A DNA stretch of 64,000 nucleotides from Thermus oshimai DSM 12092 (GTDB lineage Bacteria > Deinococcota > Deinococci > Deinococcales > Thermaceae). Shown here piece after piece: positions 1 to 64,000 of the stretch. The notes beneath the pieces are model-generated. The model ran no database searches. It was not told where the DNA came from and saw only the letters and a program-made list of their open reading frames with translations. Numbering within the stretch: position 1 is the first letter of the stretch; every line of letters starts with the position of its first letter. Both the position numbers and the translations under genes were made by a program. The stretch lies in the NCBI RefSeq assembly GCF_000373145.1, contig NZ_KB890603.1, positions 186,001-250,000 of the forward strand, in the 5' to 3' direction.

Positions 1-943
1 GGGTGCGCTTTAGGCGCAGGTCGCTATGCCAGAAGCGGTCCTCTGGGGCCAGGAGCTCGCCGTAGGTGTGCACGTAGTCCGCGTTGGACACCACCAGGTC
101 CGCCTTCAGGACCTCCCCGTCCTCCAGCACCACCCCCTTCACCCGCCCGCCCCGCACCAGGATGCGGCGCACCGGGGCCCCTAGCCGTACCTTCCCCCCG
201 AGCTCCTCCAGCTTGCGGATGAGGCCCCGCACCAAGGCCCCCGTGCCCCCCAGGGCGAAGTGGACCCCCCAGTTCCGCTCCACGAAGTGGATCATGGCGT
301 AGATGGCGGGCACGGAGAGGGGGTTCCCCCCGATGAGGAGGCTTTCAAAGGAGAAGACCCGGCGCATCTTGGGGTTCTGGAAGTACTTCTTCACGAAGGA
401 GAAGAGGGGGCGCACCGCGTCTAGCCGGAGGAGGTCCGGGGCCACCCGGAGGAGGTCTAAGAGGCTTCCAAAGTGGGTGAAGCCCAGTTCCAGGAAGCCC
501 CGCTGGAAGATCCGCCGGGCGGCCTCCTCAAACCGCAGGTAGCCGGCCTCGTCCTCCGGGGCCAGGCGGCGGATCTCGGAGAGGAGGTGGTCCCGGTCGT
601 TGTTGTAGTCAAAGTGGGTGCCGTCCGGGAAGTGGATGCGGTAGAAGGGGTCCAGGGGGACGAGCTTCACGTAGCGCTCCGTGTGGGGGAGGCCTTCCCA
701 TTGGGGGAAGTCCGGGTAGAGCCGGGGTTCCCCTGGTGCGGTGGCGAAGAGGTCCTCCAGGAAGGGGGGGACGGTGATCACCGTGGGCCCCATGTCAAAG
801 GTGAAGCCCTCCGCCCGGTGCACCCGGGCCCGCCCCCCGGGGTCGGGGAGCTTTTCCAGGACCAGGACCTCGAGGCCCATGGCCGCAAGCCGGATGGCCG
901 CGGAAAGCCCCCCTACGCCGCTTCCGATGACGATGGCCCGCAT
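1..943 (-). CDS. crtI: Phytoene desaturase (partial, 3' end beyond window)
   Basis: Carotenoid biosynthesis oxidoreductase that desaturates phytoene. The start is the ATG at 943; the C-terminus runs off the left edge. The N-terminus has the FAD dinucleotide-binding motif ([15 protein letters not shown]), followed by the CrtI-typical stretch [12 protein letters not shown] and later [13 protein letters not shown]. It lies downstream of the (p)ppGpp synthetase gene with a 46-bp gap. A possible -10 box (TAGACT) sits 9 bases before the ATG, so it may have its own promoter. CrtI family is clear. Which desaturation steps it performs cannot be told from sequence alone. Confidence 0.9.
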
Positions 944-989
944 ATGGGCCAAAGTCTACCCTCTGGCCTGGGGGCAATCTGGCCCTGGG

Positions 990-3188
990 CTACACCCAGC
1001 GCACGGCCTCCACCCCCCGCACCCCGGCGATGGCCTTCTGGAGGCTTTCCCGCTCCCCGTCCTGGATGGGGAGCCGGAGGCGGATCCGGGCCTTGGGGCC
1101 CAGGATCCGGGTTTCCGAGCCCAGGGCGCTTTTGCCCGCCTCGGCCACCACCTGCATCACGTCCCGGAGGAGGCCGGTGCGGTCCTGGGCCAGGACCTCG
1201 AGGGTGGCCACCTTCCCCCCCACCCCCTCCCAGTAGGCCCCGATGACCCGGTCCGCCTCCGGGCCCTGGAGGATGCGGCGCAGGTTGGGGCAGTCCGCCC
1301 GGTGGACCGTCACCCCCCGCCCCCGGGTGACGAAGCCCAGGATGCTGTCCCCCTTCATGGGCTCGCAGCAGGAGGCCAGGCGGATGGGGGCCTGGAGGTC
1401 CTGCTCCAGGCGGATGCCCCACTCGTTCTTGGGGACGGGTTTGGGCTTTTCGGGCCTGGCCAGGGCCTTGGGGTAGAGGAGTTCGGCCACCGCCTTGGGG
1501 GTGGTGCGGTTCAGGGCCAGGGCCAGGTAGAGCTCCTCCGGGGAAGGGGGGAGGCCCAGGCGCTTGGCCGCCTCCTCCAGCTGGCTGTCCGTGGGCTTGG
1601 GGAGGCCCCGGCGCTTGAGGTAGCGCTCCAGGAGGGCCTGGCCCTTCTCCAGGGTTTCCTGGCGCTCTAAGGCGCGGAAGTACTGGCGGATCTTGCTCTT
1701 GGCGCTCCGGGTCTTGGCGAACTCCAGCCAGCCCTTGGAGGGGTGGGCGTTTTTGGCGGTGAGGATCTCCACCATCTCCCCGTTCTGGAGCTCGTAGGAG
1801 AGGGGGACGATGCGCCCGTTCACCTTGGCCCCCACCATGTGGTGGCCCACCTCGGTGTGGATGTGGTAGGCGAAGTCCACGGGGGTGGCCCCTTTGGGCA
1901 GGTTGATGATCCGCCCCTTGGGGGTGAAGACGAAGACCCGCCCCCCCAGGAGGTCTTTGGTCACCGCCTCCACGAACTCCCGGGAGCTAGAAAACTCCTG
2001 CTGCCACTCCTGGATGCTCTTGAGCCAGGAAACCCGGCGCTTCACCTCCTCGGGGTCGGTGAGGCCCTCCTTGTAGAGCCAGTGGGCGGCGATGCCGTAC
2101 TCCGCCACCTTGTGCATCTCCCGGGTGCGGATCTGGACCTCTAAGGGGAGGCCCTCCAGGGCGATGACCGTGGTGTGGAGGCTCTGGTAGCCGTTGGGTT
2201 TGGGCACGGCGATGTAGTCCTTCACCCGCCCGGGGATGGGCTGCCAGAGGGCGTGGACCAGGCCCAGGACGTGGTAGCAGACCTGCTTTTCCCTGAGGCT
2301 CCTCGCCTCCTCCGTGGCGCTCGGCTTGGGGTCCAGGATGACCCGCACCGCCAGGAGGTCGTAGATCTGCTCCAGGGCCTTCCCCTCCCGCTCCATCTTC
2401 TTCCAGATGGAGTAGAGGTGCTTGGGGCGCCCCGTGACCTCAAAGCCCTGGATCTGGGCCTGGAGGAGCTCGTCCTTCTCCAGGGCCTCCTTCAGCCGGG
2501 CCATGGCCCTTTCCACCAGCTTTTCCCGGGCCTCCTGGCCCTCTTTCAGCCTTTCCAGGAGGCTCTGGTAGGCCTCGGGGTGGAGGTAGCGGAAGGAGAG
2601 GTCTTCCAGCTCCCACTTGATCTGGCCCATACCCAAGCGGTGGGCCAGGGGGGCGTAGATCTCCAGGGTTTCCTGGGCGATGCGCCGCTGCTTTTCGGGC
2701 GGCATGTGCTCTAAGGTGCGGAGGTTATGCAGGCGGTCCGCCAGCTTCACGATGATGATCCGCACGTCCTCCGCCATGGCGATGAACATCTGGCGGAGGT
2801 CCTCCGCCCGGCGCTCCTCGCCCTCGAGGTTGGCCATCTTGTAGAGCTTGCTGACCTTGGTCTCCCCCTCCACGATGCGCCGCACCCCAGCGCCGAAGCG
2901 CCTCTCAAGCTCCTCGGGGGCCACCCCGCAGTCCTCCACCACGTCGTGGAGGAGGCCCGCCATGACCGTCTCCGCGTCCATGCGCAAGGAGGCCAGGATC
3001 TCGGCCACCGCCACGGGGTGGGTGATGTAGGGCTCCCCGCTCCGCCTCCTTTGCCCCGCGTGGGCGGCCTCGGCGAAGCGGTAGGCGGCCTCCACCTGGG
3101 CCACCTCCTCCTCCGAGAGGTAGGCCAGATGGGGTCTGAGTTGGGACCAGAGGTCGGCTTCTAGGGCCACCACCTTCCAGTGTAGCAC
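990..3188 (-). CDS. RelA/SpoT bifunctional (p)ppGpp synthetase/hydrolase
   Basis: Stringent-response enzyme of Rsh type that makes and degrades (p)ppGpp from GTP/GDP and ATP. The 732-aa protein has an N-terminal HD hydrolase domain (THPVAVAEIL, then GLLHDVVED), a nucleotidyl-transferase synthetase domain (YIAVPKPNGYQSLHTTV), a TGS domain (VFVFTPKGRIINLPKG) and a C-terminal ACT domain. Both catalytic halves look intact. The GTG start at 3188 directly abuts the stop of the upstream coiled-coil gene (0-bp gap). An alternative GTG pair lies four to five codons further in, after GGAAGG, so the exact start is uncertain. The two genes are probably cotranscribed and translationally coupled. Confidence 0.93.
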   Translation of the reverse strand: MLHWKVVALEADLWSQLRPHLAYLSEEEVAQVEAAYRFAEAAHAGQRRRSGEPYITHPVAVAEILASLRMDAETVMAGLLHDVVEDCGVAPEELERRFGAGVRRIVEGETKVSKLYKMANLEGEERRAEDLRQMFIAMAEDVRIIIVKLADRLHNLRTLEHMPPEKQRRIAQETLEIYAPLAHRLGMGQIKWELEDLSFRYLHPEAYQSLLERLKEGQEAREKLVERAMARLKEALEKDELLQAQIQGFEVTGRPKHLYSIWKKMEREGKALEQIYDLLAVRVILDPKPSATEEARSLREKQVCYHVLGLVHALWQPIPGRVKDYIAVPKPNGYQSLHTTVIALEGLPLEVQIRTREMHKVAEYGIAAHWLYKEGLTDPEEVKRRVSWLKSIQEWQQEFSSSREFVEAVTKDLLGGRVFVFTPKGRIINLPKGATPVDFAYHIHTEVGHHMVGAKVNGRIVPLSYELQNGEMVEILTAKNAHPSKGWLEFAKTRSAKSKIRQYFRALERQETLEKGQALLERYLKRRGLPKPTDSQLEEAAKRLGLPPSPEELYLALALNRTTPKAVAELLYPKALARPEKPKPVPKNEWGIRLEQDLQAPIRLASCCEPMKGDSILGFVTRGRGVTVHRADCPNLRRILQGPEADRVIGAYWEGVGGKVATLEVLAQDRTGLLRDVMQVVAEAGKSALGSETRILGPKARIRLRLPIQDGERESLQKAIAGVRGVEAVRWV

Positions 3189-5402
3189 CTAGAGGAGAAG
3201 GCCAAGCTCCTGCAGGAAGGCGGAAAGGGCGCTTCGCTCCAGAAGGGCGGCCAGGGTTTTCCCCTCCCTTGGGGCCAGGACCAGGGCCTTGGGGCCCAGG
3301 AGGACCACCGCCGCTTTTCTCTTCTCCTTAAGCCCCGCGTCCAGGAGGTCCAGAGCCTTCTGGAAAGCCTCCAGGGGCGGGCGGGGGAGGGGAAGGGGGC
3401 CCTCCTCCAGGAGGCCCAGGGCCTCCACCCCGGGGAGGCGGAGGGGCTTTAAGGGGTCTTCCCCGGCCAGGGCTCCGAAAAGGGCCTCCACATCTGCGCT
3501 CCCGATCTCCTTGAGCACCGCCTGGGCCGCCTCCTTCTCCCGCTCGGCCTCCTTGAGGAGCCGTTCCGCTTCCTCCAGGGCCCTTTCCACCTCCAAGACC
3601 CCCGCGGGCCCCAGCCGGGCGAGCCTATCCCAGGCGGCCTCCAGGAACTCCGCCAGGGGTTTGAGCCGGCCCGTGGTCTCGCTCTTCAGGTCCTGGACCC
3701 GGGCGTAGCCCCTGAGGAAGGCGGCCAGGCGGGTGGTGAGCTCGGAGCGCCGGGCCTCCAGCTTGCGCCTTAGGGCCTGGAGGGCCCGGGCGATGGGGGT
3801 GGGGTCGGGGAGGGGCTTGGCCTTTTCCTCGGCGATGGCCCTTAAGACGGCCTCGCCCCCGAAGGCGCGGAAGCGCTCCGCCAGGGCCTCGAGGCGGGCG
3901 AGCTCCTCCAAGGCCCTTTGCCGCCTCTCCGCCTTGGCCTCGGCCAGGCGCTTCCTGAAGCCCTCCAGGTCGGGCAGGCGGCCCTGGGCCACCTCGCCCA
4001 GGAGGCCCGCCCAGGCCTCCCCAAGCCCCAGGGCCCGGGCCTCCCCCTCCAGGGCCTTGAGGGCCGCCTCCGCTTCCTGGAGCTTCTCCTTTAGGGCCGC
4101 CTCCTCCCCCGCCTTTTTCAAAAGCTCCGCGTAGCGGGCCCTGAGGGCGGGGAGGGCCTCCCCCAAGCGCTCCTCCGGGGTGGCCTTGAGCTCCTCCAGA
4201 AGGGGTCTAAAGGCCTCCCCTTTGGCGGCAAGCTCCCTGAGGAGGGCCTCCTTTTCCTCCCTAAGGCGCCTCGCCTCCTCCTCCAGGGCCTTAAGGCTCT
4301 CCTCCAGGGGGAGGAGGTCGGGGAAGCCCCCTTCCTTGAGGGTTTCCTCCGCCAGCCTTAGGGCCGCTTCCAGGGGGGCCTTGGCCTCGGGGGGAAGGGG
4401 AAGGCGCCTTAGGGCCTCTTCCAGCTGGATGAGCCGGGCCCGCTTTTCCGCCTTCAGGTTGGCCTCGGCCTCTTTGAAGGCCGCCTCCAGGGCCTGGAGC
4501 TTCTCCCCCGCGGGGCTTCCCGCCTCCAGGAGGGCCTCCACCTCGGCGAGAAGGGGGCTCACCGTGGCCCGCTCCAGGAGGGGGGCGTGGCGGGCCAGGA
4601 GGTCCTTTAGCTTCCGCCTTTCCTCCTCCACCACCATGGCCTGGATGCGCTCCGCCGCCTCCTCGGGGAGGGCCTCGAGGTCAATGACCAGCTCCCCTTC
4701 CAGCTCCGAGGCGTCCTCCACGGTGACGTAGACCTCGGGCTCGGCCTCCTCCGTCTGGAAGACGATCTCCGGCAGGGTGGGGGCGCGGACGGCGCTGGAC
4801 TCCAGAAGCTTCCTCAGCTCCAGGGCCAAGGCCCGAGCCCGCTCCACCTCCCCCTGGGCCAGGGTGCCCTCCCCGTGGGCCTGCCGGATGGTGCCCACCA
4901 GGCTTTCCAGGCGGCGGACCTTGGCTCCCCCCAGGTGCCGCACCCTTTCTAGGGTCTCCTCCAGGTGGGCCAGGTCCCGGGCCTGGCGGAGAAGGGCCTC
5001 CTCCAGCTTCTCCTCCAGGGCCTCCAGAAGCCTAAGCCCCTCCGCCAAGAGGGCGGGGTCCTCCCCCTGGCGGAGGCGGTTGTAAAGGGCCCTAAGCCTT
5101 CCCACCTCCGGCCAGTCCAGGTAGAGCTGGAAGCGCCTAAGGCCCTCCTCCAGGGCCTTGAGCCCCTCGGGGGTTTTGAGGCGCTTCAGGGCCTCCTCCA
5201 CCACCCGGCGGGCCTCCTCGGGCCTAAGCCTCGCCTGGAGTTCCCGGAAGAAGGGCCCTTTTAGGAGGGCCTCCCCGTCCTCGGGGGTGAGCTCCTTCGG
5301 GGTCTTGCCGAGCCGCTTGAGGCCTTCTTCCAAGACCACCTGGGCCCTCTGGCCCAGATGGGGCTGGACGGCCTCCAGGATGACCTGGTGGACCTCGGGC
5401 AT
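3189..5402 (-). CDS. Large Glu/Leu/Ala-rich coiled-coil protein of unknown function
   Basis: The 737-aa protein has no catalytic motif I recognise. About residues 90-640 are almost continuous amphipathic helix rich in Glu, Ala, Leu and Arg, with heptad-like spacing, interrupted near residues 215-250 by a short acidic beta-like segment (VYVTVEDASELEGELV). The last 40 residues (AAVVLLGPKALVLAPREG) look globular. No signal peptide or membrane segment is visible, so it is predicted to be cytoplasmic. The ATG at 5402 is preceded by TATAGT 7 bases upstream, a leaderless promoter that overlaps the stop codon of the mscS gene. It directly precedes the (p)ppGpp synthetase gene. Its function is not inferred. 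Confidence 0.75.
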   Translation of the reverse strand: MPEVHQVILEAVQPHLGQRAQVVLEEGLKRLGKTPKELTPEDGEALLKGPFFRELQARLRPEEARRVVEEALKRLKTPEGLKALEEGLRRFQLYLDWPEVGRLRALYNRLRQGEDPALLAEGLRLLEALEEKLEEALLRQARDLAHLEETLERVRHLGGAKVRRLESLVGTIRQAHGEGTLAQGEVERARALALELRKLLESSAVRAPTLPEIVFQTEEAEPEVYVTVEDASELEGELVIDLEALPEEAAERIQAMVVEEERRKLKDLLARHAPLLERATVSPLLAEVEALLEAGSPAGEKLQALEAAFKEAEANLKAEKRARLIQLEEALRRLPLPPEAKAPLEAALRLAEETLKEGGFPDLLPLEESLKALEEEARRLREEKEALLRELAAKGEAFRPLLEELKATPEERLGEALPALRARYAELLKKAGEEAALKEKLQEAEAALKALEGEARALGLGEAWAGLLGEVAQGRLPDLEGFRKRLAEAKAERRQRALEELARLEALAERFRAFGGEAVLRAIAEEKAKPLPDPTPIARALQALRRKLEARRSELTTRLAAFLRGYARVQDLKSETTGRLKPLAEFLEAAWDRLARLGPAGVLEVERALEEAERLLKEAEREKEAAQAVLKEIGSADVEALFGALAGEDPLKPLRLPGVEALGLLEEGPLPLPRPPLEAFQKALDLLDAGLKEKRKAAVVLLGPKALVLAPREGKTLAALLERSALSAFLQELGLLL

Positions 5403-5410
5403 CCCCTAGA

Positions 5411-6469
5411 CTATACCCCTTTTTCCAGCCTTAAGGGCTCCCCCAGGTAGAGCTTCAGGTGGGGGTAGGGGATCTCTATCCCCTCCCGGTCCAGGCGGTT
5501 CTTGATGCGGCGGCGGAACTCCCGGGCCACGGCCCACTGCTGGGCGGGCTTGGTGCTGAAGAGCACCCGGATGACCACCCCCGAGTCCGCCAGGTTCTGC
5601 ACCCCTAAGACCTCCGGGGGCTCGGTGAAGGCGTCCTGCCACTCGGGGTCCCGGTGGAAGGCCTCCACCTCGTCCCGGAAGACCCCAAGGACCCGGTCCA
5701 GGTCCTCCTTGTAGGCCACGCTCACGTCCACCACCGCCCGACTCCACTCCTGGGTGAGGACGGTGACCTGCTGCACCTGGGAGTTGGGGATGAAGTGCAC
5801 CCGGCCCTCCAGGTCCCTTAAGACGGTGAGGCGCAGGTTGAACCGCTCCACCTGCCCCCCCACGCCCCCGATCTGGACGATGTCCCCCACCCCGTACTGG
5901 TCCTCCAGGAGGATGAAGAAGCCGTTGATGAAGTCCCGGATGAGGTTCTGCGCGGCGAAGCTGATGGCCAGTCCCGCCACCCCCGCCCCCGCCAGGAGGG
6001 CGGTGACGTTGAGGCCCAGGTTGGAGAGGAGGAAAAGCCCCCCCACCACCAGGACCACCCCCTTGAGGAAGGATTCGGACACCGCCCTCAGGGTCTTCCG
6101 CCGCACCGCCTCCCGGGTGAGTTCCGTCCCCTCCGGTTCGGGCAGGCGGCTTAGGAGACGGGGGAGGAGGCGGTAGCCCAGGTAGGTGAGGGCTAAGACC
6201 CCGAGGGCGGCCAGGCCCCGCCCCCCCACCCAGGCCACCAGGGCCTCCCCCCAGCTCCGAAGGGGCTCGTAGGGAAGCCCCAGGGCGTGGGCCAGGTAGG
6301 CCAGGGCCAGGAGGAGGAGGAAGCCCCACCAGCCCCAGGCCAGGAGGCGGAAAAGGGCGTCGTCCCGCTCCCCGGGGATGGCCTGGGCCAGGGCCCGGAA
6401 GAGCCTCCCTCCCAGACGCCCCAGGAGGACCACCGCCGCCAGGGCCAGGAGGAGGTGAAGGGCCGCCAC
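5411..6469 (-). CDS. Small-conductance mechanosensitive channel (MscS family)
   Basis: Membrane channel that releases solutes on hypo-osmotic shock. From the GTG at 6469 it is 352 aa with several N-terminal hydrophobic segments, then the MscS pore helix and beta domain: AGAGVAGLAISFAAQNLIRDF and EDQYGVGDIVQIGGVGGQVERF are diagnostic. The open frame extends further upstream but would run into the divergent hemQ gene, so I prefer this GTG, where a hydrophobic helix begins. A CTG at 6478 is another possibility. The divergent spacing to hemQ is only about 20 bp. Confidence 0.88.
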   Translation of the reverse strand: MAALHLLLALAAVVLLGRLGGRLFRALAQAIPGERDDALFRLLAWGWWGFLLLLALAYLAHALGLPYEPLRSWGEALVAWVGGRGLAALGVLALTYLGYRLLPRLLSRLPEPEGTELTREAVRRKTLRAVSESFLKGVVLVVGGLFLLSNLGLNVTALLAGAGVAGLAISFAAQNLIRDFINGFFILLEDQYGVGDIVQIGGVGGQVERFNLRLTVLRDLEGRVHFIPNSQVQQVTVLTQEWSRAVVDVSVAYKEDLDRVLGVFRDEVEAFHRDPEWQDAFTEPPEVLGVQNLADSGVVIRVLFSTKPAQQWAVAREFRRRIKNRLDREGIEIPYPHLKLYLGEPLRLEKGV

Positions 6470-6478
6470 GGGGTTCAG

Positions 6479-6484
6479 TATAGT
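6479..6484 (+). promoter_or_regulatory. -10 box of leaderless hemQ promoter
   Basis: TATAGT lies 6 bases before the ATG of hemQ. This leaves room for a transcript that begins at or within a base or two of the start codon. No ribosome-binding site separates box and start. Confidence 0.6.
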
Positions 6485-6490
6485 GGGGGC

Positions 6491-7240
6491 ATGGAGCGCC
6501 ACGCGCCGGAGCCCACCTTTACCCTCGAGGGCTGGCAGGTCCTCCACGACTTCCGCACCCTGGACTTCCCCGCCTGGATGGCCGCCCCCAAGGAGGAGCG
6601 GGCGGCGGCCTGGGAGGAGCTGAAGGGCCTCCTAGGGGCCTGGCGGGCCCTGGAGGAAAGGGGCCTTGGCCTTTCCCGGGTCTACCAGGTGGTGACCACG
6701 AAGGCGGACCTCCTCTTCCTCCACTTCCGGGAGGACCTGGACGCCCTTTTGGAGGCGGAAGAAAAGCTCAACAAGAGCCGCCTGGCCCGCTTTCTCCGCC
6801 CGGCCTACGGCTTCTACTCCGTGGTGGAGCTGGGGAGCCAGACCGGCCCCTTGGACCCCGAGGCCCCCTACATCAAGCCCCGCCTCCGCCCCAGGGTGCC
6901 CGAGGGGGGGTACGTCTGCTTCTACCCCATGAACAAGCGCCGCCAGGGGGCGGACAACTGGTACCTGCTCCCCGCCAAGGAAAGGGCCGAGCTCATGAAG
7001 GCCCACGGGGAGACGGGAAGGAAGTACCAGGGGAAGGTCCTGCAGGTCATCAGCGGGGCCCAGGGCCTGGACGACTGGGAATGGGGGGTGGACCTCTTCA
7101 GCGAGGACCCCATCCAGTTCAAGAAGATCGTCTACGAGATGCGCTTTGACGAGGTCTCCGCCCGCTATGGGGAGTTTGGGCCCTTCTATGTGGGCCGCCA
7201 CCTCTCCCCGGAGGCCCTGGCCCGCTTCCTGGAGGTGTGA
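6491..7240 (+). CDS. hemQ: HemQ coproheme decarboxylase / chlorite-dismutase family protein
   Basis: The 249-aa protein belongs to the chlorite dismutase superfamily. Members of this type carry out the last step of coproporphyrin-dependent haem synthesis, the oxidative decarboxylation of coproheme. Diagnostic stretches are YVCFYPMNKRR and NWYLLP in the middle, and KKIVYEMRFDEVSARYGEFG near the C-terminus. The latter contains the region around the proximal haem ligand. Both ferredoxin-like halves are present. True chlorite dismutase activity is unlikely in this non-chlorate context. The downstream gene overlaps its stop codon and is a half-size relative. Confidence 0.9.
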   Translation: MERHAPEPTFTLEGWQVLHDFRTLDFPAWMAAPKEERAAAWEELKGLLGAWRALEERGLGLSRVYQVVTTKADLLFLHFREDLDALLEAEEKLNKSRLARFLRPAYGFYSVVELGSQTGPLDPEAPYIKPRLRPRVPEGGYVCFYPMNKRRQGADNWYLLPAKERAELMKAHGETGRKYQGKVLQVISGAQGLDDWEWGVDLFSEDPIQFKKIVYEMRFDEVSARYGEFGPFYVGRHLSPEALARFLEV

Positions 7241-7716
7241 TGTACTGGGCCTTCACCGCCTTCCGCCTCCTCCCCGAGTTCCGCCGCCTGGAGGCGGAGG
7301 TCCAGGAGCACCTGAAGGACGAGCTTTCCGCCCTCTTGGAGCGCTGGGGTGGGCGGGGGATTGCCCTTTACAGCCTGGTGGGGTTTTCCGGCGAGGCGGA
7401 CCTCCTCCTCTTCCAGCAGGCGGAAGACCCCCGGGCCTTCCCCCTCCTGCAGAAGGAGCTCCACCGCACCCGCATGCTGGGCTTCCTGGTCCCGGAGGGG
7501 CGCTTTCTGGACCGGGGGGAGGGGAGCCCGGAGGGGGAGGCCCTCCTCCTCCTCCCCTTTGGCCTCGAGGGGGAGGCGGAGGGGCTTAGGGTCCTCCGGG
7601 GGGAGGCCCTGGCCCTGGTGGAAGGCCCTCTGGAGCGCTTGTTCCCCCTCTTCCTAAGGGAGGGGGGGTATCTGGGCCTGAAAAAGGCCCCCCGGGAGGC
7701 CCTGGACGAGCTTTAG
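7240..7716 (+). CDS. Half-size HemQ/Cld-like paralogue of unknown function
   Basis: The ATG at 7240 overlaps the hemQ stop (TGATG), with GGAGG just upstream, so translation is coupled. The 159-aa protein resembles the N-terminal ferredoxin-like half of the neighbouring HemQ. Both have an aromatic start, a long helix, then GEADLLLFQ (HemQ: KADLLFLHF) followed by a helix ending TRMLGFL (HemQ: SRLARFL). The rest does not carry the HemQ signatures for the haem-binding half. It may be a regulatory or partner subunit, or a degenerate duplicate. The relationship is by eye only. Confidence 0.6.
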   Translation: MYWAFTAFRLLPEFRRLEAEVQEHLKDELSALLERWGGRGIALYSLVGFSGEADLLLFQQAEDPRAFPLLQKELHRTRMLGFLVPEGRFLDRGEGSPEGEALLLLPFGLEGEAEGLRVLRGEALALVEGPLERLFPLFLREGGYLGLKKAPREALDEL

Positions 7717-7719
7717 CCC

Positions 7720-8322
7720 CTAGCGGCTCGCCCATAGGGCCAGGAGGAGGAAAAGGAGGCTCCCAAGGCCCACGGTGAAGAGGGCCGCCCTTCGGGTCCT
7801 CAGCATGAGGAGGCCCAGGGCCAGCCCGGTAAGGCTCACCAGGGCCAGGAAGAGGGCAAAGAGGTCCAGGGCCCATCGCCAGGCCCCCGGGGTGTCCCGG
7901 CCCTTGTGAAGGTCGTTCAGCACCCCCACAAGCCCCGCTTCGGTGACGCTTAGGCGGTAGGCCCCGCTACGGAGGTCCACCTGGGCGTCCGCGGCGTAGC
8001 CGGGGGCGCGGAAGGAAAGCCAGGCCTCCCCCCCGCTTTCCCCGTACTCCGCCACCCGCCCTCTTAGGCCTAGGGCCCGGAGGTCCTCCGCCAGGCGGAG
8101 CCAGTCCACCGCCTCCCCCTGGAGGTAGGGCCCCTGCAGGGTGCCCTGGAGGCGGCGGGTGCGGCCTTCCCCAAACCACTCCGGGTGGTTCAGGGTGAGG
8201 CCGGTGGCCGCGAAGAAGAGGAGGGCCAAAAGGGCCAGGAGGGAGAGGTAGAGGTGCAGGGTGCGGGCAAAGCCGTAAAGCCGCGCCCGGGCCAGCTTTG
8301 CCCTAGGCCTTGCGGTAGTCAA
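7720..8322 (-). CDS. PepSY-associated membrane protein
   Basis: The 200-aa integral membrane protein has one N-terminal transmembrane helix (about 22-42, ending TGLTLNHPEWF), an extracytoplasmic PepSY-like domain (about 60-130) and two C-terminal helices (about 150-198). This is the usual plan of PepSY_TM proteins in transmembrane electron transfer. The TTG at 8322 is chosen because GGAGGT lies 5 bases before it and no ATG or GTG follows before the first helix. It overlaps the DUF2271 gene by 20 bp and is last in the apbE operon. DLRSGAY at 116-122 partly resembles a flavin-attachment site. Confidence 0.75.
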   Translation of the reverse strand: MTTARPRAKLARARLYGFARTLHLYLSLLALLALLFFAATGLTLNHPEWFGEGRTRRLQGTLQGPYLQGEAVDWLRLAEDLRALGLRGRVAEYGESGGEAWLSFRAPGYAADAQVDLRSGAYRLSVTEAGLVGVLNDLHKGRDTPGAWRWALDLFALFLALVSLTGLALGLLMLRTRRAALFTVGLGSLLFLLLALWASR

Positions 8323-8836
8323 GGGCCACCTCCGAAAGCTCCCCCTTCAGGGTGTAGGTCTTCTTGAAGGGTTTGGGGCCGATCTCCACCGCTTCCCGGA
8401 AAAGCTCGTAGGGCCCGTGCTCCCGGGCGTACTCCACGCAGATGTGGTAGCGCCCCTGGGCCACGGGCCGCCCCGCCTCGTCCTTCCCGTCCCAGACCAC
8501 CCGGTACCGCCCGGGGGGGCGGGTGGGGCCGGAGAGGGTGCGCATCCTTTCCGGCGTGCTTTGCAGGAAGTAGCGCCGGAGCTCGTTCCACCACCTTTCC
8601 CCTTTCCCCGGCATGAGGAAAAGGGCCAGGGTGCGCACCAGGTTGCCCCGCTCGTCCTCCACGTAGCAGGCCACGTAGGGGGCCCGGTAGCGGAACCCCC
8701 CGCCCTGGTAGGCGAAGGCCACCTCCAGCTCCATGCCCTGCGGCCAGGGGGCCCCTTGCGCCCGGGCGAGGCCTAGGGCCATCATCCCCATCACCCGGCG
8801 AAAAAACGACCTCCGGCTGTAGTAGCGCTTCAGCAT
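8303..8836 (-). CDS. DUF2271 periplasmic protein with Tat-like signal
   Basis: The 177-aa protein starts with a twin-arginine type leader (RRSFFRRVMGMMALGLARAQ), so it is probably exported folded. The remainder fits DUF2271: a beta-rich domain with YVACYVEDERGNLVRTLALF, FLMPGKGERWWNELRRYF and a closing GRYRVVWDGKDEAG segment. DUF2271 proteins are repeatedly found beside ApbE and PepSY proteins, as here, which suggests a role in an extracytoplasmic redox system. GGGAGG lies 5 bases before the ATG. No catalytic residues can be assigned. Confidence 0.75.
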   Translation of the reverse strand: MLKRYYSRRSFFRRVMGMMALGLARAQGAPWPQGMELEVAFAYQGGGFRYRAPYVACYVEDERGNLVRTLALFLMPGKGERWWNELRRYFLQSTPERMRTLSGPTRPPGRYRVVWDGKDEAGRPVAQGRYHICVEYAREHGPYELFREAVEIGPKPFKKTYTLKGELSEVALDYRKA

Positions 8837-8848
8837 CCTTCCCTCCCT

Positions 8849-9604
8849 TTATGGGCCGGCCTTGGGGCCTTCCCCGGTGAAGAGCACCCCTTGGGCCCCA
8901 TGGGCCTTCAGGATGGGCCAGGCCTCCTCCTTCAGCACGAAGAGGGCCTTGGCCAGGGCCTCCGCCAGGAGGGCGCTTCCCGCCAGGACCGTGGCCTGGA
9001 GCCCCGCCGCGGGCCTCCCCGTCCTGGGGTCCAGGAGGTGGGCCCCCCGGTGGCGGACCCCGCTGGTGGCCACGCCCCCTTCCCCCAGGCGGAGGGTGTG
9101 GGCGGGGGGGGCGTTGTCCGGGCCCAGGGGGTCTTCCAGGGCCACCAGGGCTTCCCCCAGCCCCAGGCGGGCCAGGTCCCCCCCGAGGTTCACCAGGACG
9201 GCCCGGGCCCCCAGGGCCTTGGCCTTGGCCGCCGCCCGGTCGGCGATGTAGCCCTTGGCCAGCCCGTCCAGGTCTATGGGGGCGAAAAGCTCCACCCGGT
9301 TCCCCGCAAGGTGGTAGGGCACCCCCCCATGGCGGGGGGCGGGGTGGAAGGCCCCTTGGGTGGCCTCCATGAGCCTCAGGGCCTCCTCCAGGAGGAAGCC
9401 CATCTCCGGGCTCACTTCCCCTCCTCCTTGGGCCAAAAGCCGGGTGAGCTCGCTCTCCCGGTGGCGGCTGAAGAGGCCTTCCAGGCGGACGACCTCCTCC
9501 TGGATGGCCCTTAGGGCCCGCCGGGCCGCCCAAGGGGGGGCGAGGAGCTGGACCTCCAGGTGGCTTCCCAGCACCCCTTCCCACCTGACCCCGTGCCGGC
9601 CCAT
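8849..9604 (-). CDS. apbE: FAD:protein FMN transferase (ApbE family)
   Basis: Transfers FMN from FAD to a Thr or Ser of target redox proteins. The 251-aa protein carries the family motifs DLDGLAKGYIADRAA, LVNLGGDL, GVATSG and HLLDPRTGRPA. No lipoprotein or Sec signal is evident, although most ApbE proteins act outside the cytoplasm. This is odd and may mean modification before export of the Tat substrate next door. It is first of a three-gene operon (apbE, DUF2271, PepSY). The ATG at 9604 is preceded 7 bases upstream by TACCCT and then by a direct repeat that could bind the divergent response regulator. Confidence 0.88.
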   Translation of the reverse strand: MGRHGVRWEGVLGSHLEVQLLAPPWAARRALRAIQEEVVRLEGLFSRHRESELTRLLAQGGGEVSPEMGFLLEEALRLMEATQGAFHPAPRHGGVPYHLAGNRVELFAPIDLDGLAKGYIADRAAAKAKALGARAVLVNLGGDLARLGLGEALVALEDPLGPDNAPPAHTLRLGEGGVATSGVRHRGAHLLDPRTGRPAAGLQATVLAGSALLAEALAKALFVLKEEAWPILKAHGAQGVLFTGEGPKAGP

Positions 9605-9611
9605 GCCCTAA

Positions 9612-9695
9612 AGGGTAGGGGCGGGCGGTTAGGCGGGCGTTAAATACCGGGCACCGAGGCCAGTAACCTCTGCCTAACCCCTCCTGGCGCATACT
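9612..9695. promoter_or_regulatory. Divergent promoter region with two GTTAG/GTTAA-type direct repeats
   Basis: Towards apbE (minus), the order is TTAAC-N6-CTAAC (9628-9643), 10 bases, then TACCCT (9612-9617) and the ATG 7 bases on. Towards the response regulator (plus), the order is GTAAC-N6-CTAAC (9663-9678), 11 bases, then CATACT (9690-9695) and the ATG 6 bases on. Direct repeats with an 11-bp period just upstream of -10 are typical of OmpR-family regulators. The inference is that the adjacent regulator controls both directions. Confidence 0.6.
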
Positions 9696-9701
9696 GGGGG
9701 C

Positions 9702-10361
9702 ATGCGCATCCTCCTTTTGGAGGACGAGCCCCGCCTGGGCCGGGCCCTGGAGCGGACCCTTTCCGCCCAGGGGTGGAGCGTGGTCTGGGCGAAGGGGCTG
9801 GAGGGGGCGCGGGAGGCCTTCCTCGAGGCCGAGCCCGACCTCATGGTCCTGGACGTGCGCCTGCCCGAAGACGAGGACGGGGGGTTCCGCCTGGCGGAGG
9901 AGGTGCGGAGGGCGGGCTACAAGGGGGCCATCCTCTTCCTCACCGCCCGGGACACCCTGGCGGACCGGGTCTATGGCCTGGACCTGGGCGGGGACGACTA
10001 CCTGGTGAAGCCCTTCGCCCTGGAGGAGTTCTTGGCCCGGGTGCGGGCCCTTCTCCGCCGATCGGCGGAGGTGAAGACGGGACGGCTCGTCCTGGGGCCT
10101 TTGGAGGTGGACCTCTCGGGGCGGGCCGTGCATCGGGAGGGCCAGCGGGTGGACCTTTCCCCCAGGGAGTTCGCCCTCCTGGAGCTTTTGGCCCTGCACC
10201 CCGGGCGGCTTTTCCCCCCGGAGGAGGTGGCGGAGCGGGTCTTCGGGGACGGGGAGAAGGTGGGGGCGGTGAAGGTCTACGTCCACTACCTGAGGCAGAA
10301 GCTGGGCCCGGAGGTCATCCGCACCGTCCCCGGGGGGTACCGGTTGGGGTATGACCCTTAG
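9702..10361 (+). CDS. OmpR-family response regulator
   Basis: DNA-binding response regulator of 219 aa. The receiver domain has the acidic pocket (LLEDEP), the phosphorylation site Asp51 (LMVLDVRLP) and a conserved Lys in YLVKPFA. The C-terminal winged helix has the OmpR-type pattern LSPREFALLELLALHPGRLF and ending VRTVPGGYRLGY. The leaderless start is preceded by CATACT and a direct repeat, which suggests autoregulation. It overlaps the kinase gene by 11 bp. The divergent flavin-redox operon is the likely target. The signal is unknown. Confidence 0.92.
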   Translation: MRILLLEDEPRLGRALERTLSAQGWSVVWAKGLEGAREAFLEAEPDLMVLDVRLPEDEDGGFRLAEEVRRAGYKGAILFLTARDTLADRVYGLDLGGDDYLVKPFALEEFLARVRALLRRSAEVKTGRLVLGPLEVDLSGRAVHREGQRVDLSPREFALLELLALHPGRLFPPEEVAERVFGDGEKVGAVKVYVHYLRQKLGPEVIRTVPGGYRLGYDP

Positions 10362-11580
10362 GGGTAGGCTGGCCCTCTTCCTCCTCCTGGCGGTGGGGGG
10401 TGCCCTCCTGGCCCAGGGGGTTTTGAGCTACGCGGCCTTCAAGGGCCTCATTGAGCGGGACATGGACCGCTCCCTTTTCCTCTACCTCGAGGCCCTCACC
10501 GAGGGGCGCCGCCCCCCCAGGGGGGAGTTCGCCTACCGGCTCCTTGCGGACCACGAGGAAAGGAGCCCGGGCTTCCCCGACCTCCCCCCCCTCCCCCCGG
10601 GCCGGTACTGGCGGGAGGGGTGGCGGGTGGTGGTCTTTCCCGTGCCCGGGGGCACCCTGACCCTGGCCCGCTACGAGCCGGGGGCGGCCTCCGCCCTGGG
10701 CCGCTTCCGCCTGGCCCTTTTGGGTTCCGGGGCCTTTCTCGCCCTCCTTGCCGCCCTCCTCGCCTACCGCCTTGCGGGAAGCGCCCTCAGGCCCCTGGCC
10801 CGCCTCACGGAGGTGGCCCGGGAGGTGGCCGAGGCCCAGGACCTGGCCCGGCGGGTGGAGGTGCGGGGCGGGGGGGAGCTTAAGGCCCTGGCGGAGAGCT
10901 TCAACCACATGCTGGACCGGCTCCAAGCCTTTTGGGAGCGGGAGCGGCGCTTCACCCGGGACGCGGCCCACGAGCTCAGGACCCCCCTGGCCGCGGCCCT
11001 GGCCCAGCTGGAGGCGGCGGAGGCCGGGTACCTGCCCAAGGAGGAGGCCCTTTCCGAGGCCAAGGCGGAGCTCCTCCGCCTCAAGCGCCTGGTGGAGGCC
11101 CTCCTCCTCCTGGCCCGGGAAGGGCGGGTGGAGCGGGTGGACCTGGACCTGGCCCGGCTGGCCGAGGAGGAGGCCCGGCGCTTCGGGGCGGCCTACGAGG
11201 GTCCGGAAAGCCTTCCCTACCGGGGCGACCCCCTCCTCCTGGCCCAGGCCCTGAGGAACCTCCTGCAAAACGCCTTCCTCCACGGGGAGGGGCGGGGGGT
11301 GCGGGTGCGGGTGGGGGTGGAGGGGGGATGGGCCTTCCTCGAGGTGGCGGACCAGGGCCCCGGGCTGCCCCAAGGGGCCTGGGAGGAGGTGGGCCGCCCC
11401 TTCTTCCGGGCCTCGAGCCAACCGGGGGAGGGGCTTGGGCTTTCCGTGGCCAAGAAGGTGGCCGAGGCCCATGGGGGGAGGCTTTCCCTCCAGCCCAACG
11501 CCCCCACGGGCCTCCGGGCGCGTTTGGAGCTTCCCCTAAAAGGTGGGGAGGCGCACCCTGCCTTTCCTCCCTTCCCTTAG
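10351..11580 (+). CDS. Sensor histidine kinase
   Basis: The 409-aa membrane kinase partners the preceding regulator. It has an N-terminal transmembrane helix, a roughly 100-residue extracytoplasmic domain, a second helix near 115-140 and a HAMP segment. These are followed by the phospho-acceptor site (DAAHELRTPLAAALAQLEAA) and an ATPase domain (NLLQNAFLHGEG, DQGPGLPQG, GLGLSVAKKVAEAHGG). All kinase boxes are intact. The ATG lies within the end of the regulator gene. The sensor domain is short and Pro-rich and does not reveal a ligand. Confidence 0.92.
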   Translation: MTLRGRLALFLLLAVGGALLAQGVLSYAAFKGLIERDMDRSLFLYLEALTEGRRPPRGEFAYRLLADHEERSPGFPDLPPLPPGRYWREGWRVVVFPVPGGTLTLARYEPGAASALGRFRLALLGSGAFLALLAALLAYRLAGSALRPLARLTEVAREVAEAQDLARRVEVRGGGELKALAESFNHMLDRLQAFWERERRFTRDAAHELRTPLAAALAQLEAAEAGYLPKEEALSEAKAELLRLKRLVEALLLLAREGRVERVDLDLARLAEEEARRFGAAYEGPESLPYRGDPLLLAQALRNLLQNAFLHGEGRGVRVRVGVEGGWAFLEVADQGPGLPQGAWEEVGRPFFRASSQPGEGLGLSVAKKVAEAHGGRLSLQPNAPTGLRARLELPLKGGEAHPAFPPFP

Positions 11581-11590
11581 GCTTTAGAGC

Positions 11591-11977
11591 ATGTACGAGG
11601 TTCTCCTCCTTCTCCACAACCTCCTGCGCTGGTTCGTGCTCCTTTTCGGCCTCTGGGCCCTCCTCCGGCCCGAGCCCCGCCCCGGGGCCTTCTTCGCCCA
11701 CGCCCTCACCCTCCAGGTGGTCCTGGGCCTCCTCCTGGCCTTCGTTAGCCCCCTCTTCCAAGGGGCCCTGGCCGCCCTGGGGGAGGTGATGCGTGCTGGG
11801 GGCGAGCCCCGCTACTTCGTGGCCGAGCACTGGGTGGGGGGGCTTTTGGCCCTGGGCCTCGCCCACGCGGGCCTCGCCCGGGCGCGAAAGGGGCAGGGGG
11901 CGCGCCTCCTCTTCGCCCTAAGCCTCCTCGTCCTCCTCCTTTCCATCCCCTGGTTCCGGCCCCTCCTCCGCCTCTAG
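11591..11977 (+). CDS. Four-helix membrane protein of unknown function
   Basis: The 128-aa protein has about four transmembrane segments. It begins with the pattern YEVLLLLHNLLRWFVLL and contains a second conserved-looking His in FVAEHWVGG. Proteins of this shape with His in helices 1 and 3 are sometimes annotated as cytochrome b-like, but no haem-binding pair is proven here. It starts 10 bp after the kinase gene and is probably the third gene of that operon, fitting a membrane redox theme. Its last 60 bp overlap the convergent amrB gene. Confidence 0.6.
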   Translation: MYEVLLLLHNLLRWFVLLFGLWALLRPEPRPGAFFAHALTLQVVLGLLLAFVSPLFQGALAALGEVMRAGGEPRYFVAEHWVGGLLALGLAHAGLARARKGQGARLLFALSLLVLLLSIPWFRPLLRL

Positions 11978-12760
11978 GTAGGCCACCGCCGCGTACCCCA
12001 CCACCCGCGCCCGCTCCCCCTTGGCCTCGGCGCTGGTGGCGTAGGCCAGGAGCCTGGGCCGCCACCCTAAGCCCCGGGCCAAGGCGGTGAGGCTCGCCCA
12101 GGGGAGGCGGCCGCAGGCCTCGCTTTCGGCCAGGGCCAGGGGGTCTAGGGCCAGGGCCTTCTCCAGGGTCTTCCCGTCCCGCGCCCGGGCCACGGGCTCG
12201 GGGTGGTAGTGGGAGAGGTCGCTGCTGGCCACCACCAGGTCCCGGGGCCCGAGCTCCTCCCCCAGGGCCTCGGCCACCCCCAGGGGGTCCACCTCCCCAA
12301 AGAGGAGGGGGAGGATGGGGGTTTGGGGCAGGACCACCTGGAGGAAGGGGAGGAGGACCTCCAGGCTATGCTCCTCCCGGAAGGGTTCCTCCAGGGCTCG
12401 GAAGGGGTGGCCCCGGGCGAGGAGCCTCCTCCCCCCTTCCAGGTCCACGGGGGTTTCCCCCAAAGGGGTGCGCCAGGCCCGGTAGGGGTGGAAGGCCACC
12501 CCCAGGAAGGGGACGAAGTGGCTCGGGCCCAGGAGGAGGACCCTCCGGGCCCGCCCCTTCCAGGCGGAAAGGGCCCGGAAGGCCTCCGCCGCCACCCGGC
12601 CGGAGTAGAGGTAGCCCGCGTGGGGGGCCAGGGCCCCCCGGACCCCGGGAAGGGGGGGCGTGCGGGCCGCTTCCAGAAGGCCCTCCACCTCCCGCCGGAG
12701 GGTTTCCCCCTCCCGGGGGTAGAAGACCCCCGCCGCCGCCTCCCGCCTCACCAGCTCCAT
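11918..12760 (-). CDS. amrB: AmmeMemoRadiSam system protein B (Memo-like)
   Basis: The 280-aa protein is of the Memo/AmrB family, structurally related to extradiol dioxygenases. Family motifs are ALAPHAGYLYSG near the N-terminus, VLLLGPSHF, and VASSDLSHYHPEP. Together these supply the conserved His residues. The ATG at 12760 (MELVRREAAAGVFYP) overlaps the end of the radical SAM gene by 13 bp, showing coupling. The C-terminal 20 residues are an acidic extension lying in a 60-bp overlap with the convergent gene. The family substrate is not firmly known. Confidence 0.85.
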   Translation of the reverse strand: MELVRREAAAGVFYPREGETLRREVEGLLEAARTPPLPGVRGALAPHAGYLYSGRVAAEAFRALSAWKGRARRVLLLGPSHFVPFLGVAFHPYRAWRTPLGETPVDLEGGRRLLARGHPFRALEEPFREEHSLEVLLPFLQVVLPQTPILPLLFGEVDPLGVAEALGEELGPRDLVVASSDLSHYHPEPVARARDGKTLEKALALDPLALAESEACGRLPWASLTALARGLGWRPRLLAYATSAEAKGERARVVGYAAVAYLEAEEGPEPGDGKEEDEEA

Positions 12761-13791
12761 ACCCCGGGGATCCTCCGGCCGCACCCCGGGCAGACCCCGG
12801 GGTCCGTCCACAGGGCCTCCACCCGGTAGCCCCGCCGCTTCAGGAGGAGGCGGCCGCAGTCCGGGCAGCGGGTGGAGCTCCGCTCCTCGTCCAGGATGTT
12901 GCCCAGATAGACGAAGCGCATCCCCTCCTCCTTGGCGATCTCGTAGGCCTTAAGCAGGGTTTCCCGCCGGGTGGGGGTGAGGTGGGGCATGCGGTAGTCC
13001 GGGTGGGCGGCGGTGAGGTGCCAGGGGATCTCCGGGGAAAGCCCTTTGAGGAAGCGGGCCATGGCGCGAAGCTCCCCTTCCTCCGTGTTGTACCCCTCCA
13101 GGAGGAGGGTGGTCACCTCCACCCAGACCCCCTGGGCCACCAGGTGCTCGAGGCTCTCCAGCACCGGCTTCAGCCGGGCCCCGCAGATCTCCCGGTAGAA
13201 GGCCTCGCGGAAGCCCTTGAGGTCCACATTGGCCGCGTCCAGGTAGGGGCGGATGTAGGCCCAGGCCTCCTTCGTCTCAAAACCGCTGGTCACGAAGACG
13301 GTCTTCATGCCCCGTTCCTTGGCCAGAAGGGCCGTGTCCCGGGCGTACTCTACGAAGACCGCGGGCTCGTTGTAGGTGAAGGCGAGGAGCCGCACCCCCA
13401 AGGCCTCCGCCGCGGCCACCACCCGTTCTGGGGGGAAGTCCTCTCCCAGGTAGGCCCCCGCGCCCCCTTCGCCGAAGGGGAAGTCCCGGAACTGGCTGAT
13501 GGTCCAGTTCTGGCAGAAGGCGCAGAAGAGGTTGCACCCCACGGTGCCCAAGGAGAGGATCCCCTCCCCCGGGTGGAAGTGGAAGAGGGGCTTCTTCTCC
13601 ACGGGGTCCACGTGCAGGGCCGCCGCCTTGCCGTAGGTGGCCAGGTAAAGCCGCCCCCCCAGGTTCCGGCGCACCCCGCACTTCCCCGCGCCCCCCTGGG
13701 GGATGGCGCAGTAGTGGGCGCAGGCCCGGCACTGGACAAAGCCCTTGGGCAGGGGACGGACCAGATCGGCTTCCCTTAAGGCCGCGGTCAT
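12748..13791 (-). CDS. amrS: AmmeMemoRadiSam system radical SAM enzyme
   Basis: The 347-aa radical SAM protein has the cluster motif CNLFCAFC (CxxxCxxC), where a 4Fe-4S cluster would cleave S-adenosylmethionine. Extra Cys pairs lie at the N-terminus (CRACAHYC, CGVRRN) and the C-terminus (CPDCG, CPGCG), which suggests additional metal sites. It heads an amrS-amrB operon. The AMMECR1-domain partner is not in this window. The start is the ATG at 13791 with GGTGAAGG upstream. The promoter shares a palindrome with the divergent SWIM gene. Confidence 0.88.
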   Translation of the reverse strand: MTAALREADLVRPLPKGFVQCRACAHYCAIPQGGAGKCGVRRNLGGRLYLATYGKAAALHVDPVEKKPLFHFHPGEGILSLGTVGCNLFCAFCQNWTISQFRDFPFGEGGAGAYLGEDFPPERVVAAAEALGVRLLAFTYNEPAVFVEYARDTALLAKERGMKTVFVTSGFETKEAWAYIRPYLDAANVDLKGFREAFYREICGARLKPVLESLEHLVAQGVWVEVTTLLLEGYNTEEGELRAMARFLKGLSPEIPWHLTAAHPDYRMPHLTPTRRETLLKAYEIAKEEGMRFVYLGNILDEERSSTRCPDCGRLLLKRRGYRVEALWTDPGVCPGCGRRIPGVWSW

Positions 13792-13810
13792 TCCATAGCC
13801 TTCACCCCTG

Positions 13811-13828
13811 ATTGTAGCGCGCTACACT
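13811..13828. promoter_or_regulatory. Palindromic back-to-back -10 boxes of a divergent promoter
   Basis: A perfect 14-bp palindrome, TGTAGCGCGCTACA (13813-13826), contains both -10 elements: TACACT on plus (13823-13828), 7 bases before the GTG of the SWIM gene, and TACAAT on minus (13816-13811) towards amrS. The two boxes share the palindrome arms, so both polymerases or one repressor would contact the same site. Confidence 0.6.
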
Positions 13829-13835
13829 AAGCTTC

Positions 13836-15248
13836 GTGAAGCCCTTTCCCCCGGAAAAGGAGGAGGACTTCGCCCCCTTCTTCCCCGAGGAGGTCCTGAG
13901 GCGGGGCCTGGCCTACGCCCGCGAGGGGCGGGTCCTGAGGGTCTACCGGCTGGGGGAAAGGCTTCTTGGGGAGGTGCTGGGCTCGGAGGGGGTCCCTTAC
14001 CGGGTGGAGGTGGGCCCGGGGCTTTCGGGGGGGTGCACCTGCCCCTACCCGGGCTTTCCCTGCAAGCACGCGGCGGCCCTCCTCTACGCCTACCTGGAAC
14101 GGGGGGGAAGGGACCTCAAGGAGGCCCTGGAGGCCCTCTCCCCCGAGGAGGCCAAGGCCCTCCTCCTGGCCCTTGCCGCCCTGCCCCGGGTGGGGGGGCT
14201 TCTCCTGGAGGCCCTCTTCCCGGAAAGGGCCCTGGAAGAGGAGGTTCGGGAGCTCAAGGCCGCCTTCCGCCTGGGGCTTTGGCCCGAGGAGGCCCTGGAG
14301 GCCCTCCTCCTGCGGCTTCCCAAGGTGGAGCGGCCGGAACCCCTCCTTAAGCTCCTGGAGGCCCTGCTCCAGGCCCCCAAGGACCCCGGCCCCTACCTGG
14401 GCCCCCTCCTCGCCCGCTACGGGGAGCTCAAAGGCCCCCTAAAGCCCCTCCTCGCCCTCCTCCTCCGCCACCCCCTGCCCGAGCTGGTCCGGGGCTTCCT
14501 GGAGATGGCCAAGGCCCGCCCCGAGGAGGCCCTGCCCCTCCTGGAGGGGAGGGACCCCTTGAAGGAGGCCCTGAGGCGGGAGCTCCTCTTCGCCCTGGGG
14601 CGGGAGGAAGAGGCCCTGGCGCTCATGAAGGCCCGCCTCGAGGCCCCTGAGGACTACCTGGCCCTGGTGGACCGCCTCCTCGCCCTGGGGCGGAAGGAAG
14701 AGGCTCTCTTCTACGCGGAGGAGGCCCTGAACTGGTTCGGCAAGGACCCCCGGCTTTTCCCCCTGGCGGACCTCCTAGCAAGCCAAAGGGGCCTCCCCGA
14801 GGACCTCCTCCGCCGCTTCCACCTGCGCCCGAACCTTTCGGACTACGCCGCCCTCAAGGCCCTTCTCGGCCCCCGCTTCAGGGAGGAGAGGCCCAGCCTC
14901 CTCAAGGCCGTGAAGGACCCCGCCCTTCTCGCCCGGATCCACCTCCTGGAGGAGGACTGGAAGGCCCTAGACCGCCTCCTCCAGCGCGCCCCCCCAGAGG
15001 CCTACCCCGCCCTGGCCGAGGCCTTGGAGGAGCGGCTTCCGGGGGAGGCCTCGAGGCTCTACCTGGAAGCGGCTCGAGGCCTCATAGAGAAGGGCGGAAG
15101 GGCCCGCTACCGGGAGGCCGCCCGCCTCTTAGGGCGGGCCAAGACCCTGGACGGGAAGCGGGTGGAGGGCTTCTTGCGGGACTTAAAGGCCCTCTACCCC
15201 AGGCGGCGGGCCCTTTGGGAGGAGCTCGCCCCCCTCTCATCTTCCTAG
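13836..15248 (+). CDS. SWIM zinc-finger protein with helical repeats
   Basis: The 470-aa protein has a SWIM domain in its N-terminal 100 residues. The zinc ligands are Cys67, Cys69, Cys76 and His78 (CTCPYPGFPCKH), preceded by the usual short beta segment. SWIM domains bind DNA or proteins. The remaining 370 residues are leucine-rich helical repeats resembling TPR or HEAT solenoids, with no enzyme motif. The start is a GTG at 13836 with a leaderless -10 box; no ATG fits. The stop lies 15 bp before the next start, so it may be cotranscribed with the acyltransferase. Its function is unknown. Confidence 0.75.
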   Translation: MKPFPPEKEEDFAPFFPEEVLRRGLAYAREGRVLRVYRLGERLLGEVLGSEGVPYRVEVGPGLSGGCTCPYPGFPCKHAAALLYAYLERGGRDLKEALEALSPEEAKALLLALAALPRVGGLLLEALFPERALEEEVRELKAAFRLGLWPEEALEALLLRLPKVERPEPLLKLLEALLQAPKDPGPYLGPLLARYGELKGPLKPLLALLLRHPLPELVRGFLEMAKARPEEALPLLEGRDPLKEALRRELLFALGREEEALALMKARLEAPEDYLALVDRLLALGRKEEALFYAEEALNWFGKDPRLFPLADLLASQRGLPEDLLRRFHLRPNLSDYAALKALLGPRFREERPSLLKAVKDPALLARIHLLEEDWKALDRLLQRAPPEAYPALAEALEERLPGEASRLYLEAARGLIEKGGRARYREAARLLGRAKTLDGKRVEGFLRDLKALYPRRRALWEELAPLSSS

Positions 15249-15262
15249 GGGAGAATGGGGGG

Positions 15263-16279
15263 GTGGAACGCTTCCCCTGGGTGGAGGTCTTCCGGGGGCT
15301 GGCCATCCTGGAGGTGGTCCTCCACCACCTCCTAGGGCGTTTCCTACGGGAGGTCCCCCCGGAAACCCCCTTGTGGCTTGGGATCCTGGCCCTGAACCGC
15401 ACCCTGCACTTTGCCGTCCCCGCTTTCCTCTTCATGACCACGGTGGTCCTGGGGGTGGCCCTGGGGCGGGGGATGGCCCTGGGCCGCTACTTCCAGAACC
15501 GCGTCCTGAGGCTTCTTTGGCCCTACCTCCTTTGGAGCGGGGTGTACCTCCTCTTCCGCTTTCTGGACCACGGGGCCTTCCAGCCGGAACGGATCCCCCA
15601 CCAGCTCCTCTGGGGCAAGGCCTACTACCACCTCTACTTCCTGCTGGTGGCCCTGGAGCTAGCCCTGGTCCTGCCCCTCCTGGCCCCCCTGGTGCGGCGG
15701 AGGCCCCACGGGGCCTGGTTCCTCCTCTTCGGGGTGGGCCTCACCCTGCTGGTCTACTTCGCCAACCGCTACCTGTACCGCCTGCCCTACCCGGCCAGCA
15801 CCCTCCTTTGGTACGTCCCCGCGGTGGCCTTGGGCTTGTACGTGGCGAGCCGCATAGAGGACCTCCCCCGCCTCCTCCGCTTCTGGCCTATGGCCCTCCT
15901 CTTGGCCCTGGTGGGGCTTGGGGGCTATCTCCCCCTGGCCCTGGAGGCCTTCCAGGGGCGCCCGGTGAACACCTTCCACTACCAGGCCTTCCACTGGCTC
16001 TACACCACGGCCGTGGCCTTCCTCCTCCTCTTCCTGGCCCACCGCCTGGCCGGAGGGCCCCTCCGGGCCCCCTTGGCCTTCCTGGGCCGGTATTCCCTGC
16101 AGATTTACCTTCTCCATCCCATGGTCATCCGCCTTTTGGAGCGGGATCCCACCTTTCCCGAGCCTCTTGGGCTTAAGCCGGCCTTCCTCATCTACCTGGT
16201 TCTGGCCCTCTTCCTCCCTCTCCTCCTTGCTCATCTCCTGGTTCGGGCCCGACTTTCGCCCCTCCTCTTTGGGCGATGA
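15263..16279 (+). CDS. Membrane acyltransferase (acyltransferase 3 family)
   Basis: The 338-aa integral membrane protein has about ten hydrophobic helices. It opens with WVEVFRGLAILEVVLHHLLG, where Arg and a later His match the conserved pattern of acyltransferase-3/OafA-type enzymes that O-acylate surface sugars. It closes with LGRYSLQIYLLHPMVIRLL, also typical. The GTG at 15263 is chosen because it directly precedes this conserved region. An ATG nearby is out of frame. The end overlaps the next gene by 4 bp (ATGA). The substrate is unknown, perhaps a cell-envelope glycan. Confidence 0.75.
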   Translation: MERFPWVEVFRGLAILEVVLHHLLGRFLREVPPETPLWLGILALNRTLHFAVPAFLFMTTVVLGVALGRGMALGRYFQNRVLRLLWPYLLWSGVYLLFRFLDHGAFQPERIPHQLLWGKAYYHLYFLLVALELALVLPLLAPLVRRRPHGAWFLLFGVGLTLLVYFANRYLYRLPYPASTLLWYVPAVALGLYVASRIEDLPRLLRFWPMALLLALVGLGGYLPLALEAFQGRPVNTFHYQAFHWLYTTAVAFLLLFLAHRLAGGPLRAPLAFLGRYSLQIYLLHPMVIRLLERDPTFPEPLGLKPAFLIYLVLALFLPLLLAHLLVRARLSPLLFGR

Positions 16280-17163
16280 AGGGGGTCCTTGTCGGGGTTT
16301 TCCTTTTGGGGGTGCTCCTTTGGGCCCTCCGCCAGGTCCAAGAGGGGGGTTTCCGCCTCGAGGCCGGCGGGGTGGCCTACCTTCGGCAAGGGGTGGGGCT
16401 TTTCGCCGAGCTCTGCCGCCCCCGGGGAGCCCCTAGGGGGGCCGTCCTGCTGGTGCCCGGGGGGTTCGGCCCCCCCAACCCCACCATGGCCGAGCGCTGC
16501 CGGGCCTGGGCCGAGCGGGGCTTCCTGGGGGTGGTCCCCCACCTCCGGGGCCGGGGCGGGAGCGGAGGGCGGATCACGGGTTGTTTGGAGGAAGGGGAGG
16601 ACCTGGCCCACCTGGCCCGCTTCCTCCCCCGGCTGGGGGTGCGCCGGCACGCCTACCTGGGCTACTCCCTGGGGGCCTGCGTGGCCCTGAAGGCCGCGGC
16701 CCTGGAGGGGGGAAGCTCGGGGGTGGTCTTCGCCATCGGGCCGGTGGACTTTGAGGAGCAGGCCCGGATCCTGGAAAGGACCCGGTCCGAGGCCCTCGCC
16801 CGCTGGCGGGAGGTCTTTGGGGAGGACCTCGCCCGCCAAAGCCCCCTGCCCCACGCGGCCCGCCTGCGGGCCCCCCTCCTTGTCCTCCAGTCGGGGAACG
16901 ACCCCCTGATCCCCCCCACCCAGGCCTGCCGCCTCAGGGACCTCCGGGAGGCCACGGGGCGGCGCGTCCACCAGGTGGCCCTCACCCGGGAGGGGGCCCC
17001 CTGGACCGGCCCCCTCACCAAGGGCCGGGCCTGCCTGAGACCCACGGGGTTTGGCCCTTTGGGAGAAGACCACCTCATCCTCTTCCCCGACCTGCACCAC
17101 GCGGTCATCCCCGCCATGGAGGCCCAGGCGGAGCGGTTCCTCCTCTATTGGCTGCGCCCTTGA
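16276..17163 (+). CDS. Alpha/beta hydrolase with N-terminal membrane anchor
   Basis: The 295-aa protein begins with one hydrophobic helix (about 1-19) that may be a signal anchor. A dienelactone-hydrolase-like alpha/beta fold follows: VLLVPGGFGPPNP (oxyanion region), the nucleophile elbow GYSLGA (Ser near residue 135), a likely acid at GNDPLI, and a catalytic His candidate in LHHAVIP. The ATG overlaps the acyltransferase stop. The substrate is unknown. Its TGA stop overlaps the -35 box of the tRNA promoter. Confidence 0.72.
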   Translation: MKGVLVGVFLLGVLLWALRQVQEGGFRLEAGGVAYLRQGVGLFAELCRPRGAPRGAVLLVPGGFGPPNPTMAERCRAWAERGFLGVVPHLRGRGGSGGRITGCLEEGEDLAHLARFLPRLGVRRHAYLGYSLGACVALKAAALEGGSSGVVFAIGPVDFEEQARILERTRSEALARWREVFGEDLARQSPLPHAARLRAPLLVLQSGNDPLIPPTQACRLRDLREATGRRVHQVALTREGAPWTGPLTKGRACLRPTGFGPLGEDHLILFPDLHHAVIPAMEAQAERFLLYWLRP

Positions 17164-17188
17164 CACCCCGGGGCCCTTTGGGCATAGT
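17160..17188 (+). promoter_or_regulatory. Sigma-70 type promoter for tRNA-Ser genes
   Basis: TTGACA (17160-17165) and CATAGT (17183-17188) are separated by exactly 17 bp. Transcription would begin about 12 bases before the first tRNA. The -35 box overlaps the stop codon of the upstream hydrolase gene. Confidence 0.75.
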
Positions 17189-17207
17189 GTAGGGTGCGGC
17201 CAGTCCT

Positions 17208-17298
17208 GGAGGGTTGGCCGAGCGGTTGAAGGCGGCGGTCTTGAAAACCGCTGTGGGCCTCGAGCCCACCGGGGGTTCGAATCCCTCACCCTCCGCCA
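17208..17298 (+). tRNA. tRNA-Ser (anticodon TGA)
   Basis: Acceptor stem GGAGGGT pairs with ACCCTCC, with discriminator G and an encoded CCA. The anticodon arm is GCGGT, loop CTTGAAA, ACCGC, giving anticodon TGA at 17242-17244. A long variable arm (class II) and the T-loop GGTTCGAATCC are present, as expected for serine tRNA. It decodes UCA and other UCN codons. Confidence 0.95.
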
Positions 17299-17305
17299 GC
17301 GGCTT

Positions 17306-17399
<94 letters not shown>

Positions 17400-17426
17400 A
17401 GGGGCCCGGTCCTTGGCCGGGCCCTT
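17400..17426 (+). terminator. Hairpin terminator after the tRNA-Ser pair
   Basis: GGGCCCGG pairs with CCGGGCCC around a 7-base loop, with two further closing pairs and a short pyrimidine run (TTCCCT). The hairpin ends about 6 bases before the sfsA start codon, so tRNA termination and sfsA initiation signals are nested. Confidence 0.7.
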
Positions 17427-17432
17427 CCCTAT

Positions 17433-18104
17433 ATGCTTCGGCTTCCCCTACCCCCCTTAAGCCCCTGCCGCCTCCTCCGGCGGAGGAACCGCTTCCTGGT
17501 GGAGGCGGACGTGGGCCCTCTGCACCTCCCCAACTCCGGGCGGATGGCAGAGCTCCTCCGCCCCGGCGCCCCCTGCCATTACCTCCCCCGGCCTACCCAA
17601 AAGACCCTAGGCCGCCTGGTCCTGGTGGAGGCGGAAGGGGTCCTGGTGGGGGTGGACGCGGCCCTGGCCAACAAGCTCTTGGAGCTCCTTCTGAGGGAGG
17701 GGGTCTTCGGTCCCCTGGAGGCTCTTCGGAAGGAGGTGCCCGTAGGGGGGGAACGGCTGGACTTCCGCGCCCGCATTGGGGGGAAGGAGGTCTTCCTGGA
17801 GGCCAAGAACTGCAACCGGGTGGAGGGGGGGCTGGCCCTCTTCCCCGACGCCCCCACCCTCCGGGGGGCCCGGCACCTGCGCCTTCTCGCCGCCTTAGCC
17901 CGGGAGGGCCATGGGGCCTTTGCCGTCTGGACCGTCCAGCACCCCTTGGCCCAGGCCTTCGCTCTGGACCCCATGGACCAAGCCCTGGTGGAGGCGGCGG
18001 AGGAGGCCCGCCAAAGCGGGGTCAGGCTCCTGGCCTACCGGGTGCGGCCCACCCTAAAGGCCCTGGAGGTGGAAGGGGAACTCCCTTGGGCTACCCTCCG
18101 ATGA
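17433..18104 (+). CDS. sfsA: SfsA family protein
   Basis: The 223-aa protein matches SfsA (sugar fermentation stimulation protein), a family with a nucleic-acid-binding N-terminal part and a nuclease-like C-terminal part. Signatures are NRFLVEADVGPLHLPNSGRM near the N-terminus and DFRARIGGKEVFLEAKNC in the middle. The latter has acidic and Lys residues arranged as in PD-(D/E)xK nucleases. The ATG at 17433 lies just after the tRNA terminator. The end overlaps the convergent zip gene by 14 bp. The cellular role of the family is uncertain. Confidence 0.88.
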   Translation: MLRLPLPPLSPCRLLRRRNRFLVEADVGPLHLPNSGRMAELLRPGAPCHYLPRPTQKTLGRLVLVEAEGVLVGVDAALANKLLELLLREGVFGPLEALRKEVPVGGERLDFRARIGGKEVFLEAKNCNRVEGGLALFPDAPTLRGARHLRLLAALAREGHGAFAVWTVQHPLAQAFALDPMDQALVEAAEEARQSGVRLLAYRVRPTLKALEVEGELPWATLR

Positions 18105-18837
18105 GCACCTGGAAGGCCACCATGAGGGCCACGGAGAGGGTGAGGACCGTGGCCACCCCTTCCGCACGGGCCTCCTTCAGGGCGTCGGGGAGGATCTCGG
18201 CCACGGCCATCCAGATCATGGCCCCCGCGGCGAAGCCCAGGCCCACGGGCAGGGCGGGGCGGAAGAGTTCCACAAAGAGGAAGGCGGGAACGGCCATGAG
18301 GGGCTGGGGCAGGCTGGAGAAGACGCTCCAAAAGGCGGCCATGAGGACGCTTACCCCCCGGGGCACCAGGACCAGGCTGATGGCCAGGCCCTCGGGGATG
18401 TTGTGCACGGCGATGGCCAGGGTGATGAAGATCCCTAAGGCCTCCCCCCCACCGAAGGACACCCCCACCCCCACCCCTTCCGCGAAGGAGTGGAGGGTCA
18501 TGATGCCCACCACCATGAGGGCCTTGCGGGCATCCAGGCCCGAAAGCTCCCCAAAGGACACCTCCCGCCCCTGGAGGTAGCGGTGGGCCAGGAGGATAAA
18601 GCCCAAGCCCAGGAGCACCCCCAGGAGGGTGCGGCCCAGGCTGTACCCCACCCCTTCGTAGACCAGGCCGAAGCTGGCGGAAAGCATAAGCCCCGCGGCG
18701 GCGGCGTTGGCCAGGCCCAGGTGCTCCTGGGCCACGGCGCGGGTGAAGAGGAAGGGCAGGGCCCCAAGCCCCGTGGCCACCGCGGTGAGGAGGGCGTAGA
18801 GGAAGACCGTCCAGGGGGATACGGAAAGGGCGTCCAT
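18091..18837 (-). CDS. ZIP family metal transporter
   Basis: The 248-aa integral membrane protein has about eight helices and mediates uptake of divalent cations such as zinc, manganese or iron. The two ZIP metal-site helices are seen as LMVVGIMTLHSFAEGVGVG (HSFAEG) and LAIAVHNIPEGLAISL (HNIPEG). The ATG at 18837 is chosen over an in-frame start 10 codons upstream because TAAGAT lies 7 bases before it. A 17-bp palindrome between the -35 and -10 boxes suggests repression by a metal-sensing regulator. The exact metal cannot be told. Confidence 0.88.
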   Translation of the reverse strand: MDALSVSPWTVFLYALLTAVATGLGALPFLFTRAVAQEHLGLANAAAAGLMLSASFGLVYEGVGYSLGRTLLGVLLGLGFILLAHRYLQGREVSFGELSGLDARKALMVVGIMTLHSFAEGVGVGVSFGGGEALGIFITLAIAVHNIPEGLAISLVLVPRGVSVLMAAFWSVFSSLPQPLMAVPAFLFVELFRPALPVGLGFAAGAMIWMAVAEILPDALKEARAEGVATVLTLSVALMVAFQVLIGG

Positions 18838-18844
18838 GGCCCCT

Positions 18845-18874
18845 ATCTTAGTGCAAGTGATTATCACTTGTAAA
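18845..18874 (-). promoter_or_regulatory. ZIP promoter with embedded Fur/Zur-like palindrome
   Basis: On the minus strand, TTTACA (18874-18869) and TAAGAT (18850-18845) are 18 bp apart. Between them, slightly overlapping the -35, lies the 17-bp palindrome CAAGTGAT-T-ATCACTTG (18854-18870). Its core GTGATAATCAC resembles Fur-superfamily operators. Binding would block polymerase. The regulator identity is inferred, not shown. Confidence 0.6.
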
Positions 18875-18954
18875 TGGCTTTTCCCAGGCTTTCCGTAAAA
18901 AGGGTCGGTTCCCAGCCTGGACGCCCGGGGAGGGGTGTGGTAAAAAAGGGGGGA

Positions 18955-19758
18955 ATGCTTGGCGAGCGCGGGGTTCTGGAGGGCAACCTAGCGGAGTTTC
19001 CCTTTGCCTCCTTGGTGGGGGCCTTGATGAGCGCGGGGCGTACGGGGCGGCTTCTCCTCCAGGCGCCCTTTTTGGAGGGGGAGGTCTACCTCCAGGGGGG
19101 GCAGGTGGTCCACGCCCGGGTGGCCGCCCCGGAGGGGGGGGCCCTCGAGGGGGAGGAGGCCCTGGATCTCCTGGTGGGGCTTAAGCGGGCCCCCTTCCGC
19201 TTCCTTCCGGAGGTGGCCTCCCCCCGCACCACCCTGCTCGGGGGGCTGGCCGTGCCCGCCCGGCTGGCGGAGGCGGGGAAGGTCTGGGAGGGGCTTTCCC
19301 TTCCTTCGGACTGGAGCTACCGCCTGCGCCTCCCGCAGTCGGGGACGGTGCAGGACCTGCCCGGGGAGGCCCTTAGGGTCCTGGCCCAGGTGGAGGGGAA
19401 GCGGGTGGTGGAGGTCCTCCTTCAGCCTGCCCCTTTGCGCCTGGCCCGCATCCTCCACACCCTCCTCCAGATGGGGGCTTTGGAGGCGGTGCCCCAGGTG
19501 GACCTGCCCCCGGTGGCCCTCCTGGTCCTCCCCATCTACGGCCCGGGGAGCGGCACGGTCTACGTGGACGAGGCCCTTTACGCGGAGTGGGCCCGGGCCA
19601 TCCGCCACGGTTTCCGCCTGAGGCTGAAGTCCCCGGACCAGGTCCTGGAGGTGCGCCCTAGGCCCAACATCCCAGGGCGGCTTGGCCTTTTGGAGGAGGA
19701 CCTTAAGCGCCTGCGCCTCCGCCGGGGGGATAGGGTAGAGGTGGTGCCGGAGGTGTAG
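18955..19758 (+). CDS. DUF4388 (PATAN-like) domain protein
   Basis: The 267-aa protein has an N-terminal DUF4388/PATAN-type domain: LEGNLAEFPFASLVGALMSA, then GRLLL and EGEVYLQGGQVVHARV. This domain occurs in bacterial signalling and gliding or polarity proteins. The central part (about 110-190) may be a second helical domain. The C-terminus is beta-rich (GTVYVDEALYAEW). It ends 2 bp before the alanine symporter gene. The ATG at 18955 starts right before the domain, with a purine-rich upstream AAGGGGGG. Function unknown. Confidence 0.65.
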   Translation: MLGERGVLEGNLAEFPFASLVGALMSAGRTGRLLLQAPFLEGEVYLQGGQVVHARVAAPEGGALEGEEALDLLVGLKRAPFRFLPEVASPRTTLLGGLAVPARLAEAGKVWEGLSLPSDWSYRLRLPQSGTVQDLPGEALRVLAQVEGKRVVEVLLQPAPLRLARILHTLLQMGALEAVPQVDLPPVALLVLPIYGPGSGTVYVDEALYAEWARAIRHGFRLRLKSPDQVLEVRPRPNIPGRLGLLEEDLKRLRLRRGDRVEVVPEV

Positions 19759-19760
19759 CC

Positions 19761-21119
19761 ATGGACATCCTGACCCTGAACGAATACCTGAACCGCATCG
19801 TCTACGGCCTCCCCATGAAGCTGGTCTTCCTCCTGGTGGGGGCTTATCTGGTGGTCTTCCGCATCCGCTGGTTCTCCGCCCCCCTTCGGATGATGCGGGT
19901 TTCCTTCAGCGAGACCCTGGGGGCCATCCGGGAGCGGACCTACGGCTTCGGCGGCCAGATCACCCCCTTCCAGGCCACCATGGTGGCCCTCTCCGCCACG
20001 GTGGGCACGGGCCACCTCCTGGGCATGTTGGCGGCGATCCTTTTGGGGGGGCCTGGGGCGGTCTTCTGGATGTGGCTGGGCTACTTTTTCGGCACAGGCT
20101 CCAAGTTTGCCGAGGCGACCTTGGCCGTGCACTACCGCCGTCGGTACGCCGACGGTTCGGTGGCGGGCGGGCCCATGTACTACCTTTCCCGGGGCCTGCC
20201 CCGCTTCCGCTTTCTGGGGGCCCTTTTCGCCCTCTTCGCCGCGGTGGCCGCTTTCGGCATCGGCAACCTGGCCCAGGCGGGGGCCGTGGGGGGGGCCCTG
20301 GCCCCTTTGGGCCTTCCCCCGGCCCTGGTGGGGCTGGGCCTGGCCCTTCTGGTGGGAGTGATCCTGGGTGGGGGCATCGCGCGCGTGGCCCGGTTTGCCC
20401 AGGTGGTGGTGCCCTTAAAGCTCATCTTCTTCCTCGCGGCCTTTTTGCCCCTGCTCGTCCTCTACGCGGGGAGGATCCCCGAGGCCTTGGCCCTGGTCTT
20501 CCAGGCGGCCTTCACCCCGGAGGCCGCCTTGGGGGGGGCGGCGGGGTATAGCCTCCTTGCCGCCCTCAACGCCGGGCTTGGCCGGGGGATCTTCGCCAAC
20601 GAGGCCGGCCTGGGCTCCGCGGCCATCGCCCACGCCCAGGCTCAGGTGGACCACCCCGTGCGCCAGGGGTTCTGGGGGGTGACGGAGATGTTCGTAAGCT
20701 TCCTGGTCACCTCCCTCACCGCCCTCACCTTCCTGGCCTCGGGCCTCTGGCAAAGGGGGGGAAGCGCCTCGGAGGCCGCAAGCGCCCTCTTTTCCGCCCA
20801 CCCCTTGGGGGGGCTCATCCTGGCCCTCACCGTGGCGGTCTTCGCCTTGGGCACCATGGTGGCCTGGGGGTTTTACGGGGAGGAGGCCGCGGCCTACCTC
20901 TTCGGGGAGGGGATCCGCTGGCCCTACCGCCTGGCCTTCGCCGTTTTGGCCTTCGTGGGGCCCTTGGGGGGCCTCGAGGCCTTCCTGGCGGTTTCCGACA
21001 CCCTAAACGGCCTCATGGCCATCCCCAACCTCATCGGCCTGGTCCTCTTGGGCGGGGTGGTGGCCCGGCTGGTCCAGGGCTTCTTCCGGGGCGAGCCCTG
21101 GATTCCCCCCAGGGACTAG
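19761..21119 (+). CDS. Sodium/alanine symporter (AGCS family)
   Basis: The 452-aa integral membrane protein has about eleven helices and imports alanine or glycine with sodium. Family motifs are ALSATVGTGHLLGMLAAI (variant of the GTGN motif), GPGAVFWMWLGYFFGTGSKFAE, the helix-connecting GGPMYYL and NAGLGRGIFANEAGLGSA. The ATG is 2 bp after the DUF4388 gene, so the two genes form an operon. Substrate specificity is inferred from the family. Confidence 0.9.
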   Translation: MDILTLNEYLNRIVYGLPMKLVFLLVGAYLVVFRIRWFSAPLRMMRVSFSETLGAIRERTYGFGGQITPFQATMVALSATVGTGHLLGMLAAILLGGPGAVFWMWLGYFFGTGSKFAEATLAVHYRRRYADGSVAGGPMYYLSRGLPRFRFLGALFALFAAVAAFGIGNLAQAGAVGGALAPLGLPPALVGLGLALLVGVILGGGIARVARFAQVVVPLKLIFFLAAFLPLLVLYAGRIPEALALVFQAAFTPEAALGGAAGYSLLAALNAGLGRGIFANEAGLGSAAIAHAQAQVDHPVRQGFWGVTEMFVSFLVTSLTALTFLASGLWQRGGSASEAASALFSAHPLGGLILALTVAVFALGTMVAWGFYGEEAAAYLFGEGIRWPYRLAFAVLAFVGPLGGLEAFLAVSDTLNGLMAIPNLIGLVLLGGVVARLVQGFFRGEPWIPPRD

Positions 21120-21120
21120 G

Positions 21121-21173
21121 CCCAAGCCCCCGGGCGCAGAAAACCCCTGCTGGGGTCCACCCCAACGCTTGGG
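21121..21173. other. Foldable convergent intergenic region, possible bidirectional terminator
   Basis: CCCAAGC (21121-21127) can pair with GCTTGGG (21167-21173), enclosing an inner hairpin ACCCC-TGCT-GGGGT (21143-21156). It sits between two convergent genes, but neither side has a clear T-tract. It may end transcription from both directions; this is weakly supported. Confidence 0.35.
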
Positions 21174-21181
21174 TGAGGTGG

Positions 21182-21580
21182 TTAGTGGAATAGCTCCCGC
21201 ACCATGCGCTCCAGCTCCTCCCCCGCCCTCTTGTCCAGGGTGAGCTTCACGCGCACCGCCACCTTCAGGGCCACCTCCTCCAGGGCCTCGCGGGTTTCGC
21301 ACCCCTGAAGGCTCTTTAGAAAGGGGGTGGCCCTTTCCCCCAGGCGGGCTTTTAGGAAATCTGAAAGCCTTTGGCAAAGCTCCTTGGGGCTTTCCACGGG
21401 CAGGATCAGGCCCTTTTTCAAAAGCCCCGCCAGGAGGCGGTAGGCCTCCTCCCCCAGGCCGCTTTCCCGCACCACCTCCTCCTCCGTGCGGCGCCCGTCG
21501 CAGAGGGTGTAGACCCGCCACTCCTCGGGGGTGGGGTGCCAGTCCTGGGGGGGTGGGTTGGGGTTGCGGCGGAAGACCAT
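21182..21580 (-). CDS. Hypothetical protein with helix-turn-helix-like segment
   Basis: The 132-aa soluble protein has the pattern EEWRVYTLCDGRRTEEEVVRE followed by YRLLAGLLKKGLI. This resembles the winged-helix-like tail found with some DUF4388 proteins (one lies 1.4 kb away). The second half is charged and helical with a lone Cys in LQGCETREALEE. It begins 3 bp after the small membrane protein gene on the same strand. I cannot assign a function. Confidence 0.6.
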   Translation of the reverse strand: MVFRRNPNPPPQDWHPTPEEWRVYTLCDGRRTEEEVVRESGLGEEAYRLLAGLLKKGLILPVESPKELCQRLSDFLKARLGERATPFLKSLQGCETREALEEVALKVAVRVKLTLDKRAGEELERMVRELFH

Positions 21581-21583
21581 GGG

Positions 21584-21868
21584 CTAAAGGGAGGCCACGA
21601 TGGCGTCCACGAGCCTTAGGACGAGGTAGACGAAGACCGCCCCCAGGAGGAGGATGAGGGAGAGGAGAAGGAGGAGGAGGCTTTGGGGCTCGCCCCAGGT
21701 GAGGAGGAGGACGACCAGGTAGGCCAGGGCGAAGAAGAAGATGAGAAAGAGCATCTGCCCGCCCCGTTCCCCCATGACCCCGCCGGGGATGGCCCGCCGG
21801 AGCTTCAGGCCGTAGAGGACGTTATAGGCCATGAGGAGAAGGCCTAGGAGGAGGAAGACCTTTTCCAT
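21584..21868 (-). CDS. Small membrane protein, three helices
   Basis: The 94-aa protein has three predicted transmembrane segments (about 3-20, 38-57, 64-88) and no recognisable motif. TATAAT lies 6 bases before the ATG, a clear leaderless promoter. It is first of a two-gene unit with the following hypothetical gene. Function unknown. Confidence 0.65.
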   Translation of the reverse strand: MEKVFLLLGLLLMAYNVLYGLKLRRAIPGGVMGERGGQMLFLIFFFALAYLVVLLLTWGEPQSLLLLLLSLILLLGAVFVYLVLRLVDAIVASL

Positions 21869-21902
21869 GGCCCCATTATATACGCTCCGGTCCAGAATAC
21901 CC

Positions 21903-22178
21903 TTAAGCCCACTCCCGCAAGGGTATAAGCTCCCCGCCCTCCACCTGCTTTCTCACAGGCCGGTAGCGGCGGTCAAACCAGATCTCCAGCACCGCCCGCT
22001 CCAGGCTCTTGGGCCCCACCACCACCTTGCGCACGTAGTACCCCCCTTCCGTGGGGGCGATCTCCATGCTTTTGGAAAGCCTGAGCTCCACCACCTCGCC
22101 CCCCCTAAGCCGCACCCGCACCCGGAAGGCCAGGGGGCCGTCGGGCTTCAGGTGGGGGTCTTGGCGGAAGGGCCACAC
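21903..22178 (-). CDS. Hypothetical protein, short and beta-rich
   Basis: The 91-aa protein alternates charged and hydrophobic residues (FRVRVRLRGGEVVELRLS, YYVRKVVVGP), suggesting a small beta-barrel or sandwich. No signal peptide, membrane segment or Cys is present. It follows ybaK with a 1-bp gap, so it is in the same operon. Function unknown. Confidence 0.6.
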   Translation of the reverse strand: MWPFRQDPHLKPDGPLAFRVRVRLRGGEVVELRLSKSMEIAPTEGGYYVRKVVVGPKSLERAVLEIWFDRRYRPVRKQVEGGELIPLREWA

Positions 22179-22179
22179 C

Positions 22180-22647
22180 TTAGGCCTCCTTGAGGTCCAG
22201 GGGCCTGGCCCCGGTGAGCCGTAGGAGCTCCTCTGGGGTGAGGGCGAAGAGGGCCCTCGGGGTCCCCCCCGCGGCCCAGAGGCGGGGGTAGGCGAGGAGG
22301 TCCTCGTCCAAGAAGGCGGAGAGGGGGGCCACGGGGGGCACGCCCCCGATGGCGAAGCCGGTGAGGGCCTTGACCTCCTCGGGGGTGGCCTGCCTCAGGG
22401 CTTCCCCCAGGGCCCTTGCCACCTTCTTGGGGTCCAGCCGGTTCTTCCCGCTCACCAGGAAGAGATAGGCCCCCCGCTCCCCCACGAAGACCAGGCTCTT
22501 CACGATCTGCCCCACCTCCGCCCCCACGGCTTCTGCCGCCTCCTGGGCCGTGCGGGTGGAGGCCTCTAGCTCCACCACCTTTAGGTGGGGAAAGCCCCGT
22601 TCTTCCAGGATGGCCTGCACCCTCTTGGCGGAAGGGGAGAGGGTCAT
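22180..22647 (-). CDS. ybaK: YbaK/ProX-type aminoacyl-tRNA deacylase
   Basis: The 155-aa protein belongs to the YbaK/EbsC editing family, which removes mischarged amino acids from tRNA (often Cys or Pro related). Signatures are TAQEAAEAVGAEVGQIVKSLVF with the conserved Lys, and TGFAIGGVPPVAPL. The ATG overlaps the stop of the upstream peptidase gene (ATGA). The exact tRNA substrate within the family is not predictable here. Confidence 0.85.
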   Translation of the reverse strand: MTLSPSAKRVQAILEERGFPHLKVVELEASTRTAQEAAEAVGAEVGQIVKSLVFVGERGAYLFLVSGKNRLDPKKVARALGEALRQATPEEVKALTGFAIGGVPPVAPLSAFLDEDLLAYPRLWAAGGTPRALFALTPEELLRLTGARPLDLKEA

Positions 22648-23759
22648 AGCCTTAGGAGGAGTTCCGCGAGGAGGGCGGCCCGGCGGGGGATCTCCGGCAC
22701 CACCACGTACTCCGTCCTCTGGTGGGCGTCCCCCCCGAAAAGCCCAAGCCCGTCCAGGGTGGGGACCCCCAGGTGGGCGGTGAAGTTCCCGTCGGACCCG
22801 CCCCCCACCCGGCCCGGGCCGAGCCTCAGGCCCAGGGCCTCCCCGATGGCCTTCGCCTTCTCAAAGAGGGCCAGGCTTTCCGGGGTGGGCTCCATGGGGG
22901 GGCGGTTGAGGCCCCCGGTGAGCTCCAGCCGGGCCCCAGGGAGGACGGGGGAAAGGGCCTTTAGGCCCCGTTCCACCCGCTCCACCTCCTCCAGGGTCCA
23001 GGCCCTGAGGTCTATGTCCACCCAGGCCTCCTCCGCCACCACGTTGGTGGCCGTGCCCCCTCCGATGCGGTTCGGGCCTAAGGTGGTGCCCCTTTCCCGG
23101 TCCTCCAGGGCCGCCACCTTGGGGATCTGGTGGGCGAGCTCCAGGATGGCGTTCACCCCCTTTTCCGGCTCCACCCCCTGGTGGGCCGCCTTGCCCAGGG
23201 CCCTTAGCCGGTAAAGCCCCACCCCTTTCCGGGCCACCTTGAGGTCCCCTTCCGCGGTGGGAGGCTCCAGCACCAGGGCGGCCCGGGCCTTTTTGGCCGC
23301 GGCCTCGATGAGGGGGCGGCTTTCCCGCGAGCCCGTCTCCTCGTCTGGGGTGAAGAGGACCTCCAGAGGAGGCAGGGGAAGGCCCTTTTCCTCCGCGTAG
23401 CGCAGGGCGTAGAGGAGGGCGATGATCCCCCCCTTCATGTCGTAGACCCCGGGGCCGATGGCCTTTTCCCGCTCTATCCGGAAGGGCTCGGGAAAGCTCC
23501 CCTTGGGGTGGACGGTGTCGTAGTGGGTGAGGACCAGGACGGGCCTGTCCCCTTCCCCCCGCCGGAGGAGGAGGATGGGCCCCGAGGGGGTGTCCTTGCG
23601 GGCGAGGGTGCCCTCCAGGGGACGGAAGGCCTCCTCCAGGAAGCCTGCGGCCCCCTTAAGCCCCTCCAGGTCCCCCGAGGGGGACTCCCGGCGGACGAAG
23701 GCCTCGAGGTCCTTGAGGAGTTGGGGAAGCTTTTGTTCCATCCAGGCTAGGCTTTCCAT
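22644..23759 (-). CDS. M20 family metallopeptidase (CPG2-like)
   Basis: The 371-aa dinuclear zinc hydrolase has the M20 signature residues: LVLTHYDTVHPKG (His and catalytic Asp), GPGVYDMKGGI (bridging Asp), FTPDEETGSRESR (catalytic Glu pair) and a late GGDAHQRTEYV (His). The order matches carboxypeptidase G2/ArgE-type enzymes that remove C-terminal Glu or acyl groups. A dimerisation domain occupies about residues 175-285. The substrate is unknown. It heads a unit with ybaK and the small hypothetical gene. Confidence 0.85.
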   Translation of the reverse strand: MESLAWMEQKLPQLLKDLEAFVRRESPSGDLEGLKGAAGFLEEAFRPLEGTLARKDTPSGPILLLRRGEGDRPVLVLTHYDTVHPKGSFPEPFRIEREKAIGPGVYDMKGGIIALLYALRYAEEKGLPLPPLEVLFTPDEETGSRESRPLIEAAAKKARAALVLEPPTAEGDLKVARKGVGLYRLRALGKAAHQGVEPEKGVNAILELAHQIPKVAALEDRERGTTLGPNRIGGGTATNVVAEEAWVDIDLRAWTLEEVERVERGLKALSPVLPGARLELTGGLNRPPMEPTPESLALFEKAKAIGEALGLRLGPGRVGGGSDGNFTAHLGVPTLDGLGLFGGDAHQRTEYVVVPEIPRRAALLAELLLRL

Positions 23760-23766
23760 GCCCCTA

Positions 23767-25113
23767 TTACACCACCTTTCCGGGGTTCAAAAGTCCCTCC
23801 GGGTCCAGGAGGGCCTTGAGCCTCCGCATCCACTCCAGGGCGGGCCCGTGCTCCTTTCCCAGGTATTTCCGTTTCCTCAGGCCCACCCCGTGCTCCGCGG
23901 TGCAGGTGCCCCCCAGGGCCAGGGCCTTTTCCACCAGGCGTTCCGCAAAGGCCTCCGCCCGGGGGTAGTCCTCGGGGAGGACGGGGACGAGGGTGTGGAA
24001 GTTCCCGTCCCCCACGTGGCCCAGGATGTTCCCCGTGAGGCCAAGCTCCGAAAGAAGCCTCTGGGCGAAGCGCACCGCCTCGGGCAGGCGGGAGAGGGGC
24101 ACGGCCACGTCGGTGATCATGAAGCGGTGCCCGGGGAAGAGGTGCACCAGGGCCCAGTAGGCCTGGTGGCGGGCCTCCCACTGGGCCCTCCGCTCCTCCT
24201 CCGTCCGGGCCGTTTCCAGGGCGAAGGCCCCGGCCTCCCTTAGGACCTCCTCCGCCAGGGCCCCTTCGGCCTCCAGGGCCTCCCTGGTGGGGCTATGGAA
24301 CTCCAGGAAAAGGGCGGGCCGCTCGGGGAAGCCCGCCCCCAGGTGGCGGTTCAGGGCCTTCAGGGCGAGCTCGTCCAACAGTTCCAGCCGGGCCACGCCG
24401 CCCCCTAGGGCCATGACCCCGAGGCTCGCCCTTACCGCCTCCTCCACCCCGGGGAAGAAGGCCCTAAGGGTGAGGACGTGGGCTGGGAGGGGGTGGAGCT
24501 TCAGGGTGAGGCGGGTGATGATCCCCAGGGTGCCTTCCGAGCCGATGAAGAGGTCTTTCAGGTCGTAGCCCGCGCTGGTCTTCCGCACCGGCCGGCCGAG
24601 CTCTAAGACCTCCCCGTTCGCCAGGACCACCTGGAGGGCGAGGACGTTTTGCCGCATCCCCCCGTAGCGCACCGTGGTGGTGCCGCTCGCGTTCGTGGCC
24701 GCCATGCCCCCAAGGGAGGCGTCCGCCCCCGGGTCCACGGGGAAGAAGAGCCCCGTGCCCTTTAAGGCCTCGTTCAGGCGCTTGCGGGTGAGGCCCGGCT
24801 CCACCACGCAGTAGAAGTCTTCCGGGTGGACCTCCAGGATCCGGTCCATGCGGGAGAGGTCCAGGCTGATGGCCTCCCGCACGGGGTAGAGGTGGCCCTC
24901 GAGGCTGGTCCCCGCCCCGTAGGGGATGACCGCCACCCCCACCTTTCGCGCCCAGTCCAGGGCCTTTTGGATGTCCTCCACCCCCTCGGGGTAGACCACC
25001 GCCAGGACGGGGCGGGCTTCAGGGTAGCCCTCGTCCTTCCCGTGGCGGGCCCGCTCGCTCTCCGAGAGGTCCACCTTGCCGGGGAGAAGCCCTTGGAGTT
25101 CCTCCAGACTCAT
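23767..25113 (-). CDS. FAD-linked D-lactate/glycolate dehydrogenase (GlcD/DLD type)
   Basis: The 448-aa flavoprotein has a VAO/PCMH fold and oxidises a 2-hydroxy acid such as D-lactate or glycolate. The FAD-binding part shows VIPYGAGTSLEGH, DPGADASLGGMAATNASGT and FIGSEGTLGII. The C-terminal cap contains GHVGDGNFHTLVP and HGVGLRKRKYL, with metal- and substrate-binding His residues, and it ends LLNPGKVV. No Fe-S partner (GlcF) is adjacent, so it more likely acts as a stand-alone D-lactate dehydrogenase. The start overlaps the upstream hydrolase stop (ATGA). Confidence 0.87.
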   Translation of the reverse strand: MSLEELQGLLPGKVDLSESERARHGKDEGYPEARPVLAVVYPEGVEDIQKALDWARKVGVAVIPYGAGTSLEGHLYPVREAISLDLSRMDRILEVHPEDFYCVVEPGLTRKRLNEALKGTGLFFPVDPGADASLGGMAATNASGTTTVRYGGMRQNVLALQVVLANGEVLELGRPVRKTSAGYDLKDLFIGSEGTLGIITRLTLKLHPLPAHVLTLRAFFPGVEEAVRASLGVMALGGGVARLELLDELALKALNRHLGAGFPERPALFLEFHSPTREALEAEGALAEEVLREAGAFALETARTEEERRAQWEARHQAYWALVHLFPGHRFMITDVAVPLSRLPEAVRFAQRLLSELGLTGNILGHVGDGNFHTLVPVLPEDYPRAEAFAERLVEKALALGGTCTAEHGVGLRKRKYLGKEHGPALEWMRRLKALLDPEGLLNPGKVV

Positions 25114-25820
25114 AGGATCTCGGCCAGAAACCCGAGGAGGGCGGTGCGGAAGGCCTTGGGGTTTTCCAGGTTGGAGAGGTGCCCCGCCTCGGGGAGGATG
25201 AGGGCCCGGGCCTCGGGGAGGGCTTTGGCCAGGCGCTTGGCCTCCTCCGGGGGGGTGAGGGCGTCCTCCTCCCCCACCAGGACCAAGGCCGGCCGGCCCA
25301 TCTCGGGGAGGAGGGGGGTGGAGTCGGGGCGCTCCGCCAGGGCCAGGAGGCTTGCCGCCACCGCCTCCGGCCTCGCCTCCAGGATGAGGGCCTTGGCCTT
25401 TTCCACCACCCCGGGCTTTTCCCGCAAGGTGGTGGCCCCCAGGTGGGTGGGGAGGAGGGCCTCGGGGAGGAAGCCCACCCCCTCTCTAAGGACCCGCTCC
25501 CTTAGGGCGTAGCGGTTTTTCTTCCCCTCCTCCGTGTCCCCTCCTGCGCGGGTGTCCGCGAGGACGAAGCCCAAAAAGCGCTCCCTCGCCCGCCGCCAGA
25601 GCTCAAAGATGAGGTAGCCCCCCATGGAAAGCCCCACGAAGACCGCCTCCTCGAGGCCCCCCTCGTCCATCTCCCTTAGGACCTTTTCCGCGGCCTCCCT
25701 CAGGGAAAGCCCCAGGTAGTCCGGGGCGAGGACGGGAAGCCGCCCGCGGAAATAGGCCGCCTCCCCCTCCCACATCCGGGGGCCGTAGGGGAAGGCGTGG
25801 AGGAATACCAGCCCGCGCAT
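25110..25820 (-). CDS. Alpha/beta hydrolase
   Basis: The 236-aa alpha/beta hydrolase has the nucleophile elbow GLSMGGY (Ser near residue 84), an N-terminal FLHAFPYGPRMW oxyanion segment, an acid in VGEEDALTPPE and the catalytic His in LPEAGHLSNLENP. The pattern is like 3-oxoadipate enol-lactonases and pimeloyl-type esterases, but the substrate is unknown. Its ATG overlaps the upstream stop (TGATG) and its end overlaps the dehydrogenase start, so the genes are tightly coupled. Confidence 0.8.
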   Translation of the reverse strand: MRGLVFLHAFPYGPRMWEGEAAYFRGRLPVLAPDYLGLSLREAAEKVLREMDEGGLEEAVFVGLSMGGYLIFELWRRARERFLGFVLADTRAGGDTEEGKKNRYALRERVLREGVGFLPEALLPTHLGATTLREKPGVVEKAKALILEARPEAVAASLLALAERPDSTPLLPEMGRPALVLVGEEDALTPPEEAKRLAKALPEARALILPEAGHLSNLENPKAFRTALLGFLAEIL

Positions 25821-26023
25821 CAGTTCCCCTCCGTGGGTTCGCCCTCCAGCCCCAGGGCCCTAAGCCGGGCGATGAGGGCGGGGTCCTCCACGATGACCAC
25901 GTTCTCCCGCCCCAGGGTCTTGGCCCGGATCCTGCCCTCCTGGGCCGCCTCCTTCCAGGCCTCCATGAGGTCGGGGTGCGCCACCAGGAGGGGGGTCACC
26001 TTGTGGGCCGGGTAGCGCTTCAC
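25820..26023 (-). CDS. Small hypothetical protein coupled to sufU
   Basis: The 67-aa protein starts at a GTG (26023) that overlaps the sufU stop codon (GTGA). It reads MKRYPAHKVTPLLVAHP and so on, with a C-terminal VVIVEDPALIARLRALGL. It is charged, without Cys, membrane segment or known motif. The tight overlap on both sides supports it as real. Function unknown. Confidence 0.55.
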   Translation of the reverse strand: MKRYPAHKVTPLLVAHPDLMEAWKEAAQEGRIRAKTLGRENVVIVEDPALIARLRALGLEGEPTEGN

Positions 26024-26436
26024 CTTAGGGCCTCCTCCAGGGCGTGCCAGGCCAGGGTGGCGCACTTCACCCGGGCGGGGAGCTTGGCCACCCCCTGGAG
26101 GGCGAGGAGGTCGCCCAAGGTGGGGTCCGGGGGGGCGCCCTCCACCACCATGGCCTGGAACTTGCGGGAAAGCTCCAGGGCCTCCGCCACCTTTTTGCCC
26201 TTCACCGCCTCGGTCATGAGGGAGGCGCTCGCCGTGCTGATGGCGCACCCCTGGCCCTGGAAGCGGATGTCGGCGATGGTGTCCCCTTCCAGGAGCACCA
26301 TCACCTCCACCTGGTCCCCGCAGGAGGGGTTCATCCCCCCGGCCTGCCTGGTGGCCTGGGGCAGGACCCCGAAGTTCCTGGGGCTCTGGTAGTGGTCCAG
26401 GAGGATTTCCCGGTAAAGCTCGTCAAGGACGCTCAT
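26020..26436 (-). CDS. sufU: SufU-type Fe-S cluster scaffold / sulfur-transfer protein
   Basis: The 138-aa IscU/SufU-fold protein has three conserved Cys: NPSCGDQ, GQGCAIS and VKCATLAW. The insert after GCAISTASASLM is characteristic of SufU, which accepts sulfur from SufS with a zinc site. The leaderless ATG has TATAAT 6 bases upstream, inside the end of sufS, so it can also be expressed apart from sufS. The sufBCD genes lie 22 kb away in this window. Confidence 0.88.
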   Translation of the reverse strand: MSVLDELYREILLDHYQSPRNFGVLPQATRQAGGMNPSCGDQVEVMVLLEGDTIADIRFQGQGCAISTASASLMTEAVKGKKVAEALELSRKFQAMVVEGAPPDPTLGDLLALQGVAKLPARVKCATLAWHALEEALR

Positions 26437-26443
26437 TGGTCCA

Positions 26444-27658
26444 TTATAGCCAGGCCCGGTACTTGGCCTCTATCCTTAGAAGGGCTTCCACGAAGCGGTC
26501 CACCTCTTCCTTCGTGTTGTAGAGGTAGAAGCTCGCCCGGGCCGTGGCCGCAAGGCCGAGCTTCCGGTGGAGGGGCTGGGCGCAGTGGTGGCCCGCCCTC
26601 ACGGCGATCCCCTCCTGGTCCAGGAAGGTGGCGAGGTCGTGGGCGTGGAGGCGGCCTAAGGTGAAGGGGATGACCCCGCCCCGGTCCTCGCCCCTAGGCC
26701 CGTAGACCCGGAGGCGCGGCACCTCTTCCAGGCGTTTTAGGGCGTACTCCAGAAGGGCCCGGTCGTGGGCGAAGACCTTTTCCATCCCCACCTCCATGAG
26801 GTAGCAGGCGGCCTCCCCCAGGGCGATGGCCTCGGCGATGGGGGGGGTGCCCGCCTCAAAGCGCTGGGGCGGGGGGGCGTAGGTGGAGCGGTCCACGTGG
26901 ACCTCGAGGATCATCTCCCCGCCCCCCAAAAAGGGCATCATCCCCTCCAGGACCTCGTACCGCCCCCAAAGGACCCCAGCCCCCGTGGGCCCCAGCATCT
27001 TGTGCCCGGAGAGGGCGAAGAAGTCGGCCCCCAGGGCCTTCACGTCCACGGGGAGGTGGGGGGCGGACTGGGCCCCGTCCACCACCACCAGGGCCCCCGC
27101 CTCCTTGGCTTTTCGGGCGATCTCCGCCACCGGGTTGATGGTCCCGAGGACGTTGGACATGTGCACCAGGGAAACCACCTTGGTCCTCTCGGTGAGGAGG
27201 CGGTCCAGGGCGGAGAGGTCCAGCCTTCCCTCCTCCGTGAGGGGGATGGCCTTCACCTTCGCCCCGGTGAGGCCCGCCACCAGGTGCCAGGGGACGAGGC
27301 CCGCATGGTGCTCCATCTCCGTGACCAGGACCTCGTCCCCTTCCTTAAGGTTTCTCAAACCCCAGGCGTAGGCCACCAGGTTCATGGCCTCGGTAGTGTT
27401 GCGCACAAAGACGATCTCCTGGGGGTTTGCGTTCAGGAAGCGGGCAAGCCTTTTGCGGGCCTCCTCGTAGGCCTCGGTGGCCTCGGCGGAAAGCCGGTAG
27501 GCCCCCCGGTGGACGTTGGCGTTCAGGGTCTCGTAGAAGCGCTTCAGGGACTCAATGACGCGCCTTGGCTTTTGGCTCGTGGCGGCGGAGTCCAGATAGA
27601 CGAAGTCGGGCCGCCCAGCGATCAGGGGGAAGTCCACCCTTAAGGTGCTTAGGTCCAT
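26444..27658 (-). CDS. sufS: Cysteine desulfurase SufS
   Basis: PLP-dependent enzyme of 404 aa that removes sulfur from cysteine for Fe-S assembly. Visible features are VYLDSAATSQKP at the N-terminus, the PLP Lys in LSGHKMLGPTG, MEHHAG with the cofactor-stacking His, and the active Cys in RAGHHCAQPLHRKLG, typical of group II (SufS) enzymes. TAGACT lies 6 bases before the ATG and overlaps the copB stop. sufU follows at 7 bp. Confidence 0.93.
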   Translation of the reverse strand: MDLSTLRVDFPLIAGRPDFVYLDSAATSQKPRRVIESLKRFYETLNANVHRGAYRLSAEATEAYEEARKRLARFLNANPQEIVFVRNTTEAMNLVAYAWGLRNLKEGDEVLVTEMEHHAGLVPWHLVAGLTGAKVKAIPLTEEGRLDLSALDRLLTERTKVVSLVHMSNVLGTINPVAEIARKAKEAGALVVVDGAQSAPHLPVDVKALGADFFALSGHKMLGPTGAGVLWGRYEVLEGMMPFLGGGEMILEVHVDRSTYAPPPQRFEAGTPPIAEAIALGEAACYLMEVGMEKVFAHDRALLEYALKRLEEVPRLRVYGPRGEDRGGVIPFTLGRLHAHDLATFLDQEGIAVRAGHHCAQPLHRKLGLAATARASFYLYNTKEEVDRFVEALLRIEAKYRAWL

Positions 27659-27667
27659 GCCCTCAGT

Positions 27668-29725
27668 CTAGTCTAGGCGCACCCGTCTGAGGAGCGTGGC
27701 GTTTAGGGCCACGATCACCGTGGAGAGGCTCATAAAAAGCGCTCCCACCGCCGGAGAAAGGACGATCCCCAAGGGGTAGGCCACCCCGGCGGCCAGGGGC
27801 AGGGCGATGGCGTTGTAGCCCGTGGCCCAGAAGAGGTTCTGCACCATCTTGGCGTAGGTGGCCCGGGCGAGGAGGAGGGCGCGGACCACGTCCAGGGGGT
27901 CGCTTTCCACCAGAACGAGATCCGCCGCCTCTATGGCCACGTTGGTCCCCGCCCCGATGGCGATGCCCAGGTCGGCCTCGAGGAGAGCGGGGGCGTCGTT
28001 AATGCCGTCGCCGACGAAGGCGGTGGGGCCTTGGGTCTTGAGCTCGCGTACGATCCGGGCTTTGTCCTGGGGTAGGACCCGGGCGTGGTACCGCTCAATT
28101 CCCAGCTCCTGGGCCACGGTTTTGGCCACGGCCTCGGCGTCCCCCGTGATCATCACGGGGGTGAGGCCCATGGCCTTCAGCCGTTGGACGGCTTCCTTGG
28201 CGGAGGGACGGATGCGGTCGGCCAAAGCGAAGTAGGCCAAAACCCGCTCCTCGTCCATGAGGGCAACGGCGCTTTCCCCCCGGCCTTCGGCCTCCCGGAG
28301 GCCTCGCTTTAGGGCTTCGGACACCCTTAGCCCAAGCTCCTCCGCCCACTCGGGCCGGCCCACCCGGTAGCGTTTACCCTCGAGGGTGCCCTCCACGCCT
28401 TTGCCGGGGACCGCCTGGAAGTCCCGGACCTCAGGGCGGGGAAGCCCCTTGCCTTCCGCCGCTTCCACGATGGCCTGGGCCAAGGGGTGTTCCGAGAGGG
28501 CCTCGAGGGCCGCAGCTAGGGAAAGCACCTCTTCCTCGGAAAACTCCTCAGCGTATATTGCCCGAACGGCGAAGCGCCCCTCGGTGAGGGTCCCGGTCTT
28601 GTCCAAGGCCACGAAGCGGATCTCCCGGGCGCGTTCAAAGGCTTCCCGGTTCCGGACCAGGATGCCGTGCCGGGCAGCCAGGGCCGTGGCGTTCACCATG
28701 ACCAGGGGGATGGCGAGGCCTAGGGCGTGGGGGCAGGCGATGACCACCACGGTTACTGCCAGGGAGAGGGCGAAGTTGAAGTCCCGTCCCAGGGCGAGCC
28801 AGACGAGGAAGGTGAGGGTGCCGAGGGTAAGGGCGATGTAGAAGAGCCACCCCGCAACCCGGTCTGCCAGGGCCTGGAAGCGGCTCCGGGAGGCTTGGGC
28901 TTCCTGTACCAGTCGCAGGATCTGGCTTAGGGTGGTGGCCTCCCCGGTGCGGGTGACCCGGACCTTGAGGGCGCCCTCCCCGTTCACCGCCCCGGCTATC
29001 ACCTCGTCTCCCGGTTCTTTGGGCACGGGCCGGGACTCCCCGGTGAGGAAGGCCTCGTTCATCGTGGAAGCGCCCTCCACCACCACCCCGTCCGCCGGCA
29101 CCTGCTCCCCGGGGCGGATAAGGATCAGGTCCCCCTCTTTGAGGGCGGAGACGGGTATGTCTTCTATGCGGTCGCCCAAGATCCGGTGGGCGGTGGTGGG
29201 CATGAGCTTGGAGAGTTCCTCCAGGGCCCGGCTTGCTGCCTGCACCGAGGCCATCTCCAGCCAGTGCCCGAGGAGCATCACGTCAATGAGCGTGGCCAGC
29301 TCCCAGTAAAAGGGCTTTCCCGGAAGGCCCAAGGAGACGGCCAGGCTGTAGCCGTAGGCCGCGGTGATCCCCAGGGCGATGAGGGTCATCATCCCGGGGG
29401 TGCGCGCCCGAAGCTCGCGAAGCGCCCCCTTTAGGAAGACCAGGCCGCCGTAGAAGTAGAGGATCGTCCCCAAGACGGGGTTCACCCAGGCGCTTCCCGG
29501 GAACTGGGCTGCCCGGTAGCCGAACCAATCTTGGAGGTGTTCGGAGAAGTAGAGGATGGGGAGGGTGAGGAGGAGGCTTACGAAAAAGCGGTCCCGGAAC
29601 ATCTCCGGGGTGTGCCCGGCGTGCTTGTCGTGGCCCGTGTGGGCAGCGTGCCCCCCAGAGGGGTGCGCGTGCTGGGGTTCGGAATGGGGGTGGGAGTGCT
29701 TGTGGTGAGGGTTCTCGTGCTTCAT
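27668..29725 (-). CDS. copB: Copper-translocating P-type ATPase (CopB-like)
   Basis: The 685-aa P1B ATPase exports copper from the cytoplasm. The N-terminal 40 residues are His-rich (13 His) instead of a Cys-type HMA domain. The membrane metal site is CPH (VIACPHALGLAIP), diagnostic of the CopB class. Other motifs are TGES, the phosphorylation site DKTGTLTEG and GDGINDAPALL. AAGGAGG precedes the ATG. Codon use is slightly relaxed, with A- and T-ending codons such as ATA, GCA and GTT near 28550-28570 that neighbours avoid. This hints at acquisition. It opens the copper island. Confidence 0.9.
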   Translation of the reverse strand: MKHENPHHKHSHPHSEPQHAHPSGGHAAHTGHDKHAGHTPEMFRDRFFVSLLLTLPILYFSEHLQDWFGYRAAQFPGSAWVNPVLGTILYFYGGLVFLKGALRELRARTPGMMTLIALGITAAYGYSLAVSLGLPGKPFYWELATLIDVMLLGHWLEMASVQAASRALEELSKLMPTTAHRILGDRIEDIPVSALKEGDLILIRPGEQVPADGVVVEGASTMNEAFLTGESRPVPKEPGDEVIAGAVNGEGALKVRVTRTGEATTLSQILRLVQEAQASRSRFQALADRVAGWLFYIALTLGTLTFLVWLALGRDFNFALSLAVTVVVIACPHALGLAIPLVMVNATALAARHGILVRNREAFERAREIRFVALDKTGTLTEGRFAVRAIYAEEFSEEEVLSLAAALEALSEHPLAQAIVEAAEGKGLPRPEVRDFQAVPGKGVEGTLEGKRYRVGRPEWAEELGLRVSEALKRGLREAEGRGESAVALMDEERVLAYFALADRIRPSAKEAVQRLKAMGLTPVMITGDAEAVAKTVAQELGIERYHARVLPQDKARIVRELKTQGPTAFVGDGINDAPALLEADLGIAIGAGTNVAIEAADLVLVESDPLDVVRALLLARATYAKMVQNLFWATGYNAIALPLAAGVAYPLGIVLSPAVGALFMSLSTVIVALNATLLRRVRLD

Positions 29726-29808
29726 CCGAGCGCCTCCTTATTTCCAAGCATATACCCTTCCCCAGGAGGGGGGGGTGGAAGGTCCGGCCTCGTGCCGGGA
29801 AGGAAGCC

Positions 29809-31197
29809 CTAACCCACCTCGAGGACTCCCATCATCCCCCGGTCCTCGTGCTCCACGATGTGGCAGTGAAAAACGGTCCGGCCCTTTTCCCTCAAGGGAA
29901 CCAGAAGCCTGGCCACCTCGCCCGCCTTCAGGTTGACCACATCCTTCCAGGCCCGGTAGGGGAAAGGCCTCCCGCCCACGGAGAGGACCTGGAAGGGGTG
30001 GACGTGGAGGTGGAAGGGGTGGTCCATGTCCCCCTGGTTTTCCACCTCCCAGACCTCCACCGTCTGGGCCTGCCCCTTCAGGTCCACCCGCCTGTGGTCA
30101 AAGACCTGGCCGTTGATGAAGAAGCGGGCGGCCATCATGTCCTCGGTGAGGACCAGGCGGCGGGTGACCACGGGGGCGGGCAGGGTGGGGAAGGGGCTTA
30201 GGGCCTTGGGCAGGGGTAAGGGCTTGGGGTTCTTGGGGGCGATGAGGTAAAGAAGGGTTTCGGGCCGGCTTGGCCCTTGGGGCATGGCGTGGGCCATGCC
30301 CCCCATGTCCATCATGCCCATGGCCCCGCGGTCGTAGGGCAGGGCCTGGAGGAGGAAGCGGCCCTCTTTCCGCAAGCGCACCAGGACCTCGGCCCGCTCT
30401 CCTGGGGCCAGGAGGAGCTCGGACACCTCCAGGGGCTCTTCCAGGAAGCCCCCATCGGCGGCGATGAGGTAAAGGGGGTGGTCCTGCAGGGCCAGGCGGT
30501 AGTAGCGGGCGTTGGAGGCGTTGAGGAGGCGAAGCCTCAGGGTGGCCTTCTGGGCCACCAGGGTGGGCCGCAGGGCCCCGTTCACCAGGACCAGGTCGCC
30601 CTCCTTCCCGTTCATCCAGTCCATGGGGGTGTGCGGCGCCGGGCGCCCGCCCTGGAGGGCCAGGTCCTTCAGGACGAGGAGGTGCTCCTCCGCCTCCCTG
30701 AGCTCGGGGATGGCGTCCAGGGAGCTTTCCACCACGAGGGCTCCCAGGAGGCCGGCAAAGAGCTGGGGGGCTACCCGGCCGTGCAGGTGGGGGTGGTACC
30801 AGAAGGTACCTGCCAGCTCCTTGGGAACAGCGAACTCGTAGGTCCAGCTCTCCCCCGGGGGGATCTCCAGGAAGGGGTCGTCCACCTTAGGGGAGATGGG
30901 CAGGCCGTGCCAGTGGAGGTTGGTGGGCTCGGGAAGGCGGTTTTCCAGGGTGAGGCGCACCGTGTCCCTGGGGCGGACCCGGAGGGTGGGCCCGGGAAAG
31001 CTCCCCCCGTAGGTGAGGAGGGTGGCCCTTTGCCCCGCCAGGGCAAGCGGGGTGGGGGTGGCAGAAAGCTTCAGGGAGAGGAGGCCGCCCTGGCTCCGCA
31101 CCACCTTGGGCTCGGGGAAGGAAGGGCCTTGGGCCCGGGCCAGGCCCAGGACCAGACTGCCCGCCGCCGCTTGGAGAAAGCTCCTGCGCGCCAGCAT
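29809..31197 (-). CDS. Multicopper oxidase (laccase type), Tat-exported
   Basis: The 462-aa enzyme oxidises phenolics or Cu(I) with reduction of O2. The leader ARRSFLQAAAGSLVLGLARA is of Tat type. Copper ligands appear in the usual four clusters: HWHG, HPHLHG, HPFHLHVHPF and HCHIVEHEDRGM (type 1 Cys, His and axial Met). A Met-rich stretch, GAMGMMDMGGMAHAM, lies near the middle and is typical of cuprous oxidases. It has the same length as the known T. thermophilus laccase. The leaderless ATG follows TAGCCT and a copper-regulon box. Its role is probably periplasmic Cu(I) detoxification. Confidence 0.92.
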   Translation of the reverse strand: MLARRSFLQAAAGSLVLGLARAQGPSFPEPKVVRSQGGLLSLKLSATPTPLALAGQRATLLTYGGSFPGPTLRVRPRDTVRLTLENRLPEPTNLHWHGLPISPKVDDPFLEIPPGESWTYEFAVPKELAGTFWYHPHLHGRVAPQLFAGLLGALVVESSLDAIPELREAEEHLLVLKDLALQGGRPAPHTPMDWMNGKEGDLVLVNGALRPTLVAQKATLRLRLLNASNARYYRLALQDHPLYLIAADGGFLEEPLEVSELLLAPGERAEVLVRLRKEGRFLLQALPYDRGAMGMMDMGGMAHAMPQGPSRPETLLYLIAPKNPKPLPLPKALSPFPTLPAPVVTRRLVLTEDMMAARFFINGQVFDHRRVDLKGQAQTVEVWEVENQGDMDHPFHLHVHPFQVLSVGGRPFPYRAWKDVVNLKAGEVARLLVPLREKGRTVFHCHIVEHEDRGMMGVLEVG

Positions 31198-31204
31198 GCT
31201 CTTT

Positions 31205-31237
31205 AGGCTAGAGGGGAAGTGTTAAGGGCGCGTAAAG
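31205..31237 (-). promoter_or_regulatory. Copper-regulon promoter of the multicopper oxidase
   Basis: Reading on minus: CTTTA-N6-CTTAA (31237-31222), 11 bases, then TAGCCT (31210-31205), then 7 bases to the ATG. A further CTTTA lies 4 bases further upstream (31246-31242). No consensus -35 is present, so activator dependence is likely. Confidence 0.65.
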
Positions 31238-31240
31238 CCC

Positions 31241-31630
31241 CTAAAGCCGGGCCAGGGCCCGGGAGAGCCTGGTGCGGGCTTCTTCGGCCACGGGGGCGAG
31301 GGCCCTTTGGGTGGCCTCGGGGAGGACCCGGAACATCTCCTTGGGGTCCTGGATTAGGACCTCCACCCCCTCCTCGGCCTCCCGGAGCACCACGTTGCAG
31401 GGGAGGAGGAGGCCGATCTCCGGAAGGGCCTCCAGGGCCCGCGCCGCCAGGTGGGGGTTGCAGGCTCCGAGGATCAGGTAGGGGGGCCTTTCCAGGCCGA
31501 GCCTGGCCTTTAGGGTGGCGGCCACGTCAATCTCGGTCAGGATCCCGAAGCCCTCCTCCTTGAGGGCGGCCTCCACCTGGGCGCGGGCCTCGGAAAGGGT
31601 GGCCTTTAGGGTCTTGCGCATCCCGGTCAT
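31241..31630 (-). CDS. DUF302 domain protein
   Basis: The 129-aa soluble protein fits DUF302: GFGILTEIDVAATLKARLG, PYLILGACNPHLAARAL and IGLLLPCNVVLREAEEG, including the two conserved Cys-containing segments. DUF302 proteins often accompany copper or sulfur oxidation genes. TAGGAGG sits 5 bases before the ATG. It lies in the copper island between the Met-rich protein and the multicopper oxidase. Biochemical function is unknown. Confidence 0.8.
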   Translation of the reverse strand: MTGMRKTLKATLSEARAQVEAALKEEGFGILTEIDVAATLKARLGLERPPYLILGACNPHLAARALEALPEIGLLLPCNVVLREAEEGVEVLIQDPKEMFRVLPEATQRALAPVAEEARTRLSRALARL

Positions 31631-31652
31631 GGATACCTCCTACCCCTATAGG

Positions 31653-32282
31653 CTACTCCTCGTGCCCGCCGAGGAAGGGGCCGTGCCAGGTGTGGACCCA
31701 GACCTCCCCGGTGTAGGCGTTCACGGAAAGCATCCCCTCTACCTCTTTTCGGCCGAAGTCAAAGGTGTAGTACCCGGGGAAGGCGCCCTCCTCTATGACC
31801 CGGGCCCCGGGGAGGAAGCCCTTGAGGAAGGCTTCGGCCAGGCGCTTGGCCTCGGAAAGGCCGTAGCGGGGCGGGGCCTGGAGGGGGGCGGCCATCATCC
31901 CGTAGCGGGTGTTCCACATCCTGCTGGGCCCGGGTTCGGGGGCCACCGCCCCGGTGTACCGGTCCACGATGAGCTCAAAAAGCCCCTGCCCCCCTGCGTC
32001 CACCACCTGGGCGTAGTAGGTTTGGCTGAAGGCCATGAAGTCCTGAAGGCGCGCCCCGGGCGCCACCCGTTGGGCGTAGGCCTCCATCCGGGCCCGGGCC
32101 ACCTCCTCGGGGATGGGCCTGGCCTGGGGCGGGTAGACCGCCATCATGCCGTGGCCCATGCCCATCATCCCAGGGCCCAGGGCGCCGTAGCCCGGCCCAA
32201 ACCCGCCCATCATGCCCTGGGTAAGGGCCAGGCCCAAAAGGAGCAGGCCCAAGATCCCCAAAACCGCTTGGTGGCCTTTCAT
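31653..32282 (-). CDS. Exported Met-rich PepSY-like protein
   Basis: The 209-aa protein has a Sec signal peptide (about 1-22), then a Met/Gly/His-rich stretch (GPGMMGMGHGMMAVYPP) suited to Cu(I) binding, then two PepSY-like repeats. These show FELIVDRYTGAVAPEPG and YYTFDFGRKEVEGMLSVNAYTGEVW, with the DxxTG turn. GGAGGTGGGAA precedes the ATG. A copper-regulon box (CTTTA-N6-CTTAA-N11-TAGGGT) lies upstream. It is likely a periplasmic or membrane-associated copper-binding protein. The family name is inferred from pattern. Confidence 0.68.
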   Translation of the reverse strand: MKGHQAVLGILGLLLLGLALTQGMMGGFGPGYGALGPGMMGMGHGMMAVYPPQARPIPEEVARARMEAYAQRVAPGARLQDFMAFSQTYYAQVVDAGGQGLFELIVDRYTGAVAPEPGPSRMWNTRYGMMAAPLQAPPRYGLSEAKRLAEAFLKGFLPGARVIEEGAFPGYYTFDFGRKEVEGMLSVNAYTGEVWVHTWHGPFLGGHEE

Positions 32283-32299
32283 TTCCCACCTCCACCCTT

Positions 32300-32332
32300 A
32301 CCCTAACCCCGTACTGTTAAGCGCCGATAAAG
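32300..32332 (-). promoter_or_regulatory. Copper-regulon promoter of the Met-rich protein
   Basis: Reading on minus: CTTTA-N6-CTTAA (32332-32317), 11 bases, then TAGGGT (32305-32300). The leader to the ATG is 17 bases and includes GGAGGTGG, so this transcript is not leaderless. Confidence 0.62.
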
Positions 32333-32338
32333 GGCCGG

Positions 32339-32371
32339 TTTTACCCGGGCTTAACCTGGGGCGCCTATCCT
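32339..32371 (+). promoter_or_regulatory. Copper-regulon promoter of the membrane-fragment/methyltransferase operon
   Basis: TTTTA-N6-CTTAA (32339-32354), 11 bases, TATCCT (32366-32371), then 6 bases to the GTG. It is back to back with the box for the divergent Met-rich gene (6 bp between boxes). One mismatch from CTTTA. Confidence 0.6.
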
Positions 32372-32377
32372 GAGCCC

Positions 32378-32713
32378 GTGCGCGGGGCGGCCCTTCTCCT
32401 TGGCGTTTTGGGGCTGGGGGCGGTTTTGGCCTTGGGGGGAGAGGGTTCCCAGGGGCTTTACCGGGGGATGGGCGCCTTGGCCCCACCCCTGGACGCCCTG
32501 GACCTGCCGGCGGTCTCCGCTTTCCTCCTTGGGGTTTTGGCCGCCTTCGCGCCTTGCCAGGCGACCACCGGGGCCGGGGCCTTGGGGGACGGAGGGCGCC
32601 TTTTCCCCGGGCTTCCGGCCTTCCTCCTGGGCCAGACACCCTCCTTCTGGGGGTGGGCCACCCGCCTGGCGGGGGCGGGGCTTTTGGACACCGCGGTCTA
32701 CTGGGGGCTTTGA
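32378..32713 (+). CDS. Small membrane protein, possible truncated CcdA/DsbD-like fragment
   Basis: The 111-aa protein starts at a GTG with TATCCT 6 bases upstream. It has an N-terminal hydrophobic segment and a second helix with FLLGVLAAFAPCQATTGAGAL. A Pro-Cys in such a helix resembles the first helix of CcdA/DsbD thiol transporters, but the second half and partner Cys are absent. It ends TGATG into the methyltransferase gene. It could be a remnant of a longer transporter or a small copper-related membrane protein. Identity is uncertain. Confidence 0.5.
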   Translation: MRGAALLLGVLGLGAVLALGGEGSQGLYRGMGALAPPLDALDLPAVSAFLLGVLAAFAPCQATTGAGALGDGGRLFPGLPAFLLGQTPSFWGWATRLAGAGLLDTAVYWGL

Positions 32714-33348
32714 TGCTGAGGAAGCGGCTTTTCGCCTGGGTGTACCCCGGTCTCTCCGCCCGGCACGAGGCCTTGGTGGAGGAGCGGAAGCGGGCGCTTT
32801 TCCGGCGCGCCTTGGCCCTTGGGCCCAGGCGGGTCTTGGAGATCGGCCCTGGGCCGGGCCCCAACCTGGCCCACCTGCCCCCCGGGGTGGAGTACCTGGC
32901 CCTCGAGCCCAACCCCTTTTTCCACCAAGCCCTCCGGCGGAGGGCCGAGGCGTTGGGCCTTGGCCTCACCCTCCTCTTGGGCCGGGCCGAGGCCATCCCC
33001 CTGCCCGCCGAGCATGTGGACCTGGTGGTGGGGACCCTGGTCCTCTGCTCCGTGGAGGACCCCCTTAAGGCGGTGGCGGAGGTCCACCGGGTGCTCCGCC
33101 CCGGCGGGGCCTTCCTGTTCCTGGAGCACGTGGCCGCCCCTGGGGGGCCCTACCGCCTCCTCCAGGAGGCGGCCACCCCCCTCTTCGCCCTCTTTGGGGA
33201 CGGGTGCCACCCCAACCGGGAGACCCTGGCCCTCATCCGCGCCCGCTTTCCCCGGGTGGAGGCGGAGGCCTTCGCCCTTCCCCTGCCCGTGGTGGCGCCC
33301 CACGTGGCGGGGCTGGCCTTCAAGGCCCCTAGCGGGCGGCCAGCCTAA
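32713..33348 (+). CDS. SAM-dependent methyltransferase (class I, METTL7-like)
   Basis: The 211-aa methyltransferase has motif I VLEIGPGPGPNLAHLP, an acidic residue after beta 2 (YLALEPN) and VDLVVGTLVLCSVEDP (motif II region), followed by VLRPGGAFLFLEHVAAP. The arrangement matches the UbiE/METTL7 group. The ATG overlaps the upstream stop, so it is co-translated with the small membrane protein under the copper-type promoter. The substrate is unknown; a thiol or metalloid is possible in this context. The end overlaps cueP by 20 bp convergently. Confidence 0.78.
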   Translation: MLRKRLFAWVYPGLSARHEALVEERKRALFRRALALGPRRVLEIGPGPGPNLAHLPPGVEYLALEPNPFFHQALRRRAEALGLGLTLLLGRAEAIPLPAEHVDLVVGTLVLCSVEDPLKAVAEVHRVLRPGGAFLFLEHVAAPGGPYRLLQEAATPLFALFGDGCHPNRETLALIRARFPRVEAEAFALPLPVVAPHVAGLAFKAPSGRPA

Positions 33349-33838
33349 ACCCCGTGAGGCAGGTGGGGCTGTCCTTGAAGGTGGCCACCGAGCCCTGGGC
33401 CACCCAGGTGCCCTGCTGGATTTCCACGGTGAACCGGCCGTTGCGGGGAAGCCAGAGCTCAAAGAACCCGTCCGGCCCCGCCTCCACCTCCTTGTCCAGA
33501 AGGAGCTTCCCTTCCCGGTACACCCGTACCCGGAAGCGCTCCCCCACCAGTTCCCCCCGGCAGCTGGAGAAGTAGTGGATGGTGCAGGGGTGGGTGAAGG
33601 TGCGGTAGGGGGCGATGGCCAGGGCCATCCGGTCCTTGGGCAGGGGGATGGCCACCCTGCTCCCCCCCACCTCAAAGACCACCGCCTCCTGGGTCAGGTA
33701 GCTCACCGCCTGGACCCCCGCCTGGCGCCAGCGCTTTGCCAGCGCCATGGCCTCCTCGGGCCCGAGGCCCTGGAGGTCCTTCGCCGTCTGCCCAAGCGCC
33801 GCTCCGAGAAGGAAGATCCACCACAGGTGCCTTTTCAT
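33329..33838 (-). CDS. cueP: CueP-family periplasmic copper-binding protein
   Basis: The 169-aa protein has a short signal peptide. It matches CueP, which in Salmonella is a periplasmic copper protein, through the block FTHPCTIHYFSSCRGEL with Cys85 and Cys93, and a third Cys160 in SPTCLTGF. All three conserved Cys are present. The leaderless ATG follows TAGCCT by 6 bases, and a perfect copper-regulon box lies upstream inside the end of the kinase gene. It is therefore probably expressed separately from the kinase. Confidence 0.85.
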   Translation of the reverse strand: MKRHLWWIFLLGAALGQTAKDLQGLGPEEAMALAKRWRQAGVQAVSYLTQEAVVFEVGGSRVAIPLPKDRMALAIAPYRTFTHPCTIHYFSSCRGELVGERFRVRVYREGKLLLDKEVEAGPDGFFELWLPRNGRFTVEIQQGTWVAQGSVATFKDSPTCLTGFRLAAR

Positions 33839-33844
33839 GCCCCC

Positions 33845-33877
33845 AGGCTACCCGCCTTCTGTAAAGCCCCGATAAAG
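33845..33877 (-). promoter_or_regulatory. Copper-regulon promoter of cueP
   Basis: Reading on minus: CTTTA-N6-CTTTA (33877-33862), 11 bases, TAGCCT (33850-33845), 6 bases, ATG. The box lies within the last codons of the histidine kinase gene. Confidence 0.65.
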
Positions 33878-34969
33878 GGGCAGGGTGAAGGTGAAGCGGC
33901 TTCCCACCCCCACCTGGCTTTCCGCCCAGACCCGCCCCCCCATGGCCTCCACCAACCCCTTGGCCACGGTGAGGCCCACCCCCGTGCCTCCGTCCTTCCG
34001 GCTCCTGGCCCGGTCCACCCGGTAGAAGCGCTTGAAGATGTGGGGCAGGTGCTCCTCGGGGATGCCCACCCCCGTGTCCTCTACGAAGAAGGCCACCTGC
34101 CCTTCCAAGGGATAGGCCCCCAGGGTGGCCCGGCCCCCTTCCGGGGTGAAGCGGAGGGCGTTGTGGAGGAGGTTGGCCAGGACCTGGAGGGCCCTTTCCC
34201 GGTCCGCCAGGACGGGAGGAAGGGGAGGGATGGGGGCCAGCCCCAGGGCCACCCCCTTGCTCTGAAACGCGGGCAGGAAGCGTTGGTAGGCCTCCTCCAG
34301 GAGGGCCTTGGGGGAAAGGGCCTCGAGGCGGATCTCCACCCGCTGCGCCTCCACCCGGGAGACCAGGGCCAGGTCCTCCACCAGGCGCTTCAGGGCCCGC
34401 ACCTCCCTTAGGATCCCCTCCGCGGCCCGTTCCGGGGTTAGCACCCCGTCCGAAAGCCCCTCCGCGTACCCCTGGAGGGCGGAGAGGGGGGTCCTGAGCT
34501 CGTGGGCCACGGTGCCGATGAGCTCCGCCCGGGTTTTCTCCACCTTGTCCAGGGCCTCGGCCAGGCGGTTGAAGTGGAGGGCCAGCTCCCCCAGCTCATC
34601 CCCTTCCAAAGGGGGGAGGCGGAGCCCGTAGTTCCCCTCGGCCATGGCCCGGCTCCCCTGGGCGAGAAGCCGGGCGGTGCGGGCTAAGCGGAGGCTCGGC
34701 ACCAGGGCCACCAGGGCCGCCCCTAAGGCGGAAAGGGGCAGGGCGGCGAGAAGGGCGGAGGTCAGGGTGGCGCGGAGGCCGGCCTCGAGGTCCGCCCTTA
34801 GGGCCTCGGCCATGGCCCCGCCCCCCATCATGGCCAGGGCGTGGGCCATGCGGGCCACGTGCCCCCGGTAGAAGCTGGGGGCCAGGGCCTCGGCCAGGAG
34901 GAAGAGGAGGAATAGCGCGAGGAGCGCCACCAAAAAGTGGCTCAGGCAGAGCTTAAGAAAAAGGCGCAT
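33848..34969 (-). CDS. Sensor histidine kinase (putative copper sensor)
   Basis: The 373-aa kinase has a first transmembrane helix (about 8-30), a short extracytoplasmic loop rich in Met and His (MARMAHALAMMGGGAMAEAL), and a second helix near 75-95. It then has HAMP, the phospho-acceptor VAHELRTPLSALQGYAEG, and ATPase boxes NLLHNALRFTPEGG, VEDTGVGIPEEHL and GGTGVGLTVAKGLVEAMGG. The Met/His-rich sensor loop fits monovalent copper or silver sensing. It overlaps the regulator gene by 17 bp. Copper sensing is inferred from loop and context. Confidence 0.9.
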   Translation of the reverse strand: MRLFLKLCLSHFLVALLALFLLFLLAEALAPSFYRGHVARMAHALAMMGGGAMAEALRADLEAGLRATLTSALLAALPLSALGAALVALVPSLRLARTARLLAQGSRAMAEGNYGLRLPPLEGDELGELALHFNRLAEALDKVEKTRAELIGTVAHELRTPLSALQGYAEGLSDGVLTPERAAEGILREVRALKRLVEDLALVSRVEAQRVEIRLEALSPKALLEEAYQRFLPAFQSKGVALGLAPIPPLPPVLADRERALQVLANLLHNALRFTPEGGRATLGAYPLEGQVAFFVEDTGVGIPEEHLPHIFKRFYRVDRARSRKDGGTGVGLTVAKGLVEAMGGRVWAESQVGVGSRFTFTLPLYRGFTEGG

Positions 34970-35630
34970 CCCCCTCCCGGAAGCGGTAGCCCACCCCCCG
35001 CACCGTTTCTATGAAGCGGGGGTTTTCCGCGTCGTCCCCCAGTTTTCTCCTTAAGGCGGCGATGTGCACGTCCACCACCCGGTCCACCCCCGGGAAGTCC
35101 GGCCCCCAGACCTTTTCCAGAAGCCTCTCCCGGCTGAAGACCACCCCCGGGTGCTGGGCTAAGGTGAGGAGGAGGTCGAACTCCAGGCGGCTTAGGGGGA
35201 GGGGCTCCTCCCCCAGGTAGGCCTCCCGCTTCTTGGGCAAAAGGCGCAAGGGGCCGTAGCGGAGCTCCTCCTTAAGCCCAGCCCGGCGCAGGAGGGCCTT
35301 CACCCGGGCCACCACCTCCCGGGGGCTGAAGGGCTTCACCACGTAGTCGTCCGCCCCCAGCTCCAGCCCCCGCACCCGGTCCTCCTCCTCCCCCCGGGCG
35401 GTGAGGAGGAGGAGGGGGAGTTCGGGCCGGGCCTGGCGGATGGCCTGGGCCACCTGGAAGCCGTCCACCTTGGGCAGCATGAGGTCCAGGACCACCAGGT
35501 CCGCCTGGGGGAAGAGGGCCAGGGCCTCCGCCCCGTCCTCGGCCTTCAGGACCTGGAAGCCCGCCCCCTTAAGGTAGCCCTCCAGGACCTCGAGGATGGC
35601 CGGATCGTCGTCCACCAGGAGCACCTTCAC
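34953..35630 (-). CDS. OmpR-family response regulator (putative CopR)
   Basis: The 225-aa regulator has the acidic pocket VDDDP, phospho-Asp49 (LVVLDLMLPKVDGF), a conserved Lys in YVVKPFSPREV and an OmpR-type winged helix (LSRLEFDLLLTLAQHPGVVFSRE, ending ETVRGVGYRFREG). The GTG start at 35630 overlaps the SHOCT gene stop (GTGA). It is the most likely binder of the five 11-bp-period direct repeats in this island, including the one before its own operon. Confidence 0.92.
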   Translation of the reverse strand: MKVLLVDDDPAILEVLEGYLKGAGFQVLKAEDGAEALALFPQADLVVLDLMLPKVDGFQVAQAIRQARPELPLLLLTARGEEEDRVRGLELGADDYVVKPFSPREVVARVKALLRRAGLKEELRYGPLRLLPKKREAYLGEEPLPLSRLEFDLLLTLAQHPGVVFSRERLLEKVWGPDFPGVDRVVDVHIAALRRKLGDDAENPRFIETVRGVGYRFREGDAPFS

Positions 35631-35842
35631 GAGAGGTCCCGCTTCATCCGTTCAAAGGTTTCCCGGTCAATCTCCCCCTTGGCGTAGCGCTCCCTAAGAA
35701 GCTTAAGGGCCCGGTCCTCCTCCTTGGGGCTGAGGGCCCGGAAGAGGAGGTAAAAGCCCAGGGCCACAAGGGCGATCCAAAGAAAGCCCCACAGGATCCC
35801 CCAGCCGCCAAAGCCGCAGGGGCCGTACCAGTAGCCCATCAT
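35627..35842 (-). CDS. Small SHOCT-domain membrane protein
   Basis: The 71-aa protein has one transmembrane helix after a Trp/Gly/Tyr-rich N-terminus (MMGYWYGPCGFGGWG) and a C-terminal SHOCT motif (LKLLRERYAKGEIDRETFERMKRDL). SHOCT domains are short oligomerisation modules. It is first gene of the operon with the regulator and kinase, preceded by GGGGAGG and a copper-regulon box. It may assist sensing or envelope function. The role is not established. Confidence 0.75.
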   Translation of the reverse strand: MMGYWYGPCGFGGWGILWGFLWIALVALGFYLLFRALSPKEEDRALKLLRERYAKGEIDRETFERMKRDLS

Positions 35843-35859
35843 GGTCCACCTCCCCTTTT

Positions 35860-35892
35860 ACTCTAGACCCCGAGGGTAAAGCTTCGGTAAAG
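35860..35892 (-). promoter_or_regulatory. Copper-regulon promoter of the SHOCT-regulator-kinase operon
   Basis: Reading on minus: CTTTA-N6-CTTTA (35892-35877), 11 bases, TAGAGT (35865-35860). The 17-base leader carries GGGGAGGTGG. It implies positive autoregulation of the two-component system. Confidence 0.65.
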
Positions 35893-35905
35893 GTAGCCTC
35901 CGGCC

Positions 35906-35966
35906 TTGACCTGGGGAAGCCCCAGGGGTAGGATGGCCCCGTACCCCACCCCAGGGGGGGTGGGGT
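35906..35966 (+). promoter_or_regulatory. copZ promoter with CsoR operator
   Basis: TTGACC (35906-35911) and TAGGAT (35929-35934) are 17 bp apart. Directly downstream lies a near-perfect palindrome ACCCCACCCC-N4-GGGGTGGGGT (35943-35966), the G-tract type of operator bound by copper-sensing CsoR repressors. CsoR is encoded in the operon. GGAGGTGA follows before the copZ ATG. Confidence 0.8.
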
Positions 35967-35979
35967 CGGAGGTGAACCC

Positions 35980-36177
35980 ATGCTCCGGCTGAAGGTGGAA
36001 GGCATGACCTGCAACCACTGCGTGATGGCGGTGAAGAAGGCCCTCATGAAGGTCCCCGGCGTGGAGAGGGCCGAGGTGTCCTTAGAAAAGGGCGAGGCCC
36101 TGGTGGAGGGCCAGGCCGATCCCAAGGCCCTGGTCCAGGCGGTGGAGGCTGAGGGGTACCGGGCCCAGGTGGCATGA
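35980..36177 (+). CDS. copZ: Copper chaperone CopZ
   Basis: The 65-aa HMA-domain metallochaperone has the Cu(I) site MTCNHC (Cys11, Cys14) and a beta-alpha-beta-beta-alpha-beta fold pattern. It carries copper to the CopA ATPase and to CsoR. It is first gene of copZ-csoR-DUF305-copA and overlaps csoR by 4 bp (ATGA). Size and sequence pattern match the known Thermus CopZ. Confidence 0.93.
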   Translation: MLRLKVEGMTCNHCVMAVKKALMKVPGVERAEVSLEKGEALVEGQADPKALVQAVEAEGYRAQVA

Positions 36178-36455
36178 GGGGCCACCTTCACCTAGACCCC
36201 AAGGTGCGGGAGGAGGCGAGAAAGAGGCTCCTTTCCGCCAAGGGCCACCTGGAGGGCATCCTTCGCATGCTGGAGGACGAAGGGGTGTACTGCGTGGATG
36301 TCCTGAAGCAGCTGAAGGCCGTCCAGGGGGCCTTAGACCGGGTGGGGGAGATGGTCTTAAGGGCCCACCTAAGGGACCACGTGGCCACCGCCCAGGCGCG
36401 GGGGGATGTGGAGGAGATCGTGGAGGAGCTCATGGAGGCCCTCAAGTACCGCTAA
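36174..36455 (+). CDS. csoR: Copper-sensing repressor CsoR
   Basis: The 93-aa all-helical repressor of the CsoR/RcnR family lacks a classical DNA-binding motif. The metal ligands are Cys40, His65 and His69 (C-H-H instead of the usual C-H-C), the variant known from T. thermophilus CsoR. Copper binding releases it from the palindrome in front of copZ. It may also act at the similar element before the CoA-disulfide-reductase-like gene at 58.1 kb. Confidence 0.93.
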   Translation: MRGHLHLDPKVREEARKRLLSAKGHLEGILRMLEDEGVYCVDVLKQLKAVQGALDRVGEMVLRAHLRDHVATAQARGDVEEIVEELMEALKYR

Positions 36456-36465
36456 GGAGGTGGAA

Positions 36466-36969
36466 ATGGCGCGTATTCTGGCGTTCATCCTGGCCCTGGG
36501 CCTGGCCCTGGCCCAGCACCAACACGGAAGCCCTTCCCAATCCAGCCCGGAAAGGGCCTTCCTCTCGGGCATGATCGCCCACCACGAGGGGGCCTTGGAG
36601 ATGGCCAGGCTGGCCCTACCCGCCCTGAAGGACCCCGAGGTGAAGGCCTGGGCGGAGTCCATCCTTAAGGAACAGGAGGGGGAGATCCGCGCCATGCGCG
36701 CCCTCCTCCCCCGCTTCGGGGGCCTGGACGGGGGGGCCTACCAGGCCATGCGGGGGGAGATGGTGGACCTGCTGGCCCGGCTCCGCGCGGCCCAGGACCG
36801 GGAGCGGGCCTTTGTGGAGCTCATGCTCCTCCACCACAAGGGGGCGGTGGAGATGGCCCTCGAGGTCCTCCTTTCCGGACGGGATACGGAGGTCCTGAAC
36901 CTGGCCAAGGCCATCGCCCTGGCCCAGACGGAGGAGATCCACCGGTTCCGCCTATGGCTTCTTCGCTGA
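36466..36969 (+). CDS. DUF305 copper-island exported protein
   Basis: The 167-aa protein has a signal peptide (about 1-17) followed by HQHGS. It carries the DUF305 ferritin-like four-helix pattern with two signature blocks: [18 protein letters not shown] and [19 protein letters not shown]. Each has a His-His pair and Met that can bind metal. AAGGAGG precedes the ATG at 36466, and the end overlaps copA by 16 bp. It is inserted between csoR and copA, suggesting a periplasmic copper-binding role controlled by CsoR. Confidence 0.85.
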
Positions 36970-39341
36970 AGGAAGTCCGCCTGGGGGTCAAGGGCATGAC
37001 CTGCGCCGCCTGCGTGGCGCGGGTGGAGCGGGCCCTTCGGGCTGCGGAGGGGGTGGCGGAGGCCCGGGTGAACCTCACCACGGAGGAGGCCTTCTTGCGC
37101 CTTGCGGAGGGGGTGGACCTGAAGGAGGTCCTGAAGCGGGTGGAGGAGGCGGGCTACACCCCCGTGACCGCCCGGGCCGAGATCCCCGTGAAGGGCATGA
37201 CCTGCGCCGCCTGCGTGGCCCGGGTGGAGCGGGCCCTCCGCGCCCTGCCGGGGGTGCTTTCCGCCCAGGTGAACCTGGCCACGGAGAAGGCCTTCGTGGA
37301 GTACCTCCCGGAGACCCTAAGCCTCGCCCGCATCCGCCAGGCCATCCGGGAGGCGGGCTACGAGCCTTTGGAAACGGAGGAGGCCTCCCGGAAGGAGGCC
37401 CCCACCTACCGCCAGGACCTCCTCCTGGCCCTGCCCTTCGCCTTCCTTCTCCTCCTCCTCGCCATGGGGCCCATGGCCCTTCCCCTGCCCCACGCCCCCC
37501 CCTGGCTCCAGGCCCTCCTGGCCCTCCCCCCTCTCTACGCCGGGCGGCGCTTCTTCCGCCAGGCCCTCTCCGAGGTGCGCCACCGCGCCTTGGGCATGAG
37601 CACCCTGGTGGCCCTGGGGGCGGGGAGCGCCTACCTCTACTCCTTCCTGGTCCTCCTCGCCCCTCGTCTTTTCCCCGAGGCGGCCCGCCACCTCTACTTT
37701 GAGGCGGGGGCGGTGATCCTGGCCCTCATCCTCCTGGGCAAGCACCTGGAGGAGGGGGCCAAGGGCCGGGCCTCGGAGGCCATCCGCAGGCTCCTCGCCC
37801 TCACCCCCAAGCGGGCCCGCCTCCTCCAGGACGGGGAGGAGAAGGAGCTCCCCGCGGAGGCCCTCATCCCCGGGGACCTGGTCCGGGTCCTTCCCGGGGA
37901 AAGGATCCCCGCGGACGGGGTGGTGGTGGAGGGCTTTAGCCACGTGGACGAGTCCATGCTCACCGGGGAGCCCATCCCCAAGGCCAAGGGGCCGGGGGAC
38001 GAGGTGGTGGGGGGTGCGGTGAACGGGGAAGGGGCCCTCCTGGTGCGGGTGGTCCGGGTGGGGGAGGCCACCTTCCTCGCCCAGATGGCCCGCATGGTGG
38101 AGGAGGCCCAGGGGCACAAGCCCCAGGTGCAGGAGGTGGCGGACCGCATCGCCGCGGTGTTCGTGCCCATCGTCCTCGGGGTGGCCCTCCTCACCTTTTT
38201 GGGCTGGCTCCTCCTTGGCCCCGGGCTTTCCCACGCCTTTGTGGCCACCCTTTCCGTCCTCCTCATCGCCTGCCCCTGCGCCATGGGCCTGGCCACCCCC
38301 GCGGCGGTCGCGGTGGCCACGGGGCGGGCCGCCCAGCTCGGGGTGCTCTTCCGGAAGGGGACGGCCCTCGAGGCCCTGGCCCGGGCGGACACCGCCCTTC
38401 TGGACAAGACCGGGACCCTCACCCTGGGCCGGCCCGTCCTGGCCGAGGTCCTGCCCTTCGGCCTGGAAAGGGAAGAGGCCCTCCGCCTGGCCGCCGCCCT
38501 GGAGCGGGGAAGCGAGCACCCCTTGGCCCGGGCCCTCCTGGAGGCCGCCCAAGGGCTTTCCCTCCCCCAGGCGGAAGGGGTCAGGGCCCTGCCCGGGGAG
38601 GGGGTGGAGGGGGTGGTGGAGGGGCGGAGGCTCTTCGTGGGGGGGCCAGCCCTGATGGAACGGCTTTCGGTGGCCCTCCCCCAGGAGGCCCGGGCCCTGC
38701 CGGAGGGGGGCTTCACGCCGCTTTATCTGGCGGAGGAGGGGAGGCTCCTTGCGGCCTTTGCCGTCTCCGATCCCCCTAAGCCCGAGGCCAAGGAGGCGGT
38801 GGCGGCTCTGAAGGCCCTGGGCCTAAGGGTGGTCCTCCTCACCGGGGACCACCCCGCCCCCGCCCGGAAGGTGGCGGAGGCCTTGGGGATCGGGGAGGTC
38901 CTGGCCGGGGTGCGCCCGGAGGGGAAGCTGGAGGCCATCCGCCTTCTCCAAGGGGAGGGGCGGAAGGTGGTCTTCGTGGGGGACGGGATCAACGACGCGG
39001 CCGCCCTGGCCCAGGCGGACGTGGGGGTGGCCCTGGCGAGCGGCACGGACATCGCCCTCGAGGCCGGGGACGTGGTCCTATTGCGGGACCTGAGGGGCCT
39101 CCCCGCGGCCATCCTCCTGGCCCGTAAGACCCTGCGCACGGTCTACCTGAACTTCTTCTGGGCCTACGCCTACAACGTCCTCCTCATCCCCGTGGCCGCG
39201 GGGGCCCTCTACCCCTTCTTCGGCCTCCTCCTGAACCCCATGCTGGCCGCCGCGGCCATGAGCCTCTCCAGCCTCTTCGTCCTCACCAACTCCCTGCGCC
39301 TTAGGGGCTTCCGCCCCCCCTTGGCCCAGGGCACAGTCTAG
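36954..39341 (+). CDS. copA: Copper-exporting P-type ATPase CopA
   Basis: The 795-aa P1B-1 ATPase exports Cu(I). It has two N-terminal HMA domains, each with [15 protein letters not shown] (first Cys pair at 17/20, second near residue 85). The membrane site is CPC ([14 protein letters not shown]), with TGEP in the actuator domain, DKTGTLTLG as phosphorylation site, and [11 protein letters not shown]. It complements the CPH-type CopB 7 kb away. The ATG lies within the DUF305 gene end and has no strong own ribosome site, so translation is coupled. Confidence 0.95.
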
Positions 39342-39367
39342 GGCGCCGTTTGGGGTAGGCTTTCCCC

Positions 39368-40510
39368 GTGGACCTTCTCCACCTGGCCCTGAAAAACCTC
39401 CTCGCCCGCCCCGTGCGGAGCCTCCTCACCCTCCTCGGGGTCCTGGTGGCCACCGCCAGCATGGTCCTCTTCCTCTCCTTTGGGGAGGGCCTAAGGCGGG
39501 CCCTTTTCCAGGAGCTTTCCCGGGTGGGCCCCGCCCTCCAGGTCCTCCCCGAGGGGGTGGAGGGCTTCGCCTTCGGGGGCTACCCCGGGATTACCCCGGA
39601 GCAGGCCCGGGCCCTGGAGGAGGCGGCCCGGGCCCTTGGGGCTACCGGGGTCATCCCCAGCGTCTTCCTGGTGCGGGGGGGGTTTGATCCGGGCACCAGC
39701 TTTCTCTTCCAGGGCCTCCCCGAAGGGGTGAGCCCGGAGGCCCTGTACCCGGGCCTGGAGGCGGCGCAGGGAAGCCTCGTCCCTTCCCCCAGGGGGGCGG
39801 TCCTCGGGGCCAAGGTGGCCGAGCGCCAGGGTCTTTCCCTGGGGGCCTCCTTGCGCCTTTCCCCCGAGGTCCGGCTTAAGGTGGAGGGGGTTTTGGCCCC
39901 CACGGGGGGGCTTGCGGACAACCTCATCTTCACCCCCCTAGGGCCCCTGCAGAAGGTCCTGGGCACGGAGAACTATAGCGCCCTCTTCGTCCTCCTCCCC
40001 CCGGGGCTGGAGGCGGAAGGGGTGGCCCGGGCCCTGGAGGCAAGGGTGGAGGGCCTGAAGGTGGAGACCCAAGGGGAGGTCCTCCGCTTTGCGGAACGGG
40101 CCCTAAGGATCAGCGACCTGGTGCGCTTCGGCATCAGCCTGGTGGCCCTTTTCGTGGGGGGGCTTCTGGTGGCCAACACGGTGATGATGTCCGTCTACGA
40201 AAGGATCCGCGAGTTCGGGGTTATGCGCGCCCTGGGGGCTAGGCGGGCCTTCATCTTCCGCCTGGTGCTCCTGGAGGCCCTCCTCCTCGCCCTCCTCGGG
40301 GGGGTTGGGGGGCTTCTCCTCGGCGCGGTGGGGTCCTCCGCCATCAACCTCTACACCCAAGGGGAGGTGGGCCTGGCCCTCTCCGCCGTGACCCCTAGGC
40401 TTGCCCTCTTCAGCCTGGGGGTGGCCCTCGCCTTGGGGCTCCTCTCGGGCCTCCTGCCCGCCCAGATGGCCAGCCGCCTCCCCGTGGTGGAGGCCTTGGG
40501 GAGGGCCTGA
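39368..40510 (+). CDS. ABC transporter permease (MacB/FtsX type)
   Basis: The 380-aa permease has one N-terminal transmembrane helix (about 18-38), a large extracytoplasmic domain (about 45-250) and three C-terminal helices, the MacB/LolC arrangement. Typical is the block [29 protein letters not shown] before the later helices. The GTG start has TAGGCT 6 bases upstream. Together with the overlapping ATPase gene it forms an exporter that uses mechanotransmission. Substrate and periplasmic partner are unknown; proximity to the copper island is not evidence of copper transport. Confidence 0.83.
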
Positions 40511-41196
40511 TGCTCCGCGCGGAAGGCCTCACCAAGCGTTACCGGCAAGGGGAGAAGGAGGTGGTGGCCCTCCAGGGCTTCACCTACGCCTTCCCTGCCG
40601 GGGCCACGGCCATCGTGGGGCCCTCGGGCTCGGGGAAGACCACCCTCTTAAACCTCCTCGCGGGGCTTGACCTGCCCACGGAGGGCGGGGTGTACCTGGG
40701 GGAGACCGCCCTCCACCGCCTTTCCGAGGACGAGCGGGCCCTGCTCCGCCTCCGGCACATGGGCTTCGTCTTCCAGCAGTGGAACCTCATCCCCACCCTC
40801 ACCGCCTGGGAGAACGTGGCCTTTCCCCTCCTCCTTGCGGGCTGGCCCCTCGCGAAGCGGCGGGCCAGGGCCCTGGAGCTTTTGGAGGCGGTGGGCCTCT
40901 TGGGGCGGGCGGACCATCCCCCCTCGAGGCTCTCCGGGGGGGAGCAGCAGCGGGTGGCCCTGGCCCGGGCCCTGGCCCTGGAACCCGAGGTCCTCTTCGC
41001 CGACGAGCCCACGGGCAACCTGGACGCGGAGTCCCGGGAGGAGGTGGCCCGCCTCCTCTTCCAGGCGGGCCGGGATCGGACCCTGGTCCTCGTCACCCAT
41101 GACCTCGAGCTCGCCGCCCGCGCGGAGAGGCGGCTCTACCTAAAGGGCGGGCGGCTTCTAAAGGTGGAGGAGGCTCAGGGGAGCCGCACCAAGTAG
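40510..41196 (+). CDS. ABC transporter ATP-binding protein (MacB/LolD type)
   Basis: The 228-aa ATPase shows Walker A GPSGSGKTTLLNLLAG, a Q-loop FVFQQWNLIPTLTAWENV, signature LSGGEQQRVALARAL, Walker B VLFADEPTGNLDAES and the switch His in LVTHDLELA. The FQQWNLIPTLTAWENV region is typical of the LolD/MacB/FtsE subgroup. Its ATG overlaps the permease stop. The last 22 bp overlap the convergent glycosidase gene. Confidence 0.9.
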   Translation: MLRAEGLTKRYRQGEKEVVALQGFTYAFPAGATAIVGPSGSGKTTLLNLLAGLDLPTEGGVYLGETALHRLSEDERALLRLRHMGFVFQQWNLIPTLTAWENVAFPLLLAGWPLAKRRARALELLEAVGLLGRADHPPSRLSGGEQQRVALARALALEPEVLFADEPTGNLDAESREEVARLLFQAGRDRTLVLVTHDLELAARAERRLYLKGGRLLKVEEAQGSRTK

Positions 41197-43298
41197 CGGA
41201 AGCCCAGGGGCTCCACCTCCACCTCCCCCCGGTAGGCCCGGCCCTCCAGGGGGTCGCGCCAGCGCCCCGGAGGCAAGGGCAGGACGGCCCCTTCCTTCCC
41301 GCTGTTGAAGGCGGCCAGCACCTCCTCCGCCCCCGGCTCCCCCCGGAGGAAGGCCAGGAGGAAGCCCTCCCCCACATAGCTCCGGTAAAGGGAGGAGCGC
41401 AGGGCGGGAAGCTCCGCCCTGAGCCGCCCCAGGGCCTGGTAAAAGACCAGGGTTTCCCCGTGGCACCGGTCCCACTGCAGGGGGTAGCGGTGGAGGTCGT
41501 AGGGGGGTTCGGAGGGCTTCTCCCCGGTGAAGCCGCACTCGTCCCCCTGGAAGGTCACGGGCACCCCGGGGAGGGCGTAGAGGAGGGCGGCGAGGAGGCG
41601 CTGGCGGGCCCGGGCCTCCGGGCCTGGGGTGTCCCTAAGCCCCCCGCCTCCCAAGGCGGTGAGGATGCGCTCCGTATCGTGGGAGCCCACCAGGTTGAAG
41701 CCCATGCCGGCCACCGCCTCGGGGTAGTCGGCAAAGAAGCGGGCCAGGTCGGCCGCGGCCCGGCCGGCGGGGTAGAGGGCGTTCCCGCGGGCGTAGCGCA
41801 GGAGGATGTCCCGCCCCAGGGCGTAGTTCATCAGGCTGTCAAACTCGTCCCCCTGGAGCCAGGAGGGGTCCTTCTGCCAGATCTCCCCCACCAGGTAGGC
41901 GTCCGGGCGGATGGCCTTGAGCTCTTTTCTAAACTCCTTGAAGAAGCCGTGGGCGTCGATGAGGTCCCCGGGCACGTCCACCCGCACCCCGTCAAACCCA
42001 AAGCGCACCCAGTACTTGGCCACCTCCAGGAGGTAGCGCCGTACCCCGGGGTTTCCGGTGTTCAGCTTGGGGAGGCTTCCCAAGCCCCACCAGCCCTCGT
42101 AGGCCTTGGGGTCGCCGGGGGTAAAGGGCCAGGTGCGGATGAAGTACCAGTTCCAGTAGGGGGAGGCTGGACCCCTTCGCACCACGTCCTGGAAGGCCCA
42201 GAAGCCCAGGCCGGTGTGGTTGGGCACGAAGTCAAAGAGCACCCGGATCCCCTGGCGGTGGGCCTCCTCCAGCACCCGCTTCAAAAGGGCCTTGTCCCCG
42301 AGCCTGGGGGCCACCTCCAGGTAGTCGTGGGTGTCGTACCCGTGGGCGGAGCCCGAGAGGAAGATGGGGTTCAGGTAAAGGAGGGTAACCCCGAGGGCCT
42401 TCAGGTGGGGGAGCTTTTCCAGAAGGCCTTGGAGGTCGCCCCCGTAGTACTGGTGGCAGCAGTGGTGAACGTGGGGCGGGTCCGTCCAGGAGGACACAAG
42501 GGGGGCTGGGCCCGACCAGAGGCGGTTGAAGCGGTACTCGTCCGAAAGGAGGGCCAGGGCGTCGTTCTTTGGGTCCCCGTTATGGAACCGGTCGGGGAAG
42601 ACCTGGTACCCCACCCCTTCCCCCACCCACGCCACTTCCTGGAAGAGGGCCTCGGGCGGGGTGAAGGGGCCGAAGACCTCCACCCCTTCCGCCGTTTCCA
42701 CGCGGATCCGGTAGGCCCTGGGGGCCCCTTCCGCCTTGGCCCGCCAGACCTCCGCCCCGGGGTAGCGGAGCTGGAGGTGCATGGGAACCTCCCCTTCCCC
42801 CCAAAGGAGGGTGGCCTTGCGCACGCTCCTCTCCCCCGCCTGGAAGCGGACCACCACCCCCCCGTCGGTGAAGGACACGTGGGCGGGGTTCTCCGGCTCG
42901 TGGGCGAAGTCCAGAGGGGCGGCTTCCCCCTCTTCCTTGGGGGGTGCGCCCACCAGAATGAGGGCGTTCCGTCCCCCGAAGCCGTCGTCCACGCAATCCT
43001 GGGCCCGGGGGTCCACCTTGTACTCCGGGGGGCGGCCGAAGGTGGGGTCGTAGCACATGTCCTTGGGCCAGGTGCCGTTGATGAAGAACTTGTAGGTGTA
43101 CTCCCCAGGGCGTAGGTCCAGGGTCACGGCGAAGCCGCCCTCCACGGGGGCCATGGGGGTCTCCCCCCAGCCGTTGAAGCTGCCCCTGAGGCTGACGCTC
43201 TGGACCTTGAGGCCCTCCGGCGGCTCGTAGCGGAACTCCACCGGGATGGCCAGGGCCAGGCCGGTTAAGAGGCCGAGGAGCATGAGAAGCGCGCGCAT
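41175..43298 (-). CDS. Secreted GH13 alpha-glucan hydrolase (neopullulanase/cyclomaltodextrinase-like)
   Basis: The 707-aa protein has a signal peptide (about 1-17). An N-terminal CBM48-like glycogen-binding domain is visible as SLRGSFNGWGETPM and PGEYTYKFFINGTW. A second beta domain and a GH13 barrel follow. Catalytic regions: DFVPNH; GFDGVRVDVP with the nucleophile Asp; VGEIW with the acid Glu; and VGSHDTERI. The ATG at 43298 has GGAGGGG just upstream and begins the signal peptide. A strong sigma-70 promoter lies 24 bp before it. It probably degrades extracellular maltodextrins or pullulan; exact specificity is unknown. Confidence 0.88.
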   Translation of the reverse strand: MRALLMLLGLLTGLALAIPVEFRYEPPEGLKVQSVSLRGSFNGWGETPMAPVEGGFAVTLDLRPGEYTYKFFINGTWPKDMCYDPTFGRPPEYKVDPRAQDCVDDGFGGRNALILVGAPPKEEGEAAPLDFAHEPENPAHVSFTDGGVVVRFQAGERSVRKATLLWGEGEVPMHLQLRYPGAEVWRAKAEGAPRAYRIRVETAEGVEVFGPFTPPEALFQEVAWVGEGVGYQVFPDRFHNGDPKNDALALLSDEYRFNRLWSGPAPLVSSWTDPPHVHHCCHQYYGGDLQGLLEKLPHLKALGVTLLYLNPIFLSGSAHGYDTHDYLEVAPRLGDKALLKRVLEEAHRQGIRVLFDFVPNHTGLGFWAFQDVVRRGPASPYWNWYFIRTWPFTPGDPKAYEGWWGLGSLPKLNTGNPGVRRYLLEVAKYWVRFGFDGVRVDVPGDLIDAHGFFKEFRKELKAIRPDAYLVGEIWQKDPSWLQGDEFDSLMNYALGRDILLRYARGNALYPAGRAAADLARFFADYPEAVAGMGFNLVGSHDTERILTALGGGGLRDTPGPEARARQRLLAALLYALPGVPVTFQGDECGFTGEKPSEPPYDLHRYPLQWDRCHGETLVFYQALGRLRAELPALRSSLYRSYVGEGFLLAFLRGEPGAEEVLAAFNSGKEGAVLPLPPGRWRDPLEGRAYRGEVEVEPLGFRYLVRLP

Positions 43299-43321
43299 AT
43301 CCCCTCCGTGGAACCTCTTCC

Positions 43322-43349
43322 ATCCTATCCCCCTACCCTTTTGTGTCAA
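43322..43349 (-). promoter_or_regulatory. Sigma-70 promoter of the GH13 gene
   Basis: On minus, TTGACA (43349-43344), 16 bp, TAGGAT (43327-43322). The leader is roughly 18 bases with GGAGGGG before the ATG, a conventional leadered transcript. Confidence 0.78.
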
Positions 43350-43394
43350 GCCTCGGTCAGCCCTTTTTCCAGAAAGAGCTGGTAGCATGGGGCC

Positions 43395-44594
43395 ATGCCC
43401 AAGCGGTGGATCGCCCTTCTCCTTAGCCTTGTGCCGGCCTTAGCCCAGGTGGACATCCCCTTCTGGCACGCCATGGATGGCCCCGCGGGCCGGGAGATCC
43501 AGGCCTTTGCCCGGGAGTTCAACGCCGCGCAAAGCCGCTACCGGGTCCTGCCCCAGTACGTGGGGGACTACCGGGAGGCGGAGACCCGGCTGGTGGCTGC
43601 CCTGCGCACGGGGGGGGCGCCGGTCCTCTTCCAGGCGGAGCTCTCCTTCTTCCCCAGGCTGGTGGGGGAGGGGCGGGCCTTGGCCCTGGACCCCTACCTG
43701 AACCTGGAGCGGGCCTTCCTGGAGGACCTTTTTGAGCCCGCCTGGGCCTACGGGGTGGTGGAGGGCCGGCGGTATGGCCTTCCCTTCAACACCTCCACCC
43801 CGGTCCTCTTCTACAACCTGGACGCCTTCCGGGCCAAGGGGCTGAAGCCCCCTAAGGACTGGAAGGAGTTTGAGCGGGTGGCCCTGGCCCTCACCAGCAG
43901 AAACGCCCGGGGCTTCATCTTCGTCACCGACCCCCAGGCCTGGCTTTTTGAGGCCATGGTGACCAGCCGGGGGGGGAGCCTGGTGAAGGACGGCCGCCCT
44001 AACTTCACCGCCCCGGAGGCCCTCGAGGCCCTAAGGATGCTGAAGCGCCTCCAGGACAGGGGGGCCCTCTCCGCCCGGAGCATGGCCGAGTCCACCTTCG
44101 CCCAGCTGGACTTCGTGCGCACCAAGGGGATGATGGTCATGGCCTCCATCGCCAACTGGCCGGCGGCGGAGAACTACTCCTTCGCCTTCACCCTGGGGGT
44201 GGCCCCCGTGCCCCGGGAGCCCGGGGGGAAGGTGCCCCTGGGCGGGGCCCAGCTGGTGGTCCTAAGGGGGGCCACGGAGGCCCAGGTCCAGGGGGCCATC
44301 GCCTTCTGGCGCCACCTCATGGAGCCGGAGAACGTGGTGCGCTGGGTCCAGGCCAGCTACTATGTTCCCGTGAGGAAGAGCGCCCTTCCCCTCCTGGAGG
44401 GCTTCTACCGGGAAAACCCCTTCCGCAAGGTGGCCTTTGAGCAGATCGCCTTTGCCCAAGAAAGGCCCCGCCTCCCCCAGTTCTCCACCTGGGCCTCCTT
44501 CCTGGCGGAGGCCCTGGAGAAGGCCCTAAAAGGGGGTCTGGCCCCTGAGCGGGCCCTGGAGGAGGCCCAGCGCAAGGCGGAGGCCGTGCGGTGA
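43395..44594 (+). CDS. ABC transporter substrate-binding protein (UgpB/sugar type)
   Basis: The 399-aa extracytoplasmic binding protein has a signal peptide (about 1-17) directly followed by VDIPFWHAMDGPAGREIQAF. This start resembles UgpB-like glycerol-3-phosphate and sugar-binding proteins of family 1. Further typical parts are GLPFNTSTPVLFYNLDAFR and PPKDWKEFERVAL. The leaderless ATG follows TAGCAT by 6 bases. No permease genes lie next to it, so it must pair with one encoded elsewhere. It is divergent from the GH13 gene. The ligand is unknown. Confidence 0.83.
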   Translation: MPKRWIALLLSLVPALAQVDIPFWHAMDGPAGREIQAFAREFNAAQSRYRVLPQYVGDYREAETRLVAALRTGGAPVLFQAELSFFPRLVGEGRALALDPYLNLERAFLEDLFEPAWAYGVVEGRRYGLPFNTSTPVLFYNLDAFRAKGLKPPKDWKEFERVALALTSRNARGFIFVTDPQAWLFEAMVTSRGGSLVKDGRPNFTAPEALEALRMLKRLQDRGALSARSMAESTFAQLDFVRTKGMMVMASIANWPAAENYSFAFTLGVAPVPREPGGKVPLGGAQLVVLRGATEAQVQGAIAFWRHLMEPENVVRWVQASYYVPVRKSALPLLEGFYRENPFRKVAFEQIAFAQERPRLPQFSTWASFLAEALEKALKGGLAPERALEEAQRKAEAVR

Positions 44595-45352
44595 GGCTAG
44601 GCTTCAGCCCCTTTAACGCGGAGATGGGCTACGAGGAGGCCTTCCGCCTGGCGGCGGAGGAGGGGGTGGACCTGGAGGTGGCCTACGACCTGCACGAGGT
44701 CCTCCCCCTGCCCGAGGCCAAGGCCTTAAGGGCCACGGGGGAGGCCTTGGGGGTGGGCTTTACCCTGCACCTGCCCTTCGTGGAGGTGAACCCCGCAAGC
44801 CTCATCCCCACGGTTCGCCAGCTTTCCGAGGACCGCCTAAAGCGGGCCCTGGAGTTTGGGGAGGCCTTGGGGGCTAAGGTGGGGGTCCTGCACACGGGCC
44901 AGGTGCCCCTCCGCCACCCCATGGCCCTGGCCCTGGCCCGGGAGGCCCTGGAGAGGACCCTTTCCGCCCTCCTCCCCCTCCCCTTCCCCGTGGCCCTGGA
45001 GAACCTGGCCCTCTTCCCCGAGGACCTCATCCAAGGCCCCGAGGAGCTCAAGGCCCTCCTGGACCGCTTCCCCCAGTACGGCTTCTGCCTGGACGTGGGC
45101 CACGCCCTGGTGGAGCTTGGGCCCACGGGGCCCTTCCGCTACCTCGAGGCCCTCGGAAACCGCCTCCTCCACCTTCACCTCCACGACAACCACGGGGCAC
45201 GGGACGACCACCTCCCGGTGGGGGCGGGCCGGGTGCCCTGGGAGGGGTTAAAGGGCTTCTTGCAGGGCTTCTCCGGCACCGCCGCCCTCGAGGTGGGGGG
45301 TGGGAAGGAGGGGGTGAGGCGGAGCCTCCTGCGCCTCCGGGCCCACCCTTAA
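44591..45352 (+). CDS. Sugar phosphate isomerase/epimerase family TIM-barrel protein
   Basis: The 253-aa protein is of the xylose-isomerase-like TIM-barrel group (AP endonuclease 2 family fold). Metal-binding residues are suggested by VGVLHTGQVP, VALENLALF, FCLDVGHALVELG and LLHLHLHDNHGARDDHLPVGAG (Glu, Asp, His). The GTG start overlaps the preceding stop (GTGA), coupling it to the binding protein. Either a sugar isomerase or an endonuclease IV-like enzyme is possible; the context favours sugar metabolism. Confidence 0.72.
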   Translation: MRLGFSPFNAEMGYEEAFRLAAEEGVDLEVAYDLHEVLPLPEAKALRATGEALGVGFTLHLPFVEVNPASLIPTVRQLSEDRLKRALEFGEALGAKVGVLHTGQVPLRHPMALALAREALERTLSALLPLPFPVALENLALFPEDLIQGPEELKALLDRFPQYGFCLDVGHALVELGPTGPFRYLEALGNRLLHLHLHDNHGARDDHLPVGAGRVPWEGLKGFLQGFSGTAALEVGGGKEGVRRSLLRLRAHP

Positions 45353-45356
45353 GCTG

Positions 45357-45389
45357 GGACATATGTCCTTGGCGCTGGGGGCTTATAGT
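45357..45389 (+). promoter_or_regulatory. fbc operon promoter with upstream palindrome
   Basis: TATAGT (45384-45389) is a good -10 box. The -35 position is occupied by a perfect 12-bp palindrome, GGACATATGTCC (45357-45368), and lacks a TTGACA match, which suggests an activator site. A 45-base leader with GGGAGG precedes fbcC. Confidence 0.5.
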
Positions 45390-45434
45390 GGTGGAGTGGG
45401 GTTTTGTACCCCTCTTCACGAATAGGGAGGCGCA

Positions 45435-46160
45435 ATGGTCGTAGACCGCATGGAAGTCTACCTGGACGAGGCGAAGGAACCCCTAGCCGTCCTCAAGGAG
45501 CCCCCGTATCGGCTCCACCTGGACACCCGCAAGATCCCCGACGGCGAGCACCGGCTACGCATCGTCACCCACTTCCGGGGAGGGGGGCAGGAGGTGCGGG
45601 AGGTCCCCTTCACCGTAAACAACTACCCCGACGTCCTGGTCCTGGGGGTGGACGAGGGGGGGGAGGTCTCGGGCACGGTGGAACTGCGCCTTTCCGTGGG
45701 GGAGCCCGACCTCCCGGTGGAGCCCGTGCGCGTTAACCCCCTCTGGTACGTGGTGGCCACGGTGGTGGTCCTGGGGGGGATCTGGAGCTACTTCGCCCTT
45801 TCCCCCGCCGCGGAGAAGATCGTGGCCGAGGTGGCCCCTCCGGCCCAGGAGGCCGCCCACGGGGAGGGGGCGGTCCAGCCCGCCGCGGGCGTGGACCCCG
45901 CCCTCATGGAGAAGGGCAAGGCCATCTACGAGGCCCACTGCGCCGCCTGCCACCAGGCCACGGGCCAGGGGATGCCCCCGGCCTTCCCGGCCCTGGCGGG
46001 GAACGCCAACCTGCAGGACGCGGCCATGGTCCTGAACGTCATCAAGAACGGCCGGGGGGCCATGCCCGCGGTGGGGGCGGCCTTCAGCGAGGAGGAGCTC
46101 AAGGCGGTGGCCACCTACATCCGCAACAGCTGGGGCAACAGCTTCGGCCCCGTGGAGTGA
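45435..46160 (+). CDS. fbcC: Cytochrome c1-like subunit of the bc1 complex
   Basis: The 241-aa subunit carries electrons from the Rieske protein to soluble cytochrome c. An N-terminal beta-rich domain of about 100 residues, without known function, precedes one transmembrane helix (103-121). A C-terminal cytochrome c domain follows, with haem site CAACH (Cys169, Cys172, His173) and a likely axial Met210 in GRGAMPAVG. GGGAGG lies before the ATG. First gene of the fbcCDFB operon known from T. thermophilus. The N-terminal extension is unlike mitochondrial cytochrome c1. Confidence 0.9.
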   Translation: MVVDRMEVYLDEAKEPLAVLKEPPYRLHLDTRKIPDGEHRLRIVTHFRGGGQEVREVPFTVNNYPDVLVLGVDEGGEVSGTVELRLSVGEPDLPVEPVRVNPLWYVVATVVVLGGIWSYFALSPAAEKIVAEVAPPAQEAAHGEGAVQPAAGVDPALMEKGKAIYEAHCAACHQATGQGMPPAFPALAGNANLQDAAMVLNVIKNGRGAMPAVGAAFSEEELKAVATYIRNSWGNSFGPVE

Positions 46161-46164
46161 GAGG

Positions 46165-46647
46165 ATGTACCGGAACGATCCCGTTCTCCCCACCTTTAGC
46201 CTCATCCTGGCCCTGGGCCTCTTCTACGCGGCCTACCTGGATGGCCTCTACATCGCCAGGCTCTTGGGCCACACCCCCGAGGAGCTTTCCGTGGGCCAGA
46301 TCGGCCTCATGGCCTTCGGGGCGGTCCTCCTCCTCTACGGCCTCATGGGCCTCATCTCCTACTGGTTGGAAGGCCTAGAGCTCCGCCCGGGCCGGCACTT
46401 CCCCACCCCCGCCACCGCCCCGGTGGCCGCGGGCGTGATCCTGGCCCTCCTCCTCACCGCCCTTTCCGGCTTCTTCGTGCGCCTCATCGTCTACTCCGCC
46501 CAGACGGGGCACAACCCCACCTGGCTCCAGGGCCTCGTCTTCGGGGGCATGAGCCTGGTGGTGGCGGCCCTCCTCGGCGTTTACCGGCGCTTCTTCGGCC
46601 GGGAAGAGGTCATCACCGAGGAGGAGAAGAGCGGCTTTCCCTGGTAA
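46165..46647 (+). CDS. fbcD: Membrane subunit FbcD of the bc1 operon
   Basis: The 160-aa integral membrane protein has about four helices and no cofactor motif. Its only His outside the termini are in the loops. It lies between cytochrome c1 and Rieske genes, as in the described Thermus fbcCDFB operon, where the role of FbcD is unknown. The ATG is 4 bp after the fbcC stop. Identity rests mostly on context. Confidence 0.8.
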   Translation: MYRNDPVLPTFSLILALGLFYAAYLDGLYIARLLGHTPEELSVGQIGLMAFGAVLLLYGLMGLISYWLEGLELRPGRHFPTPATAPVAAGVILALLLTALSGFFVRLIVYSAQTGHNPTWLQGLVFGGMSLVVAALLGVYRRFFGREEVITEEEKSGFPW

Positions 46648-46656
46648 AGGAGCACC

Positions 46657-47286
46657 ATGGACGAGCGCGAGATCCGTCTACGCACCTCGAGGCGCCGCCT
46701 CTTCCTCAAGGCGGCCATCGGCACGGGCATCGGGGTTTCCCTGGTTTCGGCCTTCTACGTGGGGGCGAGCCTCCGGCCCAAGGTGGTGGTCACCCCCGAC
46801 AAGGAGCCCTTAAAGCCGGGGGACATCCTGGTCTTCGCCCAAGGGGGAGGCCAGGGGAAGCCCATACGCCCGGAGGACCTGAAGCCCGGCGACCCCTTCA
46901 TCCTGGCCTACCCCATGGACCCCAAGACCCAGGTGGTGAAGAGCGGGGAGGCCAAGAACACCCTCCTCGTGGTCCGCTACCCTCCAGAGGAGCTGTCCCC
47001 GGAAACCGCAGAGCACGCGGTGGACGGGATCGTGGCCTACTCCGCGGTCTGCACCCACCTGGGGTGCATCGTGAGCCAGTGGGTGGCGGACAAGGGGGCG
47101 GCCCTCTGCCCCTGCCACGGCGGCACCTTTGACCTGAAGACGGGGGCCCGCATCGTGGCCGGCCCCCCGCCCAGGCCCATCCCCCAGCTCCCCCTCAAGG
47201 TGGAAGGGGGGGTCTTGGTGGCCGCCGGGGAGTTCTTGGGTCCGGTGGGCGTGCAGGCTTCCGCTGGAAGCTGCCGCCTGGTGTAG
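46657..47286 (+). CDS. fbcF: Rieske iron-sulfur protein of the bc1 complex
   Basis: The 209-aa subunit has an N-terminal twin-arginine-like segment and membrane anchor ([20 protein letters not shown]). The [2Fe-2S] ligands are Cys132, His134, Cys151 and His154, in CTHLGC and CPCHGG, with Cys137/Cys153 placed for the disulfide. The numbering equals that of the well-studied T. thermophilus Rieske protein. It transfers electrons from quinol to cytochrome c1. Third gene of the fbc operon. Confidence 0.96.
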
Positions 47287-47299
47287 GAGGGAAAGCGCC

Positions 47300-48559
47300 A
47301 TGTACAAGTGGCTGGACGAACGCCTAGACCTCTCGGGGCTTTACCAAAAGGTCCTCCGCAAGGCCTTCCCCGTGCACCATAGCTTCTTCCTGGGGGAGAT
47401 CACCCTCTTCGCCTTCATCGTGCTGGTGCTCACCGGGATCTTCCTCACCCTGAACTACGAGCCCTCCATCCGGGAGGTGAAGCTCCCCGACGGACGCACG
47501 GTGCCCGCGGCCTACGGGAGCGTCCTCTACATCGACAGCCTCCCCTTCGGGGCGGTGATCCGGAGCCTCCACCACTGGTCGGCCCACGTGATGATCGCCG
47601 CGGCCTTCCTCCACATGCTCCGCATCCTCCTCTCCGGGGCCTACAAGAAGCCCCGGGAGCTCAACTACCTGGTGGGGCTTGCCCTCCTCGGCCTTTCCGT
47701 GGTCACCGCCTTCACCGGCTACGCCCTGCCCTACGACAACTACGCGGTGACCGCCACCCGCATCGGCTACGGCATCGCCACCTCCATCCCCTGGATCGGG
47801 GAGGGCCTGGCCCAGATCATGTTCGGAGGGGAGTTCCCGGGCTCGGAGAAGTCCATCCCCAGGCTCTATAGCCTGCATGTGCTCTGGCTTCCCCTGGCCC
47901 TCATGGCCCTCATCGGCCTCCACCTCCTGGTGATGATGAAGCAGAAGCATACCCAGCCCCGCTACGCCGAGCGCGTGGCCCCGGGGAAGATCCTGGGCGT
48001 GCCCATGTACCCCCAGCAGATGGTCATGATGGGCATCCTCTTCGCCCTCTACGTGGGCCTCATGACCATCATCGCCGGGGCCTTCCTGGCCCACCCCATC
48101 GAGGCCTTCGGGCCCCCCACCCCCAACACCCCTGCGGTGAAGCCCGACTGGTACTTCCTCTGGATCTACGGCATCCTGCAGATCATCCCCTCCAGCTGGG
48201 AGTTCCACCTCTTCGGGGCCACCATCGGGCCGGAGTTCATCGGGGGGGCGATCGTCCCCGGCCTCCTGGGCCTGGTGGGCCTTCTCCTCCCCTTCGTGGA
48301 CACCCGCAAGGACAAGATGCGCTACCTCGAGCTCCCCTCGGAGCACCCCGTGCGCACCAGCGTCATCCTGGCCCTCCTGGTCTTCTTCCTCATGAGCACC
48401 CTGGCGGGGTACAAGATCGACTTCCAGCAGCAGGGCTCCCTCCTGGGGAACAACGCCGTGCTCTGGACCCTGGTCCTAGGGGGTCCCCTCCTCACCTTCT
48501 TCCTCTCCTACACCCTGATGCGCATCTTCTACGGCAAAAAGGAAGAAAGGGCCCTGTAG
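47300..48559 (+). CDS. fbcB: Cytochrome b of the bc1 complex
   Basis: The 419-aa full-length cytochrome b has eight or more helices. Haem-binding His are in HHWSAHVMIAAAFLHML and in LYSLHVLWLPLALMALIGLHLL. The quinol-oxidation motif appears as KPDWYFLWIYGILQ, a variant around the usual PEWY, here PDWY as in many actinobacteria and Thermus. The single chain contains both the b6-like and subunit IV-like parts. Last gene of the operon; a hairpin terminator follows. Confidence 0.94.
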   Translation: MYKWLDERLDLSGLYQKVLRKAFPVHHSFFLGEITLFAFIVLVLTGIFLTLNYEPSIREVKLPDGRTVPAAYGSVLYIDSLPFGAVIRSLHHWSAHVMIAAAFLHMLRILLSGAYKKPRELNYLVGLALLGLSVVTAFTGYALPYDNYAVTATRIGYGIATSIPWIGEGLAQIMFGGEFPGSEKSIPRLYSLHVLWLPLALMALIGLHLLVMMKQKHTQPRYAERVAPGKILGVPMYPQQMVMMGILFALYVGLMTIIAGAFLAHPIEAFGPPTPNTPAVKPDWYFLWIYGILQIIPSSWEFHLFGATIGPEFIGGAIVPGLLGLVGLLLPFVDTRKDKMRYLELPSEHPVRTSVILALLVFFLMSTLAGYKIDFQQQGSLLGNNAVLWTLVLGGPLLTFFLSYTLMRIFYGKKEERAL

Positions 48560-48578
48560 CGGCCCTTCCTTCTGGGGC

Positions 48579-48606
48579 CCCCGCCGAGGCGGACGCTTCG
48601 GCGGGG
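48579..48606. terminator. Hairpin between convergent fbcB and Rieske ferredoxin genes
   Basis: CCCCGCCGA (48579-48587) pairs with TCGGCGGGG (48598-48606). It lies between two convergent stop codons and could serve both. The sequence closely resembles another hairpin at 58247-58274. Confidence 0.65.
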
Positions 48607-48613
48607 TGCGCCT

Positions 48614-48916
48614 TTAGAGGTCCAGGTAGACCACCTCTCCTTCCACCCGCACGGGGAAGACCTTCACCGGCCGGGGGGCGGGCAGGGTGCCCCGGCCGGT
48701 CCTCAGGTCAAACCGCGCCCCGTGCCGGGGGCAGACGATGGCCCCCTCCTCCACCTCCCCCTCGTGCAGGGGGCCGTCGTCGTGGGTGCAGAGGTCCTCC
48801 AGGGCGAAGACCTCCTCCCCCGTGTGGAGGAGGAGGATGGGCCGCTTGTGCTCGGGCCGACGCACCACCAGGCGGCCTTCGCGGAACTCGGAGAGCCGGG
48901 CCACAGGGGTCCACAT
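48614..48916 (-). CDS. Rieske-type [2Fe-2S] ferredoxin
   Basis: The 100-aa soluble Rieske protein has ligands in DLCTHDDGPLHEG (Cys, His) and IVCPRHGARFDLRTGRG (Cys, His), lacking the disulfide Cys pair of respiratory Rieske proteins. This matches NirD/ferredoxin-component proteins found at the end of suf operons. The ATG at 48916 is chosen, with AAAGGGTGG upstream; an in-frame GTG is two codons earlier. It follows sufD by 9 bp. It likely supplies electrons for Fe-S assembly or an oxygenase; the partner is unknown. Confidence 0.82.
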   Translation of the reverse strand: MWTPVARLSEFREGRLVVRRPEHKRPILLLHTGEEVFALEDLCTHDDGPLHEGEVEEGAIVCPRHGARFDLRTGRGTLPAPRPVKVFPVRVEGEVVYLDL

Positions 48917-48925
48917 AACCACCCT

Positions 48926-50218
48926 TTAGAAGCGCACCTTCTCCTCGATCACCGCCTCCAGGTGGGCCCTCAGGGCCTTCAAGGGGATGCGGGAGAGGAC
49001 ATCCCCCAGGTGGGCCTTCACCAGAAGCTCCTGGGCCAGGGCCTTGGGCAGGCCCCGGGACTGGAGGTAGAAGAGCTGCATCTCGTCCACGGGGGCGGTG
49101 GTGCTCCCGTGGGTGCAGCGCACGTCGTTGGCCCCGATCTCCAGCTGGGGGATGGAGTCCACCCGGGCGGTGGGGGAGAGGAGGAGGTTGCGGTTGGCCT
49201 GGTAGGCGTCCGTCTTCTGGGCCCCCTTCTCCAGGCGGATGAGGCCGGAGAAGACCGCGCGGGCGTCGTCCTTCACCGCGCCCTTGTAGAGGAGGTCGGA
49301 GCGGGTGTGGTGGGCCACGTGGTGCTGGAGGGTGTAGTGGTCAAACTGCTGGTCCCCGTGGGCGAAGTAAAGCCCCAGCATCTCGCTTTCCGCCCCCGGG
49401 CCCAAAAGCTCCGAGGCCACCTCGCTCCGGGCGTACCGCCCCCCCAGGTTCGCCACCAGGTCGTTGAGCCCCGCGTCCCGCTCCAGAAGGGCCCTTTGCC
49501 GGTGGAAGTGCCAGACCCCGTGGCCGAAGGTCTCCACGTGGGCGTGGCGGAGCCTAGACCCTGGGCGGAGGAGCATCTCCGTGGCGGAGAGGTGCAGGGT
49601 GGGGGGGAGGTCCTCCGAGAGGTACTCCTCAATGTAGGCGGCCTTGGCGTTGTCCTCCAGGACGATGAGGGTCCGGCCCGCGGAGGCCACGCCCCCCTCT
49701 AGGTACTTGAAGACCCCTAGGGGCCGGTCCACCTCCAGCCCCGCGGGCACGTAGAGGAAGGCCCCGTGAGTGAAGAAGGCGGCGTTTTGGGCCGCGAACT
49801 TGTCCTCGGTGAACACCGCCTGGAAAAGGGCCCCCTCCACCTTCTCGGGATGGGTTTTCAAGGCCTCGGCCAGGGAGGTGAAGACCAGGCCCTTCTCCTT
49901 GAGCTCCTCCGGGACCTCGGCGTAGACCAGATCCGGCCCCACGAAGACCAGGAAGGCGGCGGCGTCCGTCTTCTCCAGCCGCCTTTTCACCGCCTCGGGG
50001 AGCTCGTCCCGGGAGAGCTTGAGCCCCTGGGGGGCCTCGAGGGCCGCCTCCAAGGGGGCCTCGGAGAGGTCGGTGTACCGCCAGGCCTCGTCCTTGCGGG
50101 AAGGGTAGGGGAGGCGGTGGAAGGCCTCCAGGGCCTTTAGCCTCGCCTCCAGAAGCCACTTGGGCTCGTTAAGCCTTTGGGAAAGGGTTTCTAGGGCGCT
50201 TTTGTCCAGAACCTGCAT
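48926..50218 (-). CDS. sufD: Fe-S assembly protein SufD
   Basis: The 430-aa beta-helix protein pairs with SufB in the SufBC2D scaffold complex. Typical are DEAWRYTDLSEAPL at the N-terminus, DNAKAAYIEEYLSED, VFSGLIRLEKGAQKTDAYQ and DVRCTHGSTTAPVDEMQLFYL, where the conserved His is visible. It is separated from sufB by 51 bp that contain a perfect GC hairpin, so its level relative to SufB may be set by attenuation. No ribosome site other than a weak GGAGGC is seen. Confidence 0.92.
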   Translation of the reverse strand: MQVLDKSALETLSQRLNEPKWLLEARLKALEAFHRLPYPSRKDEAWRYTDLSEAPLEAALEAPQGLKLSRDELPEAVKRRLEKTDAAAFLVFVGPDLVYAEVPEELKEKGLVFTSLAEALKTHPEKVEGALFQAVFTEDKFAAQNAAFFTHGAFLYVPAGLEVDRPLGVFKYLEGGVASAGRTLIVLEDNAKAAYIEEYLSEDLPPTLHLSATEMLLRPGSRLRHAHVETFGHGVWHFHRQRALLERDAGLNDLVANLGGRYARSEVASELLGPGAESEMLGLYFAHGDQQFDHYTLQHHVAHHTRSDLLYKGAVKDDARAVFSGLIRLEKGAQKTDAYQANRNLLLSPTARVDSIPQLEIGANDVRCTHGSTTAPVDEMQLFYLQSRGLPKALAQELLVKAHLGDVLSRIPLKALRAHLEAVIEEKVRF

Positions 50219-50234
50219 GCTGCCTCCAGAAGAG

Positions 50235-50258
50235 CCCCCGCCCCCAAGGGGGCGGGGG
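50235..50258 (-). terminator. GC-rich hairpin between sufB and sufD
   Basis: CCCCCGCCCCC and GGGGGCGGGGG form an 11-bp perfect stem with a 2-base gap, directly after the sufB stop on minus. There is no T-tract, so it may act as a partial terminator, processing site or mRNA stabiliser rather than a full stop. Confidence 0.55.
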
Positions 50259-50269
50259 AAAGGGGGCCT

Positions 50270-51676
50270 TTAGCCCACCGAGCCCTCCATCTCCAGCTCA
50301 ATGAGCTTGTTGAGCTCCACCGCGTACTCCAGAGGGAGCTCCTTGGCGATGGGCTCGATGAAGCCCCGGACGATCAGGGCCGCGGCCTCGTCCTCCTTGA
50401 GGCCCCGGGTCTGCAGGTAGAAGATCTGCTCGTCGTTGATCTTGGAGACCGTGGCCTCGTGGCCCACGTGGGCGGTTTCCTCCTGGATCTCGATGTAGGG
50501 GTAGGTGTCCGTGCGGCTTTCCTCGTCGATGAGGAGGGCGTCGCACTCCACGTTCACCTTGGCGTGGCGGGCCCCCTCCATAACCTTCACCAGCCCCCGG
50601 TAGCTGGCCCGGCCCTCCCCCTTGGAGATGCTCTTGGACACGATGGTGCCCGAGGTGTGGGGGGCGGCCAGGATGATCTTCCCCCCGGTGTCCTGGTGCT
50701 GGCCCGTCTTGGCGAAGGCGATGGAGAGGATCTCCGTGCGGGCCCCCGGCTCCAGGAGGTAGCTGGAGGGGTACTTCATGGTGACCTTGGAGCCCAGGTT
50801 CCCGTCCACCCACTCGTGGAAGGCCTCCCCGTAGACCAGGGCCCGCTGGGTCACCAGGTTGTACATGTTGGTGGACCAGTTCTGGATGGTGGTGTAGCGG
50901 CTCCTGGCCCCCCGCTTCACCACGATCTCGATGACCCCGGTGTGGAGGCTCTCGGTGGAGTACATGGGGGCGGTGCACCCCTCGATGTAGTGCACCTCGG
51001 CCCCTTCGTCCACGATGATGAGGGTGCGCTCAAACTGGCCGAACTCGGGGGTGTTCACCCGGAAGTAGGCCTGCAAGGGGAGCTCCACCTTGACCCCGGG
51101 GGGGATGTAGACGAAGGAACCCCCGGACCAGGCGGCGGAGTTCAGGGCGGCGAACTTGTTGTCCTCGGGGGGGACCACCTTGGCGAAGTACTCGCGGAAG
51201 AGGTCCTCGTACTTCTTCATCCCCTCCTCGATGGCCACGAAGATGACCCCTTGCCGCTCCAGCTCCTCCTTCACCCGGTGGTAGACCATCTCCGAGTCGT
51301 ACTGGGCCCCCACCCCGGCCAGGACCTTGCGCTCCGCCTCGGGGATGCCGAGCCTTTCGTAGGTCCTGCGGATCTCCTCCGGGATCTCCTCCCAGCTTTT
51401 GGCGTCCCGCACCTCCGCGGGCTTCACGTAGTAGACCAGGTCCTCCAGGTCCAGCCCCGAGAGGTCCGGGCCCCAGGTGGGCATGGGCTTCTTCTGGAAG
51501 ATCTCAAAGGCCCGGAGGCGGAACTTCAGCATCCACTCGGGCTCGCCCTTGTGGTAGCTGATGGCCTCGATGACCTTCTTGGTGAGGCCCCGCTCGGCCA
51601 CGTACACGGGGCGGATCTCGTCCACGAAGTGGTACTTGTACTCCTCCCCGATGCTCTTAAGCTCCAGCTCGCTCAT
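50270..51676 (-). CDS. sufB: Fe-S assembly protein SufB
   Basis: The 468-aa core scaffold protein builds Fe-S clusters together with SufC and SufD. Family blocks are [66 protein letters not shown] with a conserved Cys, and [21 protein letters not shown]. The ATG overlaps the sufC stop by 4 bp. The full length agrees with other SufB proteins. Confidence 0.95.
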
Positions 51677-52425
51677 GCCCCCTCCTTGACCTTCTCCCTA
51701 AGCCACTCGTACCCCTTGGCCTCGAGCTCCAGGGCCAGCTCGGGGCCGCCCTCGGCCACCACCCGGCCGTCCATCATCACGTGGACCCGGTCGGGGACGA
51801 TGTAGTTGAGAAGGCGCTGGTAGTGGGTGATGACCAGGGCCCCGAAGTTGGGTCCCCGCATGGCGTTCACCCCCCGGGCCACCACCTTTAGCGCGTCGAT
51901 GTCCAGCCCCGAGTCCGTCTCGTCCAGGACCGCGTAGGTGGGCTCGAGGACCAGAAGCTGCAGGATCTCGTTCCGCTTCTTCTCCCCGCCGGAGAAGCCC
52001 TCGTTGAGGTAACGGGAGAGGTAGCTCTCGTCCCAGTCCAAAAGCTCCAGGGCCCGCTTCACCTTGGTCCAGAACTCCGCCACCCCCACCTCCCGCCCCA
52101 GCCGGGCCTGCAGGGCCAGGCGCAGGAAGTTGGCGATGGTCACCCCGGGGACCTCCACCGGGTACTGGAAGGCCAGGAAGAGCCCCTTGCGGGCCCTTTC
52201 GTCCGGGGAGAGCTCCAGGATGTTCTCCCCGTCCAACAGGATCTCCCCCCGCTCCACCGTGTACTCGGGGTCGCCGGCCAGGATCTTGCCCAGGGTGCTC
52301 TTCCCCGCCCCGTTGGGGCCCATAAGGGCGTGGACCTGGCCTTTGGGCACCACCAGGTTCACCCCTTTGAGGATGGTCTCGCCGTCAATGGAAGCCCAGA
52401 GATCGCGGATTTCCAGCTGGTTCAT
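51673..52425 (-). CDS. sufC: Fe-S assembly ATPase SufC
   Basis: The 250-aa ABC-type ATPase energises the SufBCD scaffold. Motifs: Walker [18 protein letters not shown]-loop [12 protein letters not shown], signature [15 protein letters not shown], Walker [17 protein letters not shown] and the switch His in ITHYQRLL. The second of two close ATGs (52425) is chosen because it gives 9 bases from GAGGAGG and the same N-terminus and length as the known T. thermophilus SufC. First gene of sufC-sufB-sufD-Rieske. Confidence 0.95.
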
Positions 52426-52475
52426 GCCCATCTGCCTCCTCGGGGCCGCCCTAGTTGCGACCCACTTGCAATAAG

Positions 52476-52504
52476 AGTATAGCCCCCTGCCCCAAGAAAG
52501 TCTA
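52476..52504 (-). promoter_or_regulatory. suf operon promoter
   Basis: TAGACT (52504-52499), 17 bp, TATACT (52481-52476) on minus. The leader of about 45 bases contains TTGC-N9-GCAA (52455-52471 region), a weak inverted repeat that might bind an iron- or redox-responsive repressor, and GAGGAGG before sufC. Confidence 0.6.
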
Positions 52505-52509
52505 GTGAT

Positions 52510-55272
52510 TTAGTCAGGATTTGCCAGGGCGAAGCCCAGGGCCTCGGGGAGGGCCAGGGGGCCTTGGGGAAGCCGCGCCTTGAGCTCCGGGCAGAAGCGG
52601 CCCAGGGCCCGGCCCAGCTGGAAGCGGAAGGGGCGGGGAAGGCCCCCTTGGGCGGCCTCCCGCACCTTGGCCCAGGCGGCCTCCCGTTCCCCCAGGCCCA
52701 GGAGGGCCAGGACCTCCACCGCCCGGGCCTGGGCCCAGAGGCCAGGGTCCTCCAGGGGGGGGAGGGCCACCACCTGGGCCAGGGCCTCCCCGTAGGCCCC
52801 CTTGCGGGCCAGGATCTCCGCGTAGCCCAGCCGGGCCTGGGCCCGGAGGTAGGGGTTTTCCAGGCCCAGGAAGGGCCTTAGGAGGCCAAGCCCCTCCTCG
52901 GGGGGGAGGAGGAGGGCGAGGAGGCTGGCCGTGTCCAGCCTGAGGGCGGTGTACCGGTCCGTGGCCTCCTCGGGGATGGCGGTGAGGAGGGCCTCTAGGA
53001 GCCTTCCCGCCTCCTCCGCCCTAAGCCCCCCCAGGAAGGGCGGGCGGTAGGGCTGGCCCGCCTCCAGGAGGAGGTAGGCCGCCCCCAGGCGGAAGAGGGT
53101 GCGCAGGTGGCGGTAGCGGGCCTCCTTGGGCCTTTCCGAGGTGGTGCGGAAGTAGCGCTCCGCGGCCTCCAGGTAGGCCAGGGCCTCAAAAGGCCGGCCC
53201 CGGGCGGCCTCCAGGATCCCGGCCTCGCTTTCCACCCGGGCCCGGGTGAAGGGGTCTTCCGCCTCGGAGAGGGCCTGGAGGAGGGCCTTTTCCGCCTCCT
53301 CGTAAAGCCCAAGCCGCCTGAGGAGCGTCCCGTAGCGGGCCCGGACCCGGGCCACCTCGTCCTTGGGGGCCCCGGCCTCTTCCAGGGCCTTCAGGCCCTC
53401 CTCCATGCGGGCCTTGGCCTCGAGGCGCCCCAGGCGCATGAGGAGGTCCCCCATCTGGTAGCGGGCCCGCCCCAGGAGAAGGGGGTCGTGCCCCACCTTT
53501 TCCAGGGCGGCCAGGGCCTCCTCGTAGCGGCCCAGGTCCTTGGCCACCAGGCCCCGCCAAAGCTGCACCCGGTCCTTTAGGAAAGGGGCCACGGGGAGGC
53601 GTTCCGCGGCCTCCGCGTAGGAGGCCGCCCGTTCGTAGTCCCCCTTCCAGCGCTCCACCGCGGCCATGACGAGAAGCCCCTCCGCCCGCCCCGTCTCGTC
53701 CAGGAGGTTCAGGTCTTCCAAGGGGGGCAGGAGCTCCTCCGCCTCCTTGTAAAGCGCCGCGTCCGCCTTGGCCTCCGCGGCCTTGATGCGGGCCCAGGCC
53801 CTTAGGGCCGGGTTTTCCGCCTCCCTCAGGACCGAAAGGGCCTCCTCCGCCTCGGGGTGGGCGTACTGGCCCAGGACCGCCCGGTAGCGCACCACCACCG
53901 CGGCCAGGGCCTCCCGGGCCTCCTTGGGCCAGGTTTGGGCCTCCACCCAGAGGCCGGGGAGGAGGGCGAGCCGGGCGGGGTCTTCCTCCAAAGCCCTAAG
54001 GAGCTCCGCCCAGGCCCCCCCCTTGCGGGCGTGGTAGAGGCGGCGGAAGAGGTTCTCCTCCGGGAAGAAGCTCAGGGCCAGGAGGTGGAGTTCCTTGGGG
54101 GCCTCCTCGGGGAGGAGGCTCCGAAGCGCGGGGCGCACCAGCCCATCCCCCACCCACTCCAGAAGGGCCCGCTCCGCCTGGGAGAGCTTTTCCAGGGGGC
54201 GGCCCAAGGCCTTTTCCAGCAGCGCCGCGGGGAAGGCGGGGTCGGCCTCGGGGCTGAAGGCGGCGAGGGCCAGGAGGAGGGGCCTCAGGGCCGGGTCTTC
54301 CTGGAGGGGGGTCTTGGGGTCGTGCTTGGCGGCCTCCAGGAGCACCAGCCGGGAAAGCTCCCCGAAGTTCCGCCCCGCCTGGTTCACCAGGGCCTCCACC
54401 CGCTCGGGGGGCAGGTGGGGAAGCCGTTCCCGCACGAAGCGCCGGGCCTCCTCCCGGCTCGGGGGGGAGAGGGGCTGGTAGGGGAGGGTGGGGGGGGGCT
54501 CGGAGAGGGCGGCCAGGTAGGGGATCCTCAGGGCCTTGAGGAAAGGCTCCAGCCAGGCGGAAAGCCCCTTCTGCACCCCGTCGGGACCCCTTAGGGGGAG
54601 GCCCTCCAGGCTGCCCTCCGCCTCCGCCCGGAGGAGAAGGGGCCGGCCCGCGCGGTTCAGGCCCTGGGCCAGGGCCTGGAGCACCTCCCCCTGCAGGGCC
54701 CCCTGGAGGAGGTAGGGCTGGGTGGGGGAGAGCTGGGAGAGGAGGCCCTGGACCTCCACCCCTAAGGCCTCCGCCAGGGGGATGAGGGCCTGGGCCAGCT
54801 CCCCCCCCAGGTTGAGGAAAAAGGGCTCCTCCGGCAGGGCGGAAAGGGCCCTTTGCACCGCGGAGAGGAGCACCCCCTTCCCCGTGGCCGGCCCCCCCAC
54901 CACCACCAGTTGGGGCCGGCCCCCAAGCTCCAGCTCCCTCAAGAAGCGGCGGAAGATGCGCCTTTTGTCCCGCCCGAGGGCGCGGCGGGCGCTTTCCAGG
55001 AAGAGCTCCCCCGGGGGGGGTGGGGGCTTCAGGCCCACCTCCCGGTAGAGGTCGGCCAGGAGGCCGTAAAGCCTTTCCTTTTCCTCCAGGCTCCCCAGGT
55101 CCTTGTAGAGGATGTTCCGCACCGTCCCCGCCCGGCCCCCCCGCTCGCTCATGAGGGCCTCGAGCCAGCGCAGGGAGCCCCGTTTCCCCCGGTGGTCCTT
55201 CCCCTTGAGGTAGGGGCGGAGGTCCTCCAGGTAGCGCAGCCAGGGTGTAGGTTCCGAAGACCTGGATGTCAT
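52510..55272 (-). CDS. Large ATPase with TPR-like repeats, unknown function
   Basis: The 920-aa protein has a helical N-terminus (about 1-105), a P-loop at about 125 (VVVGGPATGKGVLLSAVQRAL), and an AAA/STAND-like NTPase region to about 330. A long helical solenoid from about 400 to the end has TPR-like pairs (for example DLGRYEEALAALEKVG, RLGLYEEAEKALLQALSEA). This is the plan of STAND or MalT/AfsR-type signal ATPases, but no DNA-binding domain is visible at either end. It is monocistronic, with a palindrome over its promoter. Function unknown. Confidence 0.7.
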   Translation of the reverse strand: MTSRSSEPTPWLRYLEDLRPYLKGKDHRGKRGSLRWLEALMSERGGRAGTVRNILYKDLGSLEEKERLYGLLADLYREVGLKPPPPPGELFLESARRALGRDKRRIFRRFLRELELGGRPQLVVVGGPATGKGVLLSAVQRALSALPEEPFFLNLGGELAQALIPLAEALGVEVQGLLSQLSPTQPYLLQGALQGEVLQALAQGLNRAGRPLLLRAEAEGSLEGLPLRGPDGVQKGLSAWLEPFLKALRIPYLAALSEPPPTLPYQPLSPPSREEARRFVRERLPHLPPERVEALVNQAGRNFGELSRLVLLEAAKHDPKTPLQEDPALRPLLLALAAFSPEADPAFPAALLEKALGRPLEKLSQAERALLEWVGDGLVRPALRSLLPEEAPKELHLLALSFFPEENLFRRLYHARKGGAWAELLRALEEDPARLALLPGLWVEAQTWPKEAREALAAVVVRYRAVLGQYAHPEAEEALSVLREAENPALRAWARIKAAEAKADAALYKEAEELLPPLEDLNLLDETGRAEGLLVMAAVERWKGDYERAASYAEAAERLPVAPFLKDRVQLWRGLVAKDLGRYEEALAALEKVGHDPLLLGRARYQMGDLLMRLGRLEAKARMEEGLKALEEAGAPKDEVARVRARYGTLLRRLGLYEEAEKALLQALSEAEDPFTRARVESEAGILEAARGRPFEALAYLEAAERYFRTTSERPKEARYRHLRTLFRLGAAYLLLEAGQPYRPPFLGGLRAEEAGRLLEALLTAIPEEATDRYTALRLDTASLLALLLPPEEGLGLLRPFLGLENPYLRAQARLGYAEILARKGAYGEALAQVVALPPLEDPGLWAQARAVEVLALLGLGEREAAWAKVREAAQGGLPRPFRFQLGRALGRFCPELKARLPQGPLALPEALGFALANPD

Positions 55273-55281
55273 CTTGCCTAC

Positions 55282-55302
55282 ACTGTAGCAAAGGCTTTGC
55301 TA
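55282..55302 (-). promoter_or_regulatory. Palindromic operator over the promoter of the 920-aa ATPase gene
   Basis: TACAGT (55287-55282) lies 9 bases before the ATG. Overlapping its upstream edge is a 17-bp palindrome, TAGCAAAG-G-CTTTGCTA (55286-55302). A repressor bound here would block polymerase. Confidence 0.5.
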
Positions 55303-55326
55303 GAACGCTATATCAAGGTGTAAAGA

Positions 55327-55348
55327 AAGCCGCCCCTTGGGGCGGCTT
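55327..55348 (-). terminator. Terminator of the isocitrate lyase gene
   Basis: AAGCCGCCCC-TT-GGGGCGGCTT is a perfect 10-bp stem placed 18 bp after the aceA stop, followed on minus by TCTTTACACC, a modest T-rich stretch. Confidence 0.75.
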
Positions 55349-55366
55349 CCATGCCTTGGAGGGTGC

Positions 55367-56683
55367 TCAGTGCACGGGCTCGTTGAACTGGGCCTCCTCG
55401 GTGGAGCCCTTCAGGGCCAGGGTGGAGGCCTCCCCCTGGGTGAGGGCCAGGACCACCTCGTCAAAGTAGCCCGCCCCCACCTCCCGCTGGTGCTTCACCG
55501 CGGTGAAGCCCTGGGCCTGGGCCAGGAACTCCTTCTCCTGGAGCTCCACAAAGGCCGGCATCCCCCGGGCCTTGTACCCCTTGGCCAGCTCCCAGGTGTA
55601 GTAGTTCAGGGTGTGCCAGCCCGCCAGGGTGATGAACTGGAACTTGTAGCCCATGGCCCCCAGCTCCCGGTTGAACTTGGCGATGGTCTCCTCGTCCAGG
55701 AACTTCTTCCAGTTGAAGGAGGGGGAGAGGTTGTAGGCCAAAAGCTTGTCCGGGAACTCCCGCTTCACGGCCTCGGCGAACCTCCTCGCCTCCTCCAGGT
55801 CGGGTTTGGAGGTCTCCATCCAGAGCACGTCCGCGTAGGGGGCGTAGGCCAGGGCGCGGGCGATCCCCGCCTCGATCCCGTTCTTCACCCGGTAAAAGCC
55901 CTCGGGGGTGCGCTCCCCTTTCAGGATGAAGGGCCGGTCCCGCTCGTCGATGCCGCTGGTGATGAGGGTGGCGGCCTCCGCGTCGGTGCGGGCGATGATC
56001 ACCGTGGGCACGCCCATGATGTCCGCGGCCAGGCGGGCGGCCTGGAGGGTGCGGATGTGCTGGGCGGTGGGCACCAGGACCTTCCCCCCCAGGTGGCCGC
56101 ACTTCTTCTCGCTGGCCAGCTGGTCCTCGTAGTGGATCCCCGCGGCCCCGGCCTCGATCATGGCCCGGGTGAGCTCAAAGACGTTTAAGGCGCCTCCGAA
56201 GCCCGCCTCCGCGTCGGCCACGATGGGCACGTACCAGTCCCGGGTCACCTTGCCCTCGGAGCGCTCGATCATGTCCGCCCGCATGAGGGCGTTGTTGATC
56301 CGCTTCACGATTTGGGGCACGGAGTTGGCCGGGTAGAGGGACTGGTCGGGGTAGGTCTGCCAGGCCAGGTTGGCGTCCGCGGCCACCTGCCAGCCGGAAA
56401 GGTAGATGGCCTCGAGGCCCGCCCGCACCATCTCCACCGCCATGGCCCCGGTGTAGGCCCCGAAGGTGTGCACGTAGGGCCTTTCGTGGAGGAGCTGCCA
56501 GAGCTTCTCCGCTCCTCGCTTGGCCAGGGTGTACTCCACCTGGACGGAGGGGCGGAGCCGCACCACGTCCTCCGCGGTGTAGTCCCGCCTCACCCCCTTC
56601 CAGCGGGGGTTTTCCGCCCACTCCTTCTTCAGGGCCTCGGCTTCCTTCTGCATCTCCGGGGAGAGCACCTTCAGGGGTTCCAT
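55367..56683 (-). CDS. aceA: Isocitrate lyase
   Basis: The 438-aa glyoxylate-cycle enzyme cleaves isocitrate to succinate and glyoxylate, allowing growth on acetate or fatty acids. The active-site loop [13 protein letters not shown] with the catalytic Cys is present, as are the metal-binding block [11 protein letters not shown] and [11 protein letters not shown]. The ATG at 56683 has GGGAGGTGG upstream; an in-frame start five codons earlier is less likely. Malate synthase is not in the window. The 119-bp upstream region contains CTTTACACCC and CTACACC repeats of unclear meaning. Confidence 0.94.
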
Positions 56684-56786
56684 GCCTCCACCTCCCAAGA
56701 CCCAGTTTGGGCTGGGCGGGGTTTTGGTGTAGGGTGTAAAGCCCAGCCTCCCACACGGCGGGGGAGTGTGAAGGCAAAAGAGTTAC

Positions 56787-56816
56787 ACAAAAAGGCCCGG
56801 CCCTAGCCCCGGGCCT
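56787..56816 (-). terminator. Intrinsic terminator of the CoA-disulfide-reductase-like gene
   Basis: On minus, AGGCCCGG pairs with CCGGGCCT and is followed by TTTTTGTG, a proper T-tract. The stem spans the stop codon itself (56803-56805), so the last codons are part of the terminator. Confidence 0.85.
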
Positions 56817-58137
56817 GCTGGGCGGCGATGAGGAGGGGGTCCCACACGGGGCTGAAGGGGGGGGCGTAGGCCAGGTCCAGCCCCATGAGGTCCTCCACCG
56901 TGCCCTTTTGGTGGAGGAGGGCCGCCAGGACGTCTATGCGCTTCACCGCCTGGCCCCGGCCCACCACCGCCCCGCCCAGGAGGCGGCCCGTCCCCTCCTC
57001 GTACACGAGCTCCACCCAAAGGGGGGCGTGCTCGGGCCAGTAGTGGGCGCTGTCCTCCGCGCGGATGAAGACCTTCTTCGCCCGGAAGCCCTCGGAAAGG
57101 GCCCGCTCCAGGGAAAGCCCGGTGGTGGCCACCCCCAGCCCGAAGACCTTGAAGACCGCGGTCCCCACCACCCCGGCGAAGCGGGCCTCCTTGCCGGCGA
57201 TGACCGCCCCCGCGGTGCGCCCGTGCTTGTTGGCCACGTCCCCCAAGGGGAGCCAGTAGGGCCTCCCTAGGAGGAGGTGGCGGCTTTCCGCCACGTCCCC
57301 CGCGGCGTAGACCCCTTCTAGGTTCGTCCGCATCCGCTCGTCCGTGGCGATGGCCCCCGTGGGCCCCAGGGCCACCCCCATGGCCTGGGCTAAGGCGGTG
57401 TTGGGCCGCACCCCCACCGCCAGGAGCACGAGATCCGCGGGCACCACCCCTTCCGTGGTCTCCACCGCCTCCACCCGGCCCGCCCCCCGGAGGGCCAGGG
57501 CCCGGACCCCCGTCCAGACCTCCACCCCGTGCCGGGAGAGCTCCTCCCGCACCAGGGCGCTCACCTCCGGGTCCCACTGGGGGAGGGGGCGGTCTTGGGC
57601 CTCCAGGAGGGTCACCTCCAGGCCCCGCTTGCGGAAGGCCTCCGCCACCTCGAGGCCGATGTACCCCGCCCCCAGGATGGCGGCCCTTTTTGCCCCCTTC
57701 AGGGCCTCGAGGAGGGCCGCCCCGTCCTCCATGCTCCTTAGGGTGTAGACCCCTTCCTGCTCCACCCCGGGCACGGGAGGGACCACGGGCCTCGCCCCCG
57801 TGGCCAGGACCAGGTGGTCAAACCGCTCCTGGAAGGTGCGCCCCTCCTCGTGGCTGTAGACCGTGAGGGTGCGCAAGGCGTAGTCCACGTCCACCACCTC
57901 GTGCCGGGGATAGACCAGGACCCCCCCCTTGCGGAAGGCCTCGGGGGTGCGGGCCACCAGGGCCTCCAGGCTCGGGATCTCCCCCGAAAGCACATAGGGC
58001 AGGCCGCAGGCCCCGTAGGACACCCAGCCGGACTTCTCGTAGACCACCACCTCCAGCTCGGGGTTTTCCCGCTTGGCCTTGGCCGCGGCGGAAGCCCCTC
58101 CCGCCACGCCCCCCACCACCACTAGACGCGTACCCAT
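56803..58137 (-). CDS. CoA-disulfide reductase-like flavoprotein
   Basis: The 444-aa FAD/NAD(P)H oxidoreductase is of the single-Cys class. FAD site VVVGGVAGGASAAAKAKR, redox Cys44 in SYGACGLPYVLSG, NAD(P)H site AAILGAGYIGLEVAE, second FAD site VYAAGDVAES and a C-terminal dimerisation domain. CoA-disulfide reductases, NADH oxidases and CoA-persulfide reductases all share this form. The ATG at 58137 is embedded in a CsoR/CstR-like inverted repeat, which favours a role in thiol or persulfide homeostasis. The terminator overlaps its stop. Confidence 0.85.
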   Translation of the reverse strand: MGTRLVVVGGVAGGASAAAKAKRENPELEVVVYEKSGWVSYGACGLPYVLSGEIPSLEALVARTPEAFRKGGVLVYPRHEVVDVDYALRTLTVYSHEEGRTFQERFDHLVLATGARPVVPPVPGVEQEGVYTLRSMEDGAALLEALKGAKRAAILGAGYIGLEVAEAFRKRGLEVTLLEAQDRPLPQWDPEVSALVREELSRHGVEVWTGVRALALRGAGRVEAVETTEGVVPADLVLLAVGVRPNTALAQAMGVALGPTGAIATDERMRTNLEGVYAAGDVAESRHLLLGRPYWLPLGDVANKHGRTAGAVIAGKEARFAGVVGTAVFKVFGLGVATTGLSLERALSEGFRAKKVFIRAEDSAHYWPEHAPLWVELVYEEGTGRLLGGAVVGRGQAVKRIDVLAALLHQKGTVEDLMGLDLAYAPPFSPVWDPLLIAAQQARG

Positions 58138-58159
58138 GGGGGTATTCTCCCATACCCCC
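58131..58159 (-). promoter_or_regulatory. CsoR/CstR-like inverted repeat over the start codon
   Basis: TACCC-ATGG-GGGTA (58131-58144) is an inverted repeat with 4-base spacing and includes the start codon. It also forms a larger repeat, GGGGGTAT-N6-ATACCCCC (58138-58159). TACCC-N4-GGGTA is the shape of operators used by copper-sensing CsoR and persulfide-sensing CstR repressors. Confidence 0.5.
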
Positions 58160-58246
58160 AGGGGGGCGGATGTCCCTAAGTGCCCTTGCGGTGAACAGTC
58201 CCCACCAGCCTTAGAGGAAAGCGCGCACCGGGCTCCTCCTCTGGGG

Positions 58247-58274
58247 CCCCCGCCGAAGCTTTCGCTTCGGCGGG
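58247..58274 (-). terminator. Hairpin terminator after the ABM-like gene
   Basis: CCCCGCCGAAGC-TTTC-GCTTCGGCGGGG is a perfect 12-bp stem with a tetraloop, 4 bp after the stop on minus. It shares its flank and stem with the hairpin at 48579-48606. Confidence 0.7.
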
Positions 58275-58278
58275 GTAC

Positions 58279-58554
58279 CTAAAGGGGCAGGGCCTCCACG
58301 AACCGGGTCTCCATGGCCTCGATGTACTGGGCGGGGTTCACCTTCTTCCGTTCGGGGTGCTCGTAGTAGGCCTTTTCCGCCTCCTCAAAGTTCTCGTGGG
58401 CCACGAACCACAAGAACTCCCTTTCCGAAAGCCAGTAGGCCCCGAGCACCTTAAACCCCAAAGCCCGCCTCAAGGGGACGATGACCCCCAAGAAGACCTC
58501 CTGGAAGGCCTCCTTGGCCCCCTCCTTCAGGGTGTAGCGGCGCATCTGCACCAT
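58279..58554 (-). CDS. Small dimeric alpha-beta barrel protein (ABM/NIPSNAP-like)
   Basis: The 91-aa protein has the pattern MRRYTLKEGAKEAFQEVF, then LGAYWLSEREFLWFVAHENFEEAEKAYYEHP, resembling NIPSNAP/antibiotic-biosynthesis-monooxygenase ferredoxin-like folds. Such proteins form dimers and have various roles. TAAACT lies 6 bases before the ATG at 58554 (leaderless). Monocistronic. Function not assigned. Confidence 0.65.
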   Translation of the reverse strand: MVQMRRYTLKEGAKEAFQEVFLGVIVPLRRALGFKVLGAYWLSEREFLWFVAHENFEEAEKAYYEHPERKKVNPAQYIEAMETRFVEALPL

Positions 58555-58605
58555 GGGCCCAGTTTAGCCCCTTTAGGTTTTCTTAATCCTGGGCCGAAGT
58601 TTCCC

Positions 58606-58634
58606 TTGACAACCGGGGGCCTTCCCTTTAGAAT
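58606..58634 (+). promoter_or_regulatory. Consensus promoter of the Ig-like lipoprotein gene
   Basis: TTGACA (58606-58611), 17 bp, TAGAAT (58629-58634). It is a near-perfect sigma-70 promoter, so strong constitutive expression is expected. Transcription would start near 58641, leaving a leader of about 119 bases. Confidence 0.85.
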
Positions 58635-58651
58635 CCCCATTGGATGCTGAC

Positions 58652-58738
58652 GGTTCCAAGGCCCTGCCGCTGCATCCCCCACCCGGGGGGAAACCGCTGG
58701 AAACCCTCGCGGGGGTACAGTCCCAAAGGGCCGGAATC
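58652..58738 (+). ncRNA. Structured 5' leader of the lipoprotein mRNA (candidate cis-regulatory RNA)
   Basis: GGTTCC-AA-GGCCCT (58652-58665) pairs with AGGGCCGGAATC (58727-58738), giving a 12-bp closing helix with only a 2-base bulge. Inside are further stems, for example CCCCC with GGGGG (58676-58690) and ACCC-TCGC-GGGGGT (58703-58716). The helix ends 4 bases before the ribosome-binding site AGGAGGTGA. I cannot match it to a known riboswitch class. The structure is a by-eye proposal. Confidence 0.45.
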
Positions 58739-58759
58739 CAGCAGGAGGTGAATGGAGCT

Positions 58760-60538
58760 ATGAAGGGAAAGAGGTTCTTCGTCTTGGCCACGGCCGCTGC
58801 CCTGGCCCTGCTCTTTGCGGGTTGCGGCCAGCAGGGCGGCACAGGGGGCGGCGGTACCGGGGACGGTGCCGTGACCTCCGTGGGCATTGCCCCTACCTAT
58901 AACGACGGTGTCCTCTCGGGCATTGCCCAGGTGAAGATCACGGTCAACGAAGGGGCACGCATTCAGCGCATCGTCCTTAAGGTGGACGGCCAGGAGGTAT
59001 CCCGCATCACCAGCCAGGGCCTGCGCCCCCAGGCGGTGGAGTACACCCTCACCTTTGACACCGCCGCCTACGACCCGAACACCCTCCAGCCCAAGTTCCC
59101 CAACGGCCAGCGCACCCTGAGCGCCGAGGTTACCGACGTCCAGGGCAACACCAAGACGGCCTCCATCCAGGCCACCTTCCAGAACCAGGACCGGGTGGTG
59201 GGCCTCACCGTCTCCCAGACGGACAACCCCAACGCCCCCGTGACCGTGGGGAACACTAAGTGGTACGGGAACGGGAACGTCACGGTTTCCGTCGGGATCG
59301 TGAGCTACAGCGGGGCCACCTACAGCCTCCAGGGGAACGGCCCCTCCTTCAACCTCGTGGCGAGCGGTGGCACCACGGGCCAGCTCTCGGGGTACAAGGT
59401 AGTGGTAACACCTCCTGTTGCCAGTGGCTCCCCTGTGACTGGGCAGCCCGCCGTACTCTTTGCTAAGAGCGCTAACCTTACTATCAGCGAGGAGGTTACT
59501 GTAGAGGTCCAAGACAACAACAGCAACGTTGTTGTCCAGACTTCTTTTGGTCTGGATAACGTTGCTCCTGACATCTCTTCTGCCACGGTGCAGGTGCGCC
59601 GTCCTCTGCTTGACAAGGACTTCGTTGGCTTGTCCGGAACCCAGCAAATTGCTGGTTCCACGCTCTTCCGTGGCAGTGGGGCTAACGACGGCACTGCTGG
59701 CGTAGGCGGCATCACCTACAAGGTTCGCTTTAACGTCGGCTCCAACAACATTGATAAGGATCTTCCTGATGCCCCAAGCGCCGGTGTGACCTGGGCCAGC
59801 TTGGGTCTGACTGCTGGCATTCCCTACAACGTTGGTGTCATCGCTGCTTCGGATGCTCTTGGCAACACCAGTAATCAGCCTTTCCCCTCCACCCCCCCCA
59901 CCGTCCAGCAAGAGGACCGCACCCTTACTGTGAACGCCAACTTCGGCCCGGGCGGAACCGCGAACACCTTTGACATCATCAACATCAACGTCGGCGGCAA
60001 CCCTGTGGGGTCCTTGACCTACTACGTTTTGATCCCCGCTACCTCGGGCAAGTTCGTTTTGGTGGTAAAGGACGATCAAAGCAACAGTGGTTCCAACGAT
60101 AGCATTACTAACATCATTGTTGCTAACGGTGCCCGGTACCGTCTCCTGGCGGTGGATCAGGCTGGGAACTTCGGCTTCGTGGACCAGCCCTCGGGTGTGA
60201 GCTACTCCACCGGTTCCACCGACACCACCCCGCCCAGCGTGACGGTGACCCTGCCCTCCACGCCCCCGAGCAACAGTACTAGCTTCACCGTTTCGGGTAC
60301 CGCCAGCGACAACGTGGCTTTGTATGGCAATGGTGTGGGCATCTACCTGCTCCAGGCCGTGGCCGGGGGCGCGGAGTACTACCTTGATGGTCCGACCCCT
60401 ACTACTGTCGGGAGCAACAACCAGTACTCTGCATCTGTTACCGCCCCCAACTACGCCGCTACCCTGGGTGTGGTGGTAGGCGCCATCGACACCGGTGGCA
60501 ACCCTGCCTTCGCCACCGGCACCGTCCAGGTGAAGTAG
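58760..60538 (+). CDS. Large exported lipoprotein with Ig-like domains
   Basis: The 592-aa protein starts at the ATG 58760 after AGGAGGTGA. It has a lipoprotein signal with lipobox LFAGC, then a Gly-rich linker, and beta-sandwich domains rich in Asn, Thr, Ser and Val with few charges. The last domain (TDTTPPSVTVTLPST onward) fits bacterial Ig-like folds. It is probably surface-exposed; a role in envelope or S-layer attachment is a guess. From about 59398 to 60170 the codons become T-ending (GTT, GCT, ACT, CCT) unlike the G/C-ending codons before and after. Confidence 0.75.
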   Translation: MKGKRFFVLATAAALALLFAGCGQQGGTGGGGTGDGAVTSVGIAPTYNDGVLSGIAQVKITVNEGARIQRIVLKVDGQEVSRITSQGLRPQAVEYTLTFDTAAYDPNTLQPKFPNGQRTLSAEVTDVQGNTKTASIQATFQNQDRVVGLTVSQTDNPNAPVTVGNTKWYGNGNVTVSVGIVSYSGATYSLQGNGPSFNLVASGGTTGQLSGYKVVVTPPVASGSPVTGQPAVLFAKSANLTISEEVTVEVQDNNSNVVVQTSFGLDNVAPDISSATVQVRRPLLDKDFVGLSGTQQIAGSTLFRGSGANDGTAGVGGITYKVRFNVGSNNIDKDLPDAPSAGVTWASLGLTAGIPYNVGVIAASDALGNTSNQPFPSTPPTVQQEDRTLTVNANFGPGGTANTFDIININVGGNPVGSLTYYVLIPATSGKFVLVVKDDQSNSGSNDSITNIIVANGARYRLLAVDQAGNFGFVDQPSGVSYSTGSTDTTPPSVTVTLPSTPPSNSTSFTVSGTASDNVALYGNGVGIYLLQAVAGGAEYYLDGPTPTTVGSNNQYSASVTAPNYAATLGVVVGAIDTGGNPAFATGTVQVK

Positions 60539-60555
60539 CTCCGTTGGGCTTGTTT

Positions 60556-60588
60556 CCGGGGGGGCCTTCAGGCCCCTCCGGGGCTTTT
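60556..60588 (+). terminator. Terminator after the lipoprotein gene
   Basis: CCGGGGGGGCC pairs with GGCCCCTCCGG (11 bp with one G-T) around TTCA, followed by GGCTTTT. The T-run flows directly into the TATAAT of the alaS promoter. Confidence 0.8.
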
Positions 60589-60600
60589 ATAATGGGCTCC

Positions 60601-63225
<2,625 letters not shown>

Positions 63226-63250
63226 TACCCCGGCGCGGTAAACTGGGGGC

Positions 63251-63934
63251 ATGCTCCTGGGTTTCCTGGCGGCCCTCCTCTCCTGGGCCCTCTTCGGCCT
63301 GACCCTGGCCCGCTACACCCGGCGCCCCTCCTGGCACAACGCCCTCTACAGCCTGGGCCTCTTTCTCTTCGCCCTGGCGGTTTCCGCGGAGCTCCTGGCC
63401 AAGCTCCAGGGGGCCTGGACCCCCTTCCTCTACCGCCTCTGGTACCTCACGGGGGCCATGCACGGGGTGACCTTCCTGGGCCTGGGGAGCCTGGCCCTCC
63501 TGAACCCGAGGGCGGCGCGGGGGCTTCTCCTCCTTCTCCTTCCCCTCGTCCTCTACGGCCTCTTCTTGGTCCTCACCGCCCCCCTGGACCTCGCCCGCCT
63601 GCCCGCGCCCTACGCCCCCTCGGGGGCGGCCTTCCCGCCCCCCGGCCTCACCTCCCCCAGGCTCTGGACCATCCCCTTTAACCTCCTGGGCACCCTCCTC
63701 ATGGCCGGGGTGGCCCTCTACACCACGGCCCTCTTCTGGCGGAAAAACCCCTTACGGGCCCAGGGGACAGCCTTGGTCTTCCTCGCCGCCTTGGTCCTGG
63801 CCTCCACCAGCACCCTCAACCGCTTCGGGGTGGTGGGCCTGGAGGAGCTGGGCCGGGCCCTGGGGGTGGGCCTCCTCTTCCTGGGGGTGGTCCTGGCGGA
63901 CCGGAGCGTTCGGTATGCGGGTGGGCGCGCTTGA
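63251..63934 (+). CDS. Seven-helix membrane protein of unknown function
   Basis: The 227-aa integral membrane protein has about seven helices and no recognised motif. His residues occur in [10 protein letters not shown] and AMHGVTFLG. The topology resembles small histidine-kinase-sensor-like 7TM domains, but there is no soluble domain. TAAACT lies 6 bases before the ATG. Its end overlaps the ruvX start by 20 bp. Function unknown. Confidence 0.65.
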
Positions 63935-64000
63935 CGTGGGCCGGGCCAGGATCGGCCTCGCGGTGGGGGAGGAGGGGCGGCCCTTCGCCTTCGGCCGGGG
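63915..64000 (+). CDS. ruvX: RuvX/YqgF family nuclease (partial, continues beyond window)
   Basis: Only the first 28 codons are inside the window. [17 protein letters not shown] is the RNase H-like first strand (ALDVGxxRIGLAV) of YqgF/RuvX proteins, involved in pre-16S rRNA maturation or Holliday-junction resolution. It overlaps the membrane protein gene. A downstream partner to alaS is common for this gene (alaS-yqgF neighbourhoods). Confidence 0.8.

Follow-up and report, generated by a model that had tools for sequence, protein, structure and literature searches.

A conserved direct repeat as the predicted operator of a PmrA/QseB-like two-component system and its ApbE-DUF2271-PepSY operon in Thermus oshimai

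DUF2271-PepSY flavinylation systems are widespread, and their purpose has mostly been guessed at, usually as that of iron reductases. PepSY-like flavinylation systems with ApbE, DUF2271 and PepSY components have been described in 3,040 genomes (PMC8238504), and a Caulobacter DUF2271-PepSY system was reported to be under Fur, with iron reduction as the usual guess for its function (PMC12004947). Among the related regulators, PmrA binds head-to-tail to the PmrA box CTTAAT-N5-CCTAAG (PMC4660055, PMC3973317), and PreA of Salmonella (QseBC/PreAB) activates its own operon and neighbouring operons, including the quinone oxidoreductase operon mdaB-ygiN (PMC2653508). Class II promoters of PhoB have a direct repeat that spans the -35 region (PMC3348028). 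In the BcnA-LcoA system, a YceI lipocalin acts together with a cytochrome b561 against lipid peroxidation in envelope oxidative stress (PMC9113575). Our search of the open literature revealed no described Thermus system of such a kind and no response regulator of DUF2271 genes.

The window analysed here, a stretch of 64,000 nucleotides from T. oshimai DSM 12092, contains a two-component system (rr-hk) and, divergent from it, an apbE-DUF2271-PepSY operon:

9702..10361, + strand: OmpR/PhoB-family response regulator (rr; 9702 RR), Response_reg and Trans_reg_C above cut-off
10351..11580, + strand: sensor histidine kinase (hk), HAMP, HisKA and HATPase_c; overlaps the RR gene
8849..9604, - strand: apbE, FMN:protein transferase family (PF02424); signal peptide not evident
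8303..8836, - strand: DUF2271 protein (PF10029), Tat-like N-terminus SRRSFFRR, SGPT at the expected flavinylation site
7720..8322, - strand: PepSY-type membrane protein (PF16357, PF03929), predicted haem-binding electron carrier

The 9702 RR belongs to the OmpR/PhoB family, with 69.7 bits for the receiver domain (cut-off 30.2) and 57.4 bits for the winged-helix Trans_reg_C domain (cut-off 26.2). NCBIfam scores placed it nearest to PmrA/QseB, and the best PDB matches were the BasR/PmrA structures 8jo2 and 4s04, DNA complex included. Enterobacterial PmrA/BasR is the nearest described regulator, but the 9702 RR scored below the cut-off of the PmrA equivalog (NF007928, 159 bits against 330) and below that of QseB, the second-best family (NF007663, 155.9 bits against 345). 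In addition, the base-contacting residues N188, N196 and R210 of PmrA correspond to G, Y and P in the 9702 RR, and PmrA targets lipid A genes, unlike the predicted targets of the 9702 RR. No ApbE, DUF2271 or PepSY protein is named in the QseBC/PreAB regulon as described. A related-loci search in named genomes revealed only response regulators of other phyla with 37-48% identity, none of which is located beside DUF2271 or PepSY.

The ApbE, DUF2271 and PepSY-like genes all lie in one operon, as in the described PepSY-like flavinylation clusters. However, the reported flavinylation motif [S/T]GA[S/T] was not found in the Thermus DUF2271 proteins, 15 of 15 of which carry SGPT, and the Thermus ApbE differs in having no evident signal peptide. 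Furthermore, the Caulobacter system is under Fur control, whereas control by a two-component system is predicted for the Thermus cluster. The start of apbE is pinned by its promoter, ApbE again showing no export signal there and DUF2271 a Tat-like start; flavinylation of DUF2271 ahead of export would be possible. A chlorite dismutase/HemQ-family gene (PF06778; window 6287-7240, + strand) adjoins the cluster in most Thermus genomes. The reading frame orf128 (11591), which follows hk, was considered as a third gene and dropped, having neither a site nor a family.

The intergenic region between apbE and rr carries the following elements:

9664-9678, + strand: TAACCTCTGCCTAAC, a direct repeat predicted to be the operator for autoregulation of rr-hk
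9690-9695, + strand: CATACT, -10-like hexamer for rr, followed by the start codon after 7 nt
9642-9628, - strand: TAACGCCCGCCTAAC, a direct repeat predicted to be the operator for apbE-DUF2271-PepSY
9617-9612, - strand: TACCCT, -10 hexamer for apbE, followed by the ATG (9604) after 7 nt

The original prediction placed NTAAC-N6-CTAAC at both divergent promoters, 10 or 11 nt before the -10 box, and these positions were confirmed: 11 nt separate the + strand repeat from CATACT (rr ATG at 9702), and 10 nt separate the - strand repeat from TACCCT (apbE ATG at 9604). Because the start codons lie about 7 nt after the -10 boxes, both transcripts are likely to be leaderless. TAAC-N6-CTAAC occurs exactly twice in the window, where dinucleotide shuffles predict 0.04 matches, and none of 20,000 simulated 97-bp intergenic regions carried TAAC-N7-TAAC on both strands. 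Genome-wide motif counts were obtained by pattern searches of 2.26 Mb in 24 contigs, which revealed five exact copies of TAAC-N6-CTAAC and none of the reversed motif used as a control. Promoters account for four of the five copies: besides rr and apbE, these belong to a yceI gene whose product is secreted and to an efflux operon arranged as tolC-tolC-MFP-RND. The remaining copy (C2:151262) lacks a -10 box at the matching distance.

RR orthologues with about 75% identity or more were found in 18 of 27 Thermus genomes, the copy in G020, a draft genome, being broken. A motif scan at the orthologous promoters, which the original prediction had proposed as its check, found the repeats conserved: TAAC-N7-TAAC precedes rr in all 18 genomes with the RR, and the mirrored repeat lies inside the intergenic region in 17 of the 18. 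In G010 the mirrored repeat is displaced by about 720 bp and adjoins a degenerate remnant of apbE; G016 has lost both apbE and DUF2271, and its mirrored repeat remains without the -10 box. The distance between the two operators ranges from 6 to 51 bp in the Thermus RR genomes, and is 719 bp after an insertion. Since this gap varies while the repeats hold, the rr and apbE repeats appear to be distinct operators rather than parts of a rigid array. Spacer bases likewise drift between orthologous promoters while the half-sites are kept. The 11-nt gap between repeat and -10 box at rr occurs in this genome only, the other 17 orthologues having 10 nt, and the -10 hexamers themselves are well kept (CATACT in 15/18 aligned rr sites, TACCCT in 16/18 aligned apbE sites). 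On the protein side, the RR recognition segment GEKVGAVKVY[VI]HYL is nearly invariant among intact orthologues. DUF2271 scored above its family cut-off in 15 of the 18 genomes with the RR and in none of the nine without it (Fisher p = 4.7e-5, computed without correction for shared descent).

The operator at the rr and divergent promoters is also kept in other Thermaceae genera. Three further groups contain RR orthologues with 62-72% identity (seven genomes of g4, one of g2 and one of g5). Of the 27 orthologues from four genera, 26 have a repeat that begins exactly 37 bp upstream of the RR start codon, and in the present genome the distance is 38 bp. The divergent operator copy faces a second operon in these genera; in g4 this operon opens with genes for a small secreted protein and a member of a dioxygenase family (PF00775), upstream of apbE-DUF2271-PepSY. 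By pattern search, 14 of the 18 g4 genomes have an operator pair on a single contig (15 with G042, whose pair is split over two contigs), adjacency to the RR being checked at the RR-orthologue loci only. The base before TAACC drifts between genera (C, A/G or T) and the spacing is fixed, which makes these sites useful for learning how paralogous OmpR regulators keep apart. In G049 (g5; L334 7546-7572), the divergent operators overlap as one nearly palindromic element, GGTTAACGCGGGGTTAACCGG, in which one dimer could face either promoter. Two other conserved repeats, TAACGCAAAAATAACGCAAA and TAACAAGGTTGTAACA, were observed in G031-G048 (e.g., G035:C1:598838 and 1707271); they have an 11-bp period, lie 10 nt ahead of a -10 box and are probably sites of other regulators.

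Exact copies of the repeat were located at two further promoters of this genome:

C1:82957: yceI site
C20:99815: tolC site, about 420 bp before the coding sequence

Ahead of the secreted YceI-family gene (PF04264), the repeat is followed after 10 nt by a -10 box; it is exact in 19 of 21 genomes and has one mismatch in the remaining two. The tolC gene (OEP, PF02321) that heads the efflux operon carries the site in 10 of 10 near relatives, and where the operon was read out it consists of tolC-tolC-MFP-RND (AcrB family). The site is still present where the tolC operon is in another place (G010 and this genome, G000), stands at the promoter end of the inverted operon in G008, and persists in G025, which has lost the rr locus. 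Four genomes that lack an RR orthologue likewise retain the yceI site: G005, G014, G025 and, with one mismatch, G004. The yceI promoters of the next genus, g4, were checked and none has the site, so the yceI part of the regulon is confined to Thermus. About 400 bp of unusual sequence, unlike that of other genomes, separates the operator from the first tolC gene here (G000:C20:99830-100240; L195 2831-3236). In G025, a protein similar to the PF06778 HemQ family adjoins the tolC operon.

Alignment of 64 distinct sites revealed that the information lies in TAAC(C), CTAACC and the -10 box, and that the spacers carry little. In all four promoter classes (rr, apbE, yceI and tolC) the -10 hexamer is 10 nt downstream of the repeat; a -35-like hexamer was found in none of them, the -35 position reading ACCCCC-like. 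The tandem head-to-tail half-sites, about one helical turn apart and over the -35 position, have the form of an OmpR/PhoB-family operator, and a site in place of the -35 box at a fixed distance from -10 is the arrangement of a class II promoter. The layout is the same as that of PhoB promoters, but the half-site and the regulator subfamily are different. The PmrA box shares the 5-bp gap and the 11-bp period, and its second half-site, CCTAAG, differs from the CCTAAC of the 9702 sites by one base.

Very probably, to judge from sequence, the repeats are the 9702 RR's own binding sites, and we hold with considerable confidence that both are operators for class II activation of rr-hk and apbE-DUF2271-PepSY by this regulator, with yceI and the tolC-RND operon as additional targets. 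A phosphorylated RR dimer would bind two TAACC half-sites head-to-tail with an 11-bp period, the half-sites standing in for the absent -35 box, and would recruit RNA polymerase via the -10 box 10-11 nt downstream, as PhoB and PmrA do. One operator would thereby drive rr-hk in positive autoregulation, and its mirrored counterpart apbE-DUF2271-PepSY; in the same genome, the RR may also control the yceI lipocalin gene and the tolC-RND efflux operon. That the 9702 RR controls apbE-DUF2271-PepSY and itself, as originally proposed, stands as a prediction, with the operator conserved at 18/18 rr and 17/18 apbE-side promoters. The proposed target list was incomplete, since yceI and the tolC-RND operon carry the site too.

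Several observations stand against this explanation, namely the yceI sites in the four RR-less genomes, the tolC site in G025, the g4 yceI genes without a site, and the tolC site here that is about 420 bp from the coding sequence. The yceI sites in RR-less genomes would be explained by recent loss of the RR or by a different regulator acting there, for which the core regulator encoded close to yceI is one candidate. Another OmpR-family regulator, such as this core RR (G000:C1:76 kb), might own all the sites, with the 9702 RR as only a target or co-user. All genomes contain the core RR, which is near yceI in every yceI-bearing genome read and shares with the 9702 RR the residues V and Y at PmrA positions 192 and 196; other TAAC-type 11-bp repeats also occur in Thermaceae. 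However, the rr site lies at a fixed distance before the RR in every RR genome, across genera, the RR and its target operon co-occur, and among seven OmpR-family regulators here only the 9702 RR is encoded directly behind such a site, which makes ownership by another regulator unlikely.

Since the site overlaps the -35 position, a bound dimer could also cover this region and block polymerase, in which case the RR would repress its targets and itself. We regard such repression as quite improbable, because the lack of a -35-like hexamer at the four promoter classes is what is expected of activator-dependent promoters, and because the fixed 10-nt distance to the -10 box is the class II activation distance in the PhoB model (PMC3348028). 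TAAC-N7-TAAC is a short word and all the genomes are relatives, so that the conserved promoters of related species, sharing descent, are not independent trials. Nevertheless, chance matches or mere common descent can hardly be credited as the source of the repeats: the expectation per window is far below the count found, the half-sites hold while spacers and inter-operator distances drift, and the same word is found at unlinked promoters.

With class II activation by the 9702 RR as the preferred explanation, an envelope redox/toxicant stress response was inferred as the physiological role, as suggested by the known flavinylation, YceI-cytochrome b561 and PreA/QseB pieces. As in BcnA-LcoA, Thermus has both a secreted YceI and a predicted haem-binding membrane protein; unlike there, the Thermus yceI is unlinked to PepSY and joined to it only through the shared operator. 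A tentative and rather doubtful extension is that the Thermaceae PmrA/QseB-like system runs one envelope redox-detoxification regulon (ApbE-DUF2271-PepSY, YceI, the RND pump and, in related genera, a Tat-type intradiol-dioxygenase-family protein) that answers quinone, catechol or lipid-peroxide stress, not iron starvation. Such a regulon would combine a flavinylated periplasmic electron carrier and its haem membrane partner with YceI as a quinone/isoprenoid-binding lipocalin. Iron reduction is also a possible role of the DUF2271-PepSY cluster. The predicted operator is a real and strongly conserved element of a known kind, ordinary in its mechanism, and the regulon appears to be undescribed in the open literature searched. 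It provides a clean predicted operator for a Thermus two-component system, and by tying a DUF2271-PepSY system to a lipocalin and an efflux pump it offers a testable link to envelope redox/toxicant stress.

The same window contains a copper island with a second regulator and operator of this type:

34953..35630, - strand: copper-island OmpR-family regulator, recognition-helix residues different from those of the 9702 RR
35891-35877, - strand: copper-island operator TTTACCGAAGCTTTA (TTTA-N7-TTTA), 11-bp period, 11 nt to TAGAGT

The two sites had been proposed to share one geometry, and indeed the copper operator has the same 11-bp period, with TTTA-N7-TTTA 11 nt from TAGAGT. The recognition helices are also distinct, as proposed, with five of six PmrA-mapped contact positions different: positions 187, 188, 192, 195, 196 and 210 read V, G, V, H, Y and P in the 9702 RR, and D, R, V, A, A and R in the copper regulator. 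However, the suggested contrast of TAAC and TTTA as regulator-specific half-sites fails genus-wide, as the copper operators are mostly CTTTACC/CTTAACC. The copper operator itself matches TAAC-N7-TAAC in five genomes (G004, G008, G009, G015 and G022), and the copper promoter reads CTTACC/CTAACC in three (G003, G010 and G013). Cross-recognition between the copper and 9702 regulators is possible.

In G005, which lacks the 9702 RR, the promoter of the copper island carries the 9702-type half-site in TAACCCTCGCCTAACC (L283 5805, - strand); this site had been considered as an orphan apbE operator, which was rejected once it was identified as the copper-island promoter. A TAACG/GTAACG(CC) family with the same spacing is found in many Thermus genomes, with copies in this genome (G000:C2:275556 and G000:C20:37311) ahead of genes for a secreted protein and a ketoacyl-synthase-like protein. 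Finally, TAACCTGGACGTAACCTCCCCCCTGCTACCCT occurs nearly unchanged in many genomes, twice in some and often near contig ends (e.g., G005:C97:2816, G004:C27:376 and G013:C42:380), and is perhaps the promoter of a mobile element.
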